DNA of 64,000 nt from Agromyces larvae. Its GTDB lineage: Bacteria; Actinomycetota; Actinomycetes; Actinomycetales; Microbacteriaceae. Under the pieces are notes generated by a model that saw only the letters and a list, made by a program, of their open reading frames with translations, had not been told where the DNA came from and searched no databases. This document shows positions 1-64,000 of the stretch, in pieces. Position numbers and translations under genes: made by a program. Each line of letters starts with the position of its first letter. Position 1 is the stretch's first letter. The DNA is taken from positions 2,852,001-2,916,000 of the forward strand of contig NZ_CP094528.1 in the NCBI RefSeq assembly GCF_022811705.1, written 5' to 3'.

Positions 1-930
1 GCCGATCGGGCTGACCTCGTGCGCGGCGTCCCCGGCGAGGGCGACGCGTCCGTTCGCGAACCGGTCGGCGAGGTGCTGGCGTGCGGTGAAGCCGCTCGGC
101 TCGCCCGCCGAGGACGGATCGACGGATGCTCCGGCGCGCGTCGCGACGATGGTCGCGAGCGCCTCGGCGTCCAGCGGAGTCGGCGCCCGCCGCACCCATG
201 CCACCCAGCGGCGGCGCCCGCCCGGCAGCGGGAACGACTCGACCACGCCCGACGGCTCGAAGTACAGCAGCGCGGTGGTCGTGGCATCCGTGGTGTCGTC
301 GCTGTCGCCCATGACGTACTCGGCCCGCCCGCGGCGCTCGCGCCATCCGATGCCCGCGACCTGCCGCACGGTGCTGCGCACCCCGTCGGCGCCGACCAGG
401 TAGGTCGCCGCGATCACGCCCGCACCGGGCGGTGACGCGACCGCGAGTTCGACGTGGGTGCCGCGATCTCGCCAGCCCGTGACGGCGACGCCGCGCCGCA
501 GCGCGCCGGGTGCGAGCGCCGCGAGCCGGGCCTCGAGCAGCGCCTCGGTCTCGTGCTGCGGCAGCGCCCGCACCGGTTCGCGGAATCGCATCCGCCCGAG
601 CGTGCGGCCCTCGCAGCTCACGACGCCGTCGCGGATCGGCGCCGACCGGTCGCGCACGGCGGCGCCCACGCCGGCCGCGTCGAGCACGCGCAGCCCCGGC
701 GGGTGGATGCCGATCGCCCGCGACGACCCCGAGGGTTCGCTGCGCCGCTCGAGCACCACGACGTCGAGCCCGCGCGCGGCCACGAGGCATCCGAGCAGCA
801 ACCCGACCGGCCCGCCCCCGACGATGGCGACGTCGTGACGCCGATCGCCGCCCGACCGAGGTCGATTCGCGCGACCGAGGTCGGGTTGCGATGACCTCGG
901 TCGCACGAATCGACCTCGCACCCCGCTCAC
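1..930 (-). CDS. FAD-dependent monooxygenase, partial (C-terminus beyond left edge)
   Basis: Flavoprotein hydroxylase of the PHBH/UbiH type, expected to hydroxylate an aromatic ring using FAD and NAD(P)H. From the GTG at 930 the product has the Rossmann FAD motif IVGGGPVG at about residues 36-43 followed by an ELERRS-like ribose-binding acidic end, and the second FAD motif GDAAHEVSP at about residues 302-310, just before the window ends. The GTG overlaps the methyltransferase stop (GTGA), which implies translational coupling. The first 30 or so residues are low-complexity and encoded by a long palindrome (857-918); no ATG or GTG lies between the palindrome and the FAD motif, so the start must be upstream of or inside it. 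Together with the type III PKS and methyltransferase this resembles the srsABC phenolic-lipid arrangement (established for Streptomyces griseus); the substrate here is inferred. Confidence 0.88.
   Translation of the reverse strand, partial: MSGVRGRFVRPRSSQPDLGRANRPRSGGDRRHDVAIVGGGPVGLLLGCLVAARGLDVVVLERRSEPSGSSRAIGIHPPGLRVLDAAGVGAAVRDRSAPIRDGVVSCEGRTLGRMRFREPVRALPQHETEALLEARLAALAPGALRRGVAVTGWRDRGTHVELAVASPPGAGVIAATYLVGADGVRSTVRQVAGIGWRERRGRAEYVMGDSDDTTDATTTALLYFEPSGVVESFPLPGGRRRWVAWVRRAPTPLDAEALATIVATRAGASVDPSSAGEPSGFTARQHLADRFANGRVALAGDAAHEVSPIG
857..918. repeat. 26-bp inverted repeat with 10-nt loop
   Basis: Arms 857-882 and 893-918 are complementary with one mismatch; the loop is 883-892. 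Each arm also holds the core GACCGAGGTC twice-used motif, so it is a nested repeat. It lies within the N-terminal codons of the monooxygenase and is read through in frame. Confidence 0.9.
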
Positions 931-1649
931 GGCCAGTCCTCGCGCACCACCTCGAGCCGCGACGGGAACGCCCGGCGCACCCGCCACCCGGCGGGCAGCG
1001 CCGGAGCGAGCTCGGCCGCGGTGTGGCTGCGCCGGATCGAGGTCAGCCCATCGGCGCGGATGTACGAGTCGGCCAGCAGGTTGCCCGCGAACGGCCAGGT
1101 GCCGGCCGCGAACGCCGCGTACCCGAGCCGCGACCGTTCGATGTCGCCGTGCACCGCCACCCCGCCGGCGGCGGTCAGCCGCTCGGAGTCGGCGAGCAAC
1201 GCCCCGAACTCCTGCCCGCTCAGGTGGTGCAGCACGTGGTTCGAGACCACGACCTCGAACCGCTCGTCGGCGTCGGCGAGCGCGCGGCTCGTCGTCGCCG
1301 CGAACCGCAACCCGGGCGTCGCGGGCTGCGACGTGGCGAACGCCATCGCCCGCTCGTCGGGGTCGATCGCGAGCGCTTCGAGCCGCAGCCCGTCCGCCGC
1401 AGCCCAGCGCAGCAGGCGTCGCGGCAGGTCGCCGCCGCCGGTGCCGATGTCGAGCATCCGCGAGGTCCACACGGGCGACAGGCGCGGCCGCACCCAGCGC
1501 CGGTAGACGTCGCGCGCGCCCGACACGACGGCGTTCACCAGCGCGAAGCGAGCGTAGGTGCGCGCGAGCAGGCGCGGGTCGGCGTCGGACGCGTCCATCT
1601 GCTCGCGCGCGTCGGCGTCGCGCTCGGCGAGGAAGCGAGCGGATGCCAC
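927..1649 (-). CDS. class I SAM-dependent methyltransferase (polyketide cluster)
   Basis: A 240-residue methyltransferase with the SAM motif DIGTGGGDLP at about residues 67-76, an acidic residue after the second strand (AIDPDER), and a VSNHVLHHL motif at the post-II position. GTG at 1649 is chosen because it lies 11 bases after the polyketide synthase stop with TGAGGG upstream; an internal ATG at 1598 is the alternative. It is sandwiched between the type III PKS and the FAD monooxygenase on the same strand, so it probably O- or C-methylates the polyketide product (inference). It is of the soluble Methyltransf_25 kind, not the membrane ICMT type found as SrsB. Confidence 0.88.
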   Translation of the reverse strand: MASARFLAERDADAREQMDASDADPRLLARTYARFALVNAVVSGARDVYRRWVRPRLSPVWTSRMLDIGTGGGDLPRRLLRWAAADGLRLEALAIDPDERAMAFATSQPATPGLRFAATTSRALADADERFEVVVSNHVLHHLSGQEFGALLADSERLTAAGGVAVHGDIERSRLGYAAFAAGTWPFAGNLLADSYIRADGLTSIRRSHTAAELAPALPAGWRVRRAFPSRLEVVREDWP

Positions 1650-1660
1650 GGCGCGCGCCC

Positions 1661-2824
1661 TCAGCCCCGCACCGTGAGCAGTGCCGACTCGACGGTCAGG
1701 CCCGGCCCGAACGCCATCGCCGCGACCCGGTCGCCGTCGACCGCCGCGACCGGGCCCACCCCGTCGAGGATGCCGCGCAGCACGAACAGCACGGTGGCGC
1801 TGGACATGTTGCCGAAGTCGCGCAGCGTCGACCGCGACGGCACCAACTGGTCCTCGCGCAGCGCGAGCCGGGCCTCGACGCGGTCCAGGATGCTCCGCCC
1901 GCCGGGGTGGATCGCCCAGTGCGCGATCGATTCGCCCGAGGCATCGGTCTCGAGCGCCTGCGACAGCGCGCGGGATTCCGCATCGTCGCCCGCGAACAGC
2001 GGCTCGAGCGCGCCCGTGATGTGCTCGCCGATGATGTGCGGCACCTGCGGCGAGAGGCCGATGTCGAAGCCGTGGTCGCCGATCTTCCACGCCATGTCGC
2101 CCTCGCCGACGGGCGTGATGCGGGTCGCGAACCGGTCTAGGTCGAAGCCGCGCTCACCCGGTTCGAGCGGCCGCGCGGTCACGATGCCGGCTCCGGCGCC
2201 GTCGGCGAACAGCGAGGACGCGACGATCGTGTCGGGGTCGTTCGAGCTGCGCAGGTGCAGCGTGCACAGTTCGACCGACACGACGAGCACGACGGCCGAG
2301 GCATCCGCGTCGCAGAGCTGGGCCGCGAGCCGCAGCGCCGGGATCGAGGCGTAGCATCCCATGAACCCGAGGTGGTAGCGCTGCACTCCCGCCGGAAGCC
2401 CGAGATCGCGGGCGAGCACGTAGTCGGGGCCGGGCGCGTAGAACCCGGTGCAGCTCACGGTGATCACATGCGTGACATCGGATGCCTCGATGCCGGGTGT
2501 GGCCGCGATCGCCGCCGCACCCGCCTCGAGGAAGATGCGCGAGGCCTCGGCGACGTAGATGTCGTTGCGGGCTTTGGTGCCGGGCAGCAGCAGGTCACCC
2601 GTGGCCTGGTCGAAGAACACGGGTTCCTCGTCGCGCGGATCCCAGGTGAGTTCGTCGAGGACGGTGTGCCGGGTCTCGATGCCCGACTCGTTGAACGCGG
2701 TCGTGAGGATCCGCTGCGCGAGCCGGTTCAGGCCGGGCTGGGCGGCGTAGACGTCGCGCACCTCCGACTGCACCAGCACGGTCGGCGGAACGACGGTGGA
2801 CAGGCCTCGCAGCGTGGCGGTCAT
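1661..2824 (-). CDS. type III polyketide synthase (chalcone/stilbene synthase family)
   Basis: A 387-residue homodimer-type ketosynthase that condenses malonyl-CoA extenders onto an acyl-CoA starter. The catalytic triad is visible: Cys157 in GFMGCYAS, His306 in WAIHPGG and Asn339 in FGNMSS; the C-terminal GFGPG loop appears as AFGPGLTVE. The length is normal. ATG at 2824 is preceded, about 7 bases away, by a TACCCT -10-like element, so the transcript may be leaderless. It heads a three-gene set with a methyltransferase and a flavin hydroxylase. Alkylresorcinol or alkylpyrone synthase is the best guess from context, but starter and chain length cannot be read from the sequence by eye. Confidence 0.95.
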   Translation of the reverse strand: MTATLRGLSTVVPPTVLVQSEVRDVYAAQPGLNRLAQRILTTAFNESGIETRHTVLDELTWDPRDEEPVFFDQATGDLLLPGTKARNDIYVAEASRIFLEAGAAAIAATPGIEASDVTHVITVSCTGFYAPGPDYVLARDLGLPAGVQRYHLGFMGCYASIPALRLAAQLCDADASAVVLVVSVELCTLHLRSSNDPDTIVASSLFADGAGAGIVTARPLEPGERGFDLDRFATRITPVGEGDMAWKIGDHGFDIGLSPQVPHIIGEHITGALEPLFAGDDAESRALSQALETDASGESIAHWAIHPGGRSILDRVEARLALREDQLVPSRSTLRDFGNMSSATVLFVLRGILDGVGPVAAVDGDRVAAMAFGPGLTVESALLTVRG

Positions 2825-2884
2825 GGCTCAGGGTACGAAGCCGGCCGGATGTCGCGACAGGGGTTGCACACTCGCTCGGCCGCG

Positions 2885-3259
2885 CTACCCGAGGAGCTTC
2901 GCTTTCGCGGCGGCGAACTCGTCGGCGCTCAGGAGGCCCTGCTGCTGCAGCGCGGCGAGCTTCTGGAGCTCGGCGACGATGTCGACAGCGCCCGCCGGAG
3001 CGGCCGGAGTCCCCGGTGCAGCCGCGACCGGCCCGGGCGCGGCCCCGGCTTGCTGCTGGGCGACCGCCTGCTGCGCTGCGGCCTGCAACTGCGCCTGCTG
3101 CTGATGGGCTTCGAACTGCTGCTGCTCGTACTCGTCCTGCGCCCGCTGCTGCTGATGCCGCTGCATGCCGCCCGACACCGCCGTGGCGGTGCCCGCGACG
3201 ACCGCGGTGCGCGCTGCGAGCCCGAGGAGTCCGGGTCGACCGACTCTTCTGATGGGCAT
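2885..3259 (-). CDS. SHOCT-domain small protein
   Basis: A 124-residue protein. Residues 10-30 form a short hydrophobic segment (possible membrane anchor), residues 35-70 are Gln/Ala-rich and likely coiled coil, 72-92 are Pro/Ala-rich linker, and the C-terminal 30 residues (ELQKLAALQQQGLLSADEF) match the SHOCT domain, a short C-terminal oligomerisation module. ATG at 3259 lies two bases after the stop of the DUF6325 gene, so the two form one transcript. The function of this pair is unknown; DUF6325 and SHOCT proteins are commonly adjacent in actinobacteria. Confidence 0.82.
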   Translation of the reverse strand: MPIRRVGRPGLLGLAARTAVVAGTATAVSGGMQRHQQQRAQDEYEQQQFEAHQQQAQLQAAAQQAVAQQQAGAAPGPVAAAPGTPAAPAGAVDIVAELQKLAALQQQGLLSADEFAAAKAKLLG

Positions 3260-3261
3260 GG

Positions 3262-3690
3262 CTACTCCCCCTCCGCCTCTGCGAGCACGGCGTTGACGAC
3301 CGCCGCCGGAATGCGCTCGGTCTGCAGCACGACGCCGCCGGCGGCGGCGAACCGCGACGCGAGCTGCTTCGCCCAGACGAGTTCGATCGCGAGCACGGCC
3401 CCCGATGTGCCGGGCGGGATCACCTCGGCCAGCTCGTCGATGTCCTCGTCGCCGACGAGTCCGCCCTCCTCGAAGGTGACCTGGGTGACGTCGAACTCGT
3501 CGCCCAGGTCTTCGAACTCGCGCACCTCGACGGTGCCGTCCTCGTGCCGGGACACGATGATCGCATCGAGCACGCGGATGTGGCCCGTATCCACGAGCTC
3601 TGCGATCGCCGCGAACGTGTCGGCGTCGAGCCGCTCCCCCTCGAAGCCGATGACGTACAGGTCGACCGGACCGTACTCGAAATCCGCCAT
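3262..3690 (-). CDS. DUF6325-like acidic protein
   Basis: A 142-residue, strongly acidic soluble protein opening with FEYGPVDLYVIGFEG, a pattern I associate with the DUF6325 family, and containing PPGTSGAVLAIELVWA near residue 92. No catalytic motif is recognisable. The start ATG at 3690 has a GGGGGGAACG-like Shine-Dalgarno just upstream. It is directly followed by the SHOCT gene. Function unknown; the glycine-serine turn before a long amphipathic helix recalls stress-envelope proteins, but this is only an impression. Confidence 0.75.
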   Translation of the reverse strand: MADFEYGPVDLYVIGFEGERLDADTFAAIAELVDTGHIRVLDAIIVSRHEDGTVEVREFEDLGDEFDVTQVTFEEGGLVGDEDIDELAEVIPPGTSGAVLAIELVWAKQLASRFAAAGGVVLQTERIPAAVVNAVLAEAEGE

Positions 3691-3834
3691 CGTTCCCCCC
3701 TGACACGATGACCCTATCCCGCCGTCATCGCGCGCGGTAGCGTCGGTCCCAGGTCGTCGCGTCGGCCGGGCTCGAGGTCGAACGCGCCTGGCGGGGGTCC
3801 GCGCGCGGGCGGCGGGCGTGAGGGGGCGGTCGGC

Positions 3835-4947
3835 ATGAGCGGGTCGGGCAATGAAGGCGTACGTGCTGAGACCGAGGCGGTCGTCGCGGGCGTCGTGGGC
3901 GCCGCGACGGCGGGGACGGTCGCGCTGCTGCTGTTCGCAGGGTCGCTGACTCCGCTGTGGGCGCTCGGTCGGTCGGTCGGCGTGGTCGCCGGCATCGCGG
4001 TGTTCGTCACGAGTGCCGGCGCGGCCGGCACCGCCTACGTACGCTCGCGTCGGAGGCCCGGCCAGCAGTGGCGCCGGCGGCTCCGGCCGTGGCTCGACGC
4101 GGTCGATGTCGGCACGGTCTCGCTGGTGCACGCTGCGATCACGGCGATCCTCACGCTCGCGGTGTTCGTGCTGCTGCAACGCAGCTTCGCCGGGCTCGAG
4201 GTCGACGCCTTCATCGGCACGCTCGCGGTCGTGGCATCCGCCGGGTTCTCGGCCTACCTGACCTCCTCGTCGGCGGCGACCGTGACGACGCGCAAGATGT
4301 CGACGCTGCTGGTGACCTACATGGCCGTGGCGACGCTCGGCAGCATCGCAGCGGTCGAGGATCCGCTCTGGTGGGAGTACCACTTCAGCCAGCTCGGCAC
4401 GGCCGACGACTTCTCGGCCTTCCTGTTCAACAGCACGCTCATCGTCGCCGGCGTCTTCGTGACCACGTTCTCGCTGTACCTGACCCGCGACCTGACGACG
4501 TTGGCCCGGCGAGGCGTGCTCGAGCGGCCCTGGGCGCCGCGGTTCTACGGCATCGTGTTCGTCGTGCTCGGGCTGATGCTCGCCGGCGTCGGCCTGTTCC
4601 CGCTCGACGTCAGCATCGCCCTGCACAACGGCTGCGCCGCGGGCATGGCCGCGGCGTTCGCGGCGATGGTGCTGGGTTCGCCGGCGATCCTGCGCGGGCT
4701 GCCGCGGCGCTTCTTCGTGTTCTGCTACGCCGTGTTCGCGCTGCTGATCGGCGGGTTCCTGCTGTACGCGCCGATCGCGTACTGGAATCTGACGGCCTTC
4801 GAGCTGGTCGCTTTCAGCCTGATCTTCGGCTGGATCACGGTGTTCATCCGGTTCGTGAACGCCCTCACGGGCGATGAGACGGATGCTCCGGGCCCGCCGG
4901 ATGCCGACGCGGCTCCGCACCCCGCATCGAGAGGAGCCCGACCATGA
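3835..4947 (+). CDS. DUF998-like multi-spanning membrane protein (paralogue 1)
   Basis: A 370-residue integral membrane protein with about nine hydrophobic helices (roughly residues 18-36, 43-63, 95-113, 125-142, 155-172, 195-213, 238-257, 265-283, 295-340) and a Pro/Asp-rich cytoplasmic tail. It shares the signature blocks DPLWW, a central LFNSTLIVAG and HNGCAAGMAAAFA with the minus-strand gene at 11191-12339, so the two are paralogues. The stop overlaps the next start (ATGA at 4944), tying it to the DUF2252 and MFS genes. Function unknown; a DUF998 assignment rests on topology and the HN...GMA motif. Confidence 0.75.
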   Translation: MSGSGNEGVRAETEAVVAGVVGAATAGTVALLLFAGSLTPLWALGRSVGVVAGIAVFVTSAGAAGTAYVRSRRRPGQQWRRRLRPWLDAVDVGTVSLVHAAITAILTLAVFVLLQRSFAGLEVDAFIGTLAVVASAGFSAYLTSSSAATVTTRKMSTLLVTYMAVATLGSIAAVEDPLWWEYHFSQLGTADDFSAFLFNSTLIVAGVFVTTFSLYLTRDLTTLARRGVLERPWAPRFYGIVFVVLGLMLAGVGLFPLDVSIALHNGCAAGMAAAFAAMVLGSPAILRGLPRRFFVFCYAVFALLIGGFLLYAPIAYWNLTAFELVAFSLIFGWITVFIRFVNALTGDETDAPGPPDADAAPHPASRGARP

Positions 4948-6386
4948 CCGACACCGTCGCGTCCGCCGACGCGAGCATCGCCCGCCTGGGCGCGCATCGT
5001 CCGACCAGGTCCGAGCGCCGGGCCGCGGGTGCGGCGGTGCGCGATCGGCTCCCGCATGAGGCGCACGCCGAGTCGTCCGGGGACGAGCGCGGTCGCGACC
5101 CGGTCGCGGTCATCGAGGCGCAGGGGCGCACCCGGCTGCCCGACCTGCTGGCGTTGCGCCACGGGCGGATGGCGGCGTCGCCGTTCGCGTTCTACCGGGG
5201 AGCTGCGGCGATCATGGCCGACGACCTGCGCGCCGTGCCCGACACGGGTATCGAGACCCAGCTCTGCGGCGACGCGCACCTGTCGAATGTCGGGTTGTTC
5301 GCCTCGCCCGAGCGGTCGCTCCTGATCGACCTGAACGACTTCGACGAGACGGCCGTCGGGCCGTTCGAGTGGGATGTGAAGCGCATGGCGGCGAGCTTCG
5401 AGCTCGCGGGACGCGCGCGCGGGTTCGCACCTGAACAGCGCGCCCGCATCATCTCCCGTCTCCTGACCTCCTACGCCGAGGCGATCGACGTGGCATCCCG
5501 CACCCCGGTGCTCGAGATGGCGACCGCCCGGCTCGATGCCGACGCGATGATCGCGCGGGTGCGCGGCGAGCTGCGACCCGAGGTCGCCGAGCGCGTGGTC
5601 AAGGGCATCGCCAAGACGCGACAGCGTGACAGCGCCGACGCCGTCGCCCGGCTCGCCGACCAGGTCGGCGGTACGTACCGGTTCCGCACGAATGCGCCGA
5701 CGCTCGTGCCGCTGCGCGACCTCGCCGAGCACACCGGCATCGATCAGGCGACGGGCATCGACCGGGTCGAGGCGATGCTGCACGGCTACCGGTCGTCGCT
5801 CACCGAGGCGCATGCACGCATCCTCGATCGGTTCCGGGTCGTGGATGTCGCGCTGAAGGTCGTCGGCGTCGGCAGTGTCGGCACGCGCGCCTGGGTGGTG
5901 CTGCTCACCGGCAACGGCAAGCGCGACGTGCTCGTGCTGCAGGCCAAGGAGGCGCAGCGGTCGGTGCTCGAGCCCCCCGACCGCCCCAGCGCCTACGCCC
6001 ACCAGGGCGAGCGGGTGGTGCACGGGCAGCGACGGCTGCAGGCGTTCGGCGACGTGCTGCTCGGCCACACGCATGTCGTGGGCATCGACGGGAAGGAGCG
6101 CGACTTCTACGTGCGGCAGTTCCGCGATTGGAAGGGCTCGGCCGAGCCCGAGCGCATGGAGCGGTCGACGATGAAGCTCTACGCCGAGTACTGCGGCATC
6201 GTGCTGGCACGGGCGCACGCCCGAGGCGGCGATGCGGCCACGATCTCGGGCTACCTCGGCGACGGGCGCGCGTTCGCGCGGGCGCTCGTGCAGTTCGCCG
6301 CAGCGTACGCCGACCGCACCGAACGCGACCACACGGCGCTGCTCGACGCGATCGCGGGCGGACGCCTGCCGGCGGTCGCGCCGTGA
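4944..6386 (+). CDS. DUF2252 family protein
   Basis: A 480-residue soluble protein with the family hallmarks CGDAHLSNVG (108-117) and DLNDFDE (129-135), and a C-terminal YVRQFRDWKGS block. These resemble the catalytic and metal loops of the protein-kinase-like/aminoglycoside phosphotransferase fold, so an ATP-dependent phosphotransfer role is plausible, though no substrate is established. The start overlaps the upstream membrane gene by four bases and the stop overlaps the MFS start by four (GTGA), so the three genes are translationally coupled. Codon use matches its neighbours. Confidence 0.9.
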   Translation: MTDTVASADASIARLGAHRPTRSERRAAGAAVRDRLPHEAHAESSGDERGRDPVAVIEAQGRTRLPDLLALRHGRMAASPFAFYRGAAAIMADDLRAVPDTGIETQLCGDAHLSNVGLFASPERSLLIDLNDFDETAVGPFEWDVKRMAASFELAGRARGFAPEQRARIISRLLTSYAEAIDVASRTPVLEMATARLDADAMIARVRGELRPEVAERVVKGIAKTRQRDSADAVARLADQVGGTYRFRTNAPTLVPLRDLAEHTGIDQATGIDRVEAMLHGYRSSLTEAHARILDRFRVVDVALKVVGVGSVGTRAWVVLLTGNGKRDVLVLQAKEAQRSVLEPPDRPSAYAHQGERVVHGQRRLQAFGDVLLGHTHVVGIDGKERDFYVRQFRDWKGSAEPERMERSTMKLYAEYCGIVLARAHARGGDAATISGYLGDGRAFARALVQFAAAYADRTERDHTALLDAIAGGRLPAVAP

Positions 6387-8020
6387 GCGAGACATCCGGA
6401 CCGTCCTCGCCGGGCGCGGCCCGAGCCGGGCCGGGCGCCCCCGCCGCGTCGCGCGCGGTGCTGCCGCTCGCGATCGCGCAGTTCATCATGGTGCTCGACA
6501 GCTCGGTGATGAGCGTGTCGATCAGCCAGCTCGTCGAGGAGTTCGACACCACGGTGTCGACCATCCAGCTCGCGATCACGCTGTACGCACTCGTCATGGC
6601 GGCGCTCATGCTCACCGGCGGCAAGCTCGGCGACCTGTTCGGCCGGCTGCGGGTGTTCCGCATCGGGCTCGTGATCTATGCGGTCGGCTCGCTCATGACC
6701 GCGCTCGCGCCGACGGTGATGGTGCTCATCGTGGGCTGGTCGTTCATCGAGGGCGCCGGCGCCGCGCTCGTGCTGCCGGCGCTCGCAGCCCTGGTCGCCG
6801 GCAACTACGAGGGCGCCGGGCGCGCCCGCGCCTACGGCATCATCGGCGGCGTCGCCGGCGCCGGCATCGCGATCGGGCCGCTGCTCGGCGGCTGGCTCAC
6901 CACCGCGTACTCGTGGCGATGGGTGTTCGCCGGCGAAGTCGTGTTCGTCGTGATCGTGCTGCTGCTCGGCAGCTGGATCCGCGACGACGAGCAGCGCGCG
7001 CGATTCCGGCTCGACGGGTTCGGGGCGGTGCTGTCGGCGGTCGGCCTGTCGCTCGTCGTCATCGGCGTGCTGCAGAGTGGAACCTGGGGCTGGGTGCTGC
7101 CGTTGCAGTCGCCCGTCACCCCGTTCGGCCTGTCGCTCACGCCGTTCATGATCGGCGGCGGCCTGGCGGTGCTGTGGGCGTTCTTCGGGTGGGAGCGGCG
7201 AGTGGCCGGGCGCGGGCGGGTGCCGCTGCTCGACGTGCGCAACCTGCGCATTCCCGCGCTGCGTTCGGGGCTCGTCAGCCTGCTCGCCCAGAACCTGGTG
7301 CTGCTCGGCATCTTCTTCGCGGTGCCGCTGTACCTGCAGGTGAGCCAGGGCATGGACGCGTTCCAGACCGGCCTGCGGCTGCTGCCGACGTCGATTGCGA
7401 TGCTGCTCGCCGCCGCCGTGGGCGCGCGAGTCGGCACCCGCTTCGGAGCACGAACGATCGTTCGGACAGGCTTGCTGACGGTCGCCGCCGCATGCGTGCT
7501 CATCGTCGCAACCGTCGAACCCGAACTCGCGACCGTGCCGTTCGCGATCGGCATGGCGCTGGTGGGCCTCGGCACCGGGTTGCTCGCCTCGCAGCTCGGC
7601 AACATCGTGCAGTCGGCGGTGCCGCCCGAGGCTCGCAGCGAGGCCGGTGGCCTGCAGTACACCGCTCAGAACCTCGGCTCGTCGCTCGGCACCGCGCTCA
7701 TCGGCTCGCTCATGGTCGCCGCGCTCGCCACCGCGGTACTCGACCTCATCGCGGCCGACCCCGACATCGAGGCTGCGGTCGCCGACCGGGCGACGGTCCA
7801 GGTGGCGTCGGGCATCGAGTACGTGCCCGCCGCCGATGCCGAGCAGGCTCTGCTCGACGAGGGGTTCCCGCGCGAGCAGGTCGACGACCTCGTCGACGCC
7901 TATGTCGAAGCCCAGCTCATCGGGGTGAAGCTCGGGCTGCTCGCGTGCGGGGCCGCGGCGCTCATCGCGCTGCCGGCGACTCGGCGGCTGCCCGGGCGGG
8001 AGCAGGGCGCGGAAGCGTAG
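6383..8020 (+). CDS. MFS transporter, DHA2-like (14 helices)
   Basis: A 545-residue proton-driven exporter of the EmrB/QacA type. Motif A appears as GGKLGDLFGRLRV after helix 2, and the N-terminal helix carries FIMVLDSSVMSVS, the DHA2 motif D1. The chain has about 14 helices and a soluble loop near residues 465-515 before the last helix. GTG at 6383 overlaps the DUF2252 stop. A 15-base palindromic string at 7450-7464 inside the gene is identical to the core of the TetR operator at 63528-63543. Substrate is not predictable; multidrug or dye export is typical of the family. Confidence 0.92.
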   Translation: MSETSGPSSPGAARAGPGAPAASRAVLPLAIAQFIMVLDSSVMSVSISQLVEEFDTTVSTIQLAITLYALVMAALMLTGGKLGDLFGRLRVFRIGLVIYAVGSLMTALAPTVMVLIVGWSFIEGAGAALVLPALAALVAGNYEGAGRARAYGIIGGVAGAGIAIGPLLGGWLTTAYSWRWVFAGEVVFVVIVLLLGSWIRDDEQRARFRLDGFGAVLSAVGLSLVVIGVLQSGTWGWVLPLQSPVTPFGLSLTPFMIGGGLAVLWAFFGWERRVAGRGRVPLLDVRNLRIPALRSGLVSLLAQNLVLLGIFFAVPLYLQVSQGMDAFQTGLRLLPTSIAMLLAAAVGARVGTRFGARTIVRTGLLTVAAACVLIVATVEPELATVPFAIGMALVGLGTGLLASQLGNIVQSAVPPEARSEAGGLQYTAQNLGSSLGTALIGSLMVAALATAVLDLIAADPDIEAAVADRATVQVASGIEYVPAADAEQALLDEGFPREQVDDLVDAYVEAQLIGVKLGLLACGAAALIALPATRRLPGREQGAEA

Positions 8021-8058
8021 CTCCGCCCGGCCCGCACGTGGAACCGGCAGCGCTGGCT

Positions 8059-8172
8059 TCAGGCATCCTCGATGGTGAACTCCAGCGCCGTGCGCCGGAA
8101 CACGATGGCGCAGACGACGACGGCGAGGGAGCCGGGGATGAGTCGGGCCGTCCGCGCGCGGTCGCTCGAGAC
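8059..8172 (-). pseudogene. possible C-terminal gene remnant after the AI-2E gene
   Basis: Directly after the TAG stop of the transporter at 8173 the same frame stays open for about 37 codons to a TGA at 8059. The text contains a hydrophobic stretch (LIPGSLAVVVCAIVF) and a natural-looking end (TALEFTIEDA). There is no start codon or ribosome site, so it is best read as the tail of a lost small membrane-protein gene rather than a functional ORF. Low confidence. Confidence 0.25.
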
Positions 8173-9354
8173 CTACCCCGACTTGCGGGCCTTGCGCTCG
8201 GCCTTCGCCGCGGCATCCTCGACCCGCATCTCGAGCTTGGTCTGGTCGAGCTCGCCGAGCGCGGGTCTGATCCAGTTCAGCCGGGGGTCGGTGTCGACGA
8301 GCAGCATCCGCACCAGCAGCGTGAGCGGTACCGCGAGCAGTGCGCCCATCGGGCCGAGCACGACCGCCCAGAACAGCACCGAGATGAACGTGAGCGACTG
8401 GCTGAGCGACACCGCGTCGCCGACCACCTTCGGCTGGATGACCGACTGGATGATGCCGTTGATGAGGCCGTACACGACGATCACGGCCACCACGAGCGGC
8501 CAGCCGCCGACGAGCGCGGCGAACACCAGCGGCGGGATGATCGCGATGAAGTATCCGATGTTGGGGATGAAGCTGCACAGGAACGAGAGGATGCCCCACA
8601 GCGGCGCCCCCGGAATGCCCATGATCGCCAGCGCGATCCAGTTCACCACGCCTTGGGCGGCGCCGAGTCCGGTGGTCACGGCCATGTAGCGCCGCACCCC
8701 CGACGTGAACCGGCCCACTCCGACGGCGATCCAGGGCCGACGGCGCCCGATGCCCTCGAGCAGCGGCGACGCGTAGGACGAGTCCATCGCCATCAGCACG
8801 AGCAGGGTGAGCAGGATCACCGCCGACGAGACGAACCCGGCCGCACCGCCCAGCACGCCGCCGAGGAAGGCGATCACCTGCGTCGGGTCGAACGAGTCCA
8901 GGATGCGCTGCACCTGCTCGGCGCCGATGCCGAGCCCTTCGAGCCAGGCGCCGAAGTCGGTCAGCGCGGCCTGCAGCTGCGGCAGATACGAGGGCAGCAG
9001 CGACGAGAACTGCGCGAACGACAGGAACAGCGCCCCCGCGAACGCACCGAGCAGCAGCACGACCGCGAGGAGCACCGACACCGTCGCGATGCCGCGCGGA
9101 ACCCCGCGACCCTGCATCCAGGTGCGGATCGGGTGCACGCAGATCGTCAGCACGAGCGCGAAGAACGCCGCGGTGAAGATCGATCCGATCGCGGCGATGC
9201 CGAACGAGGCGACCGCGGCACCGCCCAGCCCGAGCAGGATGAACGCGGTGCGGTGGGCGATGGCCGGCGGGGTCGCGCCGGGCGCGCCGGGATCGCTGGG
9301 CGCGTCGGGCGCGGGCGGCACTCGGTCAGGTCCGCGTTTCCGGTTCCACCACAT
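8173..9354 (-). CDS. AI-2E family transporter (copy 2 of pair)
   Basis: A 393-residue permease of the AI-2 exporter superfamily (PF01594). It has the standard layout: two N-terminal helix pairs, a large loop with the amphipathic region near residues 120-170, then the conserved block FIPNIGYFIAIIPP and the C-terminal LGPMGALLAVPLTLLV. ATG at 9354 is chosen because GGGGAG lies seven bases upstream; this start lies 29 bases inside the end of the preceding paralogous gene, so the two are coupled. Family members export small molecules or act as Na+/H+ antiporters; the substrate here is unknown. Confidence 0.9.
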   Translation of the reverse strand: MWWNRKRGPDRVPPAPDAPSDPGAPGATPPAIAHRTAFILLGLGGAAVASFGIAAIGSIFTAAFFALVLTICVHPIRTWMQGRGVPRGIATVSVLLAVVLLLGAFAGALFLSFAQFSSLLPSYLPQLQAALTDFGAWLEGLGIGAEQVQRILDSFDPTQVIAFLGGVLGGAAGFVSSAVILLTLLVLMAMDSSYASPLLEGIGRRRPWIAVGVGRFTSGVRRYMAVTTGLGAAQGVVNWIALAIMGIPGAPLWGILSFLCSFIPNIGYFIAIIPPLVFAALVGGWPLVVAVIVVYGLINGIIQSVIQPKVVGDAVSLSQSLTFISVLFWAVVLGPMGALLAVPLTLLVRMLLVDTDPRLNWIRPALGELDQTKLEMRVEDAAAKAERKARKSG

Positions 9355-10459
9355 CGGCTCCCCCTTCGATGGGCGGCGAGGCATCCGGATGCTTCGCAGC
9401 ATCCTGAGCGCCCGCCGCCGCGTTGCCGCTCAACCGCCACAGCGCACCGCCGCGCCCCTCGGGCGCGATGAGCAGCGCGCGCACCAGCAGGGTCAGCGGA
9501 ATCGACAGGATCGCCCCGACCGGCCCGATCACGAACGCCCAGAACACGACCGAGAAGAACGAGAGCGTGAGGCTCAGGTCGACCGCGTCGCTCACGAACT
9601 TCGGCTGCACCAGCACCTGCAGCACGACGTTGACGACGCAGTACACGGCGATCACGGCGAGCGCGAGCGGCCACCCGCCGACCACGAGCGCGAGCACCGC
9701 CGGCGGGATGAGCCCCAGCACGAACCCGATGTTCGGCACGAAGTTGGTGACGAACGCGAGGATGGCCCACACCAGCGGGATGGGGATGCCGAGCCACCAC
9801 AGCGCGAGCCCGTCGAGCACGGCGACGATCGCACCGAACGTCGCGTTCACGACGTAGTAGCGGCGCACACCCGAGAAGTACCGCCGCCCGATGCGGTCGG
9901 GTTCCCCGCGTCCGAACGCGACGCCGAGCCGCGCGAATCGGGCCGCGTCGGCGGCCATGAAGATGACGTACGCGAACACGAAGAAGAACGCGGTGGCGAT
10001 ACCGAGCACCGTGTCGGCGACCGACGTCGCGAAGGCGACCAAGGTGTCGGGTGAGAGCACCGACCCGGCGGCGTCGGAGGCGGCCTCCGAGAGACCCAGC
10101 GAGGCGAGCAGGCTCCGAAGGCCGCCGGCGGCGATCCGGAACTGGTCGGCATAGTCGGGCAGCATGCGCACGAACTGGGCGGATGCCACGAACAGCAGCA
10201 GCGCGAGCACCGCGAGGATGAGCCATCCGACTGCCACGACCGCGGTCGTCGCCAACCAGGACGGCCAACCGCGCCGTACCAGCGGTGCGTACACGGGCAC
10301 CGCGATGATCGTGATCACCGCGCCGATCGCGGCCGGCGCGAGGATGCCCTGCGCGAACCAGATCCCGGCGAACACGACGACCGCAGCCGCCGCCGTGACC
10401 AGGACGCGCGTGCCGTGCGCGAGCGGCCGCGGCGCGAGCTGCCCGATCACGTTGCCCAC
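9326..10459 (-). CDS. AI-2E family transporter (copy 1 of pair)
   Basis: A paralogue of the downstream gene, with matching blocks NFVPNIGFVLGLIPP and IGPVGAILSIPLTLLV and the same eight-helix plan. The C-terminal 30 residues are hydrophilic and overlap the start of the second copy. GTG at 10459 is preferred because GAGGGG lies six bases upstream; the ATG at 10480 (seven codons earlier) has only a weak GAAG and is the alternative. Adjacent, non-identical copies suggest a heteromeric or duplicated exporter (inference). Confidence 0.88.
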   Translation of the reverse strand: MGNVIGQLAPRPLAHGTRVLVTAAAAVVVFAGIWFAQGILAPAAIGAVITIIAVPVYAPLVRRGWPSWLATTAVVAVGWLILAVLALLLFVASAQFVRMLPDYADQFRIAAGGLRSLLASLGLSEAASDAAGSVLSPDTLVAFATSVADTVLGIATAFFFVFAYVIFMAADAARFARLGVAFGRGEPDRIGRRYFSGVRRYYVVNATFGAIVAVLDGLALWWLGIPIPLVWAILAFVTNFVPNIGFVLGLIPPAVLALVVGGWPLALAVIAVYCVVNVVLQVLVQPKFVSDAVDLSLTLSFFSVVFWAFVIGPVGAILSIPLTLLVRALLIAPEGRGGALWRLSGNAAAGAQDAAKHPDASPPIEGGADVVEPETRT

Positions 10460-10733
10460 TGCGTTCCCCTCATCGCACATCGGCACTTCGTTGCTTGCAA
10501 CATAGCGGGCGGGCACGCCCCCCGCGGGGATCCGCCTCGACGTGCCGCGCTCGCCGCAGACCCGAACATTCCTTGCCATTCCGGGTATTCGCCGCGGTAG
10601 TGTGCAGAGGGGGAACACGAAGATCTGGGGGGAGATCGAGCAACTTCGGTCGAGGCGTCAGCCGCCCGTCCCTTCGCTTGCGACCCGTCGACGCGCCCCG
10701 CGTCGACTCTCACAATCGAAGAAAGGCCTCCGA

Positions 10734-11132
10734 ATGAGTTTCTGGCAGAGTTTCTGGGACATCGTCTGGTGGACGATCTGGATCTTCGCGTTCTTCGCCT
10801 ACCTGTGGGCGGTCATCGCGATCATCAGCGACCTGTTCCGCGACCACAAGCTCAACGGGTGGTGGAAGGCGGTCTGGATCATCTTCCTGCTGTTCTTCCC
10901 GTTCATCACCGCCCTCGTCTACCTGATCGCGCGCGGCAACGGCATGGCCGAGCGGGCGCAGAAGGAGGCGGCGCAGGTGCAGTCGGCGACGGACGCGTAC
11001 ATCCGGCAGACGGCGGGCGCCTCCGCGAGTCCGTCCGACGAGATCGCCAAGGCCAAGGCGCTGCTCGATTCCGGCACGATCAACCAGGCCGAGTACGACG
11101 CGCTGAAGGCGCGGGCGCTTTCGGGCGCCTGA
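10734..11132 (+). CDS. PLDc_N/SHOCT membrane protein
   Basis: A 132-residue protein. Residues 5-35 and 45-66 are two Trp- and Phe-rich membrane helices joined by a short basic loop (DHKLNGWWKAVW), the pattern of the PLDc_N domain. A coiled linker follows, and residues 102-130 (DEIAKAKALLDSGTINQAEY) form a SHOCT module. GAAAGG precedes the ATG. The 274-base region upstream (10460-10733) probably holds its promoter and that of the divergent transporter pair; I see no further gene there. The gene ends at a strong hairpin. Role unknown, possibly envelope stress. Confidence 0.85.
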   Translation: MSFWQSFWDIVWWTIWIFAFFAYLWAVIAIISDLFRDHKLNGWWKAVWIIFLLFFPFITALVYLIARGNGMAERAQKEAAQVQSATDAYIRQTAGASASPSDEIAKAKALLDSGTINQAEYDALKARALSGA

Positions 11133-11142
11133 TCCACCCGGC

Positions 11143-11180
11143 GACGGAGGGGCGGATGCTTCGGCATCCGCCCCTCCGTC
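11143..11180. terminator. bidirectional hairpin terminator, 17-bp perfect stem
   Basis: Arms 11143-11159 and 11164-11180 pair perfectly around a TTCG tetraloop, between two convergent genes. There is no U-tract, as is usual for actinobacterial terminators. Confidence 0.85.
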
Positions 11181-11190
11181 GTCCGCCGTG

Positions 11191-12339
11191 TCAGGCGGGG
11201 ACGGGCGGCGCCGGCTCCGGAGCATCCGCCTGGCTCATCGCGCTCGAGTTGCGCAGGAACAAGATGATCCAGCTGAAGATGAGCACCGCCGCGACCAGCT
11301 CGACCGCCGTCAGATTGTAGTAGCCGATCGCGAAGAAGACACCGAGCACCACGATCACCGCGACGTACACGTAGCCGAGGATCACGAACGGGCGCGGCAT
11401 CCCGGGTACGAACCACGGCAACCCGATCACGACGACCGCGTACGCGACCGCCATGCCCGTGGCGACCGAGTTGTGCACCCAGAAGAACTGGTCGACCGAG
11501 AAGATGCCCACGCAGGCGAGGAAGATGCCGATGAGCGCCAGCCCGTTGCGCACCACGTTGCGGTGCCGGCGGTCGAGCGGCGTCGAGGTGGGCAGCGCGG
11601 CGGTGCAGTAGCGGGCGATGATGGTCACGATCGCGCCGGCGATGATGAGCGTCACGTTGAAGGCGATGGCGGATGCATCGTGGCCGATGCCCAGGGCCGA
11701 CAGGTTCTTCTGCCACCACAGCGGGTCGCTCGCCCCGAGCATGCTGGCGATCGCCCCCACGACGAGGAACACCGCGAGCACCAGCGACAGCAGCATCGGG
11801 GTGAGCCGTGCCGCCGACAGGAACACCGCGTAGGCGCTCACCGCCAGCCCGACCCCGGTCAACGCGACCGCGGGCAGCGTGAACACGACCGCGCCGATGA
11901 AGCTGCGCTCGAGCACGTTCGAGAGGCCGAGCCAGGCGATCAAGACGACCGCGCCGTGCGCGAGCGCGAGCGCCGCGAGGTCGAACCAGTGCAGCCGCGC
12001 ACCCGCGACCGCCAGCCCCGGACCGACGTCGCGCTGCAGGGCGGTACTCGGCGACCGCAGCACCAGCCGCCCCAGCACGAACGCCGCGATCGCGACCAGC
12101 GCACCGCTGATCGCGACGAACTCGCCGATCGACCCGGCCCCCGAGATCGGCACGTCGCGGTTCCAGAACGCGACGAGCGCGGCGAGCGCACCCACCGCGA
12201 ACGCGAGCGCCCCGATGATCAGCGCGACCGATTCGAGCGATTCGGCGTTCTCGGCCGGTCGCCGCGCGAGCTGCGCGAGCGAGGTGGCCCGTCGTTTCGT
12301 CGACGCCGCCGGTGCGCTGGTGACGGCCGGATCGCTCAT
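11191..12339 (-). CDS. DUF998-like multi-spanning membrane protein (paralogue 2)
   Basis: A 382-residue membrane protein paralogous to the gene at 3835-4947: shared blocks are DPLWWQKNLSALG, AFNVTLIIAG and HNSVATGMAVAYA, in the same order and spacing. About nine helices follow a 40-residue hydrophilic N-terminus. ATG at 12339 is preceded by GAGGGGGA. The C-terminus ends in a short Pro-rich tail next to the shared terminator. Function unknown. Confidence 0.75.
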   Translation of the reverse strand: MSDPAVTSAPAASTKRRATSLAQLARRPAENAESLESVALIIGALAFAVGALAALVAFWNRDVPISGAGSIGEFVAISGALVAIAAFVLGRLVLRSPSTALQRDVGPGLAVAGARLHWFDLAALALAHGAVVLIAWLGLSNVLERSFIGAVVFTLPAVALTGVGLAVSAYAVFLSAARLTPMLLSLVLAVFLVVGAIASMLGASDPLWWQKNLSALGIGHDASAIAFNVTLIIAGAIVTIIARYCTAALPTSTPLDRRHRNVVRNGLALIGIFLACVGIFSVDQFFWVHNSVATGMAVAYAVVVIGLPWFVPGMPRPFVILGYVYVAVIVVLGVFFAIGYYNLTAVELVAAVLIFSWIILFLRNSSAMSQADAPEPAPPVPA

Positions 12340-12389
12340 CGCTGCTCCCCCTCGCGGCCCCCTGCCGCTCGGCACCAGCCTCCCACCGG

Positions 12390-12878
12390 TCAGGGCATCG
12401 GGTCGAGCACTTCGAGCATCGATCCCTGCACGAACCCCGCCCACTCGTAGGCCGCCCGCAGGTAGTCGTCGCGCGACTCGTCGGCGTCGTCGCTGCCCTC
12501 CTCGACGACGCCGACCCGTTCGGCGAGGATCAGCCTGAGGTCGGTGAGGAACGTCAGCCACCCCCACGCCTGCGACTGGTCGAGTTCGATCTCGACGAGC
12601 CCGCGATCGCCCGGTGCGGCCGTCGCGTCGCGCACCGACTGCGCCGCCTGACGCTTGCCGTCGACGAGGCTCTCACGGGTGTAGCGCGTGTAGTCGCGGG
12701 ACGCCGACGCGTCATCGGGGTACGCGTTGGGGAACAACCGCCCGAGCGCGGGGTCGTCCTCGGTGCCGAGCAGCAGCACCGAGTCGACCTGGTCGGCGAG
12801 CTCGGACAGCAGCATCGCCTCCTCGGCCTCGAGCACCAGGCGGACTCCGTCGCCCCCCTCGCGGCCGGCGACGATCAT
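12390..12878 (-). CDS. DUF2017 domain protein
   Basis: A 162-residue acidic soluble protein with the DUF2017 features: an N-terminal [17 protein letters not shown] helix, LFPNAYPDD at residues 48-56, and a tryptophan-rich [18 protein letters not shown] helix at 104-121. The ATG overlaps the clpS stop (ATGA at 12875-12878), the standard actinobacterial clpS-DUF2017 arrangement, so a link to ClpS-dependent proteolysis is likely from context. No biochemical role is established. Confidence 0.9.
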
Positions 12879-13165
12879 GCGTCGGCCCTCATGACCGTGG
12901 CCTGCAGCCCGTAGCCGTGCATCGCGACGACATGCCGTTCCATCGCTTCGCGGTTGCCCGACGCGACCACGGCGCGCCCCTCGGTGTGCACGCGCAGCAT
13001 CAACCGCTCGGCCTGCTCGCGCGCGAACCCGAAGTAGGTCTGGAACACGTAGGTGACGTACGTCATGAGGTTGACCGGGTCGTCCCACACGACGACGTTC
13101 CACGGCCGATCGACGGTCGCGATGGTCGCGACGTCGAGGTCGTGGCGCTCGAGGATGTCGGTCAT
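12875..13165 (-). CDS. clpS: ClpS adaptor protein
   Basis: A 96-residue N-end-rule adaptor that hands substrates to the ClpAP/ClpCP protease. The substrate-pocket motif [11 protein letters not shown] is at residues 27-37, and the conserved HTEGRAVV strand with its histidine is at 60-67; the protein ends at the typical ClpS C-terminal strand. The N-terminal extension is short. ATG at 13165 has GGAGG-type spacing upstream. It is cotranscribed with DUF2017. Confidence 0.97.
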
Positions 13166-13218
13166 CCTCCAAGCCTGACACGATCCCCCGATGGATGCAT
13201 CCCCGCCCGCGAGCGCCC

Positions 13219-14385
13219 TCAGGGGCGCGTCGAGACGGTGACCGTGAACTTCGGATTCCGGGCGATCTGCCGGGTCGGGCCCACGAGCCGCTGCAGCGCC
13301 GGGCGGTATTTCAGGTGCGAGTTCCAGACCGCCACGAGCCGGCCGCCGGGACGCAGCGCGCGCCCCGCATCGGCGAACAGCCGTTCGGCGAGCGCCGTGG
13401 TCAGGGCGCCGCCCGAGTGGAACGGCGGGTTCAGGACGACGAGGTCGGCGTCGCCGTCGCCGACCAGTTCGAGCCCGTCGGCGCGCTCGACCAGGATGCG
13501 CTCGGCGACGCCGTTCGCCGCGGCCGTCGCTCTGGCCGAGTCGACGGCGACGGCCGACTGGTCGTACGCCTCGATCTGCGCGGCCGGGAGCAGGCGGGCG
13601 AGCGCGACCGCCACCACACCGGTGCCGCAGGCCAGGTCGATGGCCCGCTCGGGCAGCTCGCCGCCGATCGCGACGGGCAGCTCGCCGATCAGGAACCGGG
13701 TGCCGATGTCGACCGAGGTGCCGGCGAACGCCCCGCCGTGCGAGACGATCTCGATCCCCAGCTCGTCGTCGTGAGCGCGACGCGGCCACGCGGCATCCGG
13801 CCCGGCGGAGCCCCCGATGCCTGACGGATGCGGTTCGCGCACGACGAGGACCCGCGATTTCTGCCGGGCGTGGCTGACGTCGACCCGCCCGAAATGGCGC
13901 AGCAGCACGTGGTTCATCGCGGGACTCATGTGCTTGAGCCGCCCGCCCGCGATGACGACCACGTCATCGGCGGCGTGCTCGGCGATCAGCGCCCCCACCT
14001 CGTCGAGCGCATCCAGCGAGCGCGGCAACCGCAGCAGCACGACCCGGGCGCCCTCGACGAGCTCGGCCTCGGCCGGAAGCATCCGCACCGCCTCGGCGTA
14101 CCCGAGCCGGCGCGCGTTCTCGAGGATCGCCCGCTCGCCGAGCAGGGCGTCCTGATGCGCACGGATGCCCCGCAGTCCGTTGGCCGCAGCGACCCCGAGC
14201 GTGAGCGCCCCGTGCGTGTCGCCGATCGTGACGAGCGCAGCGCCCGCGGCGTCGGAGCCGACCTCGGCGACGAGCGCATCGACGAACGGTCTCGCCTCAT
14301 CGAGGATGAGCCGGTCGGCCGCGTCGGAAGCCTCGAGGCCGGGCGCGCTGACATCGGGGCGCCGGCGGAGGTCGCTGAGTTCCAC
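13219..14385 (-). CDS. RlmG/RsmC-type rRNA guanine-N2 methyltransferase
   Basis: A 388-residue two-domain methyltransferase. The N-terminal half (1-190) is a degenerate MTase-like domain, and the C-terminal half holds the SAM motif [10 protein letters not shown] (about 250-259), YDQSAVAV, and the substrate motif NPPF near residue 316 typical of N-methyltransferases acting on exocyclic amines of guanine in rRNA. RlmG (23S G1835) and RsmC (16S G1207) share this plan and cannot be separated by eye. GTG at 14385 lies about seven bases after a TAACCT -10-like element, so the transcript may be leaderless. Confidence 0.88.
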
Positions 14386-14454
14386 CCGGGCAGGTTACCC
14401 TCACTCGAGGGTCACGGTGAGGCTTCAGCCGGTGTTTGCTACCCTCGGTCGAGC

Positions 14455-15171
14455 ATGCGGGAAACACGCCGAAGCCAGCCGGGGGGCCGCCGCGTCGCGT
14501 CGACATCGGTCGCGACGCCCGTCGCTCGTCCCCGCGCGGTGCGCCGGTTCGGTGCGCTGCTCGCCACGTTCGCGGTCGGCGGCATGCTCGCCACCCTCGC
14601 GATCGCGCCCACCGCGCCGGCCCTGCTCGCCGATCCCGCCGCCGCGGCCGGCTCGGGCTCGCACGACCGCCTGCAGCGGGTCTCGGTCGATGCCGCGGCC
14701 GCCGTGCCCGGGGTCTCCGAGGACTCGTACGTCGCCTCGACGGGGCCCGAGACCCTCATCGAGGGCGGCACCAATCACGACTGGGCCGAACTCGTGCTCG
14801 TCGACGGCGCGTTCCCCGTGACCGATGCGAACGTCACCGTCATCCTGCGCTGGATGCGCCAGGAGAACGGCGTCGACAACTGGTGGAACCGCAACAACCC
14901 CCTGAACAACGGCAACGGATCGGGCGGCGGATCGGGCCTCGGCAGCTACGACACGCTCGTCACCGGCGCGTACTACGCCGCCGACAGCCTGCGCCGGTAC
15001 TCGTTCTACGACGCGATCGAGGCGGCCCTCGAAGCGGGCGACGATGCGGATGCCACGGCCGCCGCGATCTGGGCGTCGCCGTGGGCCGGCAGCCACTACG
15101 GCAACGGCACGCACTGGTCGACCCGCCCTGTCGAGGCCGTCGAAGCGCCGGCATCGGCCTGGGGCCGCTGA
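14455..15171 (+). CDS. secreted lysozyme-like protein of unknown family
   Basis: A 238-residue protein with a basic N-terminus and a hydrophobic segment at residues 32-60 ending at an Ala-rich site (signal peptide or anchor). The mature part contains VILRWMRQENGVDNWWNRN (129-147), where Glu137 sits at the end of a helix as in goose-type/transglycosylase-like lysozymes, then NPLNNG, a glycine-serine loop, GAYYAADSLRRY and WASPWAGSHYG near the end. Peptidoglycan binding or cleavage is my inference. The ATG is about 11 bases after a TACCCT-like -10 element, suggesting leaderless mRNA divergent from the rRNA methyltransferase gene. Confidence 0.6.
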   Translation: MRETRRSQPGGRRVASTSVATPVARPRAVRRFGALLATFAVGGMLATLAIAPTAPALLADPAAAAGSGSHDRLQRVSVDAAAAVPGVSEDSYVASTGPETLIEGGTNHDWAELVLVDGAFPVTDANVTVILRWMRQENGVDNWWNRNNPLNNGNGSGGGSGLGSYDTLVTGAYYAADSLRRYSFYDAIEAALEAGDDADATAAAIWASPWAGSHYGNGTHWSTRPVEAVEAPASAWGR

Positions 15172-15187
15172 GCGCCGAGCGCGCTCG

Positions 15188-16018
15188 TCAACCGGCGGTG
15201 GGGCGCCCCGGCTGATCGGGAGTCGTCGCGGCGGGCGCGGCGGGCGCGGCGGCGGCCGACGCAGCGGGCTGCGCTGAGCGGAACGCGTGCGCCATCCACC
15301 ACGACGCGAACGCGCCGATCGCGGCCGTCACTGCGACGCCCACGACGCTCGCGCCGATGAGGAGCAGCACGCCCGGCGCGGAATCGGACGACCTGGACCA
15401 CACGCCCGGCAGGATGGACGCCGGCGCGCTGAGCACGCCCCCGATCGTGCCGTTCGCGACCACGCCGATGCCGAGGCTGCTCCAGGTGACCGCGGTCGGC
15501 CGGTGCACGCCGTGACGTCGCAGGATGGCACGCTGGCCGAGGACGCCTCCGACCACGAGCGCGGCGCCGACCACCACGGCACCGGCGATCACGGCGATGA
15601 CGAGCCACATGGGCACGGCGTCGATGAACCGCGTGAACGCGTTGTCGCCGTCGTCGCCGGCCCGCACGGCACCGGCCACGGCGGCGAGAATGAGGGCGAC
15701 GATGCCGAAGATCGCCCCGAATGCCGCAAGCCCCAACCCCCAGGTCACGAGGGTGAGCCCGACGCCGCCGCCGACCAGCGCCCCCGTGCGGCTGCGCGGC
15801 TCGAGCGGCGGCCGGGGCGCCGGTGCCGGAACCGGCGCCCACTGCTGCGGGTATGCGGGCTGCGGGTACCCGGGCTGCGGGTACGCAGGCTGCTGCGGGG
15901 AGCCGGGCTGCGGGTACGCAGGCTGCGGGGAGCCGGGCTGCGCATACCCGGGCTGCGGGTATCCGGTTCGGGGATCGGGCTGGTCGGGCGGCAGGGGCTG
16001 CGGAGTCTGGTCGGTCAT
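15188..16018 (-). CDS. membrane protein with Pro/Gln/Tyr-rich N-terminal repeat
   Basis: A 276-residue protein. Residues 1-75 are built from YPQPG/AYPQPGSPQ-like pentapeptide repeats, the cytoplasmic tail type seen in many actinobacterial DUF4190/DUF4064-like proteins. Then come about five membrane helices (roughly 80-118, 135-162, 178-198, 212-236) and an Ala/Pro-rich end. ATG at 16018 follows GAGGGCCC. The gene converges on the lysozyme-like gene with a 16-base gap. Function unknown; repeats of this sort may drive clustering at division or polar sites. Confidence 0.7.
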   Translation of the reverse strand: MTDQTPQPLPPDQPDPRTGYPQPGYAQPGSPQPAYPQPGSPQQPAYPQPGYPQPAYPQQWAPVPAPAPRPPLEPRSRTGALVGGGVGLTLVTWGLGLAAFGAIFGIVALILAAVAGAVRAGDDGDNAFTRFIDAVPMWLVIAVIAGAVVVGAALVVGGVLGQRAILRRHGVHRPTAVTWSSLGIGVVANGTIGGVLSAPASILPGVWSRSSDSAPGVLLLIGASVVGVAVTAAIGAFASWWMAHAFRSAQPAASAAAAPAAPAATTPDQPGRPTAG

Positions 16019-16094
16019 GTGTCGGGCCCTCTCATCGGCTGCAACCACCCTGCCGTATCGGCCCGGCCGCGCGCGAGCGCGTCGCCGCGAGCGG

Positions 16095-17060
16095 TCACGC
16101 TGACGTCGGGATGACGACCGTGCGTTCGCCCGGGGCATCCTCGTGGCCCCAGGCCTGCTCGATGGTCTCGAGCGGTACCGGCCGCGGCCGCACGGTCAGC
16201 GCACCGGACGCGACCGCGGCGACGAGCTCGGGCAGCCCTGCCTGCCGCAGGTCGATGGAGCCGAACCCGCTTCCGCTGATCCGGAGCGCGTTCGAGCGCA
16301 GGCCGGAGCCATCGAGCGTGATCGTGGGCCCCGCGGTGCTGCCGATGTGCACCCAGTCGAGCAGGCGCGCGTGATCGGTTCGGGCACCGAGGATGGCGCG
16401 CATCGCGAGCTCGGTCGGCGCACCCCAGACGTAGTCGAGGACGACGTCGACCTCGGCCGCCGCCGCTGCGAACGCCGCAGCGGTCGCGTCGTCGTCGGGT
16501 GACAGCTCGACGATGGCGTCGGCGCCGTCTGCGGCGAGCTGTTCGAGGCGCTGCCGGTTGCGACCGGCGGCGACGACCCGCCCGGCGCCGAGGTGGCGCG
16601 CCGTCTTCACCGCGATCGACCCTGCGGCACCGGTGGCGCCGATCACGAGCACCGACTGGCCCGCCCGGAACGGGACGCGTCCGCGAAGCGCGACCCACGA
16701 CGACATCGCGGGGTTCATGGAGGCGGCGACGGTCGCGGGGTCCGCCCCGGAGGGCACCGGGATGGCCGATCGCGGATCGATGAGGATGCGCTCGGCCATG
16801 GTGCCGCCGCCGCCGAGGCCGCCGACGTAGGCGAGCGAGCCGTCGGCCCGGCGGACGACGCCGTCGATGCCGGGCACCACCGGCAGCGCCCCCGAACTCG
16901 CGTAGTGGCGACCCGAGGCGACGCCCCGCGTGACGGGGTGGATGCCGACCGCGAGCACTTCCGCCACCTCGCGTCGCGCGTCGGCCTGCGGCGCGGGGAT
17001 GGAGCGATAGCGCGGCGGTTCGCCGAACGACTCGACGAGTGCGGCGTTGATGTGCGTCAT
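16095..17060 (-). CDS. zinc-independent MDR oxidoreductase (quinone reductase-like)
   Basis: A 321-residue medium-chain dehydrogenase/reductase. The N-terminal GroES-like domain lacks the catalytic-zinc Cys/His set, and the nucleotide-binding motif is VLVIGATGAAGSIA (about residues 145-158), with AAGRNRQRLEQL at the NADPH-ribose position; this places it with quinone oxidoreductase-type enzymes that reduce enones or quinones. It is divergent from a MarR regulator over a 70-base region with two inverted repeats, so it is probably the regulated target, with a reactive quinone or phenol as inducer (inference). Confidence 0.87.
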   Translation of the reverse strand: MTHINAALVESFGEPPRYRSIPAPQADARREVAEVLAVGIHPVTRGVASGRHYASSGALPVVPGIDGVVRRADGSLAYVGGLGGGGTMAERILIDPRSAIPVPSGADPATVAASMNPAMSSWVALRGRVPFRAGQSVLVIGATGAAGSIAVKTARHLGAGRVVAAGRNRQRLEQLAADGADAIVELSPDDDATAAAFAAAAAEVDVVLDYVWGAPTELAMRAILGARTDHARLLDWVHIGSTAGPTITLDGSGLRSNALRISGSGFGSIDLRQAGLPELVAAVASGALTVRPRPVPLETIEQAWGHEDAPGERTVVIPTSA

Positions 17061-17073
17061 GTGATCTCCTAGT

Positions 17074-17115
17074 TAGTACGTGGCACGCACTACTATAGTA
17101 CGTACTACGTACTAT
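17074..17115. promoter_or_regulatory. two inverted-repeat operators between MDR and MarR genes
   Basis: Site 1, 17095-17115, is ATAGTACGTA-C-TACGTACTAT, a perfect 10-bp dyad. Site 2, 17074-17092, is TAGTACGTG-G-CACGCACTA, a 9-bp dyad with one mismatch and the same TAGTACGTN core. Centres are 22 bases apart, about two helical turns, so two MarR dimers could bind the same face. Both sites lie in AT-richer DNA just upstream of the divergent starts. Confidence 0.8.
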
Positions 17116-17130
17116 TGCTAGACTGAGATC

Positions 17131-17580
17131 GTGGAAGACGAGGGCGCGCGATCGGCCGCCGACGCCCTGGCGCGGCTGGCATTCCTGACGAACGCGCGCC
17201 TGGAGGCACGCGCTGCAGAGGTCGGCGAGGGTCTCTCGGTGCAGCAGCTGCGCCTGCTGGGCATCCTGCGCGACCGGGAGCCGACGATCAACGAACTCAC
17301 CGTCCTGCTCGGCGTCGACAAGTCCAGCGTCAGCGGGCTGGTCATCCGTGCGGAGCGGCGCGGGCTGGTGAGCCGCACCCGGCACGAGCGCGACGGCCGC
17401 GCGGTGCGAGTGCGACTGGAAGGGTCCGGGCGCACCCTGATCGACGCGGCAACCGCGTCGTTCGAGCTCGATGTGCAGCAGTTGCTCGCGGTGCTGACCG
17501 ACGCGGAGCGCGCGCGCTGGGTGGCGCTCACGAACCGCGTGCTGAGCGCCGAGGCGGATCAGCTGGGCCTCACGCCCTGA
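17131..17580 (+). CDS. MarR family transcriptional regulator
   Basis: A 149-residue winged-helix regulator: dimerisation helices at both ends, recognition helix region LTVLLGVDKSSVSGLVIRAE (about 57-76), and wing RTRHERDGRAVRVRL (92-106) with the conserved D-R-R/G pattern. GTG at 17131 is the only reasonable start and lies right after the operator region. It probably represses itself and the divergent oxidoreductase. No cysteine is present, so direct thiol sensing is unlikely; a phenolic or quinone ligand is more likely. Confidence 0.92.
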   Translation: MEDEGARSAADALARLAFLTNARLEARAAEVGEGLSVQQLRLLGILRDREPTINELTVLLGVDKSSVSGLVIRAERRGLVSRTRHERDGRAVRVRLEGSGRTLIDAATASFELDVQQLLAVLTDAERARWVALTNRVLSAEADQLGLTP

Positions 17581-17649
17581 TCCGCGGCGGCCTCGCACCG
17601 CGGCCGCATCACCCGGTGACCCGGCGCGGACGCCGACGACCCCGATCGG

Positions 17650-18063
17650 CTACCGGTCGAGCGGCCGCCAGACGACGAGGGCGTTCTCGCGGCGCACTCG
17701 CGTGCCCGCCTTGATGGTGACGATGTCGCCGGCCGACCCGGCGGCGAACACGCGGCGGCCGGGGCGGTTCAGCATCTCGTCGGCGAGCATCGCCTCGAGT
17801 TCGCGCACCCGGGCGCGCAGCGCGGTCACCTCGTCTTCGAGGCCGAGCACGCGGCGGATGCCCTCGAGGCTCACACCCTCGCTCGACAGCTGGGCGATCT
17901 CGCGCAACTGCACGACGTCGCGCATCGAGTACCGGCGCGACTTGCCGGCGGTGCGACTCGGCGAGACGAGGCCGAGGCGGTCGTACTGGCGCAGGGTCTG
18001 CGGATGCATCCCGGCGAGCTCGGCCGCGACCGAGATCACGAAGATCGGGCTCGTCTCGTCCAT
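17650..18063 (-). CDS. hspR: HspR heat-shock repressor (MerR family)
   Basis: A 137-residue MerR-type repressor. The HTH is at residues 8-30 (ISVAAELAGMHPQTLRQYDR), followed by the wing GLVSPSRTAGKSRRYS and a coiled-coil segment with LRARVRELEAML near 83-94. It is the last gene of dnaK-grpE-dnaJ-hspR, starting three bases after dnaJ. In Streptomyces and Mycobacterium, HspR binds HAIR boxes with DnaK as corepressor; matching HAIR boxes lie upstream of dnaK here. The C-terminal tail is longer than the minimal HspR. Confidence 0.96.
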   Translation of the reverse strand: MDETSPIFVISVAAELAGMHPQTLRQYDRLGLVSPSRTAGKSRRYSMRDVVQLREIAQLSSEGVSLEGIRRVLGLEDEVTALRARVRELEAMLADEMLNRPGRRVFAAGSAGDIVTIKAGTRVRRENALVVWRPLDR

Positions 18064-18066
18064 CGA

Positions 18067-19059
18067 CTACCCCTTCGCGCGGGCGAGGAGGTCGTCGCGC
18101 GGGTTCTCGTCGGGCAGCAGGGCCGCGAACTCGCGCAGCCGCTCCTCGGCCTCCTTCGAGAGGTGCGACGGCACCGCCACCTGCACGACGGCGAGCAGGT
18201 CGCCCGTGCCCTTCTTCGTCGCAACGCCGCGGCCCTTCACCCGCAGCACCCGGCCGCTCGGGGTGCCGGGCGCCACCTTCAGCTTCACGGGGTCGCCGCC
18301 GAGGGTGGGCACCTGGATCGTCGCGCCGAGCGCGGCCTCCTCGAAGGTCACCGGTACGGTGACCCGCAGGTTGAGTCCGTCGCGTTCGAACACCGGATGC
18401 TTGCGCACGTTCACGGTGAGGATCATGTCGCCGGTCGCACCGCCGTCGGGCGACGGGTGGCCCTTGCCGCGCAGGCGGATCTTCTGCCCGTCGGCGACGC
18501 CCGCAGGGATGTTCACCGTCACCGGCTTGCCCTCGGCGGTCTGCAGGGTCACCTGGTCGCCGCGGGTCGCGGTGATGAAGTCGAGCGTGGTCGTGGCCGT
18601 GACGTCCCGACCGGGCGTCGGCCCGCCGAAGCCGCGGTAGCCGCCCGTCGACTGGCCGAACCGGCCGCCGCCGAAGAGCCCGCCGAGCAGGTCGTCGTAG
18701 TCGCCGCCCGCACCCTGCTGGAAGGTGAAGCGCTGGCCACCGCCGCCCTGGCCGAACATGCCGCCGAACACGTCCTCGAAGCCGCCGGCGCCCGCCCCGC
18801 CCGGCGCAGTGAACCGCGCCCCCGAGCCCATCGCCCGGATCGCGTCGTACTCCTTGCGCTCCTCGGGGTCGGAGAGCACCGAGTTCGCCTCGCTGATCTC
18901 CTTGAACTTCGCCTCGGCCGCGGCGTCGCCCGGGTTCTGGTCGGGATGGTACTTGCGCGCGAGCTTGCGGTACGCCTTCTTGATGTCGGCGTCGCTCGCG
19001 TCCTTGGAGACGCCGAGCACCTGGTAGAAGTCCTTGTCGAACCAATCCTGACTGGCCAC
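18067..19059 (-). CDS. dnaJ: DnaJ cochaperone, zinc-finger-less (DnaJ1/CbpA type)
   Basis: A 330-residue J protein that stimulates DnaK ATPase. The J domain spans about 9-75 with HPD at 38-40; a Gly/Phe-rich region covers 77-150 with GGMFGQGG and LLGGLFGGG repeats; the C-terminal substrate-binding domains follow ([10 protein letters not shown] onwards). There is no CxxCxGxG zinc-finger repeat, so this is the type II form found in actinobacterial dnaK operons, and a second zinc-containing DnaJ2 is expected elsewhere. It is cotranscribed with grpE and hspR. Confidence 0.96.
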
Positions 19060-19095
19060 GGGCGCCTCCTCTCTCTGCTGTTCAGTCTGTCGTGC

Positions 19096-19169
19096 CGCCG
19101 AGCGTTTCCGTTCGCGCCCTTGGTTTCCGCTGGTGCGGAAACGCTCGGCGCGAACGGAAACACTCGGCG
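19096..19169. repeat. nested palindrome between dnaJ and grpE
   Basis: Outer arms 19096-19118 and 19147-19169 (23 bp) pair with one mismatch. The 28-base centre holds a perfect inner hairpin GTTTCCGC-TGGT-GCGGAAAC at 19123-19142. The core GTTTCCG/CGGAAAC is used four times. It is transcribed within the operon and could set the grpE to dnaJ ratio by RNA processing or attenuation, or be a mobile palindrome. Confidence 0.88.
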
Positions 19170-19182
19170 CGGGTGGCGTCCG

Positions 19183-19866
19183 TCAGGACGCCGGGGTGTG
19201 CACCACGACCTTCGCCGGGCGCAGCTGGACGCTGCCGAGCGTGTAGCCCGCCTCGACGACGTCGGCGACCGTGTCGGCCTCCACGTCGGGCGAGGGCTGC
19301 TGGAAGATCGCCTCGTGCTTCTGCGGGTCGAACGCCTCGCCCGCCTCGCCGAAGCGCTCGAGCCCGAGCTTCTCGGTCGCGGCGCGCAGCTTCGCGGCGA
19401 TCGTCGCGAACGGGGTGTCGCCCTCGAGGTCGCCGTGCTTCTCGGCCCGGTCGAGGTCGTCGAGCACCGGCAGCAGCACCGCGACCGCCGCGCCGACCGC
19501 GCGCTCGCGCTCGAGCTCGCGGTTCTGCTCGGTGCGCCGACGGTAGTTGGCGTACTCGGCGGTCACCCGCTTCAGGTCGGCCAGGTGCTCGTCGGTCGGG
19601 TCCTGCACCTCGGCCTGCGCCGCGTTCAGGATGTCGTCGACGGTGAGCTCGTGCTCGCTCGCCGAGCTCGTCGAAGCGGGGGTCTCCCCTTCGACAGGCT
19701 CAGGGGGCTCGCTCGCTGAGCCCGTCGAAGCGGGGGTTTCCCCTTCGACAGGCTCAGGGGGCTCAGGGGCGCCGACGGGCTGCCGAACCGCACCGGTCTC
19801 GGGGTCGATCTTCCGCTTGTCGCGGATGATCGGCTCCTCGTGGTTCCGGTCTTCCTCGGAAGCCAT
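19183..19866 (-). CDS. grpE: GrpE nucleotide exchange factor with repeat-encoded insert
   Basis: A 227-residue GrpE that releases ADP from DnaK. The long helix begins around residue 74 (ELTVDDILNAAQAEVQ), with YANYRRRTEQNRELERERA at about 107-125, and the C-terminal beta domain ends with GYTLGSVQLRPAKVVV. Residues 34-70 are a Pro/Glu/Ser/Thr segment made of two copies of EPPEPVEGETPASTGSASlike text, encoded by palindromic repeats at 19658-19764. The insert falls in the naturally disordered N-terminus, so function should be intact. ATG follows the dnaK stop by two bases. Confidence 0.97.
   Translation of the reverse strand: MASEEDRNHEEPIIRDKRKIDPETGAVRQPVGAPEPPEPVEGETPASTGSASEPPEPVEGETPASTSSASEHELTVDDILNAAQAEVQDPTDEHLADLKRVTAEYANYRRRTEQNRELERERAVGAAVAVLLPVLDDLDRAEKHGDLEGDTPFATIAAKLRAATEKLGLERFGEAGEAFDPQKHEAIFQQPSPDVEADTVADVVEAGYTLGSVQLRPAKVVVHTPAS
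19658..19764. repeat. palindromic repeat cluster inside grpE
   Basis: Alternating arms CCCTTCGACAGGCTCAGG and CTGAGCCCGTCGAAGCGG; two full units in tandem. Read in frame as PEPVEG and ASTGSAS/ASTSSAS peptides on the coding strand. Same family as repeats in cysN, an ABC permease gene and the GH3 gene. Confidence 0.9.
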
Positions 19867-19868
19867 GG

Positions 19869-21737
<1,869 letters not shown>

Positions 21738-21851
21738 GTGTGTTTCTCCTTCTCGCCCGGGAAGGAACCGCACGGATGCCCCGTGCCGGGCCCTTTCCGG
21801 ACTGGTGGCCCGGCGGTGCCCGCCCGCGGCCGAAAGTCGGTGACGTTGAGA

Positions 21852-21935
21852 CTTGAGTCTCAACGGCTCAAGTGTCACGCAGCGACTCGAACGTGTCAAG
21901 TCGAGATCGCGAAACTTGAGCGCATCTGACTCAAC
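21852..21935 (-). promoter_or_regulatory. dnaK promoter with two HAIR (HspR) boxes
   Basis: HAIR consensus is CTTGAGT-N7-ACTCAAG. Box 1 at 21852-21872 is CTTGAGT-N7-GCTCAAG; box 2 at 21915-21935 is CTTGAGC-N7-ACTCAAC. On the minus strand a TTGACA -35 (21894-21899) and GACACT -10 (21871-21876) are 17 bases apart, with box 1 covering the -10/start side and box 2 just upstream of -35. HspR bound to both would occlude RNA polymerase. Confidence 0.92.
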
Positions 21936-22003
21936 TCTCGGGATGTGCGCGGTATTCCCTGTGGCACCACGACGGTGTCTGCGGCGAGCATTAGCCTGCC
22001 CAT

Positions 22004-23206
22004 GTGGACACGCGTGAGCAGGACGGCCAGCTCATCGCCGCCGAGCTCGCCCGGTACGACCGCGAGCTGAAGCGGTACCGCAAGCTGCGCAGCCGCATCG
22101 AGGCCGACTTCGCCCGGCGGCTCGAGGCGGCCGGCTTCAAGTACTTCCACGTGACGGCACGCGTGAAGTCGCGCGACTCCTTCGAGCGCAAAGTGCGGCG
22201 CGCGCCCGATCGCGAGGTGCGCGACCTCCTCGGCGTCCGCGTGATCGCGCACTTCGAGGGCGACCTGCCCGCGATGGAGCAGGTGGTGCGCGAGGCGCTC
22301 ATCGTCGACGACGACTCGTGGGTCGACAAGTCCGAGATGCTGCCGATCGACGCATTCGGGTACCGCTCGGTGCAGTTCGTGGGCCGCGTCCCCGAGGAGG
22401 GTCAGGAGCGCGTCGCCACGGGGGCGCTCAGGACGGTCGGTGCGGATGGTGCGGCGGATGCCTCGGATGCTCCGCAGGTCGAGGTGCAGCTGCGCACCGC
22501 GCTGAGCGACACCTGGTCGGAGCTCGAGCACGACCTGCGCTACAAGTCGGCGCGGCAGCTCCCCCGCGAGGTCGACCGGCTGTTCGCGCTCTCGGCGGCG
22601 CTGCTCGAGCAGGCCGACGACAACCTCGATCAGATCCGCCGGCAGGTCGAGGAGGCGCGGGTCGCCCCGCCCTCGCGGGCCGACGGCGGCGGCGAGCGCG
22701 GGTACATCGGCCGGTTCATCCAGTACGACGGCGACTCGCGCACGCTCGACCAGCTCATCACCGCCGCGCTCGACGTGCCGTTCGGCGCCGTCACGGGCTC
22801 GGGCCGCGAACTGCGCAGCGTCGTCCGCGCGGCCGGGTGGCACCGGTACGACCAACTCGCCGACGGCTTCGCCGAGTACTCCGAACTGGGGCGTCGACTC
22901 GCGATCGCGTGCGCGAACACGACCCGCGACATCCTGCTCACCGATGCCGAGCCGCAGCGACCCGCCCGATCGTTCCGCGGCATCGGGGTGTACTGGACGG
23001 CGCTCGCGGCCGCCCTCGTCGCCGGCACCGCAGTACGCGAGAGCCGCGTCCCCGACGGGCGCCTGGCCGAGTACCGCGTGGTGGCCGAGTACCTGAACGT
23101 GAACCCGGATGCCTCGGCCCTCAGCGTGCGCAACCGATACGTCGCCCTCGCCGCGCCGGCCGGCACACTCGACGACGAGGGGTTCGCGCCGATCAGCCTC
23201 GCGTGA
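22004..23206 (+). CDS. RelA/SpoT-domain nucleotidyltransferase-like protein
   Basis: A 400-residue protein with a RelA_SpoT synthetase-like domain at about residues 45-215: [28 protein letters not shown], then the [10 protein letters not shown] and [22 protein letters not shown] blocks that define the family. No HD hydrolase, TGS or ACT domain is present. The C-terminal 190 residues are an unassigned helical extension, which is unusual for a small alarmone synthetase. (p)ppGpp synthesis is likely but the synthetase G-loop should be checked. GTG at 22004 is about ten bases after TTAGCCT, suggesting a leaderless mRNA divergent from dnaK. Confidence 0.85.
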
Positions 23207-23218
23207 TCCGCCGCACCC

Positions 23219-23351
23219 CTTTCCTCCCTTCCCCTCGCCCTTCCCGTTCCCCCGGGTGCCCGCTCCCTCTCCCTGGAACAAGGTCGATTCGCACCACCAC
23301 GGTCCGGGGAACAGAGGGTGGGGGACGAGGGGAAGGGAAGGGAACGCAGGG
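23219..23351. repeat. imperfect pyrimidine/purine inverted repeat
   Basis: The left part (about 23220-23256) is almost pure C/T and the right part (about 23303-23351) almost pure G/A; they pair through CTTCCCCTCG/CGAGGGGAAG and GTTCCCCCGG/CCGGGGAAC blocks. The 267-base gap between the RelA-like gene and uspA holds nothing else that I can call a gene. It could terminate the upstream gene or form a triplex or long hairpin. Confidence 0.65.
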
Positions 23352-23472
23352 AGTGTGCGAAACTGGGCGCAGCGCTCCGGCGCTGCGGCGGTGGGGCTCG
23401 CCGCACCCAACCTCGACTCCGGTCGACAACAGTCCCTGTCTCGTGATCAACCGCGCCCGAGATAGGAGACCC

Positions 23473-23988
23473 GTGCCCGAGACCTTCCCGACCATCGTCG
23501 TCGGCGTCACGCCGCACCAGCCCGATGCGGTCGTGCAGCACGCGGCCGCTCTCGCCGGAGCCCTGGGCGCCCGACTCGTGTGCGCGACCGTGGACCCGGG
23601 CCACTACGTCGTCGAGGAGCATCCCGACGGCAGCGTGCGCTCGCTCGAGGTCGACCCCGACGCCGGCGATCTCGAGCGCAGCGGCGACCGCGAGGCCGCC
23701 GACCTGGTCGAACGCCTGCATGCCCTGCTCGATCCGACCGGTCTCCGCTGGGAGCACCGCGGCCTCGCCGGCGATCCGACCCGTGCGCTCGCGCACCTGG
23801 CCGACACCCTCGACGCCGCGATGATCGTGGTGGGCACGCGCGAACCCGGCGTGCGCGGCACCCTGCGGGAGTTCTTCAGCGGCTCGGTCGCCGCGCACCT
23901 CGCGCATCGCCAGCATCGACCGGTGCTCGTGGTGCCGCTCGCCCCGGTCGGATTCGACGACGTCGCACCCTGGGATTCGGCGTCGTGA
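23473..23988 (+). CDS. universal stress protein (UspA family)
   Basis: A 171-residue single-domain Usp. It starts with the first strand TIVVGVTPH and ends with the family block MIVVGTREPG...GSVAAHLAHR..RPVLVVP, in which the glycines and GS approximate the ATP-binding G-2x-G-9x-GS motif, so it may bind ATP. GTG at 23473 has TAGGAGA upstream. The stop overlaps the first crcB start (GTGA), so the stress protein is coupled to the two fluoride-channel genes; this link is uncommon. Confidence 0.93.
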   Translation: MPETFPTIVVGVTPHQPDAVVQHAAALAGALGARLVCATVDPGHYVVEEHPDGSVRSLEVDPDAGDLERSGDREAADLVERLHALLDPTGLRWEHRGLAGDPTRALAHLADTLDAAMIVVGTREPGVRGTLREFFSGSVAAHLAHRQHRPVLVVPLAPVGFDDVAPWDSAS

Positions 23989-24428
23989 GCCTCGGGAACC
24001 GTCCGCCGCACCTCCAGTGGCGGCTGATCGGGCTGGTCGCGCTCGGCGGCGCGATCGGCACGGCGGCGCGCGCCGGGCTCGGCATCGCGGTCACCGCGGC
24101 GCTGCCCGGCGCCGTCTTCCCGGTGACGACGTTCACCGTGAACCTGATCGGCGCGTTCGTGCTCGGCGTGCTGCTCGAAGCCCTCGTGCTGCGCGGGCCC
24201 GACGAGGGCGTGCGGCGGAGCATCCGACTGTTCGTCGGCACCGGGGTGCTGGGCGGATTCACGACCTACAGCGCGTTCTCGACCGACACCGCCCGACTGC
24301 TCCTCGCCGGCGAAACGCTGATCGCGGCCGGGTACGCGCTCGGCACCGTCGTGCTCGGCGGCGCGGCGAGCCTGGGCGGCATCCTGCTCGCGCGGGCCGC
24401 GCATCGCGAGACCGGAGGCGCGCGATGA
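23985..24428 (+). CDS. crcB: fluoride channel subunit CrcB/Fluc (first of pair)
   Basis: A 147-residue four-helix protein with the Fluc signatures NLIGAFVLGVL (helix 2) and TGVLGGFTTYSAFSTD (helix 3 break with the phenylalanine box). Fluc channels are dual-topology dimers that expel fluoride. GTG at 23985 overlaps the uspA stop, and its own stop overlaps the second crcB gene, so the two subunits probably form a heterodimer as in other organisms with paired genes. No fluoride riboswitch was recognised upstream. Confidence 0.95.
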   Translation: MSLGNRPPHLQWRLIGLVALGGAIGTAARAGLGIAVTAALPGAVFPVTTFTVNLIGAFVLGVLLEALVLRGPDEGVRRSIRLFVGTGVLGGFTTYSAFSTDTARLLLAGETLIAAGYALGTVVLGGAASLGGILLARAAHRETGGAR

Positions 24429-24802
24429 GCGGATGGCTCGTCTTCCTCGGCACCGCCGCGGCCGGCGGCGTCGGCGCGGCCCTGCGGTTCGTGGTCGACG
24501 GGCTGGTGCGCGCCCGGTTCGGCGGCGGCCTGCCGTGGGGGACGGCGCTCATCAACCTGACCGGATCGTTCGCCCTCGGGGTGCTCGTCGGGCTGGCGCA
24601 GCACCGCATCGGCGCGGACTGGGTGATGCTGCTCGGCACGGGCCTGCTCGGCGGGTACACGACGTTCAGCACCGCGAGCGTCGAGACCGTGCGGCTCGCA
24701 CGCGACCGTCGCTGGCGCGCGGCGATCGGGTACGGGTTCGGCGTGCTGGCGGCGGGCGTCGCGCTCGCCCTGCTCGGGGTCGGGCTCGGCTCGCTCGCCT
24801 GA
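24425..24802 (+). CDS. crcB: fluoride channel subunit CrcB/Fluc (second of pair)
   Basis: A 125-residue paralogue of the preceding subunit with NLTGSFALGVL and GLLGGYTTFSTASVE. Four helices, short loops. ATG overlaps the upstream stop by four bases. The charge pattern of the loops differs from that of the first copy, consistent with opposite membrane orientation in an antiparallel heterodimer (inference from the family). The gene converges on the SulP gene; the 58-base gap holds GCGACGCGGCTCC direct repeats. Confidence 0.95.
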   Translation: MSGWLVFLGTAAAGGVGAALRFVVDGLVRARFGGGLPWGTALINLTGSFALGVLVGLAQHRIGADWVMLLGTGLLGGYTTFSTASVETVRLARDRRWRAAIGYGFGVLAAGVALALLGVGLGSLA

Positions 24803-24860
24803 GCGGCCGCGACGCGGCTCCGCGACGCGGCTCCGCGCCGCCGCGCGCCGCCCGACGCGG

Positions 24861-26513
24861 CTACGTGCCCCGGGCCTCGGCGGCGCGACGCACGTGGCTG
24901 CGCGCGTGTTCGACGGCGGCCGGCAGCTCGTCGAACAGGTGGTTCTGGTGCCGCAGCGACCGCACCACGCCGACGCGTTCGGCGAGGCGCAGGTGATGAC
25001 TGCGGATCCCCTTCACGAGCACGGTCACGCCGCGACGTTCGAGCTGGGTGATGAGCTCGGTGATGACCTGGGCGCCGGTGGCGTCGAGGATCTGCAGTTG
25101 CGACATCCGGATGATGACGACCTCGATGTCGCGGATGTCGCCCACCCGCTCGAGCACCCGCTCGGCCGCGCCGAAGAACAGCGCACCCTCGAGCCGGAAC
25201 AGCGCGATGCGCTCATCGCCCGGCTCGGCCGGGCCGGGCAGCTCCTCGCGGTGCACCCCGGCCGAGTCCGCGAGGGCCCGGAGCGCGAAGAACGCCGCGG
25301 CAGCGACCCCGATGAGCACCGCGTAGATCAGGTCGAAGCTCACGGTGATCACGGCGGTCACGACGAACACGATCGCGTCGGACCGGGTCGAGCCCACCAC
25401 GCTGCGCACGGTCGCGATCGAGATCATGCGGGTCGCGGTCACCATGAGCACGCCGGCGAGCGCCGCGAGCGGGATGGTTCCGACGATGGATGCCCCGAAC
25501 GAGACGACCCCGAGCAGCAGCACCGCGTGCACGACGGCCGCGAGTCGGGTGCGGGCGCCCGCCCTGACGTTGACCGCGGTTCGGGCGATCGCCCCGGTCG
25601 CCGGCATCCCGCCGAACAGTCCGGCCGCGATCGACGCGAGGCCCTGGCCGACGAGCTCGCGGTCGGCGTCGTAGGGGCCGGTGTCGGAGATGGATGCCGC
25701 GACCCGCGCCGAGAGCAGCGACTCGATCGCGGCGAGCGCGGCGACGGCGAGGATCGGGCCGGCGAGGCCGGGCAGCTGCGCCCAGTCGAAGCTCGGCAGG
25801 GCCGGCGCGGGCAGCCCGGCCGGAAGCTCGCCGATCGTGTCGACGGGCAGGTGCGCGAGGGCTGCCAGCACGCTGACGACGATGATCGCGACGATCGAGC
25901 CGGGGAACCTCGGGTGGATCCACCGCGGCCCGAGCAGCATGACGGCCGCCACGACGCCGACGATCCCGAGCGTCCAGCCGATCTCGGGCCAGGCCGCGGT
26001 CGGCAGCGATTCGAGGGCGGCGACGAACGCGTTCGGGCTGGGCCCGGCCGCGGTGCCGAGCGCAGCCGGAACCTGCTGCAGGAAGATGATGACCGCGATG
26101 CCGAGGGTGAACCCCTCGATCACCGGCCACGGGATGTACGTCACGGCGCGTCCGAGGCGCAGCGCGCCGGCGGCGGCCACGACGACGCCGGCGAGCACGC
26201 ACACGACGGCGAGCACTCCGACGCCGTGGGTGGCGATGATGGGCGCGAGCACGACGACCATGGCCCCCGTCGGCCCCGACACCTGCACGTTCGACCCGCC
26301 GAACACGGCGGCGACGAACCCGGCGACGATCGCGGTGACGAGCCCGGCTTCGGCGCCGGCGCCCGAGGTCACCCCGAACGCGAGTGCGAGCGGCAGCGCG
26401 ACGATGCCGACCGTCACCCCGGCGACGAGATCGAGGCGCCAGGTGCGCCCGAGTCCGCGGTAGTCGCCGGTCGACGGCAGCAGCCCGCGCAGGCGTGCCG
26501 CGGTGCCGCTCAT
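24861..26513 (-). CDS. SulP family anion transporter with STAS domain
   Basis: A 550-residue SulP/SLC26 permease. The membrane domain (about 25-415) has the hallmark GLVTAIVAGFVAAVFGGS and later VNVRAGARTRLAAVVHA segment, and the C-terminal STAS domain (about 435-540) carries IRMSQLQILDATGAQVI, where the usual phosphorylatable D-S-x-G serine is alanine. Sulfate, bicarbonate or another anion may be carried; the distance from the sulfur operon and the ArsR partner do not decide it. The start overlaps the arsR-like stop by four bases. Confidence 0.93.
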   Translation of the reverse strand: MSGTAARLRGLLPSTGDYRGLGRTWRLDLVAGVTVGIVALPLALAFGVTSGAGAEAGLVTAIVAGFVAAVFGGSNVQVSGPTGAMVVVLAPIIATHGVGVLAVVCVLAGVVVAAAGALRLGRAVTYIPWPVIEGFTLGIAVIIFLQQVPAALGTAAGPSPNAFVAALESLPTAAWPEIGWTLGIVGVVAAVMLLGPRWIHPRFPGSIVAIIVVSVLAALAHLPVDTIGELPAGLPAPALPSFDWAQLPGLAGPILAVAALAAIESLLSARVAASISDTGPYDADRELVGQGLASIAAGLFGGMPATGAIARTAVNVRAGARTRLAAVVHAVLLLGVVSFGASIVGTIPLAALAGVLMVTATRMISIATVRSVVGSTRSDAIVFVVTAVITVSFDLIYAVLIGVAAAAFFALRALADSAGVHREELPGPAEPGDERIALFRLEGALFFGAAERVLERVGDIRDIEVVIIRMSQLQILDATGAQVITELITQLERRGVTVLVKGIRSHHLRLAERVGVVRSLRHQNHLFDELPAAVEHARSHVRRAAEARGT

Positions 26514-26893
26514 CCGCGCGCCTCGGCCCATGCGTCGGCCCGCGGGATTTCGGGCAGTTCGCGCTGCGCGACGAGCTGCTGCTCGGTCGTGCCGAGGATC
26601 TCGCCGAGCAGCACCCGGGCGACCCGGAGCAGGTCGGCCACCTCGGGGTACGCGAGCCGGTAGTAGACGAGGCTTCCGCGCCGTTCGGACTCGACGAGCC
26701 GGTTGCGCCGCAGCACGGCCAGGTGCTGCGAGAGGTGGGATGCCTCGAGCGAGGTCTGTTCGAGCAGGGAGGCGACGGGCACCTCCGCAGCCGAGGAGAG
26801 CACTTCGAGGATGCGGATGCGGATCGGGTGCGCGAGCCCTTTGAACAGGCCGGCCTTCACCTCGTAGAGCGGGCGGGTCGGGTCGACGAACAT
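26510..26893 (-). CDS. ArsR/SmtB-type regulator lacking cysteines
   Basis: A 127-residue winged helix protein: KAGLFKGLAHPIRIRILEVL, recognition helix LEASHLSQHLAVLRR (about 47-61) and wing SERRGSLVYYRLA. It has no cysteine and no obvious metal-ligand cluster, so it is not a classical metal sensor. ATG at 26893 is chosen for its GGGAG site; a GTG six codons upstream is the alternative. It is coupled to the SulP gene and probably controls it, via the TTTGA/TCAAA dyad just upstream. Confidence 0.9.
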   Translation of the reverse strand: MFVDPTRPLYEVKAGLFKGLAHPIRIRILEVLSSAAEVPVASLLEQTSLEASHLSQHLAVLRRNRLVESERRGSLVYYRLAYPEVADLLRVARVLLGEILGTTEQQLVAQRELPEIPRADAWAEARG

Positions 26894-26913
26894 GGCGGCT
26901 CCCGGTTTCACGG

Positions 26914-26931
26914 TTTGAGAGAACCATCAAA
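26914..26931. promoter_or_regulatory. candidate ArsR operator
   Basis: TTTGA-N8-TCAAA inverted repeat in an AT-richer patch 21 bases upstream of the regulator start. ArsR-family operators are often A/T-ended dyads of this kind. Weak support. Confidence 0.45.
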
Positions 26932-27047
26932 TCACAATCCCGAACCGCCGCCTCGCCGACCCTGGACACGCGCGCGACGGGCGCGTAGGCTCGCCCGCGG
27001 ACATTCGCCCGTGGCATCCGCGCCCTGATCAGAGGAAGGAGCGAACC

Positions 27048-27107
27048 ATGCACGCCGTCACCGTCGCGCGCATCGCAGACACCCTTCCTTCCGAGGTCGC
27101 CGCCTAA
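27048..27107 (+). CDS. 19-residue leader-type ORF upstream of RIO1 kinase
   Basis: A short ORF coding MHAVTVARIADTLPSEVAA with a strong GAGGAAGGAG ribosome site 8 bases before the ATG and a TAA stop. It ends 40 bases before the kinase GTG. The text is not enriched for one amino acid, so classic attenuation is not obvious. It may be a real small protein or a translation-coupling leader. Confidence 0.5.
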   Translation: MHAVTVARIADTLPSEVAA

Positions 27108-27147
27108 CCGAACCCACCCGGTGGCCTCCAGATCCGGAGACACCACC

Positions 27148-28026
27148 GTGACATCCACCGGTTCCACCGCGTCGTTCGACGCAGCATCCTTCGATGCATC
27201 CGCCCTCGTCTTCTCGACCGTCGAACCCGACGAACACCAGCGCTGGTCGACGTGGCCGGCGACCACGCCGTCCGAGCGCGGCCCGCTGCCGCGCCCCGAC
27301 TGGGTCGTGACCTCGGCCGCGGCGATCGACACCGAACTCGGCGTCGTGAAGAGCGGCAAGGAGGCCGACCTCTTCCTCATCGAGCGCGCCGTGCCCGGCG
27401 TCGACTCGGGCGCGCCCGGCTCGACCGGGCAGGCGACCCTGCTCGCCGCGAAGCGCTACCGCGGCAGCGAGCACTCCGACTTCCACCGCTCGGCCGTCTA
27501 CACCGAGGGTCGCGGCACCCGCCGCAGCCGCGACGCACGTGCCGTGAAGACCGGCACCGCCTTCGGCCGCGAGGTCGCCCGCGTGCAGTGGGCGCTGGCC
27601 GAGTTCGCGGCACTCTGCCGGCTCACCGAGCTCGGCGCCGCCGTACCCTACCCGGTGCAGGTGCACGAGACCGAAGTGCTCATGGAGTTCATCGGCGACG
27701 GCCGCGTCGCCGCGCCCCGGCTCGCGCAGATCAGAGCGGATGCCTCGGAGCTGCGCGAACTCTTCCAGCAGGTCGTGACGTTCATGCGGACCCTGGCGAG
27801 GGCGGGCCTGACCCACGGCGACCTCTCGCCGTACAACCTCCTCGTCGACCGCGGCCGCGTGGTGGCGATCGACCTGCCGCAGGTGATCGACGTCGTGGCG
27901 AACCCGAGCGGGTTCGACCTCATGCACCGCGACTGCGTGAACGTCTGCACGTGGTTCAGCCGTCAGCGACTCGAGTGCGACCCCGAGCAGCTGTTCGGCG
28001 AACTGGTCGGCGAAGTGGGGTGGTGA
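27148..28026 (+). CDS. RIO1-family serine kinase/ATPase
   Basis: A 292-residue atypical kinase. VVKSGKEADLFL forms the RIO nucleotide loop (about 60-70), LLAAKRYR the lysine strand, LTHGDLSPYNLL (about 222-233) the catalytic loop and VVAIDLPQ (about 240-247) the metal-binding DxxQ motif of RIO1. GTG at 27148 is preferred over the GTG at 27121 because GGAG lies eight bases before it. Bacterial RIO proteins are widespread but their substrates are poorly known; a ribosome-maturation role is inferred from eukaryotic RIO1. The short ORF at 27048-27107 lies just upstream. Confidence 0.9.
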   Translation: MTSTGSTASFDAASFDASALVFSTVEPDEHQRWSTWPATTPSERGPLPRPDWVVTSAAAIDTELGVVKSGKEADLFLIERAVPGVDSGAPGSTGQATLLAAKRYRGSEHSDFHRSAVYTEGRGTRRSRDARAVKTGTAFGREVARVQWALAEFAALCRLTELGAAVPYPVQVHETEVLMEFIGDGRVAAPRLAQIRADASELRELFQQVVTFMRTLARAGLTHGDLSPYNLLVDRGRVVAIDLPQVIDVVANPSGFDLMHRDCVNVCTWFSRQRLECDPEQLFGELVGEVGW

Positions 28027-28033
28027 GGCCCGC

Positions 28034-29455
28034 TCAGCGGCGAGCGCGCGATCGGATGCCCCTCCGGCGCGTCGCGGCGATCAGCAGGCCGCCGGCGAGG
28101 AGCATCCCTCCGACGGCGGCAGCCAGGGGAGCGACGTCGACACCGGTCGCCGGGAGCGGGCAGGCCTGCGCGCCGGGGCATGGCGCGGGCGGCACCGGTG
28201 CCGGGCTGACGGTGAGCAGTGCCGACTCGGACTCGGCCGACCCGAACAGCTCCGTCGACGCGACGAACCGGAACAGAGCGCCGTCGTCGGCGAGCGTCGC
28301 GACGAACGACAACGTGGCATCCGTGCCGCCGGGAACGTCGACCCAGGTCGCCCCGCCGTCGTCGCTCCGCTGCCATCGGAAACCGTCTGCGGTCGCGCGA
28401 GCCGCCGCGGAGAAGCTGACCGGCTCGCCTTCGACGGCCGCGACATCCGTCGGGGCCTGCGGGATCGGTGGCCCGATCAGCGACAGGCTCGCCCCCAGCA
28501 CGTTGCTGACCCAGGCCCACTGGGTGCCGGGCACGAATGCGATGAACCGCGGGTCGGCGCCGACCGCAACCCGGCCGAGCTCGGATCCGTCGGCGGTGTC
28601 GAGCACCGCGACCGCGTTGGCGTTCTCGAGCGGGACGTAGATGCGCGCACCGTCGGCGGCGACCACGCCGCCGGCGACCCTGGCGCCGAGGTTCACGGTG
28701 AATCTGGTGGTGAAGTCCGCCGTGTCGACCCGCGCCACGATGGTCGACGTGTACCCGCTGACCCACAGCTGCGACCCGTCGGGCGAGAGCGCGAGGTAGT
28801 AGGTCGCGGGAGCGGTGGGCACGTCGATGGTGGAGACCGTCGTCGGGGCGGCCAGGTCGAAACGGCTGACGGTCTGGCCGACGCTCACCGCCACGTACAG
28901 GTAGCCCCCGCCCACGGCGATGCCCGCCGGGAGGGATCCGGTGTTGAAGCTGACCTCGACCTCCCCCGAGACGGGGTCGAGCCGCACGACGCGCGCCTGA
29001 TTGCGCACGGACGCGTAGAGGGCGCCGTCGGGACCGACCGCGAGGAACTGCGCGCGCCCGTTGTCTCCCGGGGCCACCGGCGGCACCGTCCACGTCGCGA
29101 CGGTCGTCAGCGACTCGAGGTCGATCACGTCGATGAGGCCGGACACCTCGCCGGTGACGTAGGCGCGGGTCTCGTCGGGCGAGAACACCAGGCTGAGCGG
29201 CTCGTTCTGGATCGCCGTCTCGCGCAGCACCTGGTCGGTGGCGGTGTCGAACTCGACGAGTCGCCCGGGACCACCACCGGCTACCGCGATCGCCGCGTAG
29301 CCGCGAGTGCCGTCCGACGAGATCGCCACGGGTCGGGGAAAGTCGCCGACGGTGACGGTCGAGCTCTCGGCGAACGCAGGCGACGGCAGCAGCAGCGCCG
29401 CGCCCACCATGGTCGCCGTCGCGAGAGCGGCGGCGATCCTCCGACCGAGCGGCAT
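28034..29455 (-). CDS. secreted beta-propeller surface protein with LPXTG-type anchor
   Basis: A 473-residue protein: signal peptide 1-29 (LATATMVGAALLLPSPAFA), seven YncE/NHL-like repeats with PRPVAISSDGTRGYAA, EPLSLVFSPDETRAYVTG and similar blades up to about residue 320, an Ig-like domain with FRWQRSDDGGATWVDVPGG, then a Pro-rich spacer, the sorting motif LPATG, a hydrophobic helix and a basic tail. Sortase should link it to the cell wall. ATG at 29455 follows GGGGAG. Its neighbour at 29546-30816 is a frameshifted relative with the same plan. Ligand unknown. Confidence 0.88.
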   Translation of the reverse strand: MPLGRRIAAALATATMVGAALLLPSPAFAESSTVTVGDFPRPVAISSDGTRGYAAIAVAGGGPGRLVEFDTATDQVLRETAIQNEPLSLVFSPDETRAYVTGEVSGLIDVIDLESLTTVATWTVPPVAPGDNGRAQFLAVGPDGALYASVRNQARVVRLDPVSGEVEVSFNTGSLPAGIAVGGGYLYVAVSVGQTVSRFDLAAPTTVSTIDVPTAPATYYLALSPDGSQLWVSGYTSTIVARVDTADFTTRFTVNLGARVAGGVVAADGARIYVPLENANAVAVLDTADGSELGRVAVGADPRFIAFVPGTQWAWVSNVLGASLSLIGPPIPQAPTDVAAVEGEPVSFSAAARATADGFRWQRSDDGGATWVDVPGGTDATLSFVATLADDGALFRFVASTELFGSAESESALLTVSPAPVPPAPCPGAQACPLPATGVDVAPLAAAVGGMLLAGGLLIAATRRRGIRSRARR

Positions 29456-29545
29456 GACGTCTCCCCACTGGGCCCCGATGCACAGGGGCACGAGCCGAGT
29501 CTATGCACGCGCCGTTCGACGGGGAACACTCGAGCGGATTCGACC

Positions 29546-30816
<1,271 letters not shown>

Positions 30817-30946
30817 CCGTACCCCTTCGCTCGACCGGCCCCTCGGAGCCGCTCGGGGGAAGTTTCCCACGTCCGTCGCGAACCGGGTAGAGATGCGCGG
30901 GACATCCGTTGCCCGCCGTTCACCCGCCGCGACTAGCCTTGCGTGC

Positions 30947-32392
30947 ATGACCGACCGCAACGACGGGGCCGCGTCCGTCGCCCCCGCCTCCGGCTCCCCC
31001 GCCGATCTCCCCGCCACCGCCGACTCGGGCGCCATCGCCGTGATGGGCCTCGACCTGCAGGAGGGGCGACGCATCCCGCGCAAGCAGGTGATCTCCTGGG
31101 CACTGTGGGATTGGGCGACGCAGCCGTTCAACTCGGTCATCCTGACCTTCGTCTTCACCGCGCTGTATCTGACCAGCGACGCGTTCCTCGACCCCGCGGT
31201 CGCAGCGCTCGGCGAGGGCGACCCCGCCTACGAGCGCGGGTTGGCCGATCTCGCGAGCGGTCTCGGCTGGGCGATCACGATCGCGGGCCTGCTGATCGCG
31301 CTGCTCGCCCCGGTGCTCGGGCAGCGGGCGGATGTCACGGGCCGACGCAAGCTCTGGCTCGGCGGGGCGACGCTCGCGCTGGTGCTGTCCATGTTCGCCC
31401 TGTTCTTCGTGCAGGGCACGCCCGCGTACTTCGTCCTCGGCGTGGCGCTCATCGCGGCCGGCACGGTGTTCAGCGAGATCGCGGGCGTCAACTACAACGC
31501 GATGCTCGTGCAGGTGTCGACGCCGAAGACGGTCGGCCGCGTCTCGGGCCTCGGGTGGGGGCTCGGGTACATCGGCGGCATCGTCGCGCTCGTGCTGGTG
31601 GTCGTGGCGAACACGTTCGACTGGTGGGGCATGCCGACCGAGAACGGGCTCGCCTACCGGGTGATCGGGGTCGGCTGCGCGATCTGGACGCTGGTGTTCG
31701 TCTGGCCGATCTTCGCCTGGGTGCCCGAGGCCCCGCCGGCCGCGCACCGCGACAAGGTCGGCTTCTTCCGCAGCTACGTCGTGCTCGTGAAGGACATCGT
31801 CGCGCTCTGGAAGCAGTCACGGCCCACCTTCTGGTTCCTGCTCGCGAGTGCGGTGTACCGCGACGGGCTCGCGGGCGTGTTCGCCTTCGGCGCGGTGATC
31901 GCCGCGGTGGCGTTCCACTTCACGCCGAACGAGGTGATGATCTTCGGCATCGTGGCGAACCTCGTGGCGGGGGTCTCGACGATCCTCGCCGGCCGTCTCG
32001 ACGACCGGTTCGGGGCGCGGGCGGTCATCCTGTTCGCACTCGGCGGCCTCGTGGTGGCCGCGCTGACCGTGTTCTTCCTGCACGACGCCGGCAAGCTGGT
32101 GTTCTGGATCTTCGGCCTCGTGCTCTGCATCTTCGTCGGGCCGGCGCAGGCGGCGTCGCGCGCATTCCTCGCCCGGGTCACCCCGGCGGGTCGCGAGAGC
32201 GAGATCTTCGGCCTCTACGCGACGACGGGCCGGGCGGCGAGCTTCCTCTCGCCCATGCTCTGGAGCGCGCTCATCCTGGTCTTCGGCGCCACGTACTGGG
32301 GCATCCTCGGCATCGCGATCATCCTGGCCGCCGGGTTCGTGCTCATGCTGTTCGTGCGCGATCCGCGCGCCGACGCGCGCACGGCGGGCTAG
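30947..32392 (+). CDS. MFS transporter, UMF1 (Atg22-like) family
   Basis: A 481-residue permease with about 12 helices. It carries the family signature SWALWDWATQPFNSVILTF (about 50-68) and a DVTGRRK loop between helices 2 and 3 in place of the usual motif A. The later DDRFGARAVILFALGG block marks the second half. A 45-residue hydrophilic Ala/Pro/Ser N-tail precedes the first helix. ATG at 30947 is ten bases after a CTAGCCT element. UMF1 members are proposed amino acid or peptide effluxers; substrate unknown. Confidence 0.9.
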   Translation: MTDRNDGAASVAPASGSPADLPATADSGAIAVMGLDLQEGRRIPRKQVISWALWDWATQPFNSVILTFVFTALYLTSDAFLDPAVAALGEGDPAYERGLADLASGLGWAITIAGLLIALLAPVLGQRADVTGRRKLWLGGATLALVLSMFALFFVQGTPAYFVLGVALIAAGTVFSEIAGVNYNAMLVQVSTPKTVGRVSGLGWGLGYIGGIVALVLVVVANTFDWWGMPTENGLAYRVIGVGCAIWTLVFVWPIFAWVPEAPPAAHRDKVGFFRSYVVLVKDIVALWKQSRPTFWFLLASAVYRDGLAGVFAFGAVIAAVAFHFTPNEVMIFGIVANLVAGVSTILAGRLDDRFGARAVILFALGGLVVAALTVFFLHDAGKLVFWIFGLVLCIFVGPAQAASRAFLARVTPAGRESEIFGLYATTGRAASFLSPMLWSALILVFGATYWGILGIAIILAAGFVLMLFVRDPRADARTAG

Positions 32393-32433
32393 CACCGACC
32401 GCGCGCATCCGGCGAGCGCGGCAAGATGGTGGC

Positions 32434-33177
32434 ATGACGACCCCCGCGCTCCTCGGCATCTCGCACGGCACGGCCTCTCCCGACGGGCAGCGCGCGGTGC
32501 GCGCGCTCGTCGACGCGGTCGCCGCCGAACTCCCCGAGGTGACGGTTCGGCTCGGTCATGTGGACGTGCAGCAGCCCGACGTGGATGCCTCGATCGCGAC
32601 GATCCCGCCGGGCGAGTCGATCGTGCTCGTGCCGCTGCTGCTGTCGGCCGGGTACCACGTGCACGTCGACATCCGCGAGGCGACCGCCGCGCACCCGCAC
32701 GTGCAGATCGCGGGCGCGCTCGGGCCCGATGGACGCCTCGTGGAGGTGCTCGTCCGCCGGCTCGCGCAGGCCGGCCTGAGCGACGCGGGGCTCGCCGACC
32801 CCGACGCCGGCCCCGACGCGCTGGTGCTCGCGGTCGCCGGGTCGAGCGACCGCCGCGCGGTCGACGACTGCCTGCGGATGGGCGAGCTGCTCGCCACCCG
32901 GCTCGGCCGGCCGGTGACGGTCGGGTTCCTCTCGGCCGCGGAGCCGCGGCTCGACGCGGCGGTCGCAGCGGCGCGGGCGGATGCCCCGGGCCGACGCGTC
33001 GTCGTCTCGAGCTACCTGCTCGCGCCGGGGTACTTCCAGGACCTCGCGGCCGCCGCGGGCGCCGATGTGCTCACCGAACCGCTGCTCGCCGGGGACGCAC
33101 CGGCCCCCGAGCTCGTCGAGGTGGTCATCGATCGCTACCGCGACTGCCTCGATGCACCGGTCGCGTCAAGCCTGTGA
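32434..33177 (+). CDS. sirohydrochlorin chelatase (CbiX-like)
   Basis: A 247-residue type II chelatase made of two tandem CbiX/SirB half-domains. The N-terminal catalytic histidine is in LGISHGTAS (residue 10 or so), and the second metal-binding histidines appear in LLSAGYHVHVDI (about 70-81). It should insert Fe2+ into sirohydrochlorin to make siroheme. It lies 151 bases before the siroheme-dependent sulfite reductase gene, and cobA is at the other end of that operon. A precorrin-2 dehydrogenase, the intervening step, was not seen in the window. Confidence 0.88.
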   Translation: MTTPALLGISHGTASPDGQRAVRALVDAVAAELPEVTVRLGHVDVQQPDVDASIATIPPGESIVLVPLLLSAGYHVHVDIREATAAHPHVQIAGALGPDGRLVEVLVRRLAQAGLSDAGLADPDAGPDALVLAVAGSSDRRAVDDCLRMGELLATRLGRPVTVGFLSAAEPRLDAAVAAARADAPGRRVVVSSYLLAPGYFQDLAAAAGADVLTEPLLAGDAPAPELVEVVIDRYRDCLDAPVASSL

Positions 33178-33328
33178 CGCCGTCTTTCGCCGTGCGACGC
33201 CTCGTGACGGAGCGTTGCGGCCTCTGACGAGCGCACGTGACGCGTTCGAGGGCCTCCCCTAGCGTCGACCGAGTCGATCGGGGCCACCGGTCGACCCCGG
33301 CATCACCGGGTGACGACGGAGGGGCGCC

Positions 33329-35056
33329 GTGACCCTGAGCGACACCGAGACGCGCCGCACGCCGGCGCGCAGCGCCGCCCGGCCCCCGCGCCCCGGCGGC
33401 AAGCCGAACGGGCAGTGGAAGGTCGACGGCACCGAACCGCTGAACGGCAACGAGGAGTGGAAGCAGCAGGGCGGCGGGCTCGAGGTGCGCCAACGGATCG
33501 AGTCGACCTACGCCGCGGGCGGGTTCGCGAGCATCGACCCGACCGACCTGCACGGGCGCTTCCGCTGGTGGGGGCTGTACACGCAGCGCAAGCCCGGCAT
33601 CGACGGCGGCCGCACCGCGACCCTCGAACCGCACGAGCTCGAGGACGAGTTCTTCATGCTGCGCGTCCGCATCGACGGCGGGCAGCTGACGACCGAGCAG
33701 TTGCGCGTCATCGCGGGCATCTCGCAGGAGTTCGGCCGCGACACCGCCGACCTCACCGACCGGCAGAACATCCAGCTGCACTGGATCCGCGTCGAGGACG
33801 TGCCCGAGATCTGGCGACGGCTCGAGGGGGTCGGGCTCCAGACGACGGAAGCCTGCGGCGACGTGCCCCGCGTCATCCTGGGCTCCCCCGTCGCGGGCAT
33901 CGCCGCCGACGAACTCATCGACCCGACGCCGGCGATCGACGAGATCACCCGCCGCTTCATCGGCGACGAGTCGCTGGCGAACCTGCCGCGCAAGTTCAAG
34001 ACGGCGATCACCGGCCACCCCAGCCAGGACGTGGTGCACGAGATCAACGACGTCGCGTTCGTCGCGGTCGAGCACCCCGAGCTCGGCGTCGGCTACGACC
34101 TCTGGGTCGGCGGCGCCCTGTCGACGACGCCGCGCCTCGCCGAGCGGCTCGGCGCGTTCGTCGCGCCGCACGAGGTCGCCGACGTGTGGCACGGGGTGAC
34201 GCAGATCTTCCGCGACTACGGCTACCGGCGGCTGCGCAACAAGGCGCGCCTCAAGTTCCTGCTCGCCGAGTGGGGCGCCGAGAAGTTCCGGCAGGTGCTC
34301 GAAGACGAGTACCTGGGCCATCCGTTGCCCGACGGCCCGGCCGCGCCGAAGCCGCTCGGCCAGGGCGACCACGTCGGTGTGCACCCGCAGAAGGACGGCC
34401 GTTTCTACGTGGGCGTCACGCCCATCGTCGGCCGCATCTCGGGGCCGACGCTCGCGAAGCTCGCCGACGTGATCGAAGCGCACGGGTCGAGCAGGCTGCG
34501 CACCACGCCGCACCAGAAGCTCGTCATCCTCGACATCGAAGAGCACCGCGTCGAGTCGCTCGTCGCCGCGCTCGACGAGCTCGGGCTGAGCGCCAGGCCG
34601 AGCCTGATCCGCCGCGGCACGATCGCGTGCACCGGCATCGAGTTCTGCAAGCTCGCCATCGTCGAGACGAAGGCGTACGCGACGGCCGCGGTGCTCGACC
34701 TCGAGGAGCGGTTGGCCGGCTTCGACCTGCCGCATCCGATCGCGCTGCATGTGAACGGATGCCCCAACTCGTGCGCGCGCATCCAGACCGCCGACATCGG
34801 GCTGAAGGGCCAGCTCGTCACCATCGACGGCGAGCAGGTGCCCGGCTACCAGGTGCACCTCGGCGGCGGGCTCGCGAGCGCCGACCGCGAAGAGCCCGGA
34901 CTCGGTCGCACCGTGCGCGGCCTGAAGGTCGCGGCCGACGGCATCGCCGACTACGTCGAGCGGGTGGTCACCCGGTTCCTCGCCGAACGGGATGCCTCGG
35001 CCGGCGAGACGTTCGCGCAGTGGGCGCACCGGGCCGACGAGGAGGCCCTGCAGTGA
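33329..35056 (+). CDS. ferredoxin-type sulfite (nitrite) reductase
   Basis: A 575-residue siroheme/4Fe-4S reductase. Two ferrodoxin-like halves are visible, each with NQ/TTPHQ-type repeats (TDRQNIQLHW and RTTPHQKLVIL). The cluster cysteines are C434 and C440 in CTGIEFC and C478 and C482 in NGCPNSC. TTEACGDVPR marks the substrate side, as in actinobacterial SirA/NirA. GTG at 33329 has CGGAGGGG upstream. It is the first gene of an overlapping operon with cysH, cysD and cysN, so sulfite is the likely substrate. The 151-base leader has an 8-bp GTCGACCG dyad (33264-33295), possibly an operator. Confidence 0.95.
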   Translation: MTLSDTETRRTPARSAARPPRPGGKPNGQWKVDGTEPLNGNEEWKQQGGGLEVRQRIESTYAAGGFASIDPTDLHGRFRWWGLYTQRKPGIDGGRTATLEPHELEDEFFMLRVRIDGGQLTTEQLRVIAGISQEFGRDTADLTDRQNIQLHWIRVEDVPEIWRRLEGVGLQTTEACGDVPRVILGSPVAGIAADELIDPTPAIDEITRRFIGDESLANLPRKFKTAITGHPSQDVVHEINDVAFVAVEHPELGVGYDLWVGGALSTTPRLAERLGAFVAPHEVADVWHGVTQIFRDYGYRRLRNKARLKFLLAEWGAEKFRQVLEDEYLGHPLPDGPAAPKPLGQGDHVGVHPQKDGRFYVGVTPIVGRISGPTLAKLADVIEAHGSSRLRTTPHQKLVILDIEEHRVESLVAALDELGLSARPSLIRRGTIACTGIEFCKLAIVETKAYATAAVLDLEERLAGFDLPHPIALHVNGCPNSCARIQTADIGLKGQLVTIDGEQVPGYQVHLGGGLASADREEPGLGRTVRGLKVAADGIADYVERVVTRFLAERDASAGETFAQWAHRADEEALQ

Positions 35057-35823
35057 GCGCGCGCAACATCGGGCACCCGCCGGACCAGGGGCTGGTCGAG
35101 GGGATCCGCGCTCGTCGACCGGCGGAGGAGCTGCAGGCACTCGCCGCTCGCGGGGCATCCGAACTCCGCAGCCTCGCCGACGGCGAGGCATCCGCGTACG
35201 AGGTGGTCGCCTGGGTCGCGCGCAATTTCGCGACGGAAGCCGCAGCCGTCGCCTGCTCGATGGCCGACGCCGTGCTGCCGCACGTCGTCGCGCAGTCGCT
35301 GCCCGGCGTGGATGTGCTCTTCCTCGACACCGGCTACCACTTCGCGAAGACGTACGAGACGCGCGACCTCGTGGCATCCGCGCTCGATGTGCGCATCGTC
35401 GACGTCCTGCCCGAGCAGACCGTCGCCGAGCAGGACGCCGAGTTCGGGGCGCGCCTCTTCGAACGCGACCCGAACCTCTGCTGCGCCCGCCGCAAGGTCG
35501 CCCCGCTGCACGCCTCGCTGGCGGGCTACGAGGTGTGGTTCACCGGCGTGCGCCGCGACGAGGCCCCGACCCGCACGAACACCCCGCTCGTCGACTGGGA
35601 CGAACGGAACGGACTCGTGAAGGTCAACCCGCTCGCGGCGTGGAGCTTCGACGAACTGCTCGACTACGCGGGTGCCTTCGGCGTACCGGTGAACGACCTG
35701 CTCGGCCAGGGCTACCCGTCGATCGGATGCGAGCCGTGCACCAAGCCGGTCGCCGCCGGCGAAGACCCCCGGTCGGGCCGCTGGGCCGGCCTCTCGAAGA
35801 CGGAATGCGGGCTGCACCTATGA
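35053..35823 (+). CDS. cysH: APS reductase (4Fe-4S CysH)
   Basis: A 256-residue thioredoxin-dependent reductase that turns adenylyl sulfate into sulfite. It has the cluster cysteines C143-C144 (NLCCARRKV) and C226/C229 (GCEPCTKPV), which indicate an APS rather than PAPS substrate, and the catalytic cysteine C252 in the C-terminal KTECGLH. The PP-loop-like LDTGYHFAKT is at 91-100. GTG overlaps the sulfite reductase stop and the stop overlaps cysD. The absence of cysC nearby fits direct APS use. Confidence 0.97.
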   Translation: MSARNIGHPPDQGLVEGIRARRPAEELQALAARGASELRSLADGEASAYEVVAWVARNFATEAAAVACSMADAVLPHVVAQSLPGVDVLFLDTGYHFAKTYETRDLVASALDVRIVDVLPEQTVAEQDAEFGARLFERDPNLCCARRKVAPLHASLAGYEVWFTGVRRDEAPTRTNTPLVDWDERNGLVKVNPLAAWSFDELLDYAGAFGVPVNDLLGQGYPSIGCEPCTKPVAAGEDPRSGRWAGLSKTECGLHL

Positions 35824-36740
35824 CCGAGCAGATCCTCTCCAGGCCGATCGCCCTCGACACCCTCGACCTGCTCGAGGCCGAGGCGATCCACGTCATCCGC
35901 GAAGTCGTCGCCGAGTTCGAGCGACCGGTCCTGCTGTTCTCGGGCGGCAAGGACTCGGTGGTGGTGCTGCACCTCGCGGCCAAGGCGTTCCGCCCCGGCA
36001 AGGTGCCGTTCCCGGTGCTGCACGTCGACACCGGGCACAACTTCCCCGAGGTGCTGGCGTTCCGCGACGAGACGGTCGCACGGCTCGGCATCGACCTCGA
36101 GGTCGCCGAGGTGCAACGCTACCTCGACGACGGGCGCCTGCAGGAGCGCGCCGACGGCACCCGCAACCCGCTGCAGACCCAGCCGCTGCTCGATGCGATC
36201 GCCGCCGGCCGGCACGACGCGGTGTTCGGCGGCGCCCGCCGCGACGAGGACAAAGCGCGCGCGAAGGAGCGCATCTTCTCACTGCGCGACGAGTTCGGTC
36301 AGTGGGATCCGCGCAACCAGCGGCCCGAGCTGTGGAGCCTGTACAACGGCCGGCACACGCCCGGCCAGCACGTGCGCGTCTTCCCGATCTCGAACTGGAC
36401 CGAGCTCGACGTCTGGCGGTACCTCGAGCGCGAGCGCATCCCGCTGCCGCCGCTGTACTTCGCGCACGAGCGCGAGGTGTTCCGCCGCGACGGCATGTGG
36501 CGCGCGGTCGGCGAGTTCAGCGAGCCCCGAGCCGATGAGGTCGTCGAGCGCCGGACGGTCCGGTACCGCACGGTGGGTGACATGAGCTGCACCGGCGCGG
36601 TCGAATCGGATGCCTCGGACGTCGCGTCCGTGGTGCGCGAGGTCGCCGCCTCGACCCTGACCGAACGCGGCGCGACGCGCGCCGACGACCGGATCAGCGA
36701 GGCCGCGATGGAGGACCGGAAGAAGGACGGGTACTTCTGA
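35820..36740 (+). CDS. cysD: sulfate adenylyltransferase subunit 2 (CysD)
   Basis: A 306-residue N-type ATP pyrophosphatase that makes APS from ATP and sulfate. The PP-loop is SGGKDS at 41-46; the LHVDTGHNFPEVL and FGGARRDEDKARAKER blocks and the C-terminal RKKDGYF end are diagnostic. It overlaps cysH by four bases and cysN by one, so expression is coupled to the GTPase partner. Length is normal. Confidence 0.98.
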   Translation: MTEQILSRPIALDTLDLLEAEAIHVIREVVAEFERPVLLFSGGKDSVVVLHLAAKAFRPGKVPFPVLHVDTGHNFPEVLAFRDETVARLGIDLEVAEVQRYLDDGRLQERADGTRNPLQTQPLLDAIAAGRHDAVFGGARRDEDKARAKERIFSLRDEFGQWDPRNQRPELWSLYNGRHTPGQHVRVFPISNWTELDVWRYLERERIPLPPLYFAHEREVFRRDGMWRAVGEFSEPRADEVVERRTVRYRTVGDMSCTGAVESDASDVASVVREVAASTLTERGATRADDRISEAAMEDRKKDGYF

Positions 36741-38245
36741 TGACGGACACCACGACCACCCAGTACCCCGAGCTCGTCGAAGCGAGCCCCACGCCCCCTG
36801 AGCCCGTCGAAGGGAGCCCCACGCTCGAAGCGACCCCCGCGCTCCCTGAGCCCGTCGAAGGGAGCCCCGCTTCGACAAGCTCAGCGAGCCGCACGCTCGA
36901 AGCGACCCCCACGACCACGACCCTGTTCCGGTTCGCGACCGCCGGGTCCGTCGACGACGGCAAGTCGACCCTCGTCGGGCGGCTGCTGCACGACTCGAAG
37001 GCGATCCTCGCCGACCAGCTCGAGCAGGTCGCGCGCACCTCGCGCGAGCGCGGCTTCGGCCAGGGCACCGGGTTCGATTTCGCGCTGCTCACCGACGGCC
37101 TGCGCGCCGAGCGCGAGCAGGGCATCACCATCGACGTCGCCTACCGCTACTTCTCCACGGGCCGGCGCAGCTTCATCCTCGCCGACTGCCCCGGGCACGT
37201 GCAGTACACCCGGAACATGGTCACCGGGGCGACCACGGCCGACGCGGTCGTGGTGCTCATCGACGGTCGCAAGGGCGTGCTCGAGCAGACCCGACGGCAC
37301 CTCGCGGTCGTCGCGCTGCTGCGGGTGCCGCACGTGATCGTCGCCGTCAACAAGATCGACCTGCTCGGCTACGACGTGGGGGCGTTCGCCGCCGTCGAGC
37401 GACAGGTGCGCGACGTGACGCGCGAGCTCGGGCTGGGCGACGTGCACGTGCTCCCGGTGTCGGCGCTCGAGGGCGACAACGTCGTCGAGCGGTCGGCGAA
37501 CACGCCCTGGTACGACGGCCCGGCGCTGCTCGAGCTGCTCGAACACCTGCCCGCGCAGGGTGAGCTCGGGTCTCGAGACGCTCCGTCGTCGCTGCTCGAC
37601 GACCGGGCTTCCGAGGACTTCCGACTCCCGGTGCAGCTGGTGCTGCGCCCGCAGGGCGGGCTCTCGCCCGAGCTCGCCGCCGACCCGGCCGCCGCCGAGT
37701 TCTACCGCGACTACCGTGCGTTCGCCGGGCGGGTCGCGTCCGGCCGGGTCCGGGTGGGCGACCGCGTGCAAGTCTTCCCCTCGGGCATCGAGACCACCGT
37801 CACAGGCATCGACGTGGCCGGAGCATCCGCCGACGAAGCCGTCGCCCCGCAATCGATCGCGCTGCGCCTGGCCGACGACATCGACGCCGCGCGGGGCGCG
37901 GTGATCGCGACCGCGGGCACGGTGCCCGCGGGCCGGCGCGAGGTCGTGGCCGAGCTGTTCCAGCTCGACGCCCGCCCGCTCCTACCCGGCGCACGGGTCC
38001 TCGTGAAGCACGGCACCCGCACGGTGCAGGCGCTCGTCGCCTCCGTCGACGCCCGACGCGACCTCGACACCCTCGCCCACGAACCCGCTTCGGCGCTCGA
38101 GGCCAACGACATCGGTCGCGCGACCCTCCGCTTCGCGGCGGAGCTGCCGCTCGAACCGTACGAGGCGAACCGCTCCGCCGGATCGTTCCTCGTGATCCAT
38201 CCCGCCGACGGCGCCACGCTGGCGGCCGGGATCACCCACGGCTGA
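36740..38245 (+). CDS. cysN: sulfate adenylyltransferase subunit 1 (CysN GTPase) with repeat-encoded inserts
   Basis: A 501-residue EF-Tu-like GTPase that powers CysD. G1 is GSVDDGKST (69-77), G3 DCPGH (149-153), G4 NKID (204-207). There is no fused APS kinase, in line with an APS reductase pathway. Residues 10-55 are a low-complexity segment (ELVEASP, PEPVEGSP, STSSAS) encoded by palindromic repeats at 36767-36907; the true start of the conserved fold is near residue 60. A second insert at about 276-293 (GSRDAPSSLLDDRASED), between the GTPase domain and domain II, is encoded by a different repeat (37568-37607). Core motifs remain intact, so the enzyme is probably active. Confidence 0.97.
   Translation: MTDTTTTQYPELVEASPTPPEPVEGSPTLEATPALPEPVEGSPASTSSASRTLEATPTTTTLFRFATAGSVDDGKSTLVGRLLHDSKAILADQLEQVARTSRERGFGQGTGFDFALLTDGLRAEREQGITIDVAYRYFSTGRRSFILADCPGHVQYTRNMVTGATTADAVVVLIDGRKGVLEQTRRHLAVVALLRVPHVIVAVNKIDLLGYDVGAFAAVERQVRDVTRELGLGDVHVLPVSALEGDNVVERSANTPWYDGPALLELLEHLPAQGELGSRDAPSSLLDDRASEDFRLPVQLVLRPQGGLSPELAADPAAAEFYRDYRAFAGRVASGRVRVGDRVQVFPSGIETTVTGIDVAGASADEAVAPQSIALRLADDIDAARGAVIATAGTVPAGRREVVAELFQLDARPLLPGARVLVKHGTRTVQALVASVDARRDLDTLAHEPASALEANDIGRATLRFAAELPLEPYEANRSAGSFLVIHPADGATLAAGITHG
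36767..36907. repeat. palindromic repeat cluster at the 5' end of cysN
   Basis: Four to five arms of the CTGAGCCCGTCGAAGGG / CTTCGACAAGCTCAGCG family in tandem, some decayed. Read in the same phase as in grpE and the GH3 gene, giving EPVEG and STSSAS text. The insertion extends the protein N-terminus without a stop. Confidence 0.9.
37568..37607. repeat. second-family repeat inside cysN
   Basis: The segment begins GGGTCTCGAGACGCTCCG and ends GCTCGACGACCGGG, matching the GGTCTCGATACGC...CTCGACCACCGG palindrome type that also forms the hairpin at 46887-46947. It adds about 13-18 codons between two folded domains. Confidence 0.7.
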
Positions 38246-38317
38246 GGCATCCGCCGAAGCCGAGACGCACCACGCACCACGCACCATCCCATCACTGAAA
38301 CGAAGGAGGCGAAGCCT

Positions 38318-39397
38318 GTGAACATCCGCACCCGCACCATCTCGACGATCACCGCCCTTGGAGTGAGCGCCATGATGCTCACCGGTTGCGCCACCGCATC
38401 CGGGGCGGCCGAGCCCGAGGCATCCGCCGACACGTCGCCGGCCGCCGAACTGCGACTCGGCTACTTCGCGAACGTGACGCACGCGCCCGCACTCGTCGGC
38501 CTCCAGGAGGGCCTGTTCGCCGACGCGCTCGGCGACACGAAGCTCACCACCTCCGTCTTCAACGCCGGCCCGGCGGCCGTCGAGGCGCTGACCGCAGGTG
38601 CGATCGACGCCACGTTCATCGGCCCGAACCCGTCGATCAACACGTTCATCCAGTCGGGCGGCGAATCGGCCGTGGTCGTCGCGGGCGCCGCGACGGGCGG
38701 CGCCGCCCTCGTCGTGCGCGACGGCATCGACAGCCCCGCCGACCTCGAGGGCACCACCCTCGCCTCCCCGCAGCTCGGCAACACGCAGGACGTCGCGCTG
38801 CGCGCCTGGCTCGCCGACGAGGGCTACGAGACCGACACGTCGGGCGGCGGCGACGTGCACATCACGCCCACCGAGAACGCGCAGACGCTGACCCTGTTCC
38901 AGCAGGGCCAGCTCGACGGCGCATGGCTGCCCGAGCCGTGGGTGTCGCGCCTGGTCGTCGACGCCGGCGCGCACGTGCTGGTCGACGAGGCCGAACTCTG
39001 GGAGGACGGCGCGTTCCCGACGACCGTGCTGCTCGTGAACAAGACGTTCCTCGCCGAGCACCCCGAGACCATCGAGGCGCTGCTGGAGGGCGAGCTCGCC
39101 TCGATCGATTGGATCGCCGAGCACCCCGACGAGACGGCCGGCGTCATCAACGCGCAGCTCACCGCCGACACCGGCAAGGCCCTCGACGACGCCGTCATCG
39201 ACCGAGCGCTCGACCACGTCGTGTTCTCGGCGGATCCGCACGCCGAGGCGTTCTCGACCCTCGTCGAGAACGGCCTCGAGGCGGGCACGCAGAAGGACGG
39301 CTCGATCGACGGGCTGTTCGACCTCGCCATCCTCAACGGCCTGCTGAAGAAGGCCGGAGCCGAGCCGGTGTCCGCCGGCGGGCTCGGAACCGAGTAG
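38318..39397 (+). CDS. ABC transporter substrate-binding lipoprotein (sulfonate/taurine type)
   Basis: A 359-residue lipoprotein with lipobox LTGC (Cys24), a Ser/Ala/Glu linker, and a NMT1/SsuA-like fold: LRLGYFANVTHAPALVGL (45-62), GPNPSINTFIQSGG, and GAWLPEPWVSRLV (about 207-219). Members bind alkanesulfonates, taurine or nitrate-like anions. GTG at 38318 follows GAAGGAGG. It sits after cysN and before its ATPase and permease, so it most likely brings an organosulfur compound to the sulfite reductase branch. Confidence 0.9.
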   Translation: MNIRTRTISTITALGVSAMMLTGCATASGAAEPEASADTSPAAELRLGYFANVTHAPALVGLQEGLFADALGDTKLTTSVFNAGPAAVEALTAGAIDATFIGPNPSINTFIQSGGESAVVVAGAATGGAALVVRDGIDSPADLEGTTLASPQLGNTQDVALRAWLADEGYETDTSGGGDVHITPTENAQTLTLFQQGQLDGAWLPEPWVSRLVVDAGAHVLVDEAELWEDGAFPTTVLLVNKTFLAEHPETIEALLEGELASIDWIAEHPDETAGVINAQLTADTGKALDDAVIDRALDHVVFSADPHAEAFSTLVENGLEAGTQKDGSIDGLFDLAILNGLLKKAGAEPVSAGGLGTE

Positions 39398-39449
39398 GCG
39401 GCGCGCCGCCGCACACGGCGAGCCGGGCCACGGCCAGGGAGCAGACGAC

Positions 39450-40193
39450 ATGACCGACCGCACCGCGATCCGCCTCGAGCACGTGGGCAAGCGCTTCGGC
39501 GCGGGCCCCGTGGTCCTCGACGACGTGAACCTCGACATCGCCGAGGGCGAGTTCGTCTGCCTGCTCGGAGCATCCGGCTGCGGCAAGTCGACGCTCCTCA
39601 ACCTCATCGCCGGCCTCGACCGGCCCTCGGCGGGCACCATCCACGTGCCCGCCGAGGGCACCGCCGTGATGTTCCAGGAGTCGGCGCTCATGCCGTGGCT
39701 CACGGCGGCGCGCAACGTCGAGCTCGCACTGCGCCTGCGCGGGGTGCCACGGGCGGCGCGGCGCACGCAGGCGCTCGAACTGCTCGACGTCGTCAACCTC
39801 GCGGACGCCGCCGACAAGCGCCCCCACGAGCTGTCGGGCGGCATGCGCCAGCGCGTCGCGCTCGCCCGCGCGCTCGCGCAGGATCGCCCCGTCCTGCTCA
39901 TGGACGAACCGTTCGCCGCGCTCGACGCGATCACCCGCGACCTGCTCCACGAGGAGCTCGAACGGGTCTGGCGGCGAACCGGCCGCACCATCGTCTTCGT
40001 CACCCACAACGTGCGCGAAGCCGCGCGGCTGGGGCAGCGCGTCGTGCTCCTGTCGAGCCGGCCCGGCCGGGTCGCGGGCGAGTGGCGCATCGCCGAGACA
40101 TCCGGTCGGCGCATCGAGTCGCCCGAGGTGGCGGCGCTCTCGATCGAGATCACCGAGCGACTGCGGAAGGAGATCCGCCGAAATGCCGCGTGA
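39450..40193 (+). CDS. ABC transporter ATPase (SsuB/TauB type)
   Basis: A 247-residue nucleotide-binding subunit: Walker A GASGCGKST (40-48), signature LSGGMRQR (about 129-136), Walker B VLLMDEPFAAL with the D-loop LD, and the H-loop in FVTHNVREA. The MFQESALMPWL Q-loop is typical of nitrate/sulfonate/taurine importers. It overlaps the permease gene by 11 bases. GGGAG precedes the ATG. Confidence 0.94.
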   Translation: MTDRTAIRLEHVGKRFGAGPVVLDDVNLDIAEGEFVCLLGASGCGKSTLLNLIAGLDRPSAGTIHVPAEGTAVMFQESALMPWLTAARNVELALRLRGVPRAARRTQALELLDVVNLADAADKRPHELSGGMRQRVALARALAQDRPVLLMDEPFAALDAITRDLLHEELERVWRRTGRTIVFVTHNVREAARLGQRVVLLSSRPGRVAGEWRIAETSGRRIESPEVAALSIEITERLRKEIRRNAA

Positions 40194-41220
40194 CGCGAAC
40201 AGCACGGTCGAGGAGGTCGTCGGGGTCGCTTCGACAGGCTCAGCGAGCCATGCAGATCAGCTCCCTGAGCCCGTCGAAGTCGCTTCGACAGGCTCAGCGA
40301 GCCCCGCACATCAGCTCCCTGAGCCCGTCGAAGGGGGCGGCGCCCCCACGCCCGCGCACGACGACCTCCGCTCCCTCGAGGCGGGCCTCGACCGGCTGCA
40401 GACCGATCTCGACACCCGCCCGAGCGCGTGGCGCCGGTTCACGACGAGCGTGCTCCCGCCGGTGCTGTTCATCGTCGCGCTGGTCGCCGCCTGGCAGCTC
40501 TACGTCGTGATCGCGCAACCGCGCCCCGACATCGCGCCGGGCCCCGTCGACGTCGTGAACGCGTTCGCCGCGGCCTGGGAGACCGGCAAGCTCCAGCTCG
40601 CCGTCGGCACGAGCCTCGAACGGGGCATCCTCGGGTTCCTCATCGCGACCGCTGTGGGCACACCGCTCGGCCTGCTGCTCGCCGAGGTGCGGCCGCTCCG
40701 GCGCGCGGTCGGCCCGATCATCTCGGGCCTGCAGGTGCTGCCGTCGGTCGCGTGGGTGCCCGCGGCGATCATCTGGTTCCAGCTGACGGATGCCACGGTC
40801 TACTTCGTGATCCTCATGGGCGCGATCCCGTCGATCGTGAACGGCCTCATCGCGGGCGTCGAGCAGGTGCCGCCGCAGCTGCGCCGGGTCGGCACGGTGC
40901 TCGGCGCCGGGCGGTTCCGGCTCGCGACCCTCGTGGTGCTGCCGGCGTCGCTGCCCGGGTATGTCGCCGGGCTCAAGCAGGGCTGGGCGTTCTCGTGGCG
41001 CTCGCTGATGGCCGCCGAGATCATCGCGATGGGCGGTTCGATCGGCTTCGGGCTCGGCTCGATGCTGCAGTTGAACCGCGACCTCGCCGATCTCGCGGGC
41101 GTGCTCGCGACGATCCTCACCATCCTCGCGATCGGCATCCTGATCGAACTGGTCGTGTTCGCGCCGCTGGAACGACGGATGCTGCGCCGCCGGGGCCTGC
41201 TCGTGGAGCGCGCGCGGTGA
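40183..41220 (+). CDS. ABC transporter permease (SsuC type) with repeat-encoded N-terminus
   Basis: A 345-residue permease with six helices from about residue 88 onwards and the cytoplasmic EAA loop near 240-260 (GAGRFRLATLVVLPASLPGYVAGLKQG). The first 85 residues are a cytoplasmic tail whose residues 14-52 (ASTGSAS, LPEPVEVASTGSAS, LPEPVEGG) are encoded by palindromic repeats at 40226-40336. The start lies within the ATPase gene and AAGGAG precedes it. Its stop overlaps cobA. The tail insertion avoids the membrane core. Confidence 0.94.
   Translation: MPRDANSTVEEVVGVASTGSASHADQLPEPVEVASTGSASPAHQLPEPVEGGGAPTPAHDDLRSLEAGLDRLQTDLDTRPSAWRRFTTSVLPPVLFIVALVAAWQLYVVIAQPRPDIAPGPVDVVNAFAAAWETGKLQLAVGTSLERGILGFLIATAVGTPLGLLLAEVRPLRRAVGPIISGLQVLPSVAWVPAAIIWFQLTDATVYFVILMGAIPSIVNGLIAGVEQVPPQLRRVGTVLGAGRFRLATLVVLPASLPGYVAGLKQGWAFSWRSLMAAEIIAMGGSIGFGLGSMLQLNRDLADLAGVLATILTILAIGILIELVVFAPLERRMLRRRGLLVERAR
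40226..40336. repeat. palindromic repeat cluster in the permease gene
   Basis: Two units of CTTCGACAGGCTCAGCGAGCC followed by CTCCCTGAGCCCGTCGAAG, in tandem with a roughly 52-base period; the first unit reads STGSAS and the second arm LPEPVE, as in grpE and GH3. Confidence 0.9.
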
Positions 41221-41996
41221 GCGGCGGCGTGACCCTCGTCGGCGCCGGCCCGGGTGACGTCGGGCTGCTCACCCTGCGCGGGCTGCGCGCGCTCGAGGCG
41301 GCCGACGTCATCGTCGCCGACCGGCTCGGCGCCCGCGGCGTGCTCGACGGCCTCGCGGCCGAGCGCGCGGCCGCCGGCGAGCCGCCGCTTTCCGCCGAGG
41401 TCGTCGACGTCGGCAAGCTGCCCGGCCATCACGCCGTGCCGCAGGACGCGATCAACGCGCTCCTCGTCTCGCTCGCGCAGGCCGGCAGGCGCGTCGTCCG
41501 GCTCAAGGGCGGCGACCCGTTCGTGTTCGGGCGCGGGCTCGAGGAGGTCCTCGCGTGCCGCGCCGCCGGCGTCGACGTCGAGGTGGTCCCCGGCGTCTCG
41601 AGCGCCGGCAGTGTGCCCGCCCTCGCCGGCATCCCGCTCACCCATCGCGGCGTCGCGACCGCCTACACCGTCGCCACCGGGCACGATCAGATCCGCGAGC
41701 TCGGCGGCGGCCGCGATCACACCGTCGTCCTCCTGATGGGCGTCGGCACGCTCGCGAACGCGGCGATCACCCTCGCACGCGGCGAACGAGGCAGCGAATG
41801 TCCAGTCGCGATCGTGGAGGATGGATACGGCCCGGGTCAGCGCGTGACCATCGGCACCCTCGACACCATCGCGGTGCAGGCGGCGCGGCGGAGCATCCGT
41901 TCGCCCGCCGTCGTCGTGGTGGGCGATGTCGTCGCGCTCAGCCCGTACGCCCCCGAAGCCCTCGCAGCATCCCTCCGAAAGGCAGCCACCCAGTGA
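41217..41996 (+). CDS. cobA: uroporphyrinogen-III C-methyltransferase
   Basis: A 259-residue SAM-dependent methyltransferase that makes precorrin-2. Visible are VTLVGAGPGDVGLLTLRG at the N-terminus (the LVGAGPGD signature), LKGGDPFVFGRG (SUMT motif, about 97-108), VVPGVSSA and LTHRG. Fused CysG dehydrogenase/chelatase domains are absent, so other proteins must complete siroheme. GTG overlaps the permease stop; the stop overlaps the ferredoxin reductase start. It supplies the cofactor of the sulfite reductase at the head of the operon. Confidence 0.97.
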   Translation: MSGGVTLVGAGPGDVGLLTLRGLRALEAADVIVADRLGARGVLDGLAAERAAAGEPPLSAEVVDVGKLPGHHAVPQDAINALLVSLAQAGRRVVRLKGGDPFVFGRGLEEVLACRAAGVDVEVVPGVSSAGSVPALAGIPLTHRGVATAYTVATGHDQIRELGGGRDHTVVLLMGVGTLANAAITLARGERGSECPVAIVEDGYGPGQRVTIGTLDTIAVQAARRSIRSPAVVVVGDVVALSPYAPEALAASLRKAATQ

Positions 41997-43393
41997 GCTC
42001 GAACCTCCGCGTCGCCATCATCGGCGCCGGCCCCGCCGGCATCTACGCCGGCAACATCCTGAACAACGTCGTGGCCTCCCTTCGAGAGGCTCAGGGAGCG
42101 ATCTCGCGCGTCTCGATCGACCTGTTCGAGTCGTTGCCCGCGCCGTACGGGCTCATCCGGTACGGCGTCGCGCCCGACCATCCCCGCATCAAGGGCATCG
42201 TGAACTCGCTGCACGAGATGCTCGACGCCGGCACCATCCGCCTGATCACGAACGTCGAAGTCGGCCGCGACATCTCGGTCGACGAACTGCAGGAGCACTA
42301 CGACGCCGTCGTCTTCGCGACCGGCGCGATCCGCGACGCGGCCCTCGACATCCCCGGCATCGACCTGCCCGGCTCGTACGGCGCCGCCGACTTCGTGAGC
42401 TGGTACGACGGACACCCCGATGTGCCGCGCACGTGGCCGCTCGAGGCCGAGTCGATCGCGGTCATCGGCAACGGCAACGTCGCGCTCGATGTCGCGCGCG
42501 TGCTCGCGAAGCATCCGGTCGATCTGCGCAAGACGGATGTCCCGGCGAACGTCTACGCCGGCCTCGAGGCGTCCCCGGTGACCGACGTGCACGTGTTCGG
42601 CCGGCGCGGCCCCGCCGACGTGAAGTTCACGCCGATCGAGCTGCGCGAGCTCGGCGAGGTGCCGAACGTCGACATCGTCGTGCACGACGAGGACTTCATC
42701 GGCGTCGACGCGACGCAGGCGCCCAACAACCAGGTGAAGATCATGCTGCGCACGCTCGAGTCGTGGCGCGGCCGCGAGTCGACCGGGGCATCCCGCCGGC
42801 TGCACCTGCACTTCTACCACTCGCCCGTCGAGGTGCTCGGCACCGACCGCGTCGAGGGCGTGCGCTTCCAGCGCAACGAGCCGGTGCCCGGCGGCGCGTG
42901 GGGCGAGGTGCGCGCGACCGACGAGTTCCGTTCGTACGACGTGCAGGCGGTCTACCGCGCGGTCGGCTACTTCGGGTCGCCGATCGTCGGGCTGCCGTTC
43001 GACGAGCGTCGCGGCGTGATCGCGAACGAGGGCGGGCGCGTGGTCGGCGCAGACGGCGCCCCGCTGCCGGGCCTGTACGCGACCGGCTGGATCAAGCGCG
43101 GCCCGGTCGGGCTCATCGGCCACACCAAGAGCGATGCGATGGAGACCATCGAGCACCTGGTCGCGGATGCCTCGGCCGGCGCGCTGCGCGCGCCTGTCGT
43201 GGCCGACGGCGATGCGGTGCTCGCACTGCTCGACGAGCGCGAAGTCGAGTACTCGACGTGGGACGGCTGGCTCGCCCTCGACGCGCACGAGCGCGCCCTC
43301 GGCGAGGCCGACGAGTTCCCCCGCGAGCGGGTGAAGGTCGTGCCCCGCGAGGAGCAGGTCGGCATCTCGCGCGGCGCGCTGGTGAGCGAGTAG
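41993..43393 (+). CDS. fprA: ferredoxin/adrenodoxin-NADP+ reductase (FprA type)
   Basis: A 466-residue flavoprotein: FAD motif IIGAGPAGIYAG (9-20), LFESLPAPYGLIRYGVAPDHP (44-64), which is diagnostic of adrenodoxin-reductase-like FprA, NADP motif VIGNGNVALDVARVL, FGRRGPADVKFTPIEL and the C-terminal GWIKRGPVGLIGHTKSDA. It likely passes electrons from NADPH to a ferredoxin that feeds the sulfite reductase, which fits its place at the end of the operon. Residues 28-36 (ASLREAQGA), in the loop after the first helix, are encoded by a short palindrome. Confidence 0.96.
   Translation: MSSNLRVAIIGAGPAGIYAGNILNNVVASLREAQGAISRVSIDLFESLPAPYGLIRYGVAPDHPRIKGIVNSLHEMLDAGTIRLITNVEVGRDISVDELQEHYDAVVFATGAIRDAALDIPGIDLPGSYGAADFVSWYDGHPDVPRTWPLEAESIAVIGNGNVALDVARVLAKHPVDLRKTDVPANVYAGLEASPVTDVHVFGRRGPADVKFTPIELRELGEVPNVDIVVHDEDFIGVDATQAPNNQVKIMLRTLESWRGRESTGASRRLHLHFYHSPVEVLGTDRVEGVRFQRNEPVPGGAWGEVRATDEFRSYDVQAVYRAVGYFGSPIVGLPFDERRGVIANEGGRVVGADGAPLPGLYATGWIKRGPVGLIGHTKSDAMETIEHLVADASAGALRAPVVADGDAVLALLDEREVEYSTWDGWLALDAHERALGEADEFPRERVKVVPREEQVGISRGALVSE
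42075..42099. repeat. short palindromic repeat inside the ferredoxin reductase gene
   Basis: CTCCCTTCGAGAGGCTCAGGGAG, a near relative of the CCTTCGACAGGCTCAGG arm but forming its own dyad. It is read in a different phase from the other copies (SLREAQG), in a surface loop of the FAD domain. Confidence 0.75.
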
Positions 43394-43525
43394 CGCGCCT
43401 CGACCAGCTGGGCTGCGCATTCGAGCGGATGCGACGCCCTGCGCCGCGCATCCGCGCACGTTCACCCGCTGGACGCCCTGCGGGGTCTTCCCTCGCGCGC
43501 CCGACTCCCCTAGCGTGACGCGAAC

Positions 43526-43542
43526 GGGGGATGAGATCCCCC
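43526..43542 (+). promoter_or_regulatory. 5' leader hairpin of the nuclease gene
   Basis: GGGGGAT-GAG-ATCCCCC, a perfect 7-bp hairpin, 13 bases after a CTAGCGT -10-like element (43509-43515) and 34 bases before the ATG. It could stabilise the 5' end of the mRNA. The same CCCCTAGCGT string precedes the sulfite reductase gene at 33257-33266. Confidence 0.5.
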
Positions 43543-43575
43543 TGCCGATGTGGGCGCTGATCAGGGGGAGATCGC

Positions 43576-46500
43576 ATGCAACCGTTCACCAGGGGCCTCA
43601 CCGCCACGCTCGCGACCGCCGCACTCGCGGCGGTCGGCGTCGTCGTGCCGGTGTCCGCCGCCACCGCCGCCGCACCGACCGACCTGTTCATCAGCGAGGT
43701 GATCGAGGGGTCGAGCAACAACAAGGCGGTCGAGGTGTTCAACCCGACCGGCGAGCCGATCGCGCTCGACGGCGTCTCGCTGCAGATGTTCTTCAACGGC
43801 AGTGCGACGGCGGGCCTGACGATCGCGCTCACCGGCACGGTCGCGGCGGGCGACGTGCACGTGATCGCGCACGCGTCGGCATCGGCGCCGATCCTCGCGC
43901 AGGCCGACCAGACGAACGGTGCGGGGTGGTTCAACGGCGACGACGCGCTGACGCTGGTCGCGGGCGGCGCGGTCGTCGACTCGTTCGGACAGGTCGGCGC
44001 CGACCCCGGCACCGAGTGGGGCACCGGTCTCACGTCGACGGCCGACAACACGCTGCGCCGATCCGCCGACGTCTGCGTCGGCGACCCCGACCCGACCGAC
44101 GCGTTCGACCCGGCGGTCGAGTGGGTCGGCTTCGCCACCGACACGTTCGACGGGCTCGGCGCGCACGCGTGCGGCGACGTCGAACCGCCGACCGGCGACC
44201 CGGTGATCAACGAGTTCTCGGCCTCCACGGCCGGCACCGACGTCGAGTACGTCGAGCTGCTCGGTACGCCGAACGCCGACCTGTCGGCGTACACCGTGCT
44301 CGAGATCGAGGGCGATGCGCCGACGAGCGGCGCCGCGCAGTTCGGCGTCGTCGACCAGGTGATCGGGTTCGGCACCGCCGGCGCCGACGGCCGCGCGCTC
44401 GCGACCCTGGCCGCGAACGACCTCGAGAACGGCACGCTCAGCCTGCTGCTCGTCACCGGCACGCCCCCCGCGCTCGGTGCCGACCTCGACGCGGACGACG
44501 ACGGCGTGATCGACGAGGCATCCGGTCTGATCGTCGTCGACTCGGTCGCGGTGAACGACGGCGGAGCCGGCGACGTAACCTACGGGCCGGTGACCCTCGG
44601 CGTCGCGTACGACGGGCAGCCGTTCGCGCCGGGCGGCGCGTCGCGCATCCCCGACGGCACCGACACGGATGCCACGGGCGACTGGGTGCGCAACGACTTC
44701 GACCTCGCCGGCATCCCGGGCAACACGGGCACGCTCATCGACGGCGAGGCGGTCAACACCCCCGGTGCCGTGAACTCGACCGAGCTCGACGAGGGTCCGG
44801 GGCCGATCGAGGCCGACTGCGACGCGCCGACCGTGACGATCGGCTCGGTGCAGGGCGCGGGCGCGGCGACCCCGCTCGCGACCGGCACGCAGGTCGAGGT
44901 CGAGGGCGTCGTCGTCGGCGACTTCCAGACCGGCGGCTTCGACGGCTACTACCTGCAGGACTCGGGCGACGGCGACGCGGCGACCTCGGACGGCATCTTC
45001 GTGTTCGCGCCGGGCGGCGCAGACGTGGTGCTCGGCGACACCGTGCACGTCGTCGGCACCGTGTCCGAGTTCTTCGGCATGACCGAGGTCACGGCGGTCG
45101 CGGCATCCGTCTGCGCCACCGGCGGCACGTCCGCGCTCCCGGCGCCGACCGAGCTGACCCTGCCGCTCGCGCCCGCCGACCGCGAGCGCTTCGAGGGCAT
45201 GCGCGTGACGCTGCCGCAGACGCTCTCGATCCTCGAGACCTTCGAGTACGGCCAGTTCGGGCTCATCACGCTCGGCACCGAGCGCCAGTACCAGCCGACC
45301 GCGATGTTCGCGCCCGGCTCCGCCGAGGCGGTGGCGCTCGCGGCCGCGAACGTCGCCGACTCGATCGGACTCGACGACGGACGCGGCGTCCAGAACCCCG
45401 ACCCCGCACTGCACCCGAACGGCGAGGCGTTCACGCTCGACAACGCGTTCCGCGCCGGCGACCACGTGACGGCGGCGACCGGCGTGCTCGACTACCGGTT
45501 CGACCAGTGGTCGGTGCAGCCCACGCAACCGGCCCAGTTCGCGTCGGTGCTGCCGCGCGAGAGCCTGCCCGACGTCGGCGGCGACCTGCGGGTGGCGAGC
45601 TTCAACGTGCTCAACTACTTCACCGACCTCGACCTCGACGCCCCCGGCACCGACTTCCGCGGCGCGAACACCGCCGAGGAGTTCGAACGCCAGGAGGCGA
45701 AGATCGTCGCCGCGATCACCGAGATCGACGCCGACGTCGTCGGCCTCATCGAGATCCAGAACAACAACGACGGCGCGGCCCTCGACACGCTCGTCGCGGC
45801 GCTGAACGAGCAGGCCGGTGCGGGCACCTACGCGGCGATCCGAACGGGCACCCTCGGCACCGACGCGATCACGACCGCGCTCGTCTACCAGCCGGCGAAC
45901 GTCACGCCCGCGGGCGGCTACGCGGTGCTCGACACCTCGGTGGACCCGCGCTTCGACGACGACCGCAACCGGCCCGCACTCGCGCAGACGTTCACCTCGA
46001 ACGCGACCGGCGAGGCGGTGACCGTCGTCGTGAACCACCTGAAGTCGAAGGGATCCGCCTGCTCGGGCGACCCCGACCGCGGCGACGGGCAGGGCAACTG
46101 CAACCTCACCCGGGTCGCAGCCGCCGAGGCCATCGTCGACTGGCTCGCCGGCGACCCGACCGGGCAGGGCACGGTCGGGCGCGAGCTCATCATCGGCGAC
46201 CTGAACTCCTACGACCACGAGGACCCGATCGAGGTGCTGACCGGTGCCGGATACACCGACCTCGAGAAGCAGTTCACCGGCGAGGAGGCGTACTCGTACG
46301 TGTTCGACGGACAGCTCGGGTACCTCGACTACGCGCTGGCGGGCACCGGGCTGGTCGGCGATGTGACCGGGGCATCCGCCTGGCACATCAACTCCGACGA
46401 GCCGAGCATCATCGACTACGACATGACCTTCAAGCAGCCCGCCCAGGACGCGCTGTTCGCACCCGACCCGTACCGGTCGAGCGACCACGACCCGATCGTC

Positions 46501-46860
46501 GTGGGCATCCGGCTCACCCCGCCCGACACCACGGCGCCGACGCTGACGGTCACCGCGAACCCCGCGAAGATCCTCATCCCGACGCTGACGTGGCGGACCG
46601 TGAACCTGAAGCCCGTGGCATCCGACGATTCGGGCCAGGCGACCGTCTCGTTCGTGAAGGTGACCACCACCGGCAAGCACGCGCAGGTGCGCAAGGTCTC
46701 GGACACGAAGTTCGAGATCCGCGCGATGCCGGGCACGAGCTACACGTTCGAGTACCGGGCGACCGACGCGACGGGCAACACGACGACCGCGACCGCGCGC
46801 ACCGAGGTCGGCACCGTGCGCGACCTGATCGAGACGATCCTGGACTGGCTGTTCGGCTGA
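43576..46860 (+). CDS. secreted ExeM/NucH-type endonuclease, 1094 residues
   Basis: A multi-domain extracellular DNase. Signal peptide 1-32; lamin-tail domain 1 at about 35-160 (LFISEVIEGSSNNKAVEVFN); lamin-tail domain 2 at about 205-400 (INEFSASTAGTDVEYVELL); OB-fold at about 415-520 (VEVEGVVVGDFQ); exonuclease/endonuclease/phosphatase domain at about 670-975 with ASFNVLNYF, LIEIQNN, GDLNSY and YRSSDHDPIVVG; then a C-terminal Ig-like domain and a short tail with no sortase motif. ATG at 43576 follows AGGGGGAG. Members degrade extracellular DNA and help with biofilm release or phosphate scavenging. The gene ends at a convergent terminator. Confidence 0.95.
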   Translation: MQPFTRGLTATLATAALAAVGVVVPVSAATAAAPTDLFISEVIEGSSNNKAVEVFNPTGEPIALDGVSLQMFFNGSATAGLTIALTGTVAAGDVHVIAHASASAPILAQADQTNGAGWFNGDDALTLVAGGAVVDSFGQVGADPGTEWGTGLTSTADNTLRRSADVCVGDPDPTDAFDPAVEWVGFATDTFDGLGAHACGDVEPPTGDPVINEFSASTAGTDVEYVELLGTPNADLSAYTVLEIEGDAPTSGAAQFGVVDQVIGFGTAGADGRALATLAANDLENGTLSLLLVTGTPPALGADLDADDDGVIDEASGLIVVDSVAVNDGGAGDVTYGPVTLGVAYDGQPFAPGGASRIPDGTDTDATGDWVRNDFDLAGIPGNTGTLIDGEAVNTPGAVNSTELDEGPGPIEADCDAPTVTIGSVQGAGAATPLATGTQVEVEGVVVGDFQTGGFDGYYLQDSGDGDAATSDGIFVFAPGGADVVLGDTVHVVGTVSEFFGMTEVTAVAASVCATGGTSALPAPTELTLPLAPADRERFEGMRVTLPQTLSILETFEYGQFGLITLGTERQYQPTAMFAPGSAEAVALAAANVADSIGLDDGRGVQNPDPALHPNGEAFTLDNAFRAGDHVTAATGVLDYRFDQWSVQPTQPAQFASVLPRESLPDVGGDLRVASFNVLNYFTDLDLDAPGTDFRGANTAEEFERQEAKIVAAITEIDADVVGLIEIQNNNDGAALDTLVAALNEQAGAGTYAAIRTGTLGTDAITTALVYQPANVTPAGGYAVLDTSVDPRFDDDRNRPALAQTFTSNATGEAVTVVVNHLKSKGSACSGDPDRGDGQGNCNLTRVAAAEAIVDWLAGDPTGQGTVGRELIIGDLNSYDHEDPIEVLTGAGYTDLEKQFTGEEAYSYVFDGQLGYLDYALAGTGLVGDVTGASAWHINSDEPSIIDYDMTFKQPAQDALFAPDPYRSSDHDPIVVGIRLTPPDTTAPTLTVTANPAKILIPTLTWRTVNLKPVASDDSGQATVSFVKVTTTGKHAQVRKVSDTKFEIRAMPGTSYTFEYRATDATGNTTTATARTEVGTVRDLIETILDWLFG

Positions 46861-46886
46861 TCCCTCCGCTGGTCGAGGAGCGCGAA

Positions 46887-46947
46887 GCGCGTATCGAAAC
46901 CCGGTTCCCCGCCTTCCGAGGCCGGGTCACCGGGTCTCGATACGCGC
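46887..46947. terminator. repeat-derived bidirectional hairpin
   Basis: Arms 46887-46904 and 46930-46947 (18 bp) pair with one mismatch around a 25-base GC-rich loop. It lies between two convergent stops and belongs to the CGTATCGAAACCCGG/CCGGGTCTCGATACG repeat family, so a mobile palindrome appears to serve as terminator. A related half-copy lies at about 58093-58116. Confidence 0.8.
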
Positions 46948-46948
46948 C

Positions 46949-47998
46949 CTACGGCCGCAGCAGCACCTTGATCGCCCGGCGCTCGTCCATCGCCGCATAC
47001 GCCTCGGATGCCTCGGACAGCGGCAGCTCGAGGTCGAAGACCCGGCCCGGCCGAATGGCACCCGAGCGCACGTCGGGCAGCAGCTCCTCGATGTAGCCGC
47101 GCACGGGCGCCACCCCGCCCCGCACGCCGACGTTCGTGTCGAACATGCGCCGGACGGGAAGCTCGGGCCCGCCGTTCGGCACGCCGACGAACCCGACCTG
47201 CCCGCCGGGGCGCGCCGATCGCAGCGCCTGGTCCATCGATTCCTTCGTGCCGACGCACTCGAGCACGCAGTCGGCGCCGATGCCGCCGGTCAGTTCGCGC
47301 ACCGCGGCGACGCCCTCGGCGCCTCGCTCGGCGACGACGTGCGTGGCGCCGAACTCGCGCGCGAGCTCCTGCCGATCGGCGTGCCGCGACATCGCGATGA
47401 TCTCGGCCGCGCCGAGCCGCTTCGCCGCGATGATCGCGCAGAGCCCGACCGCGCCGTCGCCGACGACGGCGACCGTCGACCCCTCGGTCACGCCCGCGGA
47501 CACCGCGGCGTGATGGCCCGTGCCCATGACATCGGCGAGCGCGAGCAGCCCCGGCACCTCCTCGTCGGCGATCGGGCCGGGGACGACCACGAGCGTGCCG
47601 TCGGCCAGCGGCACCCGCACCCGCTCGCCCTGCCCGCCGTCGGCGAACCCGCCGAACCGGTCGTCGCCGCCCCACCAGCTGCCGTTCAGACACGAGGTCG
47701 AGAACCCGTTGCGGCAGTTCACGCAGGTGTTGTCGCACACGTAGAACGGCGCGATCACGAAGTCGCCGACCTGCACGAGCCCGACCGCGTCGCCGATCGC
47801 CTCGACCACGCCGACGAACTCGTGACCGATGCGGTGCGGCTCGCGCGTGGGGGTGATGCCGCGGTACGGCCACAGGTCGGACCCGCACACGCAGGCCGCG
47901 ACGACGCGCACGATCGCGTCGCCGCCGGTGGAGAGCAGCGGATCGGGCACGGCTTCGACGCGGATGTCACGGGCAGCGTGGATGACGGTGGCGAGCAT
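46949..47998 (-). CDS. zinc-dependent alcohol dehydrogenase
   Basis: A 349-residue MDR enzyme with catalytic-zinc ligands Cys38 (CVCGSDLWP) and His59-Glu60 (GHEFVG), structural-zinc cysteines C88, C92, C95 and C103, and the NAD(P) motif VVGDGAVGLCA (about 178-188). The residues after the second strand (MSRHADRQELA) favour NADP or mixed use. It is close to the threonine/formaldehyde-dehydrogenase-like branch; the substrate is unknown. ATG at 47998 has no strong ribosome site (CATGG preceded by GGCTCGGAC), so a leaderless transcript is possible. Confidence 0.93.
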   Translation of the reverse strand: MLATVIHAARDIRVEAVPDPLLSTGGDAIVRVVAACVCGSDLWPYRGITPTREPHRIGHEFVGVVEAIGDAVGLVQVGDFVIAPFYVCDNTCVNCRNGFSTSCLNGSWWGGDDRFGGFADGGQGERVRVPLADGTLVVVPGPIADEEVPGLLALADVMGTGHHAAVSAGVTEGSTVAVVGDGAVGLCAIIAAKRLGAAEIIAMSRHADRQELAREFGATHVVAERGAEGVAAVRELTGGIGADCVLECVGTKESMDQALRSARPGGQVGFVGVPNGGPELPVRRMFDTNVGVRGGVAPVRGYIEELLPDVRSGAIRPGRVFDLELPLSEASEAYAAMDERRAIKVLLRP

Positions 47999-48308
47999 GG
48001 TCCGAGCCTATGCCGACGCCGCCGCGGCCGCGGCCGCCGCCGCGGCCGCCGCCGGCACCGACGCTGTCGCAGGCACCCTGTGCAGACGGCGGCACCGCCG
48101 GCAGTGCCTCCGACTGAACACGGTGCCTCGATTGCGGGGCGGCCCAGCCGGCGAGCTCGCGCTCGATGACGTGGGCGAGGGTACCCGGGTTGGAGGCACG
48201 GTATTCAGTCCGAGGCACGTCCGACGGCTCCTCGGACTGAACACCGTGCCTTCGTTGCGCCGAAGCGCTGCGCGTCAGCGCGGCGCGTCAGCACCGGGGC
48301 GCTGCGCG
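47999..48308. repeat. 310-base gene-free region with three copies of a 24-bp repeat
   Basis: Copies of GCCTCGGACTGAACACCGTGCC occur at about 48106-48130 (direct, one or two changes), 48192-48217 (inverted) and 48228-48254 (direct). The last two form a hairpin with about 14 bases of loop. At 48258-48320 the string GCTGCGCGTCAGCG recurs twice, running into the end of the next gene. At 48011-48060 GCC triplets encode nothing. No gene is seen here. Confidence 0.8.
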
Positions 48309-49420
<1,112 letters not shown>

Positions 49421-49424
<4 letters not shown>

Positions 49425-50557
49425 GAGCGGGCTCCCTTCGCCGCGCGCTTGGCTTCGGCCGCGCGGGCGGCGGATTCGGTGCGGACGGCCGCAGCAGCGG
49501 CATCCGTGACATCGCGACGCTCGCGCGCGCCGGGGGCCTCGTACACGACCGGCGTGAAGCCGATGCGCGGCCGGATGCCCCGCTTGCGCAGCTTGCGGGC
49601 GTTCAGCGCCGTCGACCGCAGACGGGGGTTGACGAACTCGTCGATGCCGAAGTTGATGAGGGTGAGCCCCATGCCGAGCAGGGCGATGCAGAGACCGGCG
49701 GGGATGAACCACCACCACGCGCCGCGCTGCAGCGCGAGCTGCGACTGCGCCCAGAACAGGATGGTGCCCCAGTTCCAGTCGCTGCCCGAGCCGATGCCGA
49801 TGAACGCGAGGGTGATGAGCGAGAGCACCGCGAAGGTGACCGTGCCGACGAAGCCCGACGCGATGATCGCGGTGAGGTTCGGCAGGATCTCGGCCGTGAT
49901 GATGCGCCAGCTCCGCTCGCCCGTGGCGCGAGCCGCCTCGACGAAGTCGCGCTTGCGCAACGACAGGGTCTGAGCGCGCAGCACGCGCGCACCCCACGCC
50001 CAGCCCGTGACCGCGATCACGACCGCAACGGTGATGCCGCCGACGCTCGGCAGCTGGCCGGCGATGATGATGATGAGCGGCAGCTGCGGGATCACGAGGA
50101 ACACGTTCGACAGCGCCGACAGCGTCTCGTCGCCGATGCCGCCGAGGTATCCGGCGGTGACGCCGACGATCACGCCGATCACGGTCGCGAGGATGCCGGC
50201 GATGAACCCGACCACCATGACGCCGCGCGTGCCGACGATGAGCTGGCTGAAGATGTCCTGCCCGAGGTGGGTGGTGCCCATCCAGTGCTGCCACGACGGC
50301 GGCTGCATCAGGTCGTCGCTCTGCGCGCTCGGGTCGTAGGGGGCGATCCACGGGCCGATGATCGCGATGAGCGTGAAGAACGCGATGATCGCGAGCCCGG
50401 TGAGCGCCTTCCCGTTGCGCAGGAACAGGAACCGGTGGGCACCGCCCTTGCTGCGCGAACGCTCCTGCGCCGCCGCGGCGACCGCGGTCGTGTCGGGCGC
50501 CTGCGTGGGGCGGCTGGCCTCGTCGAGCTCCTCGACGATGCTGTTGTCGATCGTCAT
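49421..50557 (-). CDS. Opp/Dpp-type ABC permease (DppC-like)
   Basis: A 378-residue permease. The N-terminal 45 residues are cytoplasmic, followed by the OppC-N helix (ALTGLAIIAFFTLIAIIG), HWMGTTHLGQDIFSQLI, and the BPD core with the EAA loop (DFVEAARATGERSWRIITAEILPN). The C-terminus bears a 60-residue basic/Ala tail. It overlaps the OppD gene by four bases and starts one base after the DppB gene. Confidence 0.94.
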
Positions 50558-50558
50558 C

Positions 50559-51539
50559 TCAGCCCTCCTGCCGGGTACGGGGATCGAGGAATGCGTACAC
50601 GAAGTCCGCGAGGATGTTCGCCGCGAGCACCGCGATCGTGATCACCAGGAAGCAGCCCTGCATGAGCGGGTAGTCCTTCGCGTTCACCGCGTTGAAGAGC
50701 AGGAATCCGATGCCCTGGTAGGTGAACACCATCTCCATGATCAGCGTGCCGCCGACGATGAAGCCGAGCGACAGCGCGAAGCTCGACACCTGCGGCAGCA
50801 CCGCGTTGCGGGCGGCGTAGTTGAACATGACCCGGCGCTCCGAGAGGCCCTTGGCCTGCGCGACGGTCACGTAGTCCTCGCTGGACACGGTCACCACCAT
50901 GTTGCGCATGCCGAGGATCCAGCCCGAGATCGACGAGATGATGATCGTCAGCGCGGGCAGGGTGCCGTAGAAGATCACCGACGAGATGAACTCCCAGTCC
51001 CAGGAGGGGATGAGCGACCGGTCGTAGCTGCCCGACGAGGGGAACCAGCCGAGCGTCACCGAGAACACGAAGATCGCGATGAGGCCGAGCCAGAAGTACG
51101 GCACCGCCGAGAAGAACGTCGAGATCGGCAGCAGCGAGTCGGCCCAGGTGCCGCGGCGCCAGCCGATGCCGGTGCCGATGACGGTGCCGACGAAGAAGCT
51201 GATGATCGTCGCGATGCCGACCAGGCCCACCGTCCACGGCAGCGCCTGCGCGATGACCTCGGTCACCGGCATCGGGAACAGCGAGAACGAGATGCCCAGG
51301 TCGCCGCGGAACAGGTTGGCCCAGTAGTCGAGGTACTGCTGCCAGAGCGGCACGTTCTCGTCGAGGCCGAACATCGCGTACAACGCGGGGATCGCGTCGG
51401 TCGGGATCTTGCCCTGGTTCTTGGCGATGAGCGCCTTCACCGGGTCGCCCGGCATCATGCGCGGGATGAAGAAGTTGATCGTGACGGCCGCCCAGGCGGT
51501 GATCACGTAGAAGATGCCACGTCGGACGAAGAACCTCAT
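50559..51539 (-). CDS. Opp/Dpp-type ABC permease (DppB-like)
   Basis: A 326-residue permease with six helices, N-terminal [28 protein letters not shown], and the EAA loop [32 protein letters not shown] at 51539 overlaps the OppF stop by four bases. It pairs with the DppC-like subunit to form the translocation pore. Confidence 0.95.
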
Positions 51540-52651
51540 GCGGATGCCTCCTCTCCGGCGTGCGCGGCGTCGACGCCTGCGGCGTGCGCGACGATCGCGG
51601 CGGCGTCGGGGGCCGCGGGGCGCTCGCCGAGCACCTCGATGACGTCGGTGACCTGCGGACGGTCGGGGCGGTCGGAGTAGCCCCAGCAGGCGGCCTGGCG
51701 GCCCTCGCCGACCTCGAGCAGCGGCGGCACCTCGGTGCGGCACAGCTCGGTCGCGAACGGGCAGCGCGGGTTGAACCGGCACCCGCTCGGCGGGTTCACG
51801 AGGCTCGGCGCCTCGCCGCGGGCGCCGTGCGCGCGCGCCTCGAGGTCGTCGGGGTCGGGGGCGCTGCGCACCAGCAGCTGGGTGTACGGATGCTTCGGAT
51901 CCTGCGTGACGGACTCGCTGTCGCCGGTCTCGACGATGCGGCCGGCGTACATGACCGCCGTGCGGTCGGCGAAGTAGCGGGCCGACGCGATGTCGTGGGT
52001 GATGTAGAGGATCGCGATCTTCAGACGATCGCGCAGGTCTTTCAGGAGGTTCAGGATGCCGAGGCGAATGGACACGTCGAGCATCGAGATCGGCTCGTCG
52101 GCGAGGAGCACGTCGGGGTTCGCGGCGAGCGCGCGGGCGATGGCGACGCGCTGGCGCTGACCGCCCGACAGCTCGTGCGGGTACTTGTCGACGTAGCGGG
52201 CGGGCGGCGTGAGCTGCACGCGCTCGAGCAGTTCGTCGAGTGCGGCCTCGAGCGCCTGGCCGCGGAGGCGGCCGCGGTGGATCCGGAGTGCGCGGGTGAG
52301 GGTGTAGCGCACGGGGTGGATCGGGTTGATCGACCCGAACGGGTCTTGGAAGATCATCTGCACGCGCCCGACGTACCGGCGGAACGCGCGGCGGTTGTGC
52401 ACGGTCGCGTCTTCGCCGTCGAGCACGATGCGGCCCTCGGTGAGGGGCATGAGCTGGGCGAGGAGGCGGGCGATGGTGCTCTTGCCCGAGCCGGACTCGC
52501 CGACCAGGGCGACGACACGGCCGGCGTGGAGTTCGAGGTCGACGTCGTCGACCGCGTGCACGACACCGTGTTTGCCGATGCCGCGGACCGGGAAGTGCTT
52601 GCGGAGCGACTCCGCTCGCAGTACCGATCGCTCGGGTTCTGTGTTGCTCAT
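51536..52651 (-). CDS. Opp/Dpp-type ABC transporter ATPase (OppF-like)
   Basis: A 371-residue ATPase: Walker [10 protein letters not shown] (about 50-58), Q-loop [12 protein letters not shown], signature LSGGQRQR, Walker [15 protein letters not shown], and a C-terminal cysteine cluster in [14 protein letters not shown]. It starts 159 bases after the binding-protein gene, separated by a hairpin that may lower its expression relative to the binding protein. The final 45 residues are an Ala-rich tail. Confidence 0.95.
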
Positions 52652-52774
52652 TCGTTCACCTTCGAAACGGGCCCGGGAACAGGGTAAGCGCGCCCGGGCT
52701 CGGATTCGGCATCCTGCGACGCCGGGGGTGTGGGCGGACGACGGGTGCAGGGCCCGCCGCCCGCCCGGTTCGGC

Positions 52775-52805
52775 GTCGGGCCGGTGACGAGGTCACCGGC
52801 CCGAC
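52775..52805 (-). terminator. hairpin between binding-protein and OppF genes
   Basis: GTCGGGCCGGTGA-CGAGG-TCACCGGCCCGAC, a perfect 13-bp stem six bases after the binding-protein stop. In such operons this kind of hairpin protects the upstream mRNA or causes partial termination, giving binding protein in excess. Confidence 0.8.
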
Positions 52806-52810
52806 AGGTC

Positions 52811-54481
52811 TCACTTCTCGGTCGGAACCAGCTTCGAGAGGATGAGCGCCGCCTGCGGCCCGGTGGGCTGCGGGTTGGCGTACGGGTCCTCCTCGGTGGG
52901 GAAGCCCGTGTAGTTCACCGTCGAGTACTGCGCGACGGCCGGGCGCTGCCAGATCACGAGACCGGGGGCGTCCTGCACGTACGCCTGCTGGATGGTCTGC
53001 ATGGCCTCGGCGCGGGTCGCGTCATCCGATGCGCCCTTGAACGCGGCGAGCGCGTCGGTGACGGCCTGGTTGTTGTAGCGACCGAAGTTCCAGTTCGCGG
53101 TCTCACCGAGCGGCACGTACGACGCGCCGTCCATGATGTTCGAGTACAGGTTCCACGGGGTGGAGCCGTTGTCGACCCAGTGCAGGGTCGCCTGGAAGTT
53201 GCCGAACGGGATGATGTCGTTGAACCAGGTGTCCTGCACGGCGGGCTCGACGGTCGCCTCGGCGCCGAGCTCCTTGGCGCCGGTCGCGATGATGTCGAGC
53301 GCCGAGAGGTAGTCGCTCCAGCCGGCCGGGTTGGTCAGCACGAACGAGACCTTCTCGCCGTCGGGGTCGACGAGGGCGCCCGAGTCGTCCCACGTGTAGC
53401 CGGCGTCGGTGAGGATCTGCTTCGCACCGTCGACGTCGACCGCGAGCTCCTGGCCCTGGAACTCGTCAGCGATGAACGCGTCACCGGTCGGAGTCGGCAG
53501 GCCGGTCACCGAGGTGATGGTCGGCCAGACGCCGTAGCCCGCCTTCTTCGAGATCTCATCGCGGTCCATGGTCAGGTTGAGCGCCTGACGGAACGCCGGG
53601 TTGTTGAACGGCTTCGTCTGGTTGTTGAGGAACAGCACGTCGACGCCGAAACCGCCGCCCGCCACCTGGTGGAAGTGCTCGGGGTTCTTGGCGATGAAGG
53701 TGTTCTCGTAGTCGGGGATGAACGTCCAGCCCCACTGCGCGTCGCCGGTGGTGAGCGCGGTGGTCAGGCCGTTGTTGTCGTTGAAGGTGTCGTAGCGCAG
53801 CGCGCCCACCTTCGGAGCCCCGCCCCAGTAGTCGGGGTTCGGCTTCAGCGACACCGACTGCGAGGTGAACTTGTCGAGCACGAACGGACCGGTGCCGATC
53901 ATCTCGTCATCGGTGAACTCGACGGGGTTGTCGACCTCGCCCCAGATGTGCTCGGGCACGATGAGGAGCCGGTACAGCTTGTCGCGGTTGACGAACTGCG
54001 AGGTCGTGAAGTCGACGACGACCTTGCCGTCCTCCACCGAGACGCCCTCGTACTGGTCGGGGAAGTCGATGTTCAGCTCGGGGTTGTCCTTGCGGAGCTG
54101 CACCGAGAAGGCGATGTCGTCGGCGGTGAAGTCTTCACCGTCGCTCCACTTGACGCCCTCGCGCGGGGTGATGATCGCCTGGGTCGAGTCGTCGTTCCAC
54201 TCCACCGACTCGGCGAGCCACGGGGTGGGGTCGTCGGTCGGGTGCAGCTCGTTGACCTGCATCAGCGACTCGTAGACCACGAACGCGTAGCCGAGCGAGA
54301 GCGATGCCGAGCCGGTCGCGAGCGGGTTCTGGTTGGGCGACTGCGGGCCGTTGGGCATGCCGACGACCAGCACCTTGCTGCTGGCGCCGCTGTCGTCACC
54401 CCCAGAGTTGCTGCTGCAACCCGTGAAGACCAAGCCGGCGGCGACCAGTACGGCCCCGGCGGCGAGGATGCGCTTGCGCAT
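52811..54481 (-). CDS. Opp-type ABC substrate-binding lipoprotein
   Basis: A 556-residue family-5 extracellular binding protein: signal peptide and lipobox FTGC (Cys22), then VLVVGMPNGPQSPNQNPL, the family block REGVKWSDGEDFTADDIAFS (about 109-128), and LNLTMDRDEIS. GGAGG precedes the ATG. It is 47 bases downstream of the GH3 stop on the same strand. Its context suggests binding of beta-glucosides or plant oligosaccharides rather than peptides (inference). Confidence 0.94.
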   Translation of the reverse strand: MRKRILAAGAVLVAAGLVFTGCSSNSGGDDSGASSKVLVVGMPNGPQSPNQNPLATGSASLSLGYAFVVYESLMQVNELHPTDDPTPWLAESVEWNDDSTQAIITPREGVKWSDGEDFTADDIAFSVQLRKDNPELNIDFPDQYEGVSVEDGKVVVDFTTSQFVNRDKLYRLLIVPEHIWGEVDNPVEFTDDEMIGTGPFVLDKFTSQSVSLKPNPDYWGGAPKVGALRYDTFNDNNGLTTALTTGDAQWGWTFIPDYENTFIAKNPEHFHQVAGGGFGVDVLFLNNQTKPFNNPAFRQALNLTMDRDEISKKAGYGVWPTITSVTGLPTPTGDAFIADEFQGQELAVDVDGAKQILTDAGYTWDDSGALVDPDGEKVSFVLTNPAGWSDYLSALDIIATGAKELGAEATVEPAVQDTWFNDIIPFGNFQATLHWVDNGSTPWNLYSNIMDGASYVPLGETANWNFGRYNNQAVTDALAAFKGASDDATRAEAMQTIQQAYVQDAPGLVIWQRPAVAQYSTVNYTGFPTEEDPYANPQPTGPQAALILSKLVPTEK

Positions 54482-54528
54482 TTCGATGCCTCCTTGCATT
54501 CCAATAGGTGTGAGCAGGTGCTCGGGTG

Positions 54529-57231
54529 TTACTTCGTGTCTCCGATGACGACCGGGGCTGCCAGTCGGAGGTCTCTGCTGGACCGCCCCACCCGGAGCTC
54601 GTACGCTCCGGCCGGAAGAGTCCATGCTTGCGTGTCCGTGTCCCAGATCTCGAACGCGCGTCGCGCGATCGGGATCGACACGGATGCCTCGCCGCCCGCC
54701 GCGACGTCGACGAGCGCGAAACCCGCGAGCCAGCGCTGGGGGCGCTGCTCGTCGGTGTCGTCGGGGGCGGAGAGGTAGGCCTGCACGACCTCGCGCGCGT
54801 CGACGGTGCCGACGTTCGCGACGGTGACGTGCGCGGTGACGACGGGGCCCGTCGAGCTCGCAGAGCCCGTCGAGCCCGCTGAGCCCGTCGAGCTCGCTGA
54901 GCCCGTCGAAGCGAGCCCACCCCCTTCGACAAGCTCAGGGGACCCGACCGAGCTCGCTGAGCCCGTCGAAGCGAGCCCACCCCCTTCGACAAGCTCAGGG
55001 GACTCCGCCAGCGCGAGCGACCGATAGGCCCACTCGCCGTAACCGAGGCCGAACCCGAACTCGCGTGCGGGGGTGCGGCCGAGGCGGTCCCAGCCGCGGT
55101 GGCCGACGTGCACGCCCTCGGTGTAGTCGATGTAGCCGTCGACGGGCAGCCCGTTCGGCACCGGCACGTCGGCTTCGCTCGCCGGGAGGGTCCACGGCAG
55201 TCGGCCGCTCGGTTCGATCTCGCCGGTGAGCACGGCGGCGAGCGACGAGCCGGCCTCCTGGCCGGGCAGCCACCACCAGAGCACGGCGGGCACCTCGTCG
55301 AGCCAGGGCAGGATGACGGGCGCGCCCGCGTTCACGACGACGACGGTGCGCGGGTTCGCGGCCACCACACGGCGCACGAGCTCGTCCTGCCGGCCGGGCA
55401 GCGCGAGGCCGGGGCGGTCCCAGCCCTCGGACTCGGTCTCGGGGTTGGTGCCGACGACCACGACCGCGAGATCGGCGCCGGCGGCCGCGGCGACGGCCTG
55501 CTCGATCTCCTCGTCGACGGTGAGGCCGGGGGCGCGGTAGCGGAAGTGCACGCGCACGAACCGCCCGTAGCTCTCGCCGTCGATGACCTGCAGGTCGGCC
55601 TCGACGCGCACGCGGCGGTCGGCCTCGACGTCGATCGTCGACTCGATCATCGGCGGGTTCGCGTAGCTGGAGTTCAGCACGACCTCGACGCCGACCTCGT
55701 CGGTCGACTCGCCGCGCAGTTCGCCGTCGACGACGACGCGGTGCGCGCCGACCGGGCCGACCTCGATCACGTGACGGCCGGCGCCCTCGAGTGCGACCTC
55801 GGCGGTCAGGCGGGCGGATGCCACGCGGGCGTCGGCGACCGGGAACCAGAGGCCCGTGGCATCCGGAACCTGGAGCGACTCGACCGTGGAGCCGTCGGCG
55901 GCGAGCAGGTCGATGCGGATGCCGGGCTCGCCGTCGGGCGTGGTGACGAGCTCGCCGGGCACGAGCGGTGCGGTGACGGTCGTCGCGCCGCCGCGGAATC
56001 GGGCGACCTCGGTGCCGGGCAGCGCCGCCTGCAGCGCCTCGAGCGGGTCGCTGATGTGGGGTGCGGTGACGAACGCGCTGCCGCCGCCCTGCGTGAACGG
56101 CTCGACCGCATTGTGGCCGATGAGGGCGACGCGCTTCGGGGCATCCGCACCCGATGCGATGGGGAGCAGCGCACCTTCGTTGCGCAGCACGACCGTCGAT
56201 CGCGCCGCGGCCTCGCGCAGCAGCGCGACGACCTCGTCGCCGGCCGGGTCGTCGGTGGCGCCCGCCTGGTCGTAGGGCAGCACGTCGCCGGCGACGCCGC
56301 TCAGGGCGCCGACCCGCTCGCCGAGCCGCACGATGCGCGCGACCTTCTCGTCGATGACCGACTCGGGCACCTCGCCCGACTCGACGGCGGCGACGAGCGC
56401 CGCGCCCCACGGCCCGCCGGGGCCGGGCATGATCAGGTCGAGCCCGCCGTTGGCCGACTCGGCGGTGTGCTTGGTGGCGAGCCAGTCGCTGATCACGACG
56501 CCGTCGAACGCCCACTCGCCCTTGAGGATGCCGTTGAGCAGCGGGCCGTGCGCGGTCGCGGTCTGCTCGACGCCGTCGCGGCTGAGCCCGTTGTAGGCGG
56601 CCATGATCGTCCACACGCCGGCCTCGACGACGGCTTCGAACGGGGCGAGGTAGACCTCGCGCAGCGTGCGCTCGTCGATGCGGGAGAGGTAGGTGGTGCG
56701 GTCGGTCTCGGTCTCGTTGCCGATGAAGTGCTTGACGCAGCCGGCGATGCCCTGCTGCTGCAGCGCGTCGATGAACGCGACGGCGAGGCGGGCGGTGAGC
56801 AGCGGGTCCTCGGAGAAGCACTCGAAGTGCCGGCCGCCGACGGGCGAGCGCTGCAGGTTCACCACCGGGGCGAGCACGACGTCGACGCCCTTGCGGCGGG
56901 CCTCGGCGGCCATCAGCTCGCCGAGTGCGGCCTGGAGGCGCACGTCCCAGGTGGCGGCGGTCGCGCTCGGTGCGGGCATCTGCGCCGAGGGCAGGCCGTC
57001 TTCGCCGGTGCCGCGGACTCCGATGGGCCCGTCGGACACGGTCATGGTGCGCAGGCCCAGTTGGGGGAGCTCGGTCAGCGTCCAGGTGGCGGCGCCGGTG
57101 AGCAGTCGCACCTTGTCGGCGAGCGGAAGCGCGGTCGCGATGGCGATGGCGTCCTCGAGGGCGAGGGCGGTCGGATCGGGCCGATGCGCAGCCCGCTCGT
57201 CGGTTCCGCTGGCCGTGGTGGTCGAGGTCAC
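54529..57231 (-). CDS. GH3 beta-glucosidase with PA14 insert and repeat-encoded segment
   Basis: A 900-residue intracellular (no signal peptide) glycoside hydrolase. N-terminal barrel with KHFIGNETETDR (about 167-178) and the nucleophile Asp249 in GVVISDW; the second domain begins near 345 (AARSTVVLRNEGALLPI) and is split by a PA14-like region (about 420-560); VVVVGTNPETESEG follows; FnIII-like domain at the end. Residues about 743-793 (SPELVEGGGLASTGSAS text) just before the FnIII domain are encoded by palindromic repeats. GTG at 57231 has AAGGAG eight bases upstream. It heads the Opp operon and is divergent from a TetR gene, so imported beta-glucosides are its likely substrate. Confidence 0.95.
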   Translation of the reverse strand: MTSTTTASGTDERAAHRPDPTALALEDAIAIATALPLADKVRLLTGAATWTLTELPQLGLRTMTVSDGPIGVRGTGEDGLPSAQMPAPSATAATWDVRLQAALGELMAAEARRKGVDVVLAPVVNLQRSPVGGRHFECFSEDPLLTARLAVAFIDALQQQGIAGCVKHFIGNETETDRTTYLSRIDERTLREVYLAPFEAVVEAGVWTIMAAYNGLSRDGVEQTATAHGPLLNGILKGEWAFDGVVISDWLATKHTAESANGGLDLIMPGPGGPWGAALVAAVESGEVPESVIDEKVARIVRLGERVGALSGVAGDVLPYDQAGATDDPAGDEVVALLREAAARSTVVLRNEGALLPIASGADAPKRVALIGHNAVEPFTQGGGSAFVTAPHISDPLEALQAALPGTEVARFRGGATTVTAPLVPGELVTTPDGEPGIRIDLLAADGSTVESLQVPDATGLWFPVADARVASARLTAEVALEGAGRHVIEVGPVGAHRVVVDGELRGESTDEVGVEVVLNSSYANPPMIESTIDVEADRRVRVEADLQVIDGESYGRFVRVHFRYRAPGLTVDEEIEQAVAAAAGADLAVVVVGTNPETESEGWDRPGLALPGRQDELVRRVVAANPRTVVVVNAGAPVILPWLDEVPAVLWWWLPGQEAGSSLAAVLTGEIEPSGRLPWTLPASEADVPVPNGLPVDGYIDYTEGVHVGHRGWDRLGRTPAREFGFGLGYGEWAYRSLALAESPELVEGGGLASTGSASSVGSPELVEGGGLASTGSASSTGSAGSTGSASSTGPVVTAHVTVANVGTVDAREVVQAYLSAPDDTDEQRPQRWLAGFALVDVAAGGEASVSIPIARRAFEIWDTDTQAWTLPAGAYELRVGRSSRDLRLAAPVVIGDTK
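54852..55003. repeat. palindromic repeat array inside the GH3 gene
   Basis: A 60-base unit is tandemly duplicated with identity over 53 bases (54891-54943 and 54951-55003), each with a GCTGAGCCCGTCGAAGCG arm and a CCCTTCGACAAGCTCAGGG arm; shorter arms extend to about 54852. Read on the coding strand as SPELVEGGGLASTGSAS units. Confidence 0.92.
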
Positions 57232-57283
57232 GCCGTAGTCTCCTTAGGGGCTCGTCATTGAGTGACGCGAGCTATCGTGACAC

Positions 57284-57305
57284 ACTTACTGACTTGTAAG
57301 TAAGT
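57284..57305. promoter_or_regulatory. TetR-type operator and promoter of the GH3-Opp operon
   Basis: ACTTACT-N8-AGTAAGT, a perfect 7-bp dyad in an AT-rich patch within the 218-base divergent region (57232-57449). On the minus strand TTACAA and, 17 bases on, GATAGC look like -35/-10 boxes overlapping the dyad, so binding would block transcription. Confidence 0.7.
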
Positions 57306-57449
57306 TAGGGCCATAACGGTTCGGTAACGCGTCGTGCTCCTCGCATCGGCAGCGCGGACGTGCCATCCTTACGGTCAGCGCACGCGCGCGCCGACCGACA
57401 CGATTTCGAGGCCGGATGCCGCGCCGAGCGCATCGGGAAGGAAACACTG

Positions 57450-58088
57450 GTGGACGCAGCTCGTACCGAGACCCGCGCGAAGCCCGCGGCCGAGCGGGTG
57501 CAGCGCCCGCAGGCGCGCACGCTCGAACGACGTGAGGCCGTGCTCAAGGCGGCCATGAAGGTGTTCGGCGCCCGCGGCTACAACAAGGGCGCGCTCGTCG
57601 AGGTCGCCGAGGAGGCCGGCATGACCCACGCCGGCGTGCTGCATCACTTCGGCAGCAAAGAGGGCCTGCTCGTCGCGATGCTGAAATACCGCGACGGCGA
57701 AGAGGTCAACGGCGTGCCCGCCCGCGCGCAGACCGAGGGGCCCGCGTTCCTCCAGCACCTCATCGACACCGTCGAGGAGAACACCCACCGGCGCGGCGTG
57801 GTGCAGGCGTACTCGGTGCTGTCGGGCGAATCGGTCACCGACGGGCACCCCGCGAACGACTACTTCCACGAGCGACTGCACATCCTGCGCGAGAAGATCG
57901 CCGGCGTCTTCGGCGAGGTCACGGGCAACACCGACCGCCAGTCGCTGCTCGACGCCGCGTCGACCCTCATCGCCGTGATGGACGGCCTGCAGGTGCAGTG
58001 GCTGCTCGAGCCCGACGCCGTCGAGATGCCGAGGCTCGTGAGCACGGTCATCGACGAACTGGTTGCGCGGCTCGAGTCCGCCCGGTAG
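57450..58088 (+). CDS. TetR family regulator
   Basis: A 212-residue regulator. HTH in the first 60 residues (ALVEVAEEAGMTHAGVLHHFGSKEGLL), ligand domain with helices to the end and IAVMDGLQVQWLLEPD near 180, a pattern common among TetR proteins next to glycosidase genes. GTG at 57450 is chosen because GGGAAGGA lies six to ten bases upstream; an in-frame GTG at 57360 would add 30 unlikely residues. Divergent to the GH3 operon, so it probably represses it until a glycoside is present. Confidence 0.9.
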   Translation: MDAARTETRAKPAAERVQRPQARTLERREAVLKAAMKVFGARGYNKGALVEVAEEAGMTHAGVLHHFGSKEGLLVAMLKYRDGEEVNGVPARAQTEGPAFLQHLIDTVEENTHRRGVVQAYSVLSGESVTDGHPANDYFHERLHILREKIAGVFGEVTGNTDRQSLLDAASTLIAVMDGLQVQWLLEPDAVEMPRLVSTVIDELVARLESAR

Positions 58089-58128
58089 CGCGCCGCGTAT
58101 CGAGACCCCGGTGACCTTCCGCCCGGGC

Positions 58129-58773
58129 TCAGCCCCGCGGCCACCCTTCGACGAACCGCGCGAGCAGTCGCGCGAACTCGGCCCGCTCGACGGCTGAGAA
58201 CCCGGCGAGCGCGGTCTCGATCGCCTCGCGCCGACGGCCGACGGTCGCGCTCAGCACGGCGCGGCCGGCATCGGTGACGATCAGGATGCTCCGCCGCGCG
58301 TCGCTCGGATCGGGCTCGCGCCGCACGTGACCGGCGTCCACCGCGGCCTGCACGAGCCGACTCGCACGCGGCTGATCGACGCCGATGTGCGCGGCGATCT
58401 CGGTGACCGACTGCGGCCCGTGCGCGTCGAGCGCCGCCAGCAGCCGGAACGCGGCGTGGCCGCCGCGGCCCCGACCCGGGTGCTCGTGGTGGCCGGGGTG
58501 CTCGTGGTGGCCGCGATGCGGGCCGGCGTCGCCATCGGGCCCGCCGTGCCGTCGACCGCCGAAGCCCCCGCGCGGGCCGAGCGGGCCGAACGGGCCCGGC
58601 CCCGCACCGTCGCCGGGTCCGAACGGGCCGCCCGCTCCAGGCGGACCGAACTGCGGACCCCGCCGCAGCGAGCCGAGCGCGGCCTCGATGGCCGCTACGG
58701 CGTCGGTCGCGGCATCCGGCTCGTCAGCGGAACCTGACCGTTCGCCGGGAGCGGGTTGACTCGGCACCGACAT
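58129..58773 (-). CDS. MarR-like regulator with His/Gly/Pro-rich linker
   Basis: A 214-residue protein. Residues 38-107 are a Gly/Pro/Phe-rich and then His-rich stretch (HHEHPGHHEHPGRGRGGH) that could chelate metal; residues 108-210 are a MarR winged helix (SVTEIAAHIGVDQPRASRLV, wing REPDPSDARRSI). The ATG at 58773 has AGGA nine bases upstream; 58782 is an alternative. It is divergent from another MarR-like gene with its own His-rich tail. A histidine-based sensor for Ni, Zn, Cu or Co is a reasonable guess but unproven. Confidence 0.8.
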   Translation of the reverse strand: MSVPSQPAPGERSGSADEPDAATDAVAAIEAALGSLRRGPQFGPPGAGGPFGPGDGAGPGPFGPLGPRGGFGGRRHGGPDGDAGPHRGHHEHPGHHEHPGRGRGGHAAFRLLAALDAHGPQSVTEIAAHIGVDQPRASRLVQAAVDAGHVRREPDPSDARRSILIVTDAGRAVLSATVGRRREAIETALAGFSAVERAEFARLLARFVEGWPRG

Positions 58774-58792
58774 ACATGTCATCCTACATATA

Positions 58793-58808
58793 CATGTCAA
58801 TTGACATG
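58793..58808. promoter_or_regulatory. 16-bp perfect palindrome, MarR-type operator
   Basis: CATGTCAATTGACATG in the 97-base divergent region; further TACATGTCA half-sites occur at 58773-58781 and 58791-58799. TTGACA boxes face both ways from the palindrome, so one protein could control both genes. Confidence 0.8.
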
Positions 58809-58870
58809 CAACACCGATTCGCGCATCGCGCGCCGGGCGCTCGCTCCGAGCGCACCGAGAGAGGAACCCC

Positions 58871-59611
58871 ATGACGAACCACGAGTTCACCGAGACATCC
58901 GGCTCCGAGAAGCCGGACTTCCCCACCTCCCGCCGACCGCTCGGCTTCTGGCTGAAGCTGGTCGACCGCCGCATCTCCGACGAGATGGGCGCCCTGTTCG
59001 CCGACGAAGGCATCACCCGCCGCGACTGGCGCACGCTCAACCTGCTCGCCGGCGACGCCGACGACGAACGCCTGGCCCACAAGCTGCGCCACCGACCCGA
59101 CCTGCTCGGCCGACTCGCCGACCTCGGCTGGGTCGACGTGCCGGCCGACCCGCACGACGGGCCGTCCCTCACCGACGCGGGCCGCACCGCCCGCGACCGT
59201 CTGCTCGAGCGGGTGACCGGGCTGCGCGCCCGGGTCGCCGGCGCCGTGAGCCCCGAGGACTTCGCGACCACGCTCGCGACCCTCGAAGCGATCGCCCGCG
59301 AACTCGGGTGGGACGAGTCCCAGCCGATGCCCCGCGGGCGACGCGGCGGCCGCGGCTTCGGACGCCGGTTCGCACACGGGTTCGGGCACGGGCGCCGGGG
59401 ATTCCCGGGCTTCGCCCCGGGCGCCGGGCCCGAGCACGACGGATACGGGCACGAGCGCGGCGGGCACGAGCGCGACTTCGGTCGCGGCCCCCGGGCCGGT
59501 TTCGGTCCCCACCCGCACCCCGCTCCGCACCAGGACGTGCACGTGCACGTCCACGTGCACGAGCACCACGGTCGCAAGCACCGCCGCGGCGAGGCTCCGG
59601 GCCGGAGCTGA
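58871..59611 (+). CDS. MarR-like winged-helix protein with His-rich tail
   Basis: A 246-residue protein. Residues 20-150 resemble a MarR fold (RRPLGFWLKLVDRRISDEM, RRDWRTLNLLAGDAD, VTGLRARVAGAVSPEDFATTLATLEAI). Residues 155-246 are low-complexity Gly/Arg/Phe followed by HPHPAPHQDVHVHVHVHEHH, a striking alternating histidine segment. It is divergent from the other His-rich MarR gene and shares the palindromic operator. ATG at 58871 follows GAGAGGAACCCC. Metal-responsive regulation is plausible; no target transporter lies next door. Confidence 0.75.
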   Translation: MTNHEFTETSGSEKPDFPTSRRPLGFWLKLVDRRISDEMGALFADEGITRRDWRTLNLLAGDADDERLAHKLRHRPDLLGRLADLGWVDVPADPHDGPSLTDAGRTARDRLLERVTGLRARVAGAVSPEDFATTLATLEAIARELGWDESQPMPRGRRGGRGFGRRFAHGFGHGRRGFPGFAPGAGPEHDGYGHERGGHERDFGRGPRAGFGPHPHPAPHQDVHVHVHVHEHHGRKHRRGEAPGRS

Positions 59612-59650
59612 GTCGACCAGGACCGCGGGCGGTCGCGTCAGCGCCGTCCG

Positions 59651-59706
59651 CGGTCACCGCTCAGCGGTCGCTGGTCAGCGGTCGCTGGTCAGCGGTCACC
59701 GCTCAG
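59651..59706. repeat. four 14-bp tandem repeats in A-B-B-A order
   Basis: A is CGGTCACCGCTCAG, B is CGGTCGCTGGTCAG: 59651-59664 A, 59665-59678 B, 59679-59692 B, 59693-59706 A. It sits between two convergent genes and the last copy includes the TGA stop of the minus-strand gene at 59703. Confidence 0.9.
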
Positions 59707-60911
59707 CGCAGCAGGGTCGTGAAGAACCCGCCGGCGAACTGCATCAGCCACACCAGCACGATCAGCCCGACGATCACGATCGGCCCCCACTTGATCCCGT
59801 GCGACAGGCGTCGCCCGGGCGGCGCAACGCCGGGCGGTGGGCGCAGCGACTCGAGCGGCGCCGCGAAGGGCAGCCCGGGCGCGGGCCGGCCGTCGACGCC
59901 CGCAGGTTCGGGGCTCGGCACCGCGGTGGAGCGGGCGGCATCCGCCCGCTCCACCGCAAGCCGGTCGTCGCGCCATCGCTCCCACTGCGCGAGCTTGTCG
60001 AGCAGGGCGCCGACCACTGAGAACAACCACGCCCACATGGCCGGGTCGAGCGTCGAGAAGTCGCGCTTGGCGTAGAGGAACAACCAGTCGTCGACGATCT
60101 CGACGTCGAGCGCGGCGGCATTGTCGACGAACCGAGCCATGATGTCGGGCGTGAACAGGTAGAGCGCATCGCGCTCGTAGCCCGCGGGACAGTACAGCGT
60201 GAAATGACGGTCGAAGTCGCCCTCGAGGCTCAGCCGCTGAGCCCTGTCGAACGCCATGGGCAGATTCGAGCCGAACAGCTCGTTGTTGCCGACGGCGTCG
60301 AGCACGATGTGCGGCAGCGGCACGCCGAGCTTGACGGCGACATAGCCCCACGTGTGCACCGCCTTCCGCTTGCCGGCCCGGGTCTGATACTCGTAGTTCG
60401 CGAACTCGACGAACCGCGGATGGTCTCCGCGCACCTGGTCGGTCGCCCTCCGCCCGTCGCCCAGGCCGAAGATCATGCCGGGCAACCCCGGCGCGGCGAG
60501 CTCTGCCTGGTAGGTCATCCCATTGGCACGCGCGAAGCGGTCGAGGCGGAACATCCGTTCGGCGCGCGCCGCCGCCTTGATCCGCCTGAAGACCAGCACC
60601 GCCGCCCCGGTCAGTGCGACGAGCACGAACTGCCCCGTCGGCATGAATCCGCCACCGCCCCGGCCCGCCTGACCACCGACGGCCATCGAGAGGATCAGGC
60701 TCATCGCGAGCAGTCCGACGGCGACGCCGACGATGATCACCCCGGTCCAGCGCACTGCGGAACCGGTGGACCCGCCGCGGCCCGAGTGGTGCTGCGCGTA
60801 CGACCTGACCTGCGCCTTGTCGACGGGTTCGGTCAGGGCGCGGGCGTCGAAGGCGACGGATGCCGACGGCATCCGCCCTCCGGAGGGTCGGCCTGCTGCC
60901 GGGGCGGTCAT
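59703..60911 (-). CDS. unknown membrane protein, tandem paralogue B
   Basis: A 402-residue protein. Two N-terminal helices (about 55-78 and 90-108), a soluble domain of about 230 residues starting RLDRFARANGMTYQAEL, a Pro/Ala-rich linker, and one C-terminal helix (IVIVGLIVLVWLMQFAGGFF). The soluble domain is nearly identical to the upstream copy: over 119 residues from LPHIVLDAVGNN to ERWRDDR only eight differ, whereas the flanks are much less alike. No catalytic motif was recognised. GAGGTGG precedes the ATG; the two genes are 28 bases apart and cotranscribed. Confidence 0.8.
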   Translation of the reverse strand: MTAPAAGRPSGGRMPSASVAFDARALTEPVDKAQVRSYAQHHSGRGGSTGSAVRWTGVIIVGVAVGLLAMSLILSMAVGGQAGRGGGGFMPTGQFVLVALTGAAVLVFRRIKAAARAERMFRLDRFARANGMTYQAELAAPGLPGMIFGLGDGRRATDQVRGDHPRFVEFANYEYQTRAGKRKAVHTWGYVAVKLGVPLPHIVLDAVGNNELFGSNLPMAFDRAQRLSLEGDFDRHFTLYCPAGYERDALYLFTPDIMARFVDNAAALDVEIVDDWLFLYAKRDFSTLDPAMWAWLFSVVGALLDKLAQWERWRDDRLAVERADAARSTAVPSPEPAGVDGRPAPGLPFAAPLESLRPPPGVAPPGRRLSHGIKWGPIVIVGLIVLVWLMQFAGGFFTTLLR

Positions 60912-60939
60912 CCGGCCACCTCGCCGTCGTCCGGGCGCG

Positions 60940-62109
60940 TCACCGTAGCATCATTTCGGAGATCACGCCGGTCAGGAAGATCAGCAGCCAGAGCGCCACG
61001 AATCCGCCGATGAGCACGACCGGCCACCGCTTGAAGGTGCGGCCGAGCCGACGGCCTTGCGGTGCCACCTGCGGCTCGGCGATCAGCGGTGGAACCGGTG
61101 CGGCGGCGGGCACAGCGAACGGCAGGAGGGAGACCGACGCAGCCGCAGCCGCCGCGTCCGGCGCTCCGGACCGGTCGTCGCGCCACCGCTCCCACTGCGC
61201 GAACTTGTCGAGCAGGGCGCCGACCACCGAGAACAGCCACGCCCAGGTCGCCGGGTCGAGCGTCGAGAAGTCGCGCTTGGCGTAGAGGAAGAGCCAGTCG
61301 TCGACGATCTCGACGTCGAGCGCAGCGGCGTTGTCGACGAACCGAGCCATGATGTCGGGGGTGAACAGGTACAGCGCGTCGCGCTCGTACCCCTCGGGGC
61401 AGTAGAGCGCGAAGTGCCGGTCGAAATCGCCCTCGAGGCTCAGCCGCTGGCCTTTGTCGAACGCCATGGGCAGGTTCGATCCGGTGAGGCCGTTGTTGCC
61501 GACGGCGTCGAGCACGATGTGCGGCAGCGGCGCACCGAGCTTGACAGCGACGTACCCCCACTTGTGCACCGTCGCCGTGTTGCCCTTGCCGGTCGTGTAC
61601 CGGTAGTTGGCGAACTCGACGAACCGCGGCTGCAGGCCGCGCACGAGGTCGAGCGACTGCCGTGAATGACCGATGCCGAAGATCATGCCCGGCAGGGCGG
61701 GGTTGCCGAGCCCCGCCTGGTAGCTCATGCCGTTGGCCCGCGCGAAGCGGTCGAGGCGCAGCATCGTCGCGATGCGGTCCGGCACGCGCAGGCGCCACGG
61801 CACGACGAACACCACGAGCATCACCGCCATGAAGACCACCTGCGCGATGGCCGAGGGCGTCCAGCGACCCCCGGTCGCGGCGAGCGTGGAGGACAGCGTC
61901 GACATCATCACGATGCCGACCATCGACAGCGTCACGACCATGATCACCGCGCGCCGGATGAGGCGGGCGCGCCGACTCGACCCTCCCACCTGGCGGGCGT
62001 ACGCCTGGAGTTCGGCCTGGTCGATCGGCTGGATCAGGGCGCTGGCGTCGAAGGGAACGGGTGCCGGCGGCACCGCAGTCTCGGGCAGTCGTTGCGCAGG
62101 GGTCGTCAT
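60940..62109 (-). CDS. unknown membrane protein, tandem paralogue A
   Basis: A 389-residue relative of the next gene with the same plan: short basic N-tail, two helices (about 52-75, 87-105), soluble domain with MLRLDRFARANGMSYQ and FVEFANYRYTTGKGN, an Ala-rich linker and a C-terminal helix (VVLIGGFVALWLLIFLTG). ATG at 62109 has GAGGTGATGAG upstream. The soluble core has KxGYVAVKL and DALYLFTPDIMARFVDNAA blocks that I cannot tie to a named family with confidence; DUF3137-like proteins share an ANYxY...GYVAIKL pattern. Confidence 0.8.
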   Translation of the reverse strand: MTTPAQRLPETAVPPAPVPFDASALIQPIDQAELQAYARQVGGSSRRARLIRRAVIMVVTLSMVGIVMMSTLSSTLAATGGRWTPSAIAQVVFMAVMLVVFVVPWRLRVPDRIATMLRLDRFARANGMSYQAGLGNPALPGMIFGIGHSRQSLDLVRGLQPRFVEFANYRYTTGKGNTATVHKWGYVAVKLGAPLPHIVLDAVGNNGLTGSNLPMAFDKGQRLSLEGDFDRHFALYCPEGYERDALYLFTPDIMARFVDNAAALDVEIVDDWLFLYAKRDFSTLDPATWAWLFSVVGALLDKFAQWERWRDDRSGAPDAAAAAASVSLLPFAVPAAAPVPPLIAEPQVAPQGRRLGRTFKRWPVVLIGGFVALWLLIFLTGVISEMMLR

Positions 62110-62171
62110 CTCATCACCTCGGGTTCCGCTGCCATCCTCCCCCACCTGGGGGCGGCTGCGTGCATCCGGCG

Positions 62172-62765
62172 TCAGCGTTCGTCGCGGGCGTTGTAGACCA
62201 CGGCGTCGGAGGCGCCGAACGCGCGGAACACGTCGACCGCTTCGTCGCGCCGCGGCCCGATCGTCACCCGGATGCCGCGCCGCTCGAACTGCTCGATCCA
62301 GTCGGGATGCATCGGGCCCTCGTCGAATCCGGTGAGCTCCTCGCACTCGGGGCCGTCGCCGGCGATGGTGAGCCCGCGCACCCCGGACCACATGGTCGCC
62401 CCGTAGCACATGACGCATGGTCGCCAGTTGACGACCAGTTCGAGGTCGGCGCCGTCGCCCAGATCCCACCGGCCGAGGCGGGTCTGGGCGAGGCTCAGCG
62501 CCATGACCTCGGCATGCACCGAGCTGAGCCCGGTCGACAGCACGACGTTCACCCCGATCGACACGAGTTCGCCCGTCGCCGGGTCGACGACGATCGCCGC
62601 GAACGGTCCGCCGTTGCCGGCCCGCCAGTTGCGGTCGGCGAGTTCGTTGACGAGATCCGTGCGCTGTTCGGGTGTGGCGAGCTCGCGTGCGGCGTAGGCG
62701 TGCGGGTCGGCGACGAGCCAGCCCGGCAGCGGCGCCGAGAATGCGGTCGCGAGCGCGGCATCCAT
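62172..62765 (-). CDS. nucleoside/guanine deaminase-like zinc enzyme
   Basis: A 197-residue cytidine-deaminase-fold enzyme with the zinc and proton-shuttle motif HAE at 84-86 and PCVMC at 117-121 as second zinc site. The surrounding text (NGGPFAAIVVDPATGELVSIG, and WSGVRGLTIAGDG after the PCxxC) fits the guanine deaminase/tRNA adenosine deaminase branch; the C-terminal 55 residues lengthen it over TadA. The ATG at 62765 lies inside a perfect 15-bp palindrome. It follows a TetR gene on the same strand. Confidence 0.9.
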   Translation of the reverse strand: MDAALATAFSAPLPGWLVADPHAYAARELATPEQRTDLVNELADRNWRAGNGGPFAAIVVDPATGELVSIGVNVVLSTGLSSVHAEVMALSLAQTRLGRWDLGDGADLELVVNWRPCVMCYGATMWSGVRGLTIAGDGPECEELTGFDEGPMHPDWIEQFERRGIRVTIGPRRDEAVDVFRAFGASDAVVYNARDER

Positions 62766-62795
62766 CCTTCCATCGTGCACCACGATGGAAGGATG
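62763..62795 (-). promoter_or_regulatory. perfect palindrome covering the deaminase ribosome site and start
   Basis: CATCCTTCCATCGTG-CAC-CACGATGGAAGGATG: 15-bp arms 62763-62777 and 62781-62795 without mismatch. One arm contains the GGAAGG and the ATG of the deaminase, nine bases after the TetR stop at 62804. It could act as a terminator for the regulator and as a translational lock on the deaminase. Confidence 0.85.
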
Positions 62796-62803
62796 CGGCC
62801 TCG

Positions 62804-63481
62804 TCAGGACCGCATCGCGGCTCCGGGCTGCAGCACCAGGTCGGCGATCGCCGGGTCGGCGCCCAGCGCGATGAGGCGCGCGCGGTACGCGGTGCGGGCG
62901 CGCCGGTACGGTTCGTCGGTGTCTCGGATGACGGCGAGCAGGTTCATCCACTCGAAGGTGCCCTGGAGCTCGAATCCGAGCTGATCGGGATCGTCCAGGC
63001 CCGGCAGTTCGCCCTGCTCGGCCGCGTGACGCGCCTGCACCGCGAGGTAGCCCACCCACCGGTCGAGCACGGCGGCCAGGGCTTCGCGCACCTCGCCCGG
63101 TTTGGCATGGAAGTCGGCGGCGGCGGCGGAGAAGAAGCATCCGCCGGGGAAGACGCGGTCTTCCGAGTAGGCGACGACCCGGTCCAGCAGGGCGGTGAGG
63201 CGCCGGATGCCGCGAGGGTGCGCCGCACGCGCCGGTTCGATGACCGTGGCGAGGAACCGCTCGCGTGCGGCCTCGACGGCGGCGAGCTGCAGCCGCTCCT
63301 TGCTGCCGAAGAGCGTCGCCACGTTCGACTTGCTGACCATGGAGACGGCGGCGATGCGACCGATGGAGAGGTGGTCGAGCCCTTCGACGGATGCGAGATC
63401 GACGGCGACGGCGAGCACCGCGCGACGCGAAGCATCCCCTCGGAGCCTCCGCCCGTCGACGATGTCAGCCGGAATCTGCAT
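62804..63481 (-). CDS. TetR family regulator
   Basis: A 225-residue regulator with HTH LSIGRIAAVSMVSKSNVATLFGSKERL at about 38-64 and a C-terminal ligand domain (PGGCFFSAAAADFHAKPGEVREAL) of the TetR_C_33/YsiA-like kind. ATG at 63481 follows ATGCAGATTC without a strong site. It probably controls itself, the deaminase and the divergent hydrolase through the palindromes at 63491-63544. Confidence 0.92.
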   Translation of the reverse strand: MQIPADIVDGRRLRGDASRRAVLAVAVDLASVEGLDHLSIGRIAAVSMVSKSNVATLFGSKERLQLAAVEAARERFLATVIEPARAAHPRGIRRLTALLDRVVAYSEDRVFPGGCFFSAAAADFHAKPGEVREALAAVLDRWVGYLAVQARHAAEQGELPGLDDPDQLGFELQGTFEWMNLLAVIRDTDEPYRRARTAYRARLIALGADPAIADLVLQPGAAMRS

Positions 63482-63496
63482 CCCCCTAGTGTACGC

Positions 63497-63544
63497 ACGA
63501 ACGATCGTATACTCTGTGGTCTGTTATACGAACGATCGTTCGTA
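63497..63544. promoter_or_regulatory. TetR operators in the divergent region
   Basis: An 18-bp perfect palindrome at 63527-63544 (TACGAACGATCGTTCGTA) plus an identical 12-base half at 63497-63508 (ACGAACGATCGT). They flank TATACTCTG/GTTATAC AT-rich text that may be the -10 boxes of both genes. Confidence 0.85.
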
Positions 63545-63611
63545 CAGATGGACGGCTCAGAGCTGGTGCGCCGCGCGCGCACGCTGCGTCACCGAAGATC
63601 CGGAGGTTCCG

Positions 63612-64000
63612 ATGCATCCCACCGTCGTTGCCGTGCTGGCCACCGCGCGCACGGCCGAACGCGTCTCGCCCGTGCTCGCCGCGCGCGTCGCGCAGCCGCT
63701 GTTCACCGCCACCCGGCCGCCGATGCGCGTGCGCGACGGCGACCGGGCGGTGCACGCCGCGGCCCGCATCACCCGCCTGCGCGTCCGCGATCGCGACGCG
63801 CTCGTCTACGAGTGGGGTCACGGCGCCGAGGTCGTACTGCTCGCGCACGGATGGCGCGGGCGGGCATCGCAGTTCGGATCCATCGTGCGCGAACTGCGCT
63901 CCGACGGGTACCGGGTCGTCGCCTTCGACGCGCCCGCGAACGGCGACGCACCCGGTCGGCGCGCCGACATCCGCGACTGGCTCGCCGTCATCGAGGAACT
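63612..64000 (+). CDS. alpha/beta hydrolase, partial (runs off right edge)
   Basis: At least 129 residues. ATG at 63612 has CGGAGG upstream. After a 60-residue N-terminal helical part (VAVLATARTAERVSPVL) comes VYEWGHGAEVVLLAHGWRGRASQF, the oxyanion HGW motif of the hydrolase fold (about residues 80-82), and DGYRVVAFDAPANGDAPGRR, the strand after helix A. The nucleophile elbow and the rest lie beyond the window. It is divergent from the TetR gene and probably under its control. Confidence 0.85.
   Translation, partial: MHPTVVAVLATARTAERVSPVLAARVAQPLFTATRPPMRVRDGDRAVHAAARITRLRVRDRDALVYEWGHGAEVVLLAHGWRGRASQFGSIVRELRSDGYRVVAFDAPANGDAPGRRADIRDWLAVIEE

Follow-up and report, generated by a model that had tools for sequence, protein, structure and literature searches.

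Short REP-like repeats have spread through the lineage of this actinobacterium and, to judge from the sequence comparisons below, likely persist inside genes only where they preserve the reading frame and add a flexible, soluble linker to a tail or loop of the encoded protein. The repeated unit is a 19-bp arm (CCCTTCGACARGCTCAGGG) that occurs 449 times (253 forward and 196 reverse copies, up to three mismatches) in a genome of 4.0 Mb; the reversed control sequence is found four times (3 + 1) in the same genome at the same cut-off. The original prediction, made from a 64-kb stretch of this DNA (the window), had proposed a genome-wide search for the arm, and the outcome bears it out: the intragenic copies are non-random in phase, with 152 of 189 read as STGSA or EPVEG, both of them small polar peptides. 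The genome (G000) is a single contig of 4,005,264 bases, and the window corresponds to bases 2,852,001-2,916,000.

The repeat arm in cysN and across the genome

The cysN gene (36740-38245, forward strand) encodes the 501-residue sulfate adenylyltransferase subunit 1, with CysN-type GTPase matches in Pfam and NCBIfam from residue 53-64. Its ATG overlaps by one base (TGATG) the stop codon of the upstream gene at 35820-36740, which from its sequence and place we read as cysD. Because start and stop overlap by one base, any insert at the cysN start must be translated, and no in-frame ATG, GTG or TTG lies between this start and the GTPase domain. The presence of arms in the N-terminal part of the gene is confirmed, with four of them at 36766-36886. 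The first (36766-36784, reverse strand, two to three mismatches) is read as ELVEA, the second and third (36796-36814 and 36844-36862, both reverse) as EPVEG, and the fourth (36868-36886, forward) as STSSAS; arms 3 and 4 pair in a predicted hairpin of -31.4 kcal/mol (z = -4.5). The further statement that 45 residues are built from arms is correct as to the arms themselves but overstates their extent, which is about 28 residues plus spacers (TLEATP, twice). In the AlphaFold model of CysN, residues 1-59 have a pLDDT near 30, while 355 residues reach at least 70; this low confidence at the N-terminus is suggestive only, because the conserved stretches 86-97 and 110-131 also fall below 50. A search with CysN residues 8-61 recovered its own protein alone among 167 candidates, a weakly informative result, since such a search retrieves only candidates of similar length that have five-residue words in common with the query.

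A second, unrelated repeat-like insert (GSRDAPSSLLDDRA) is found in cysN at 37569-37606 (forward strand), where it adds 11 alignment columns that are empty in each of the 25 aligned relatives. It is in frame (GGTCTCGAGACG...CTCGACGACCGG), and the pLDDT is below 50 at residues 278-290; in one of the 25 relatives (L083), another insert of different sequence lies next to this site. Related 12-mers with one mismatch lie between called genes at 46890-46944 and 58096, although the number of single 12-mers of this insert in the window (4) is close to the 2.6 expected by chance.

The window contains 16 arms at up to three mismatches, compared with 0.06 expected from shuffling. Apart from cysN, four lie in the N-terminal part of grpE (arms at 19660-19759, gene at 19183-19866, both on the reverse strand), four in the N-terminal part of an ABC permease gene (40227-40335 in 40183-41220, forward), which begins 11 bp before the end of the upstream gene, and four in a GH3 gene (54895-55000 in 54529-57231, reverse), between the Glyco_hydro_3_C and Fn3-like domains. 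As originally proposed, all arms with up to two mismatches in these genes share one phase, EPVEG or STGSA. This picture holds for the four genes that had been named but not for a fifth, an FAD/NAD oxidoreductase gene (41993-43393, forward), in which a single arm (42078-42096, forward) is read as SLREAQG. Predicted hairpins of single pairs have z values of -4.5 in cysN, -2.1 in grpE and -3.6 in GH3; among the four stretches folded (two of them overlapping, both from cysN), three have z below -3 and one has -2.1. Chance matches as the origin of the arms are ruled out by the shuffling and reversed-pattern controls. A few EPVEG or PFDRL arms with two mismatches could be chance occurrences (16 + 7 near-matches with up to three mismatches lie away from arms).

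For a genome-wide view we sampled 52 stretches around listed clusters which, with the window, make 53 stretches and 582,451 bp. Genes were called with a purpose-written codon log-odds caller with the arms masked, giving 567 genes at 90% density. The sample holds 396 arms with up to two mismatches: 189 inside 53 genes, three across gene ends and 204 between genes, the latter within about 10% of the sampled DNA. Arm density is 3.5 per kb in non-coding and 0.36 per kb in coding DNA of the sampled stretches, about a tenfold difference. Most of the evidence for clusters past about 3.23 Mb comes from matches on the forward strand, and the count of arm-bearing genes is at least 53. All 53 encoded proteins have a Pfam match, from which we read the hosts to include TopA, PEPCK, BirA, PheT, LepA, Dus, GcvH, GcvP, MetH, LigD, ferrochelatase, PutA, isocitrate lyase, GrpE and CysN.

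The arm has two outer variants, CCC...GGG and CGC...GCG, and in the sampled stretches occurs singly, as inverted pairs or in arrays. Inverted pairs span about 45-60 bp, and lone 19-bp arms are found in GcvH and HemH. In four loci (L053, L057, L066 and L069) short in-frame satellites with SSTGSA, SLAGSA or SLSPSS units flank the arms, as if the arm seeded slippage. Distribution in the genus is patchy: an exact 15-bp core is present in 32 of 60 genomes and absent from 28, with 214 copies here, 137 in G032, 72 in G033 and one in G023. A 17-bp core is held by 14 of 396 genomes of the phylum, this one included.

We found no match to the RAYT-type transposase family Y1_Tnp (PF01797) in this genome; the same search was positive in five of 14 control genomes. 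At the cysN copy, a search for known RNA families gave two weak matches (18.5 of 97 and 15.5 of 38 bits), far below the gathering scores. Inspection by eye of GcvH (+18 bp) and PaaE (+27 bp) against G023 revealed no clean target-site duplication of the MITE type. The open-licence literature yielded no description of this repeat or of its phase bias in Actinomycetota, Microbacteriaceae or Agromyces, and a search with the core sequence returned no paper, sequences inside figures not being searchable.

Reading phase of the intragenic arms

Among intragenic arms with up to two mismatches, forward copies are read as STGSA in 84 cases, LRQAQ in 24 and PFDRL in four, and reverse copies as EPVEG in 68 and LSLSK in nine, with none in the stop phase; 37 of the 189 are in phases other than STGSA and EPVEG. 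The forward and reverse arms of one pair are non-independent, and both orientations occur in 31 genes. Counted by gene, with exact arms and the majority phase, STGSA prevails in 28 of 37 genes (p = 2e-7 against one third) and EPVEG in 26 of 29 (p = 8e-6 against one half). When only arms 60 aa or more from either protein end are counted, the figures become 27 of 35 and 18 of 20 genes. This is a strong preference and no rule, since 33 of the 53 genes are purely STGSA/EPVEG, nine are mixed and 11 are purely in other phases; phase conservation across unrelated genes, as first proposed, stands as a majority pattern but does not extend to these 11. Spacing follows the codon frame as well: where two neighbours lie no more than 120 bp apart, the distance is a multiple of three in 106 of 126 pairs within genes versus 49 of 161 between genes.

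As a control for codon structure, we counted near-matches with up to five mismatches elsewhere in genes. In the forward orientation these fall to PFDRL in 443 cases, STGSA in 33 and LRQAQ in eight, so that the codon background predicts PFDRL above STGSA, the opposite of the observed 28 STGSA genes and one PFDRL gene. In the reverse orientation the control gives EPVEG 360, LSLSK 113 and two in the stop phase, and the observed 26 genes versus three are near this expectation (p = 0.06 and 0.11). Selection on the peptide is accordingly firm for STGSA, which the codon background opposes, and weak for EPVEG, which it nearly yields. That positional or codon bias alone sets the phase can be rejected for the forward orientation; for the reverse one such bias may suffice. 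Of 29 mismatches in STGSA arms (duplicates removed), 26 are at the third position of a codon, compared with 35 of 62 for intergenic arms in the same register (p = 0.001); in EPVEG arms the figure is 19 of 26 (p = 0.11).

Exceptions to the preference also occur in conserved enzymes: lone arms in the LRQAQ phase with no more than one mismatch are found at residue 69 of LepA (L038), residue 406 of an ABC exporter (L082) and residue 166 of isocitrate lyase (L081), where they are possibly tolerated as helix. A class III aminotransferase gene, likely hemL (L072, G000:C1:3266424), starts with four tandem LRQAQG units.

Insertion sites in this genome and in its relatives

The comparison with relatives covered eight of the 53 genes and used the best 30 loci of each search. 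The nearest of the 59 other genus genomes is G023, with 94% identity in GcvH, 82% in PaaD and 88% in GrpE. In seven of these eight genes (CysN, GcvH, GcvP, PaaC, PaaD, PaaE and HemH) the alignments identify the arms as insertions. PaaE is 27 bp longer than in G023, and HemH has five more residues than that of A. intestinalis. In PaaC and PaaD the arms lie a few codons from the starts, where G023 is without arms, and a loop of GcvP that is built of arms here has other sequence in G023. In GrpE the arms lie in a linker that differs between relatives, and therefore no exact empty site can be drawn.

Alignment of CysN with its relatives, which had also been suggested at the outset, likewise indicates that the insert is absent from them. 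Across 30 genus CysN proteins, our own included, 3-32 residues precede the motif LFRFATAG in 26 and 40-61 in four, and 14 of the 30 have only 3-4 residues before the fold. The N-terminus studied here has 61 residues and uses the 19-bp arm, compared with 3-41 residues in the others. Inverted repeats of at least 9 bp are present in all four long N-termini, and one of 8 bp in one of the 26 others. Unrelated N-termini of the same length throughout the orthologues, which would have spoken against the insertion, are not what is found: the 29 other genus N-termini are all shorter, and 25 of them are without an inverted repeat of at least 8 bp. A second palindrome (CGTATCGAGACC type) lies in frame at the cysN start of G027 (L172), G020 (L181) and Agromyces bracchium (L093), and a third (CCGAGTGTTAACG), a candidate repeat, at that of G010 (L180); the latter occurs in no other locus among the relatives' loci compared. 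In sister species, unrelated palindromes have entered the cysD-cysN junction. Six of the 60 genus genomes (G005, G006, G023, G038, G041 and G055) have no CysN-class match, their best match being EF-Tu-like with E near 1e-21.

In GcvH, a turn reads EWVLV-GPSTGSGTG-VVTIG here and EWVLV-DGD-VATIG in G023, a net gain of 18 bp, and all 29 relatives among the best 30 loci have a short turn without the arm. The GcvH of A. intestinalis (P0004), the nearest from a named species, matches G023 in the sequence of this turn, and G023 is probably that species. Five further genomes (G006, G015, G029, G038 and G056; L315-L319) lengthen this turn with an unrelated peptide (DEDPAEGVDAGG type), from which it follows that the turn tolerates length; a long GcvH turn was accordingly rejected as proof of the repeat. 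The predicted structure of GcvH was too poor for use (pLDDT 39.6).

Arms avoid recognised domains. With Pfam envelopes taken as the best stretch for each main family, only 15 of 63 clusters fall within them, compared with 43.4 expected from length, and none of 20,000 simulations gave a number as low; the 48 clusters counted outside are an inflated figure, because large inserts can themselves disrupt Pfam matches. Arms near protein starts follow gene order. Where an arm is in the first 60 residues, a same-strand gene lies within 20 bp upstream or overlaps in 12 of 16 genes, versus 129 of 450 others (p = 2e-4); the test counts 466 of the 567 genes, those with weak scores or open starts being left out. 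Without the four window genes the figure is 8 of 12 (p = 0.008), which is the fairer one because the idea of a junction effect was formed from CysN.

In four of the seven genes that could be aligned in number (CysN, GcvH, GcvP and PaaE), another lineage carries this arm, or the peptide that it encodes, in the corresponding position; PaaC, PaaD and GrpE have no such parallel case. The CysN of Microbacterium psychrotolerans has an arm at the same N-terminal place, read as VPELVEG, and the GcvP loop of G033 has AELVEA...PFDRLR. The PaaE of G026 has PSTGSGT, with two third-position differences from the arm over 18 in-frame bases. Two environmental GcvH proteins (P0003 and P0005) have, at the protein level, DPSTGSGQ and DPSTGSGH in the same turn. 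The parallel cases would be independent, as relatives without the arm suggest, and exchange between species is possible. Four further environmental GcvH proteins (P0006-P0008 and P0014) have a variant of PSTGSG of the same length in this turn, and these could be worn versions of the arm or unrelated lengthenings.

Two sister genomes have the same arm with a different balance. Of the sampled arms, 11 of 161 are in genes in G032 (p = 9e-23) and 16 of 59 in G033 (p = 0.004), compared with 189 of 396 here, and by these fractions the intragenic load is heavier in this genome; the intergenic counts are 148 of 161 and 41 of 59, respectively. Intragenic arms are too few in both genomes for replication of the phase bias (STGSA in 3 of 5 and 3 of 6 genes), and G033 has 10 arms in the LRQAQ phase but 4 in the STGSA phase.

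Possible origin and comparison with known systems

The mechanism that we favour is that of selfish DNA tolerated where reading frame, position and peptide allow. The arm is a dispersed element, patchy in the genus, often present as inverted pairs with predicted hairpins and denser between genes. Its intragenic copies are in-frame insertions in seven of the eight genes compared, and across the 63 clusters fall mostly outside Pfam domains; N-terminal copies are found mainly in genes that touch or overlap an upstream gene. The element may land or survive at gene junctions, so that in an operon without spacers the downstream protein would gain an N-terminal tail. Purifying selection would then remove phases that stop translation or yield stickier peptides, and in-frame slippage could subsequently grow arms into arrays. 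Selection on the peptide itself is firmly shown for the forward orientation only. More tentatively, the dispersed repeat might be a genome-wide generator of linkers, with the palindromes hosted by each Microbacteriaceae lineage repeatedly reaching the same permissive sites, peptide solubility setting the surviving phase and unrelated proteins in unrelated species converging on shared flexible peptides; the cysD-cysN junction, the GcvH turn and the loops of GcvP and PaaE would perhaps be such sites.

A different view is that the repeats are functional linkers, kept or spread since EPVEG and STGSA tails and loops help their proteins. This would fit the excess of third-position changes in STGSA arms, the long in-frame arrays and the presence of the same arm or peptide at the same place in M. 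psychrotolerans CysN, G033 GcvP, G026 PaaE and two environmental GcvH proteins. We nevertheless consider it unlikely: the host genes have no common function, the nearest relative is without arms in the genes compared, in 14 of 30 genus CysN genes just 3-4 residues precede the fold, the GcvH turn owes its extra length to an unrelated peptide in five genomes, and tolerance at a few permissive sites also accounts for the parallel cases. The phase could instead be set by the insertion itself, through a target or microhomology step with a preferred codon position, the peptide being under little selection. The reverse codon background, which comes near the observed EPVEG excess, is what such a step would lead one to expect, but the forward background (PFDRL 443, STGSA 33) runs opposite to the observed genes and the position of the clusters outside Pfam domains would be left unexplained, which makes this quite improbable.

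An annotation artefact, with N-terminal arms being untranslated leader and the true starts downstream, seems a very improbable source for much of the pattern. PMC3733652 warns of this for N-terminal REPs, and several N-terminal cases here have an in-frame GTG between the arms and the domain. Against this, in four of the 17 genes checked, including CysN and GrpE, no alternative in-frame start precedes the domain, arms in the interior (60 aa or more from either end) have the same phase bias, and the multiple-of-three spacing inside genes is absent between them.

The genome offers a natural experiment on tolerated peptides, with one DNA arm and six possible readings in more than 50 conserved proteins, and with a near relative that has one exact core copy and no arms in the compared genes. 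It would make selection on in-frame insertions measurable and would link operon compactness to N-terminal protein tails. It would also carry a warning that EPVEG and STGSA stretches in proteins of actinobacteria may derive from repeats and tell little about function.

REP doublets of the REPIN/RAYT systems are inverted pairs at short spacing, like the arms described here. Those systems have a Y1 (IS200-like) transposase, whereas this genome has no PF01797 match. Like REP and BIME elements, which are short (20-40 bp), high-copy palindromes found mostly between genes, the 19-bp arm has 449 copies and is mostly intergenic in the sample (204 of 396), as it is in the two sister genomes.

The original prediction had likened the phase conservation to Rickettsia palindromic elements, a comparison that is apt in effect, although the in-frame REPs of PMC3733652, which include RPE-4 and RPE-6, are the nearer precedent. 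As described in PMC2229807 and PMC10969869, Rickettsia palindromic elements are palindromic selfish DNA inserted in frame in unrelated conserved genes, with shared peptides; in-frame arms likewise occur here in 53 such genes, with insertion shown in seven of the eight compared. They are, by the same accounts, about 105-150 bp long, those of PMC2229807 with one long stem, whereas the arm here is 19 bp and occurs singly, paired or arrayed in a 4-Mb genome; the comparison is by description. PMC2996958 cites palindromes that code for protein in Wolbachia and Methanocaldococcus; these are similarly inserted in frame, as a rule within non-structured segments, and differ in host, and this likeness too is one of description.

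The closest likeness is to the GTAG/CGTC REPs of PMC3733652 (2013), which are short, high-copy palindromes, mostly intergenic and in some cases in frame in varied genes of O. terrae (which we read as Opitutus terrae), Rickettsia conorii and others. More than half of the in-frame copies are reported there to be dimers or groups that encode 20-30 residues, and the paper places the short RPE-4 and RPE-6 with the CGTC REPs. Host genes named in that text include an error-prone polymerase, a ligase, a helicase and a tRNA synthetase, and our Pfam-based readings include DnaE-type, LigD, HrpA-like and PheT genes. No unpaired tag is recognised in the present arm, which is without GTAG and has CGTC inside some variants but never at the end; nor was a Y1 transposase found. 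The host is also different, the word stem actinobacteri- being absent from the main text of PMC3733652. In-frame REPs and Rickettsia elements are precedents, and what is new here is the scale in one actinobacterium, the recurrence of landing sites, the rule on operon junctions and a phase bias measured against a control.
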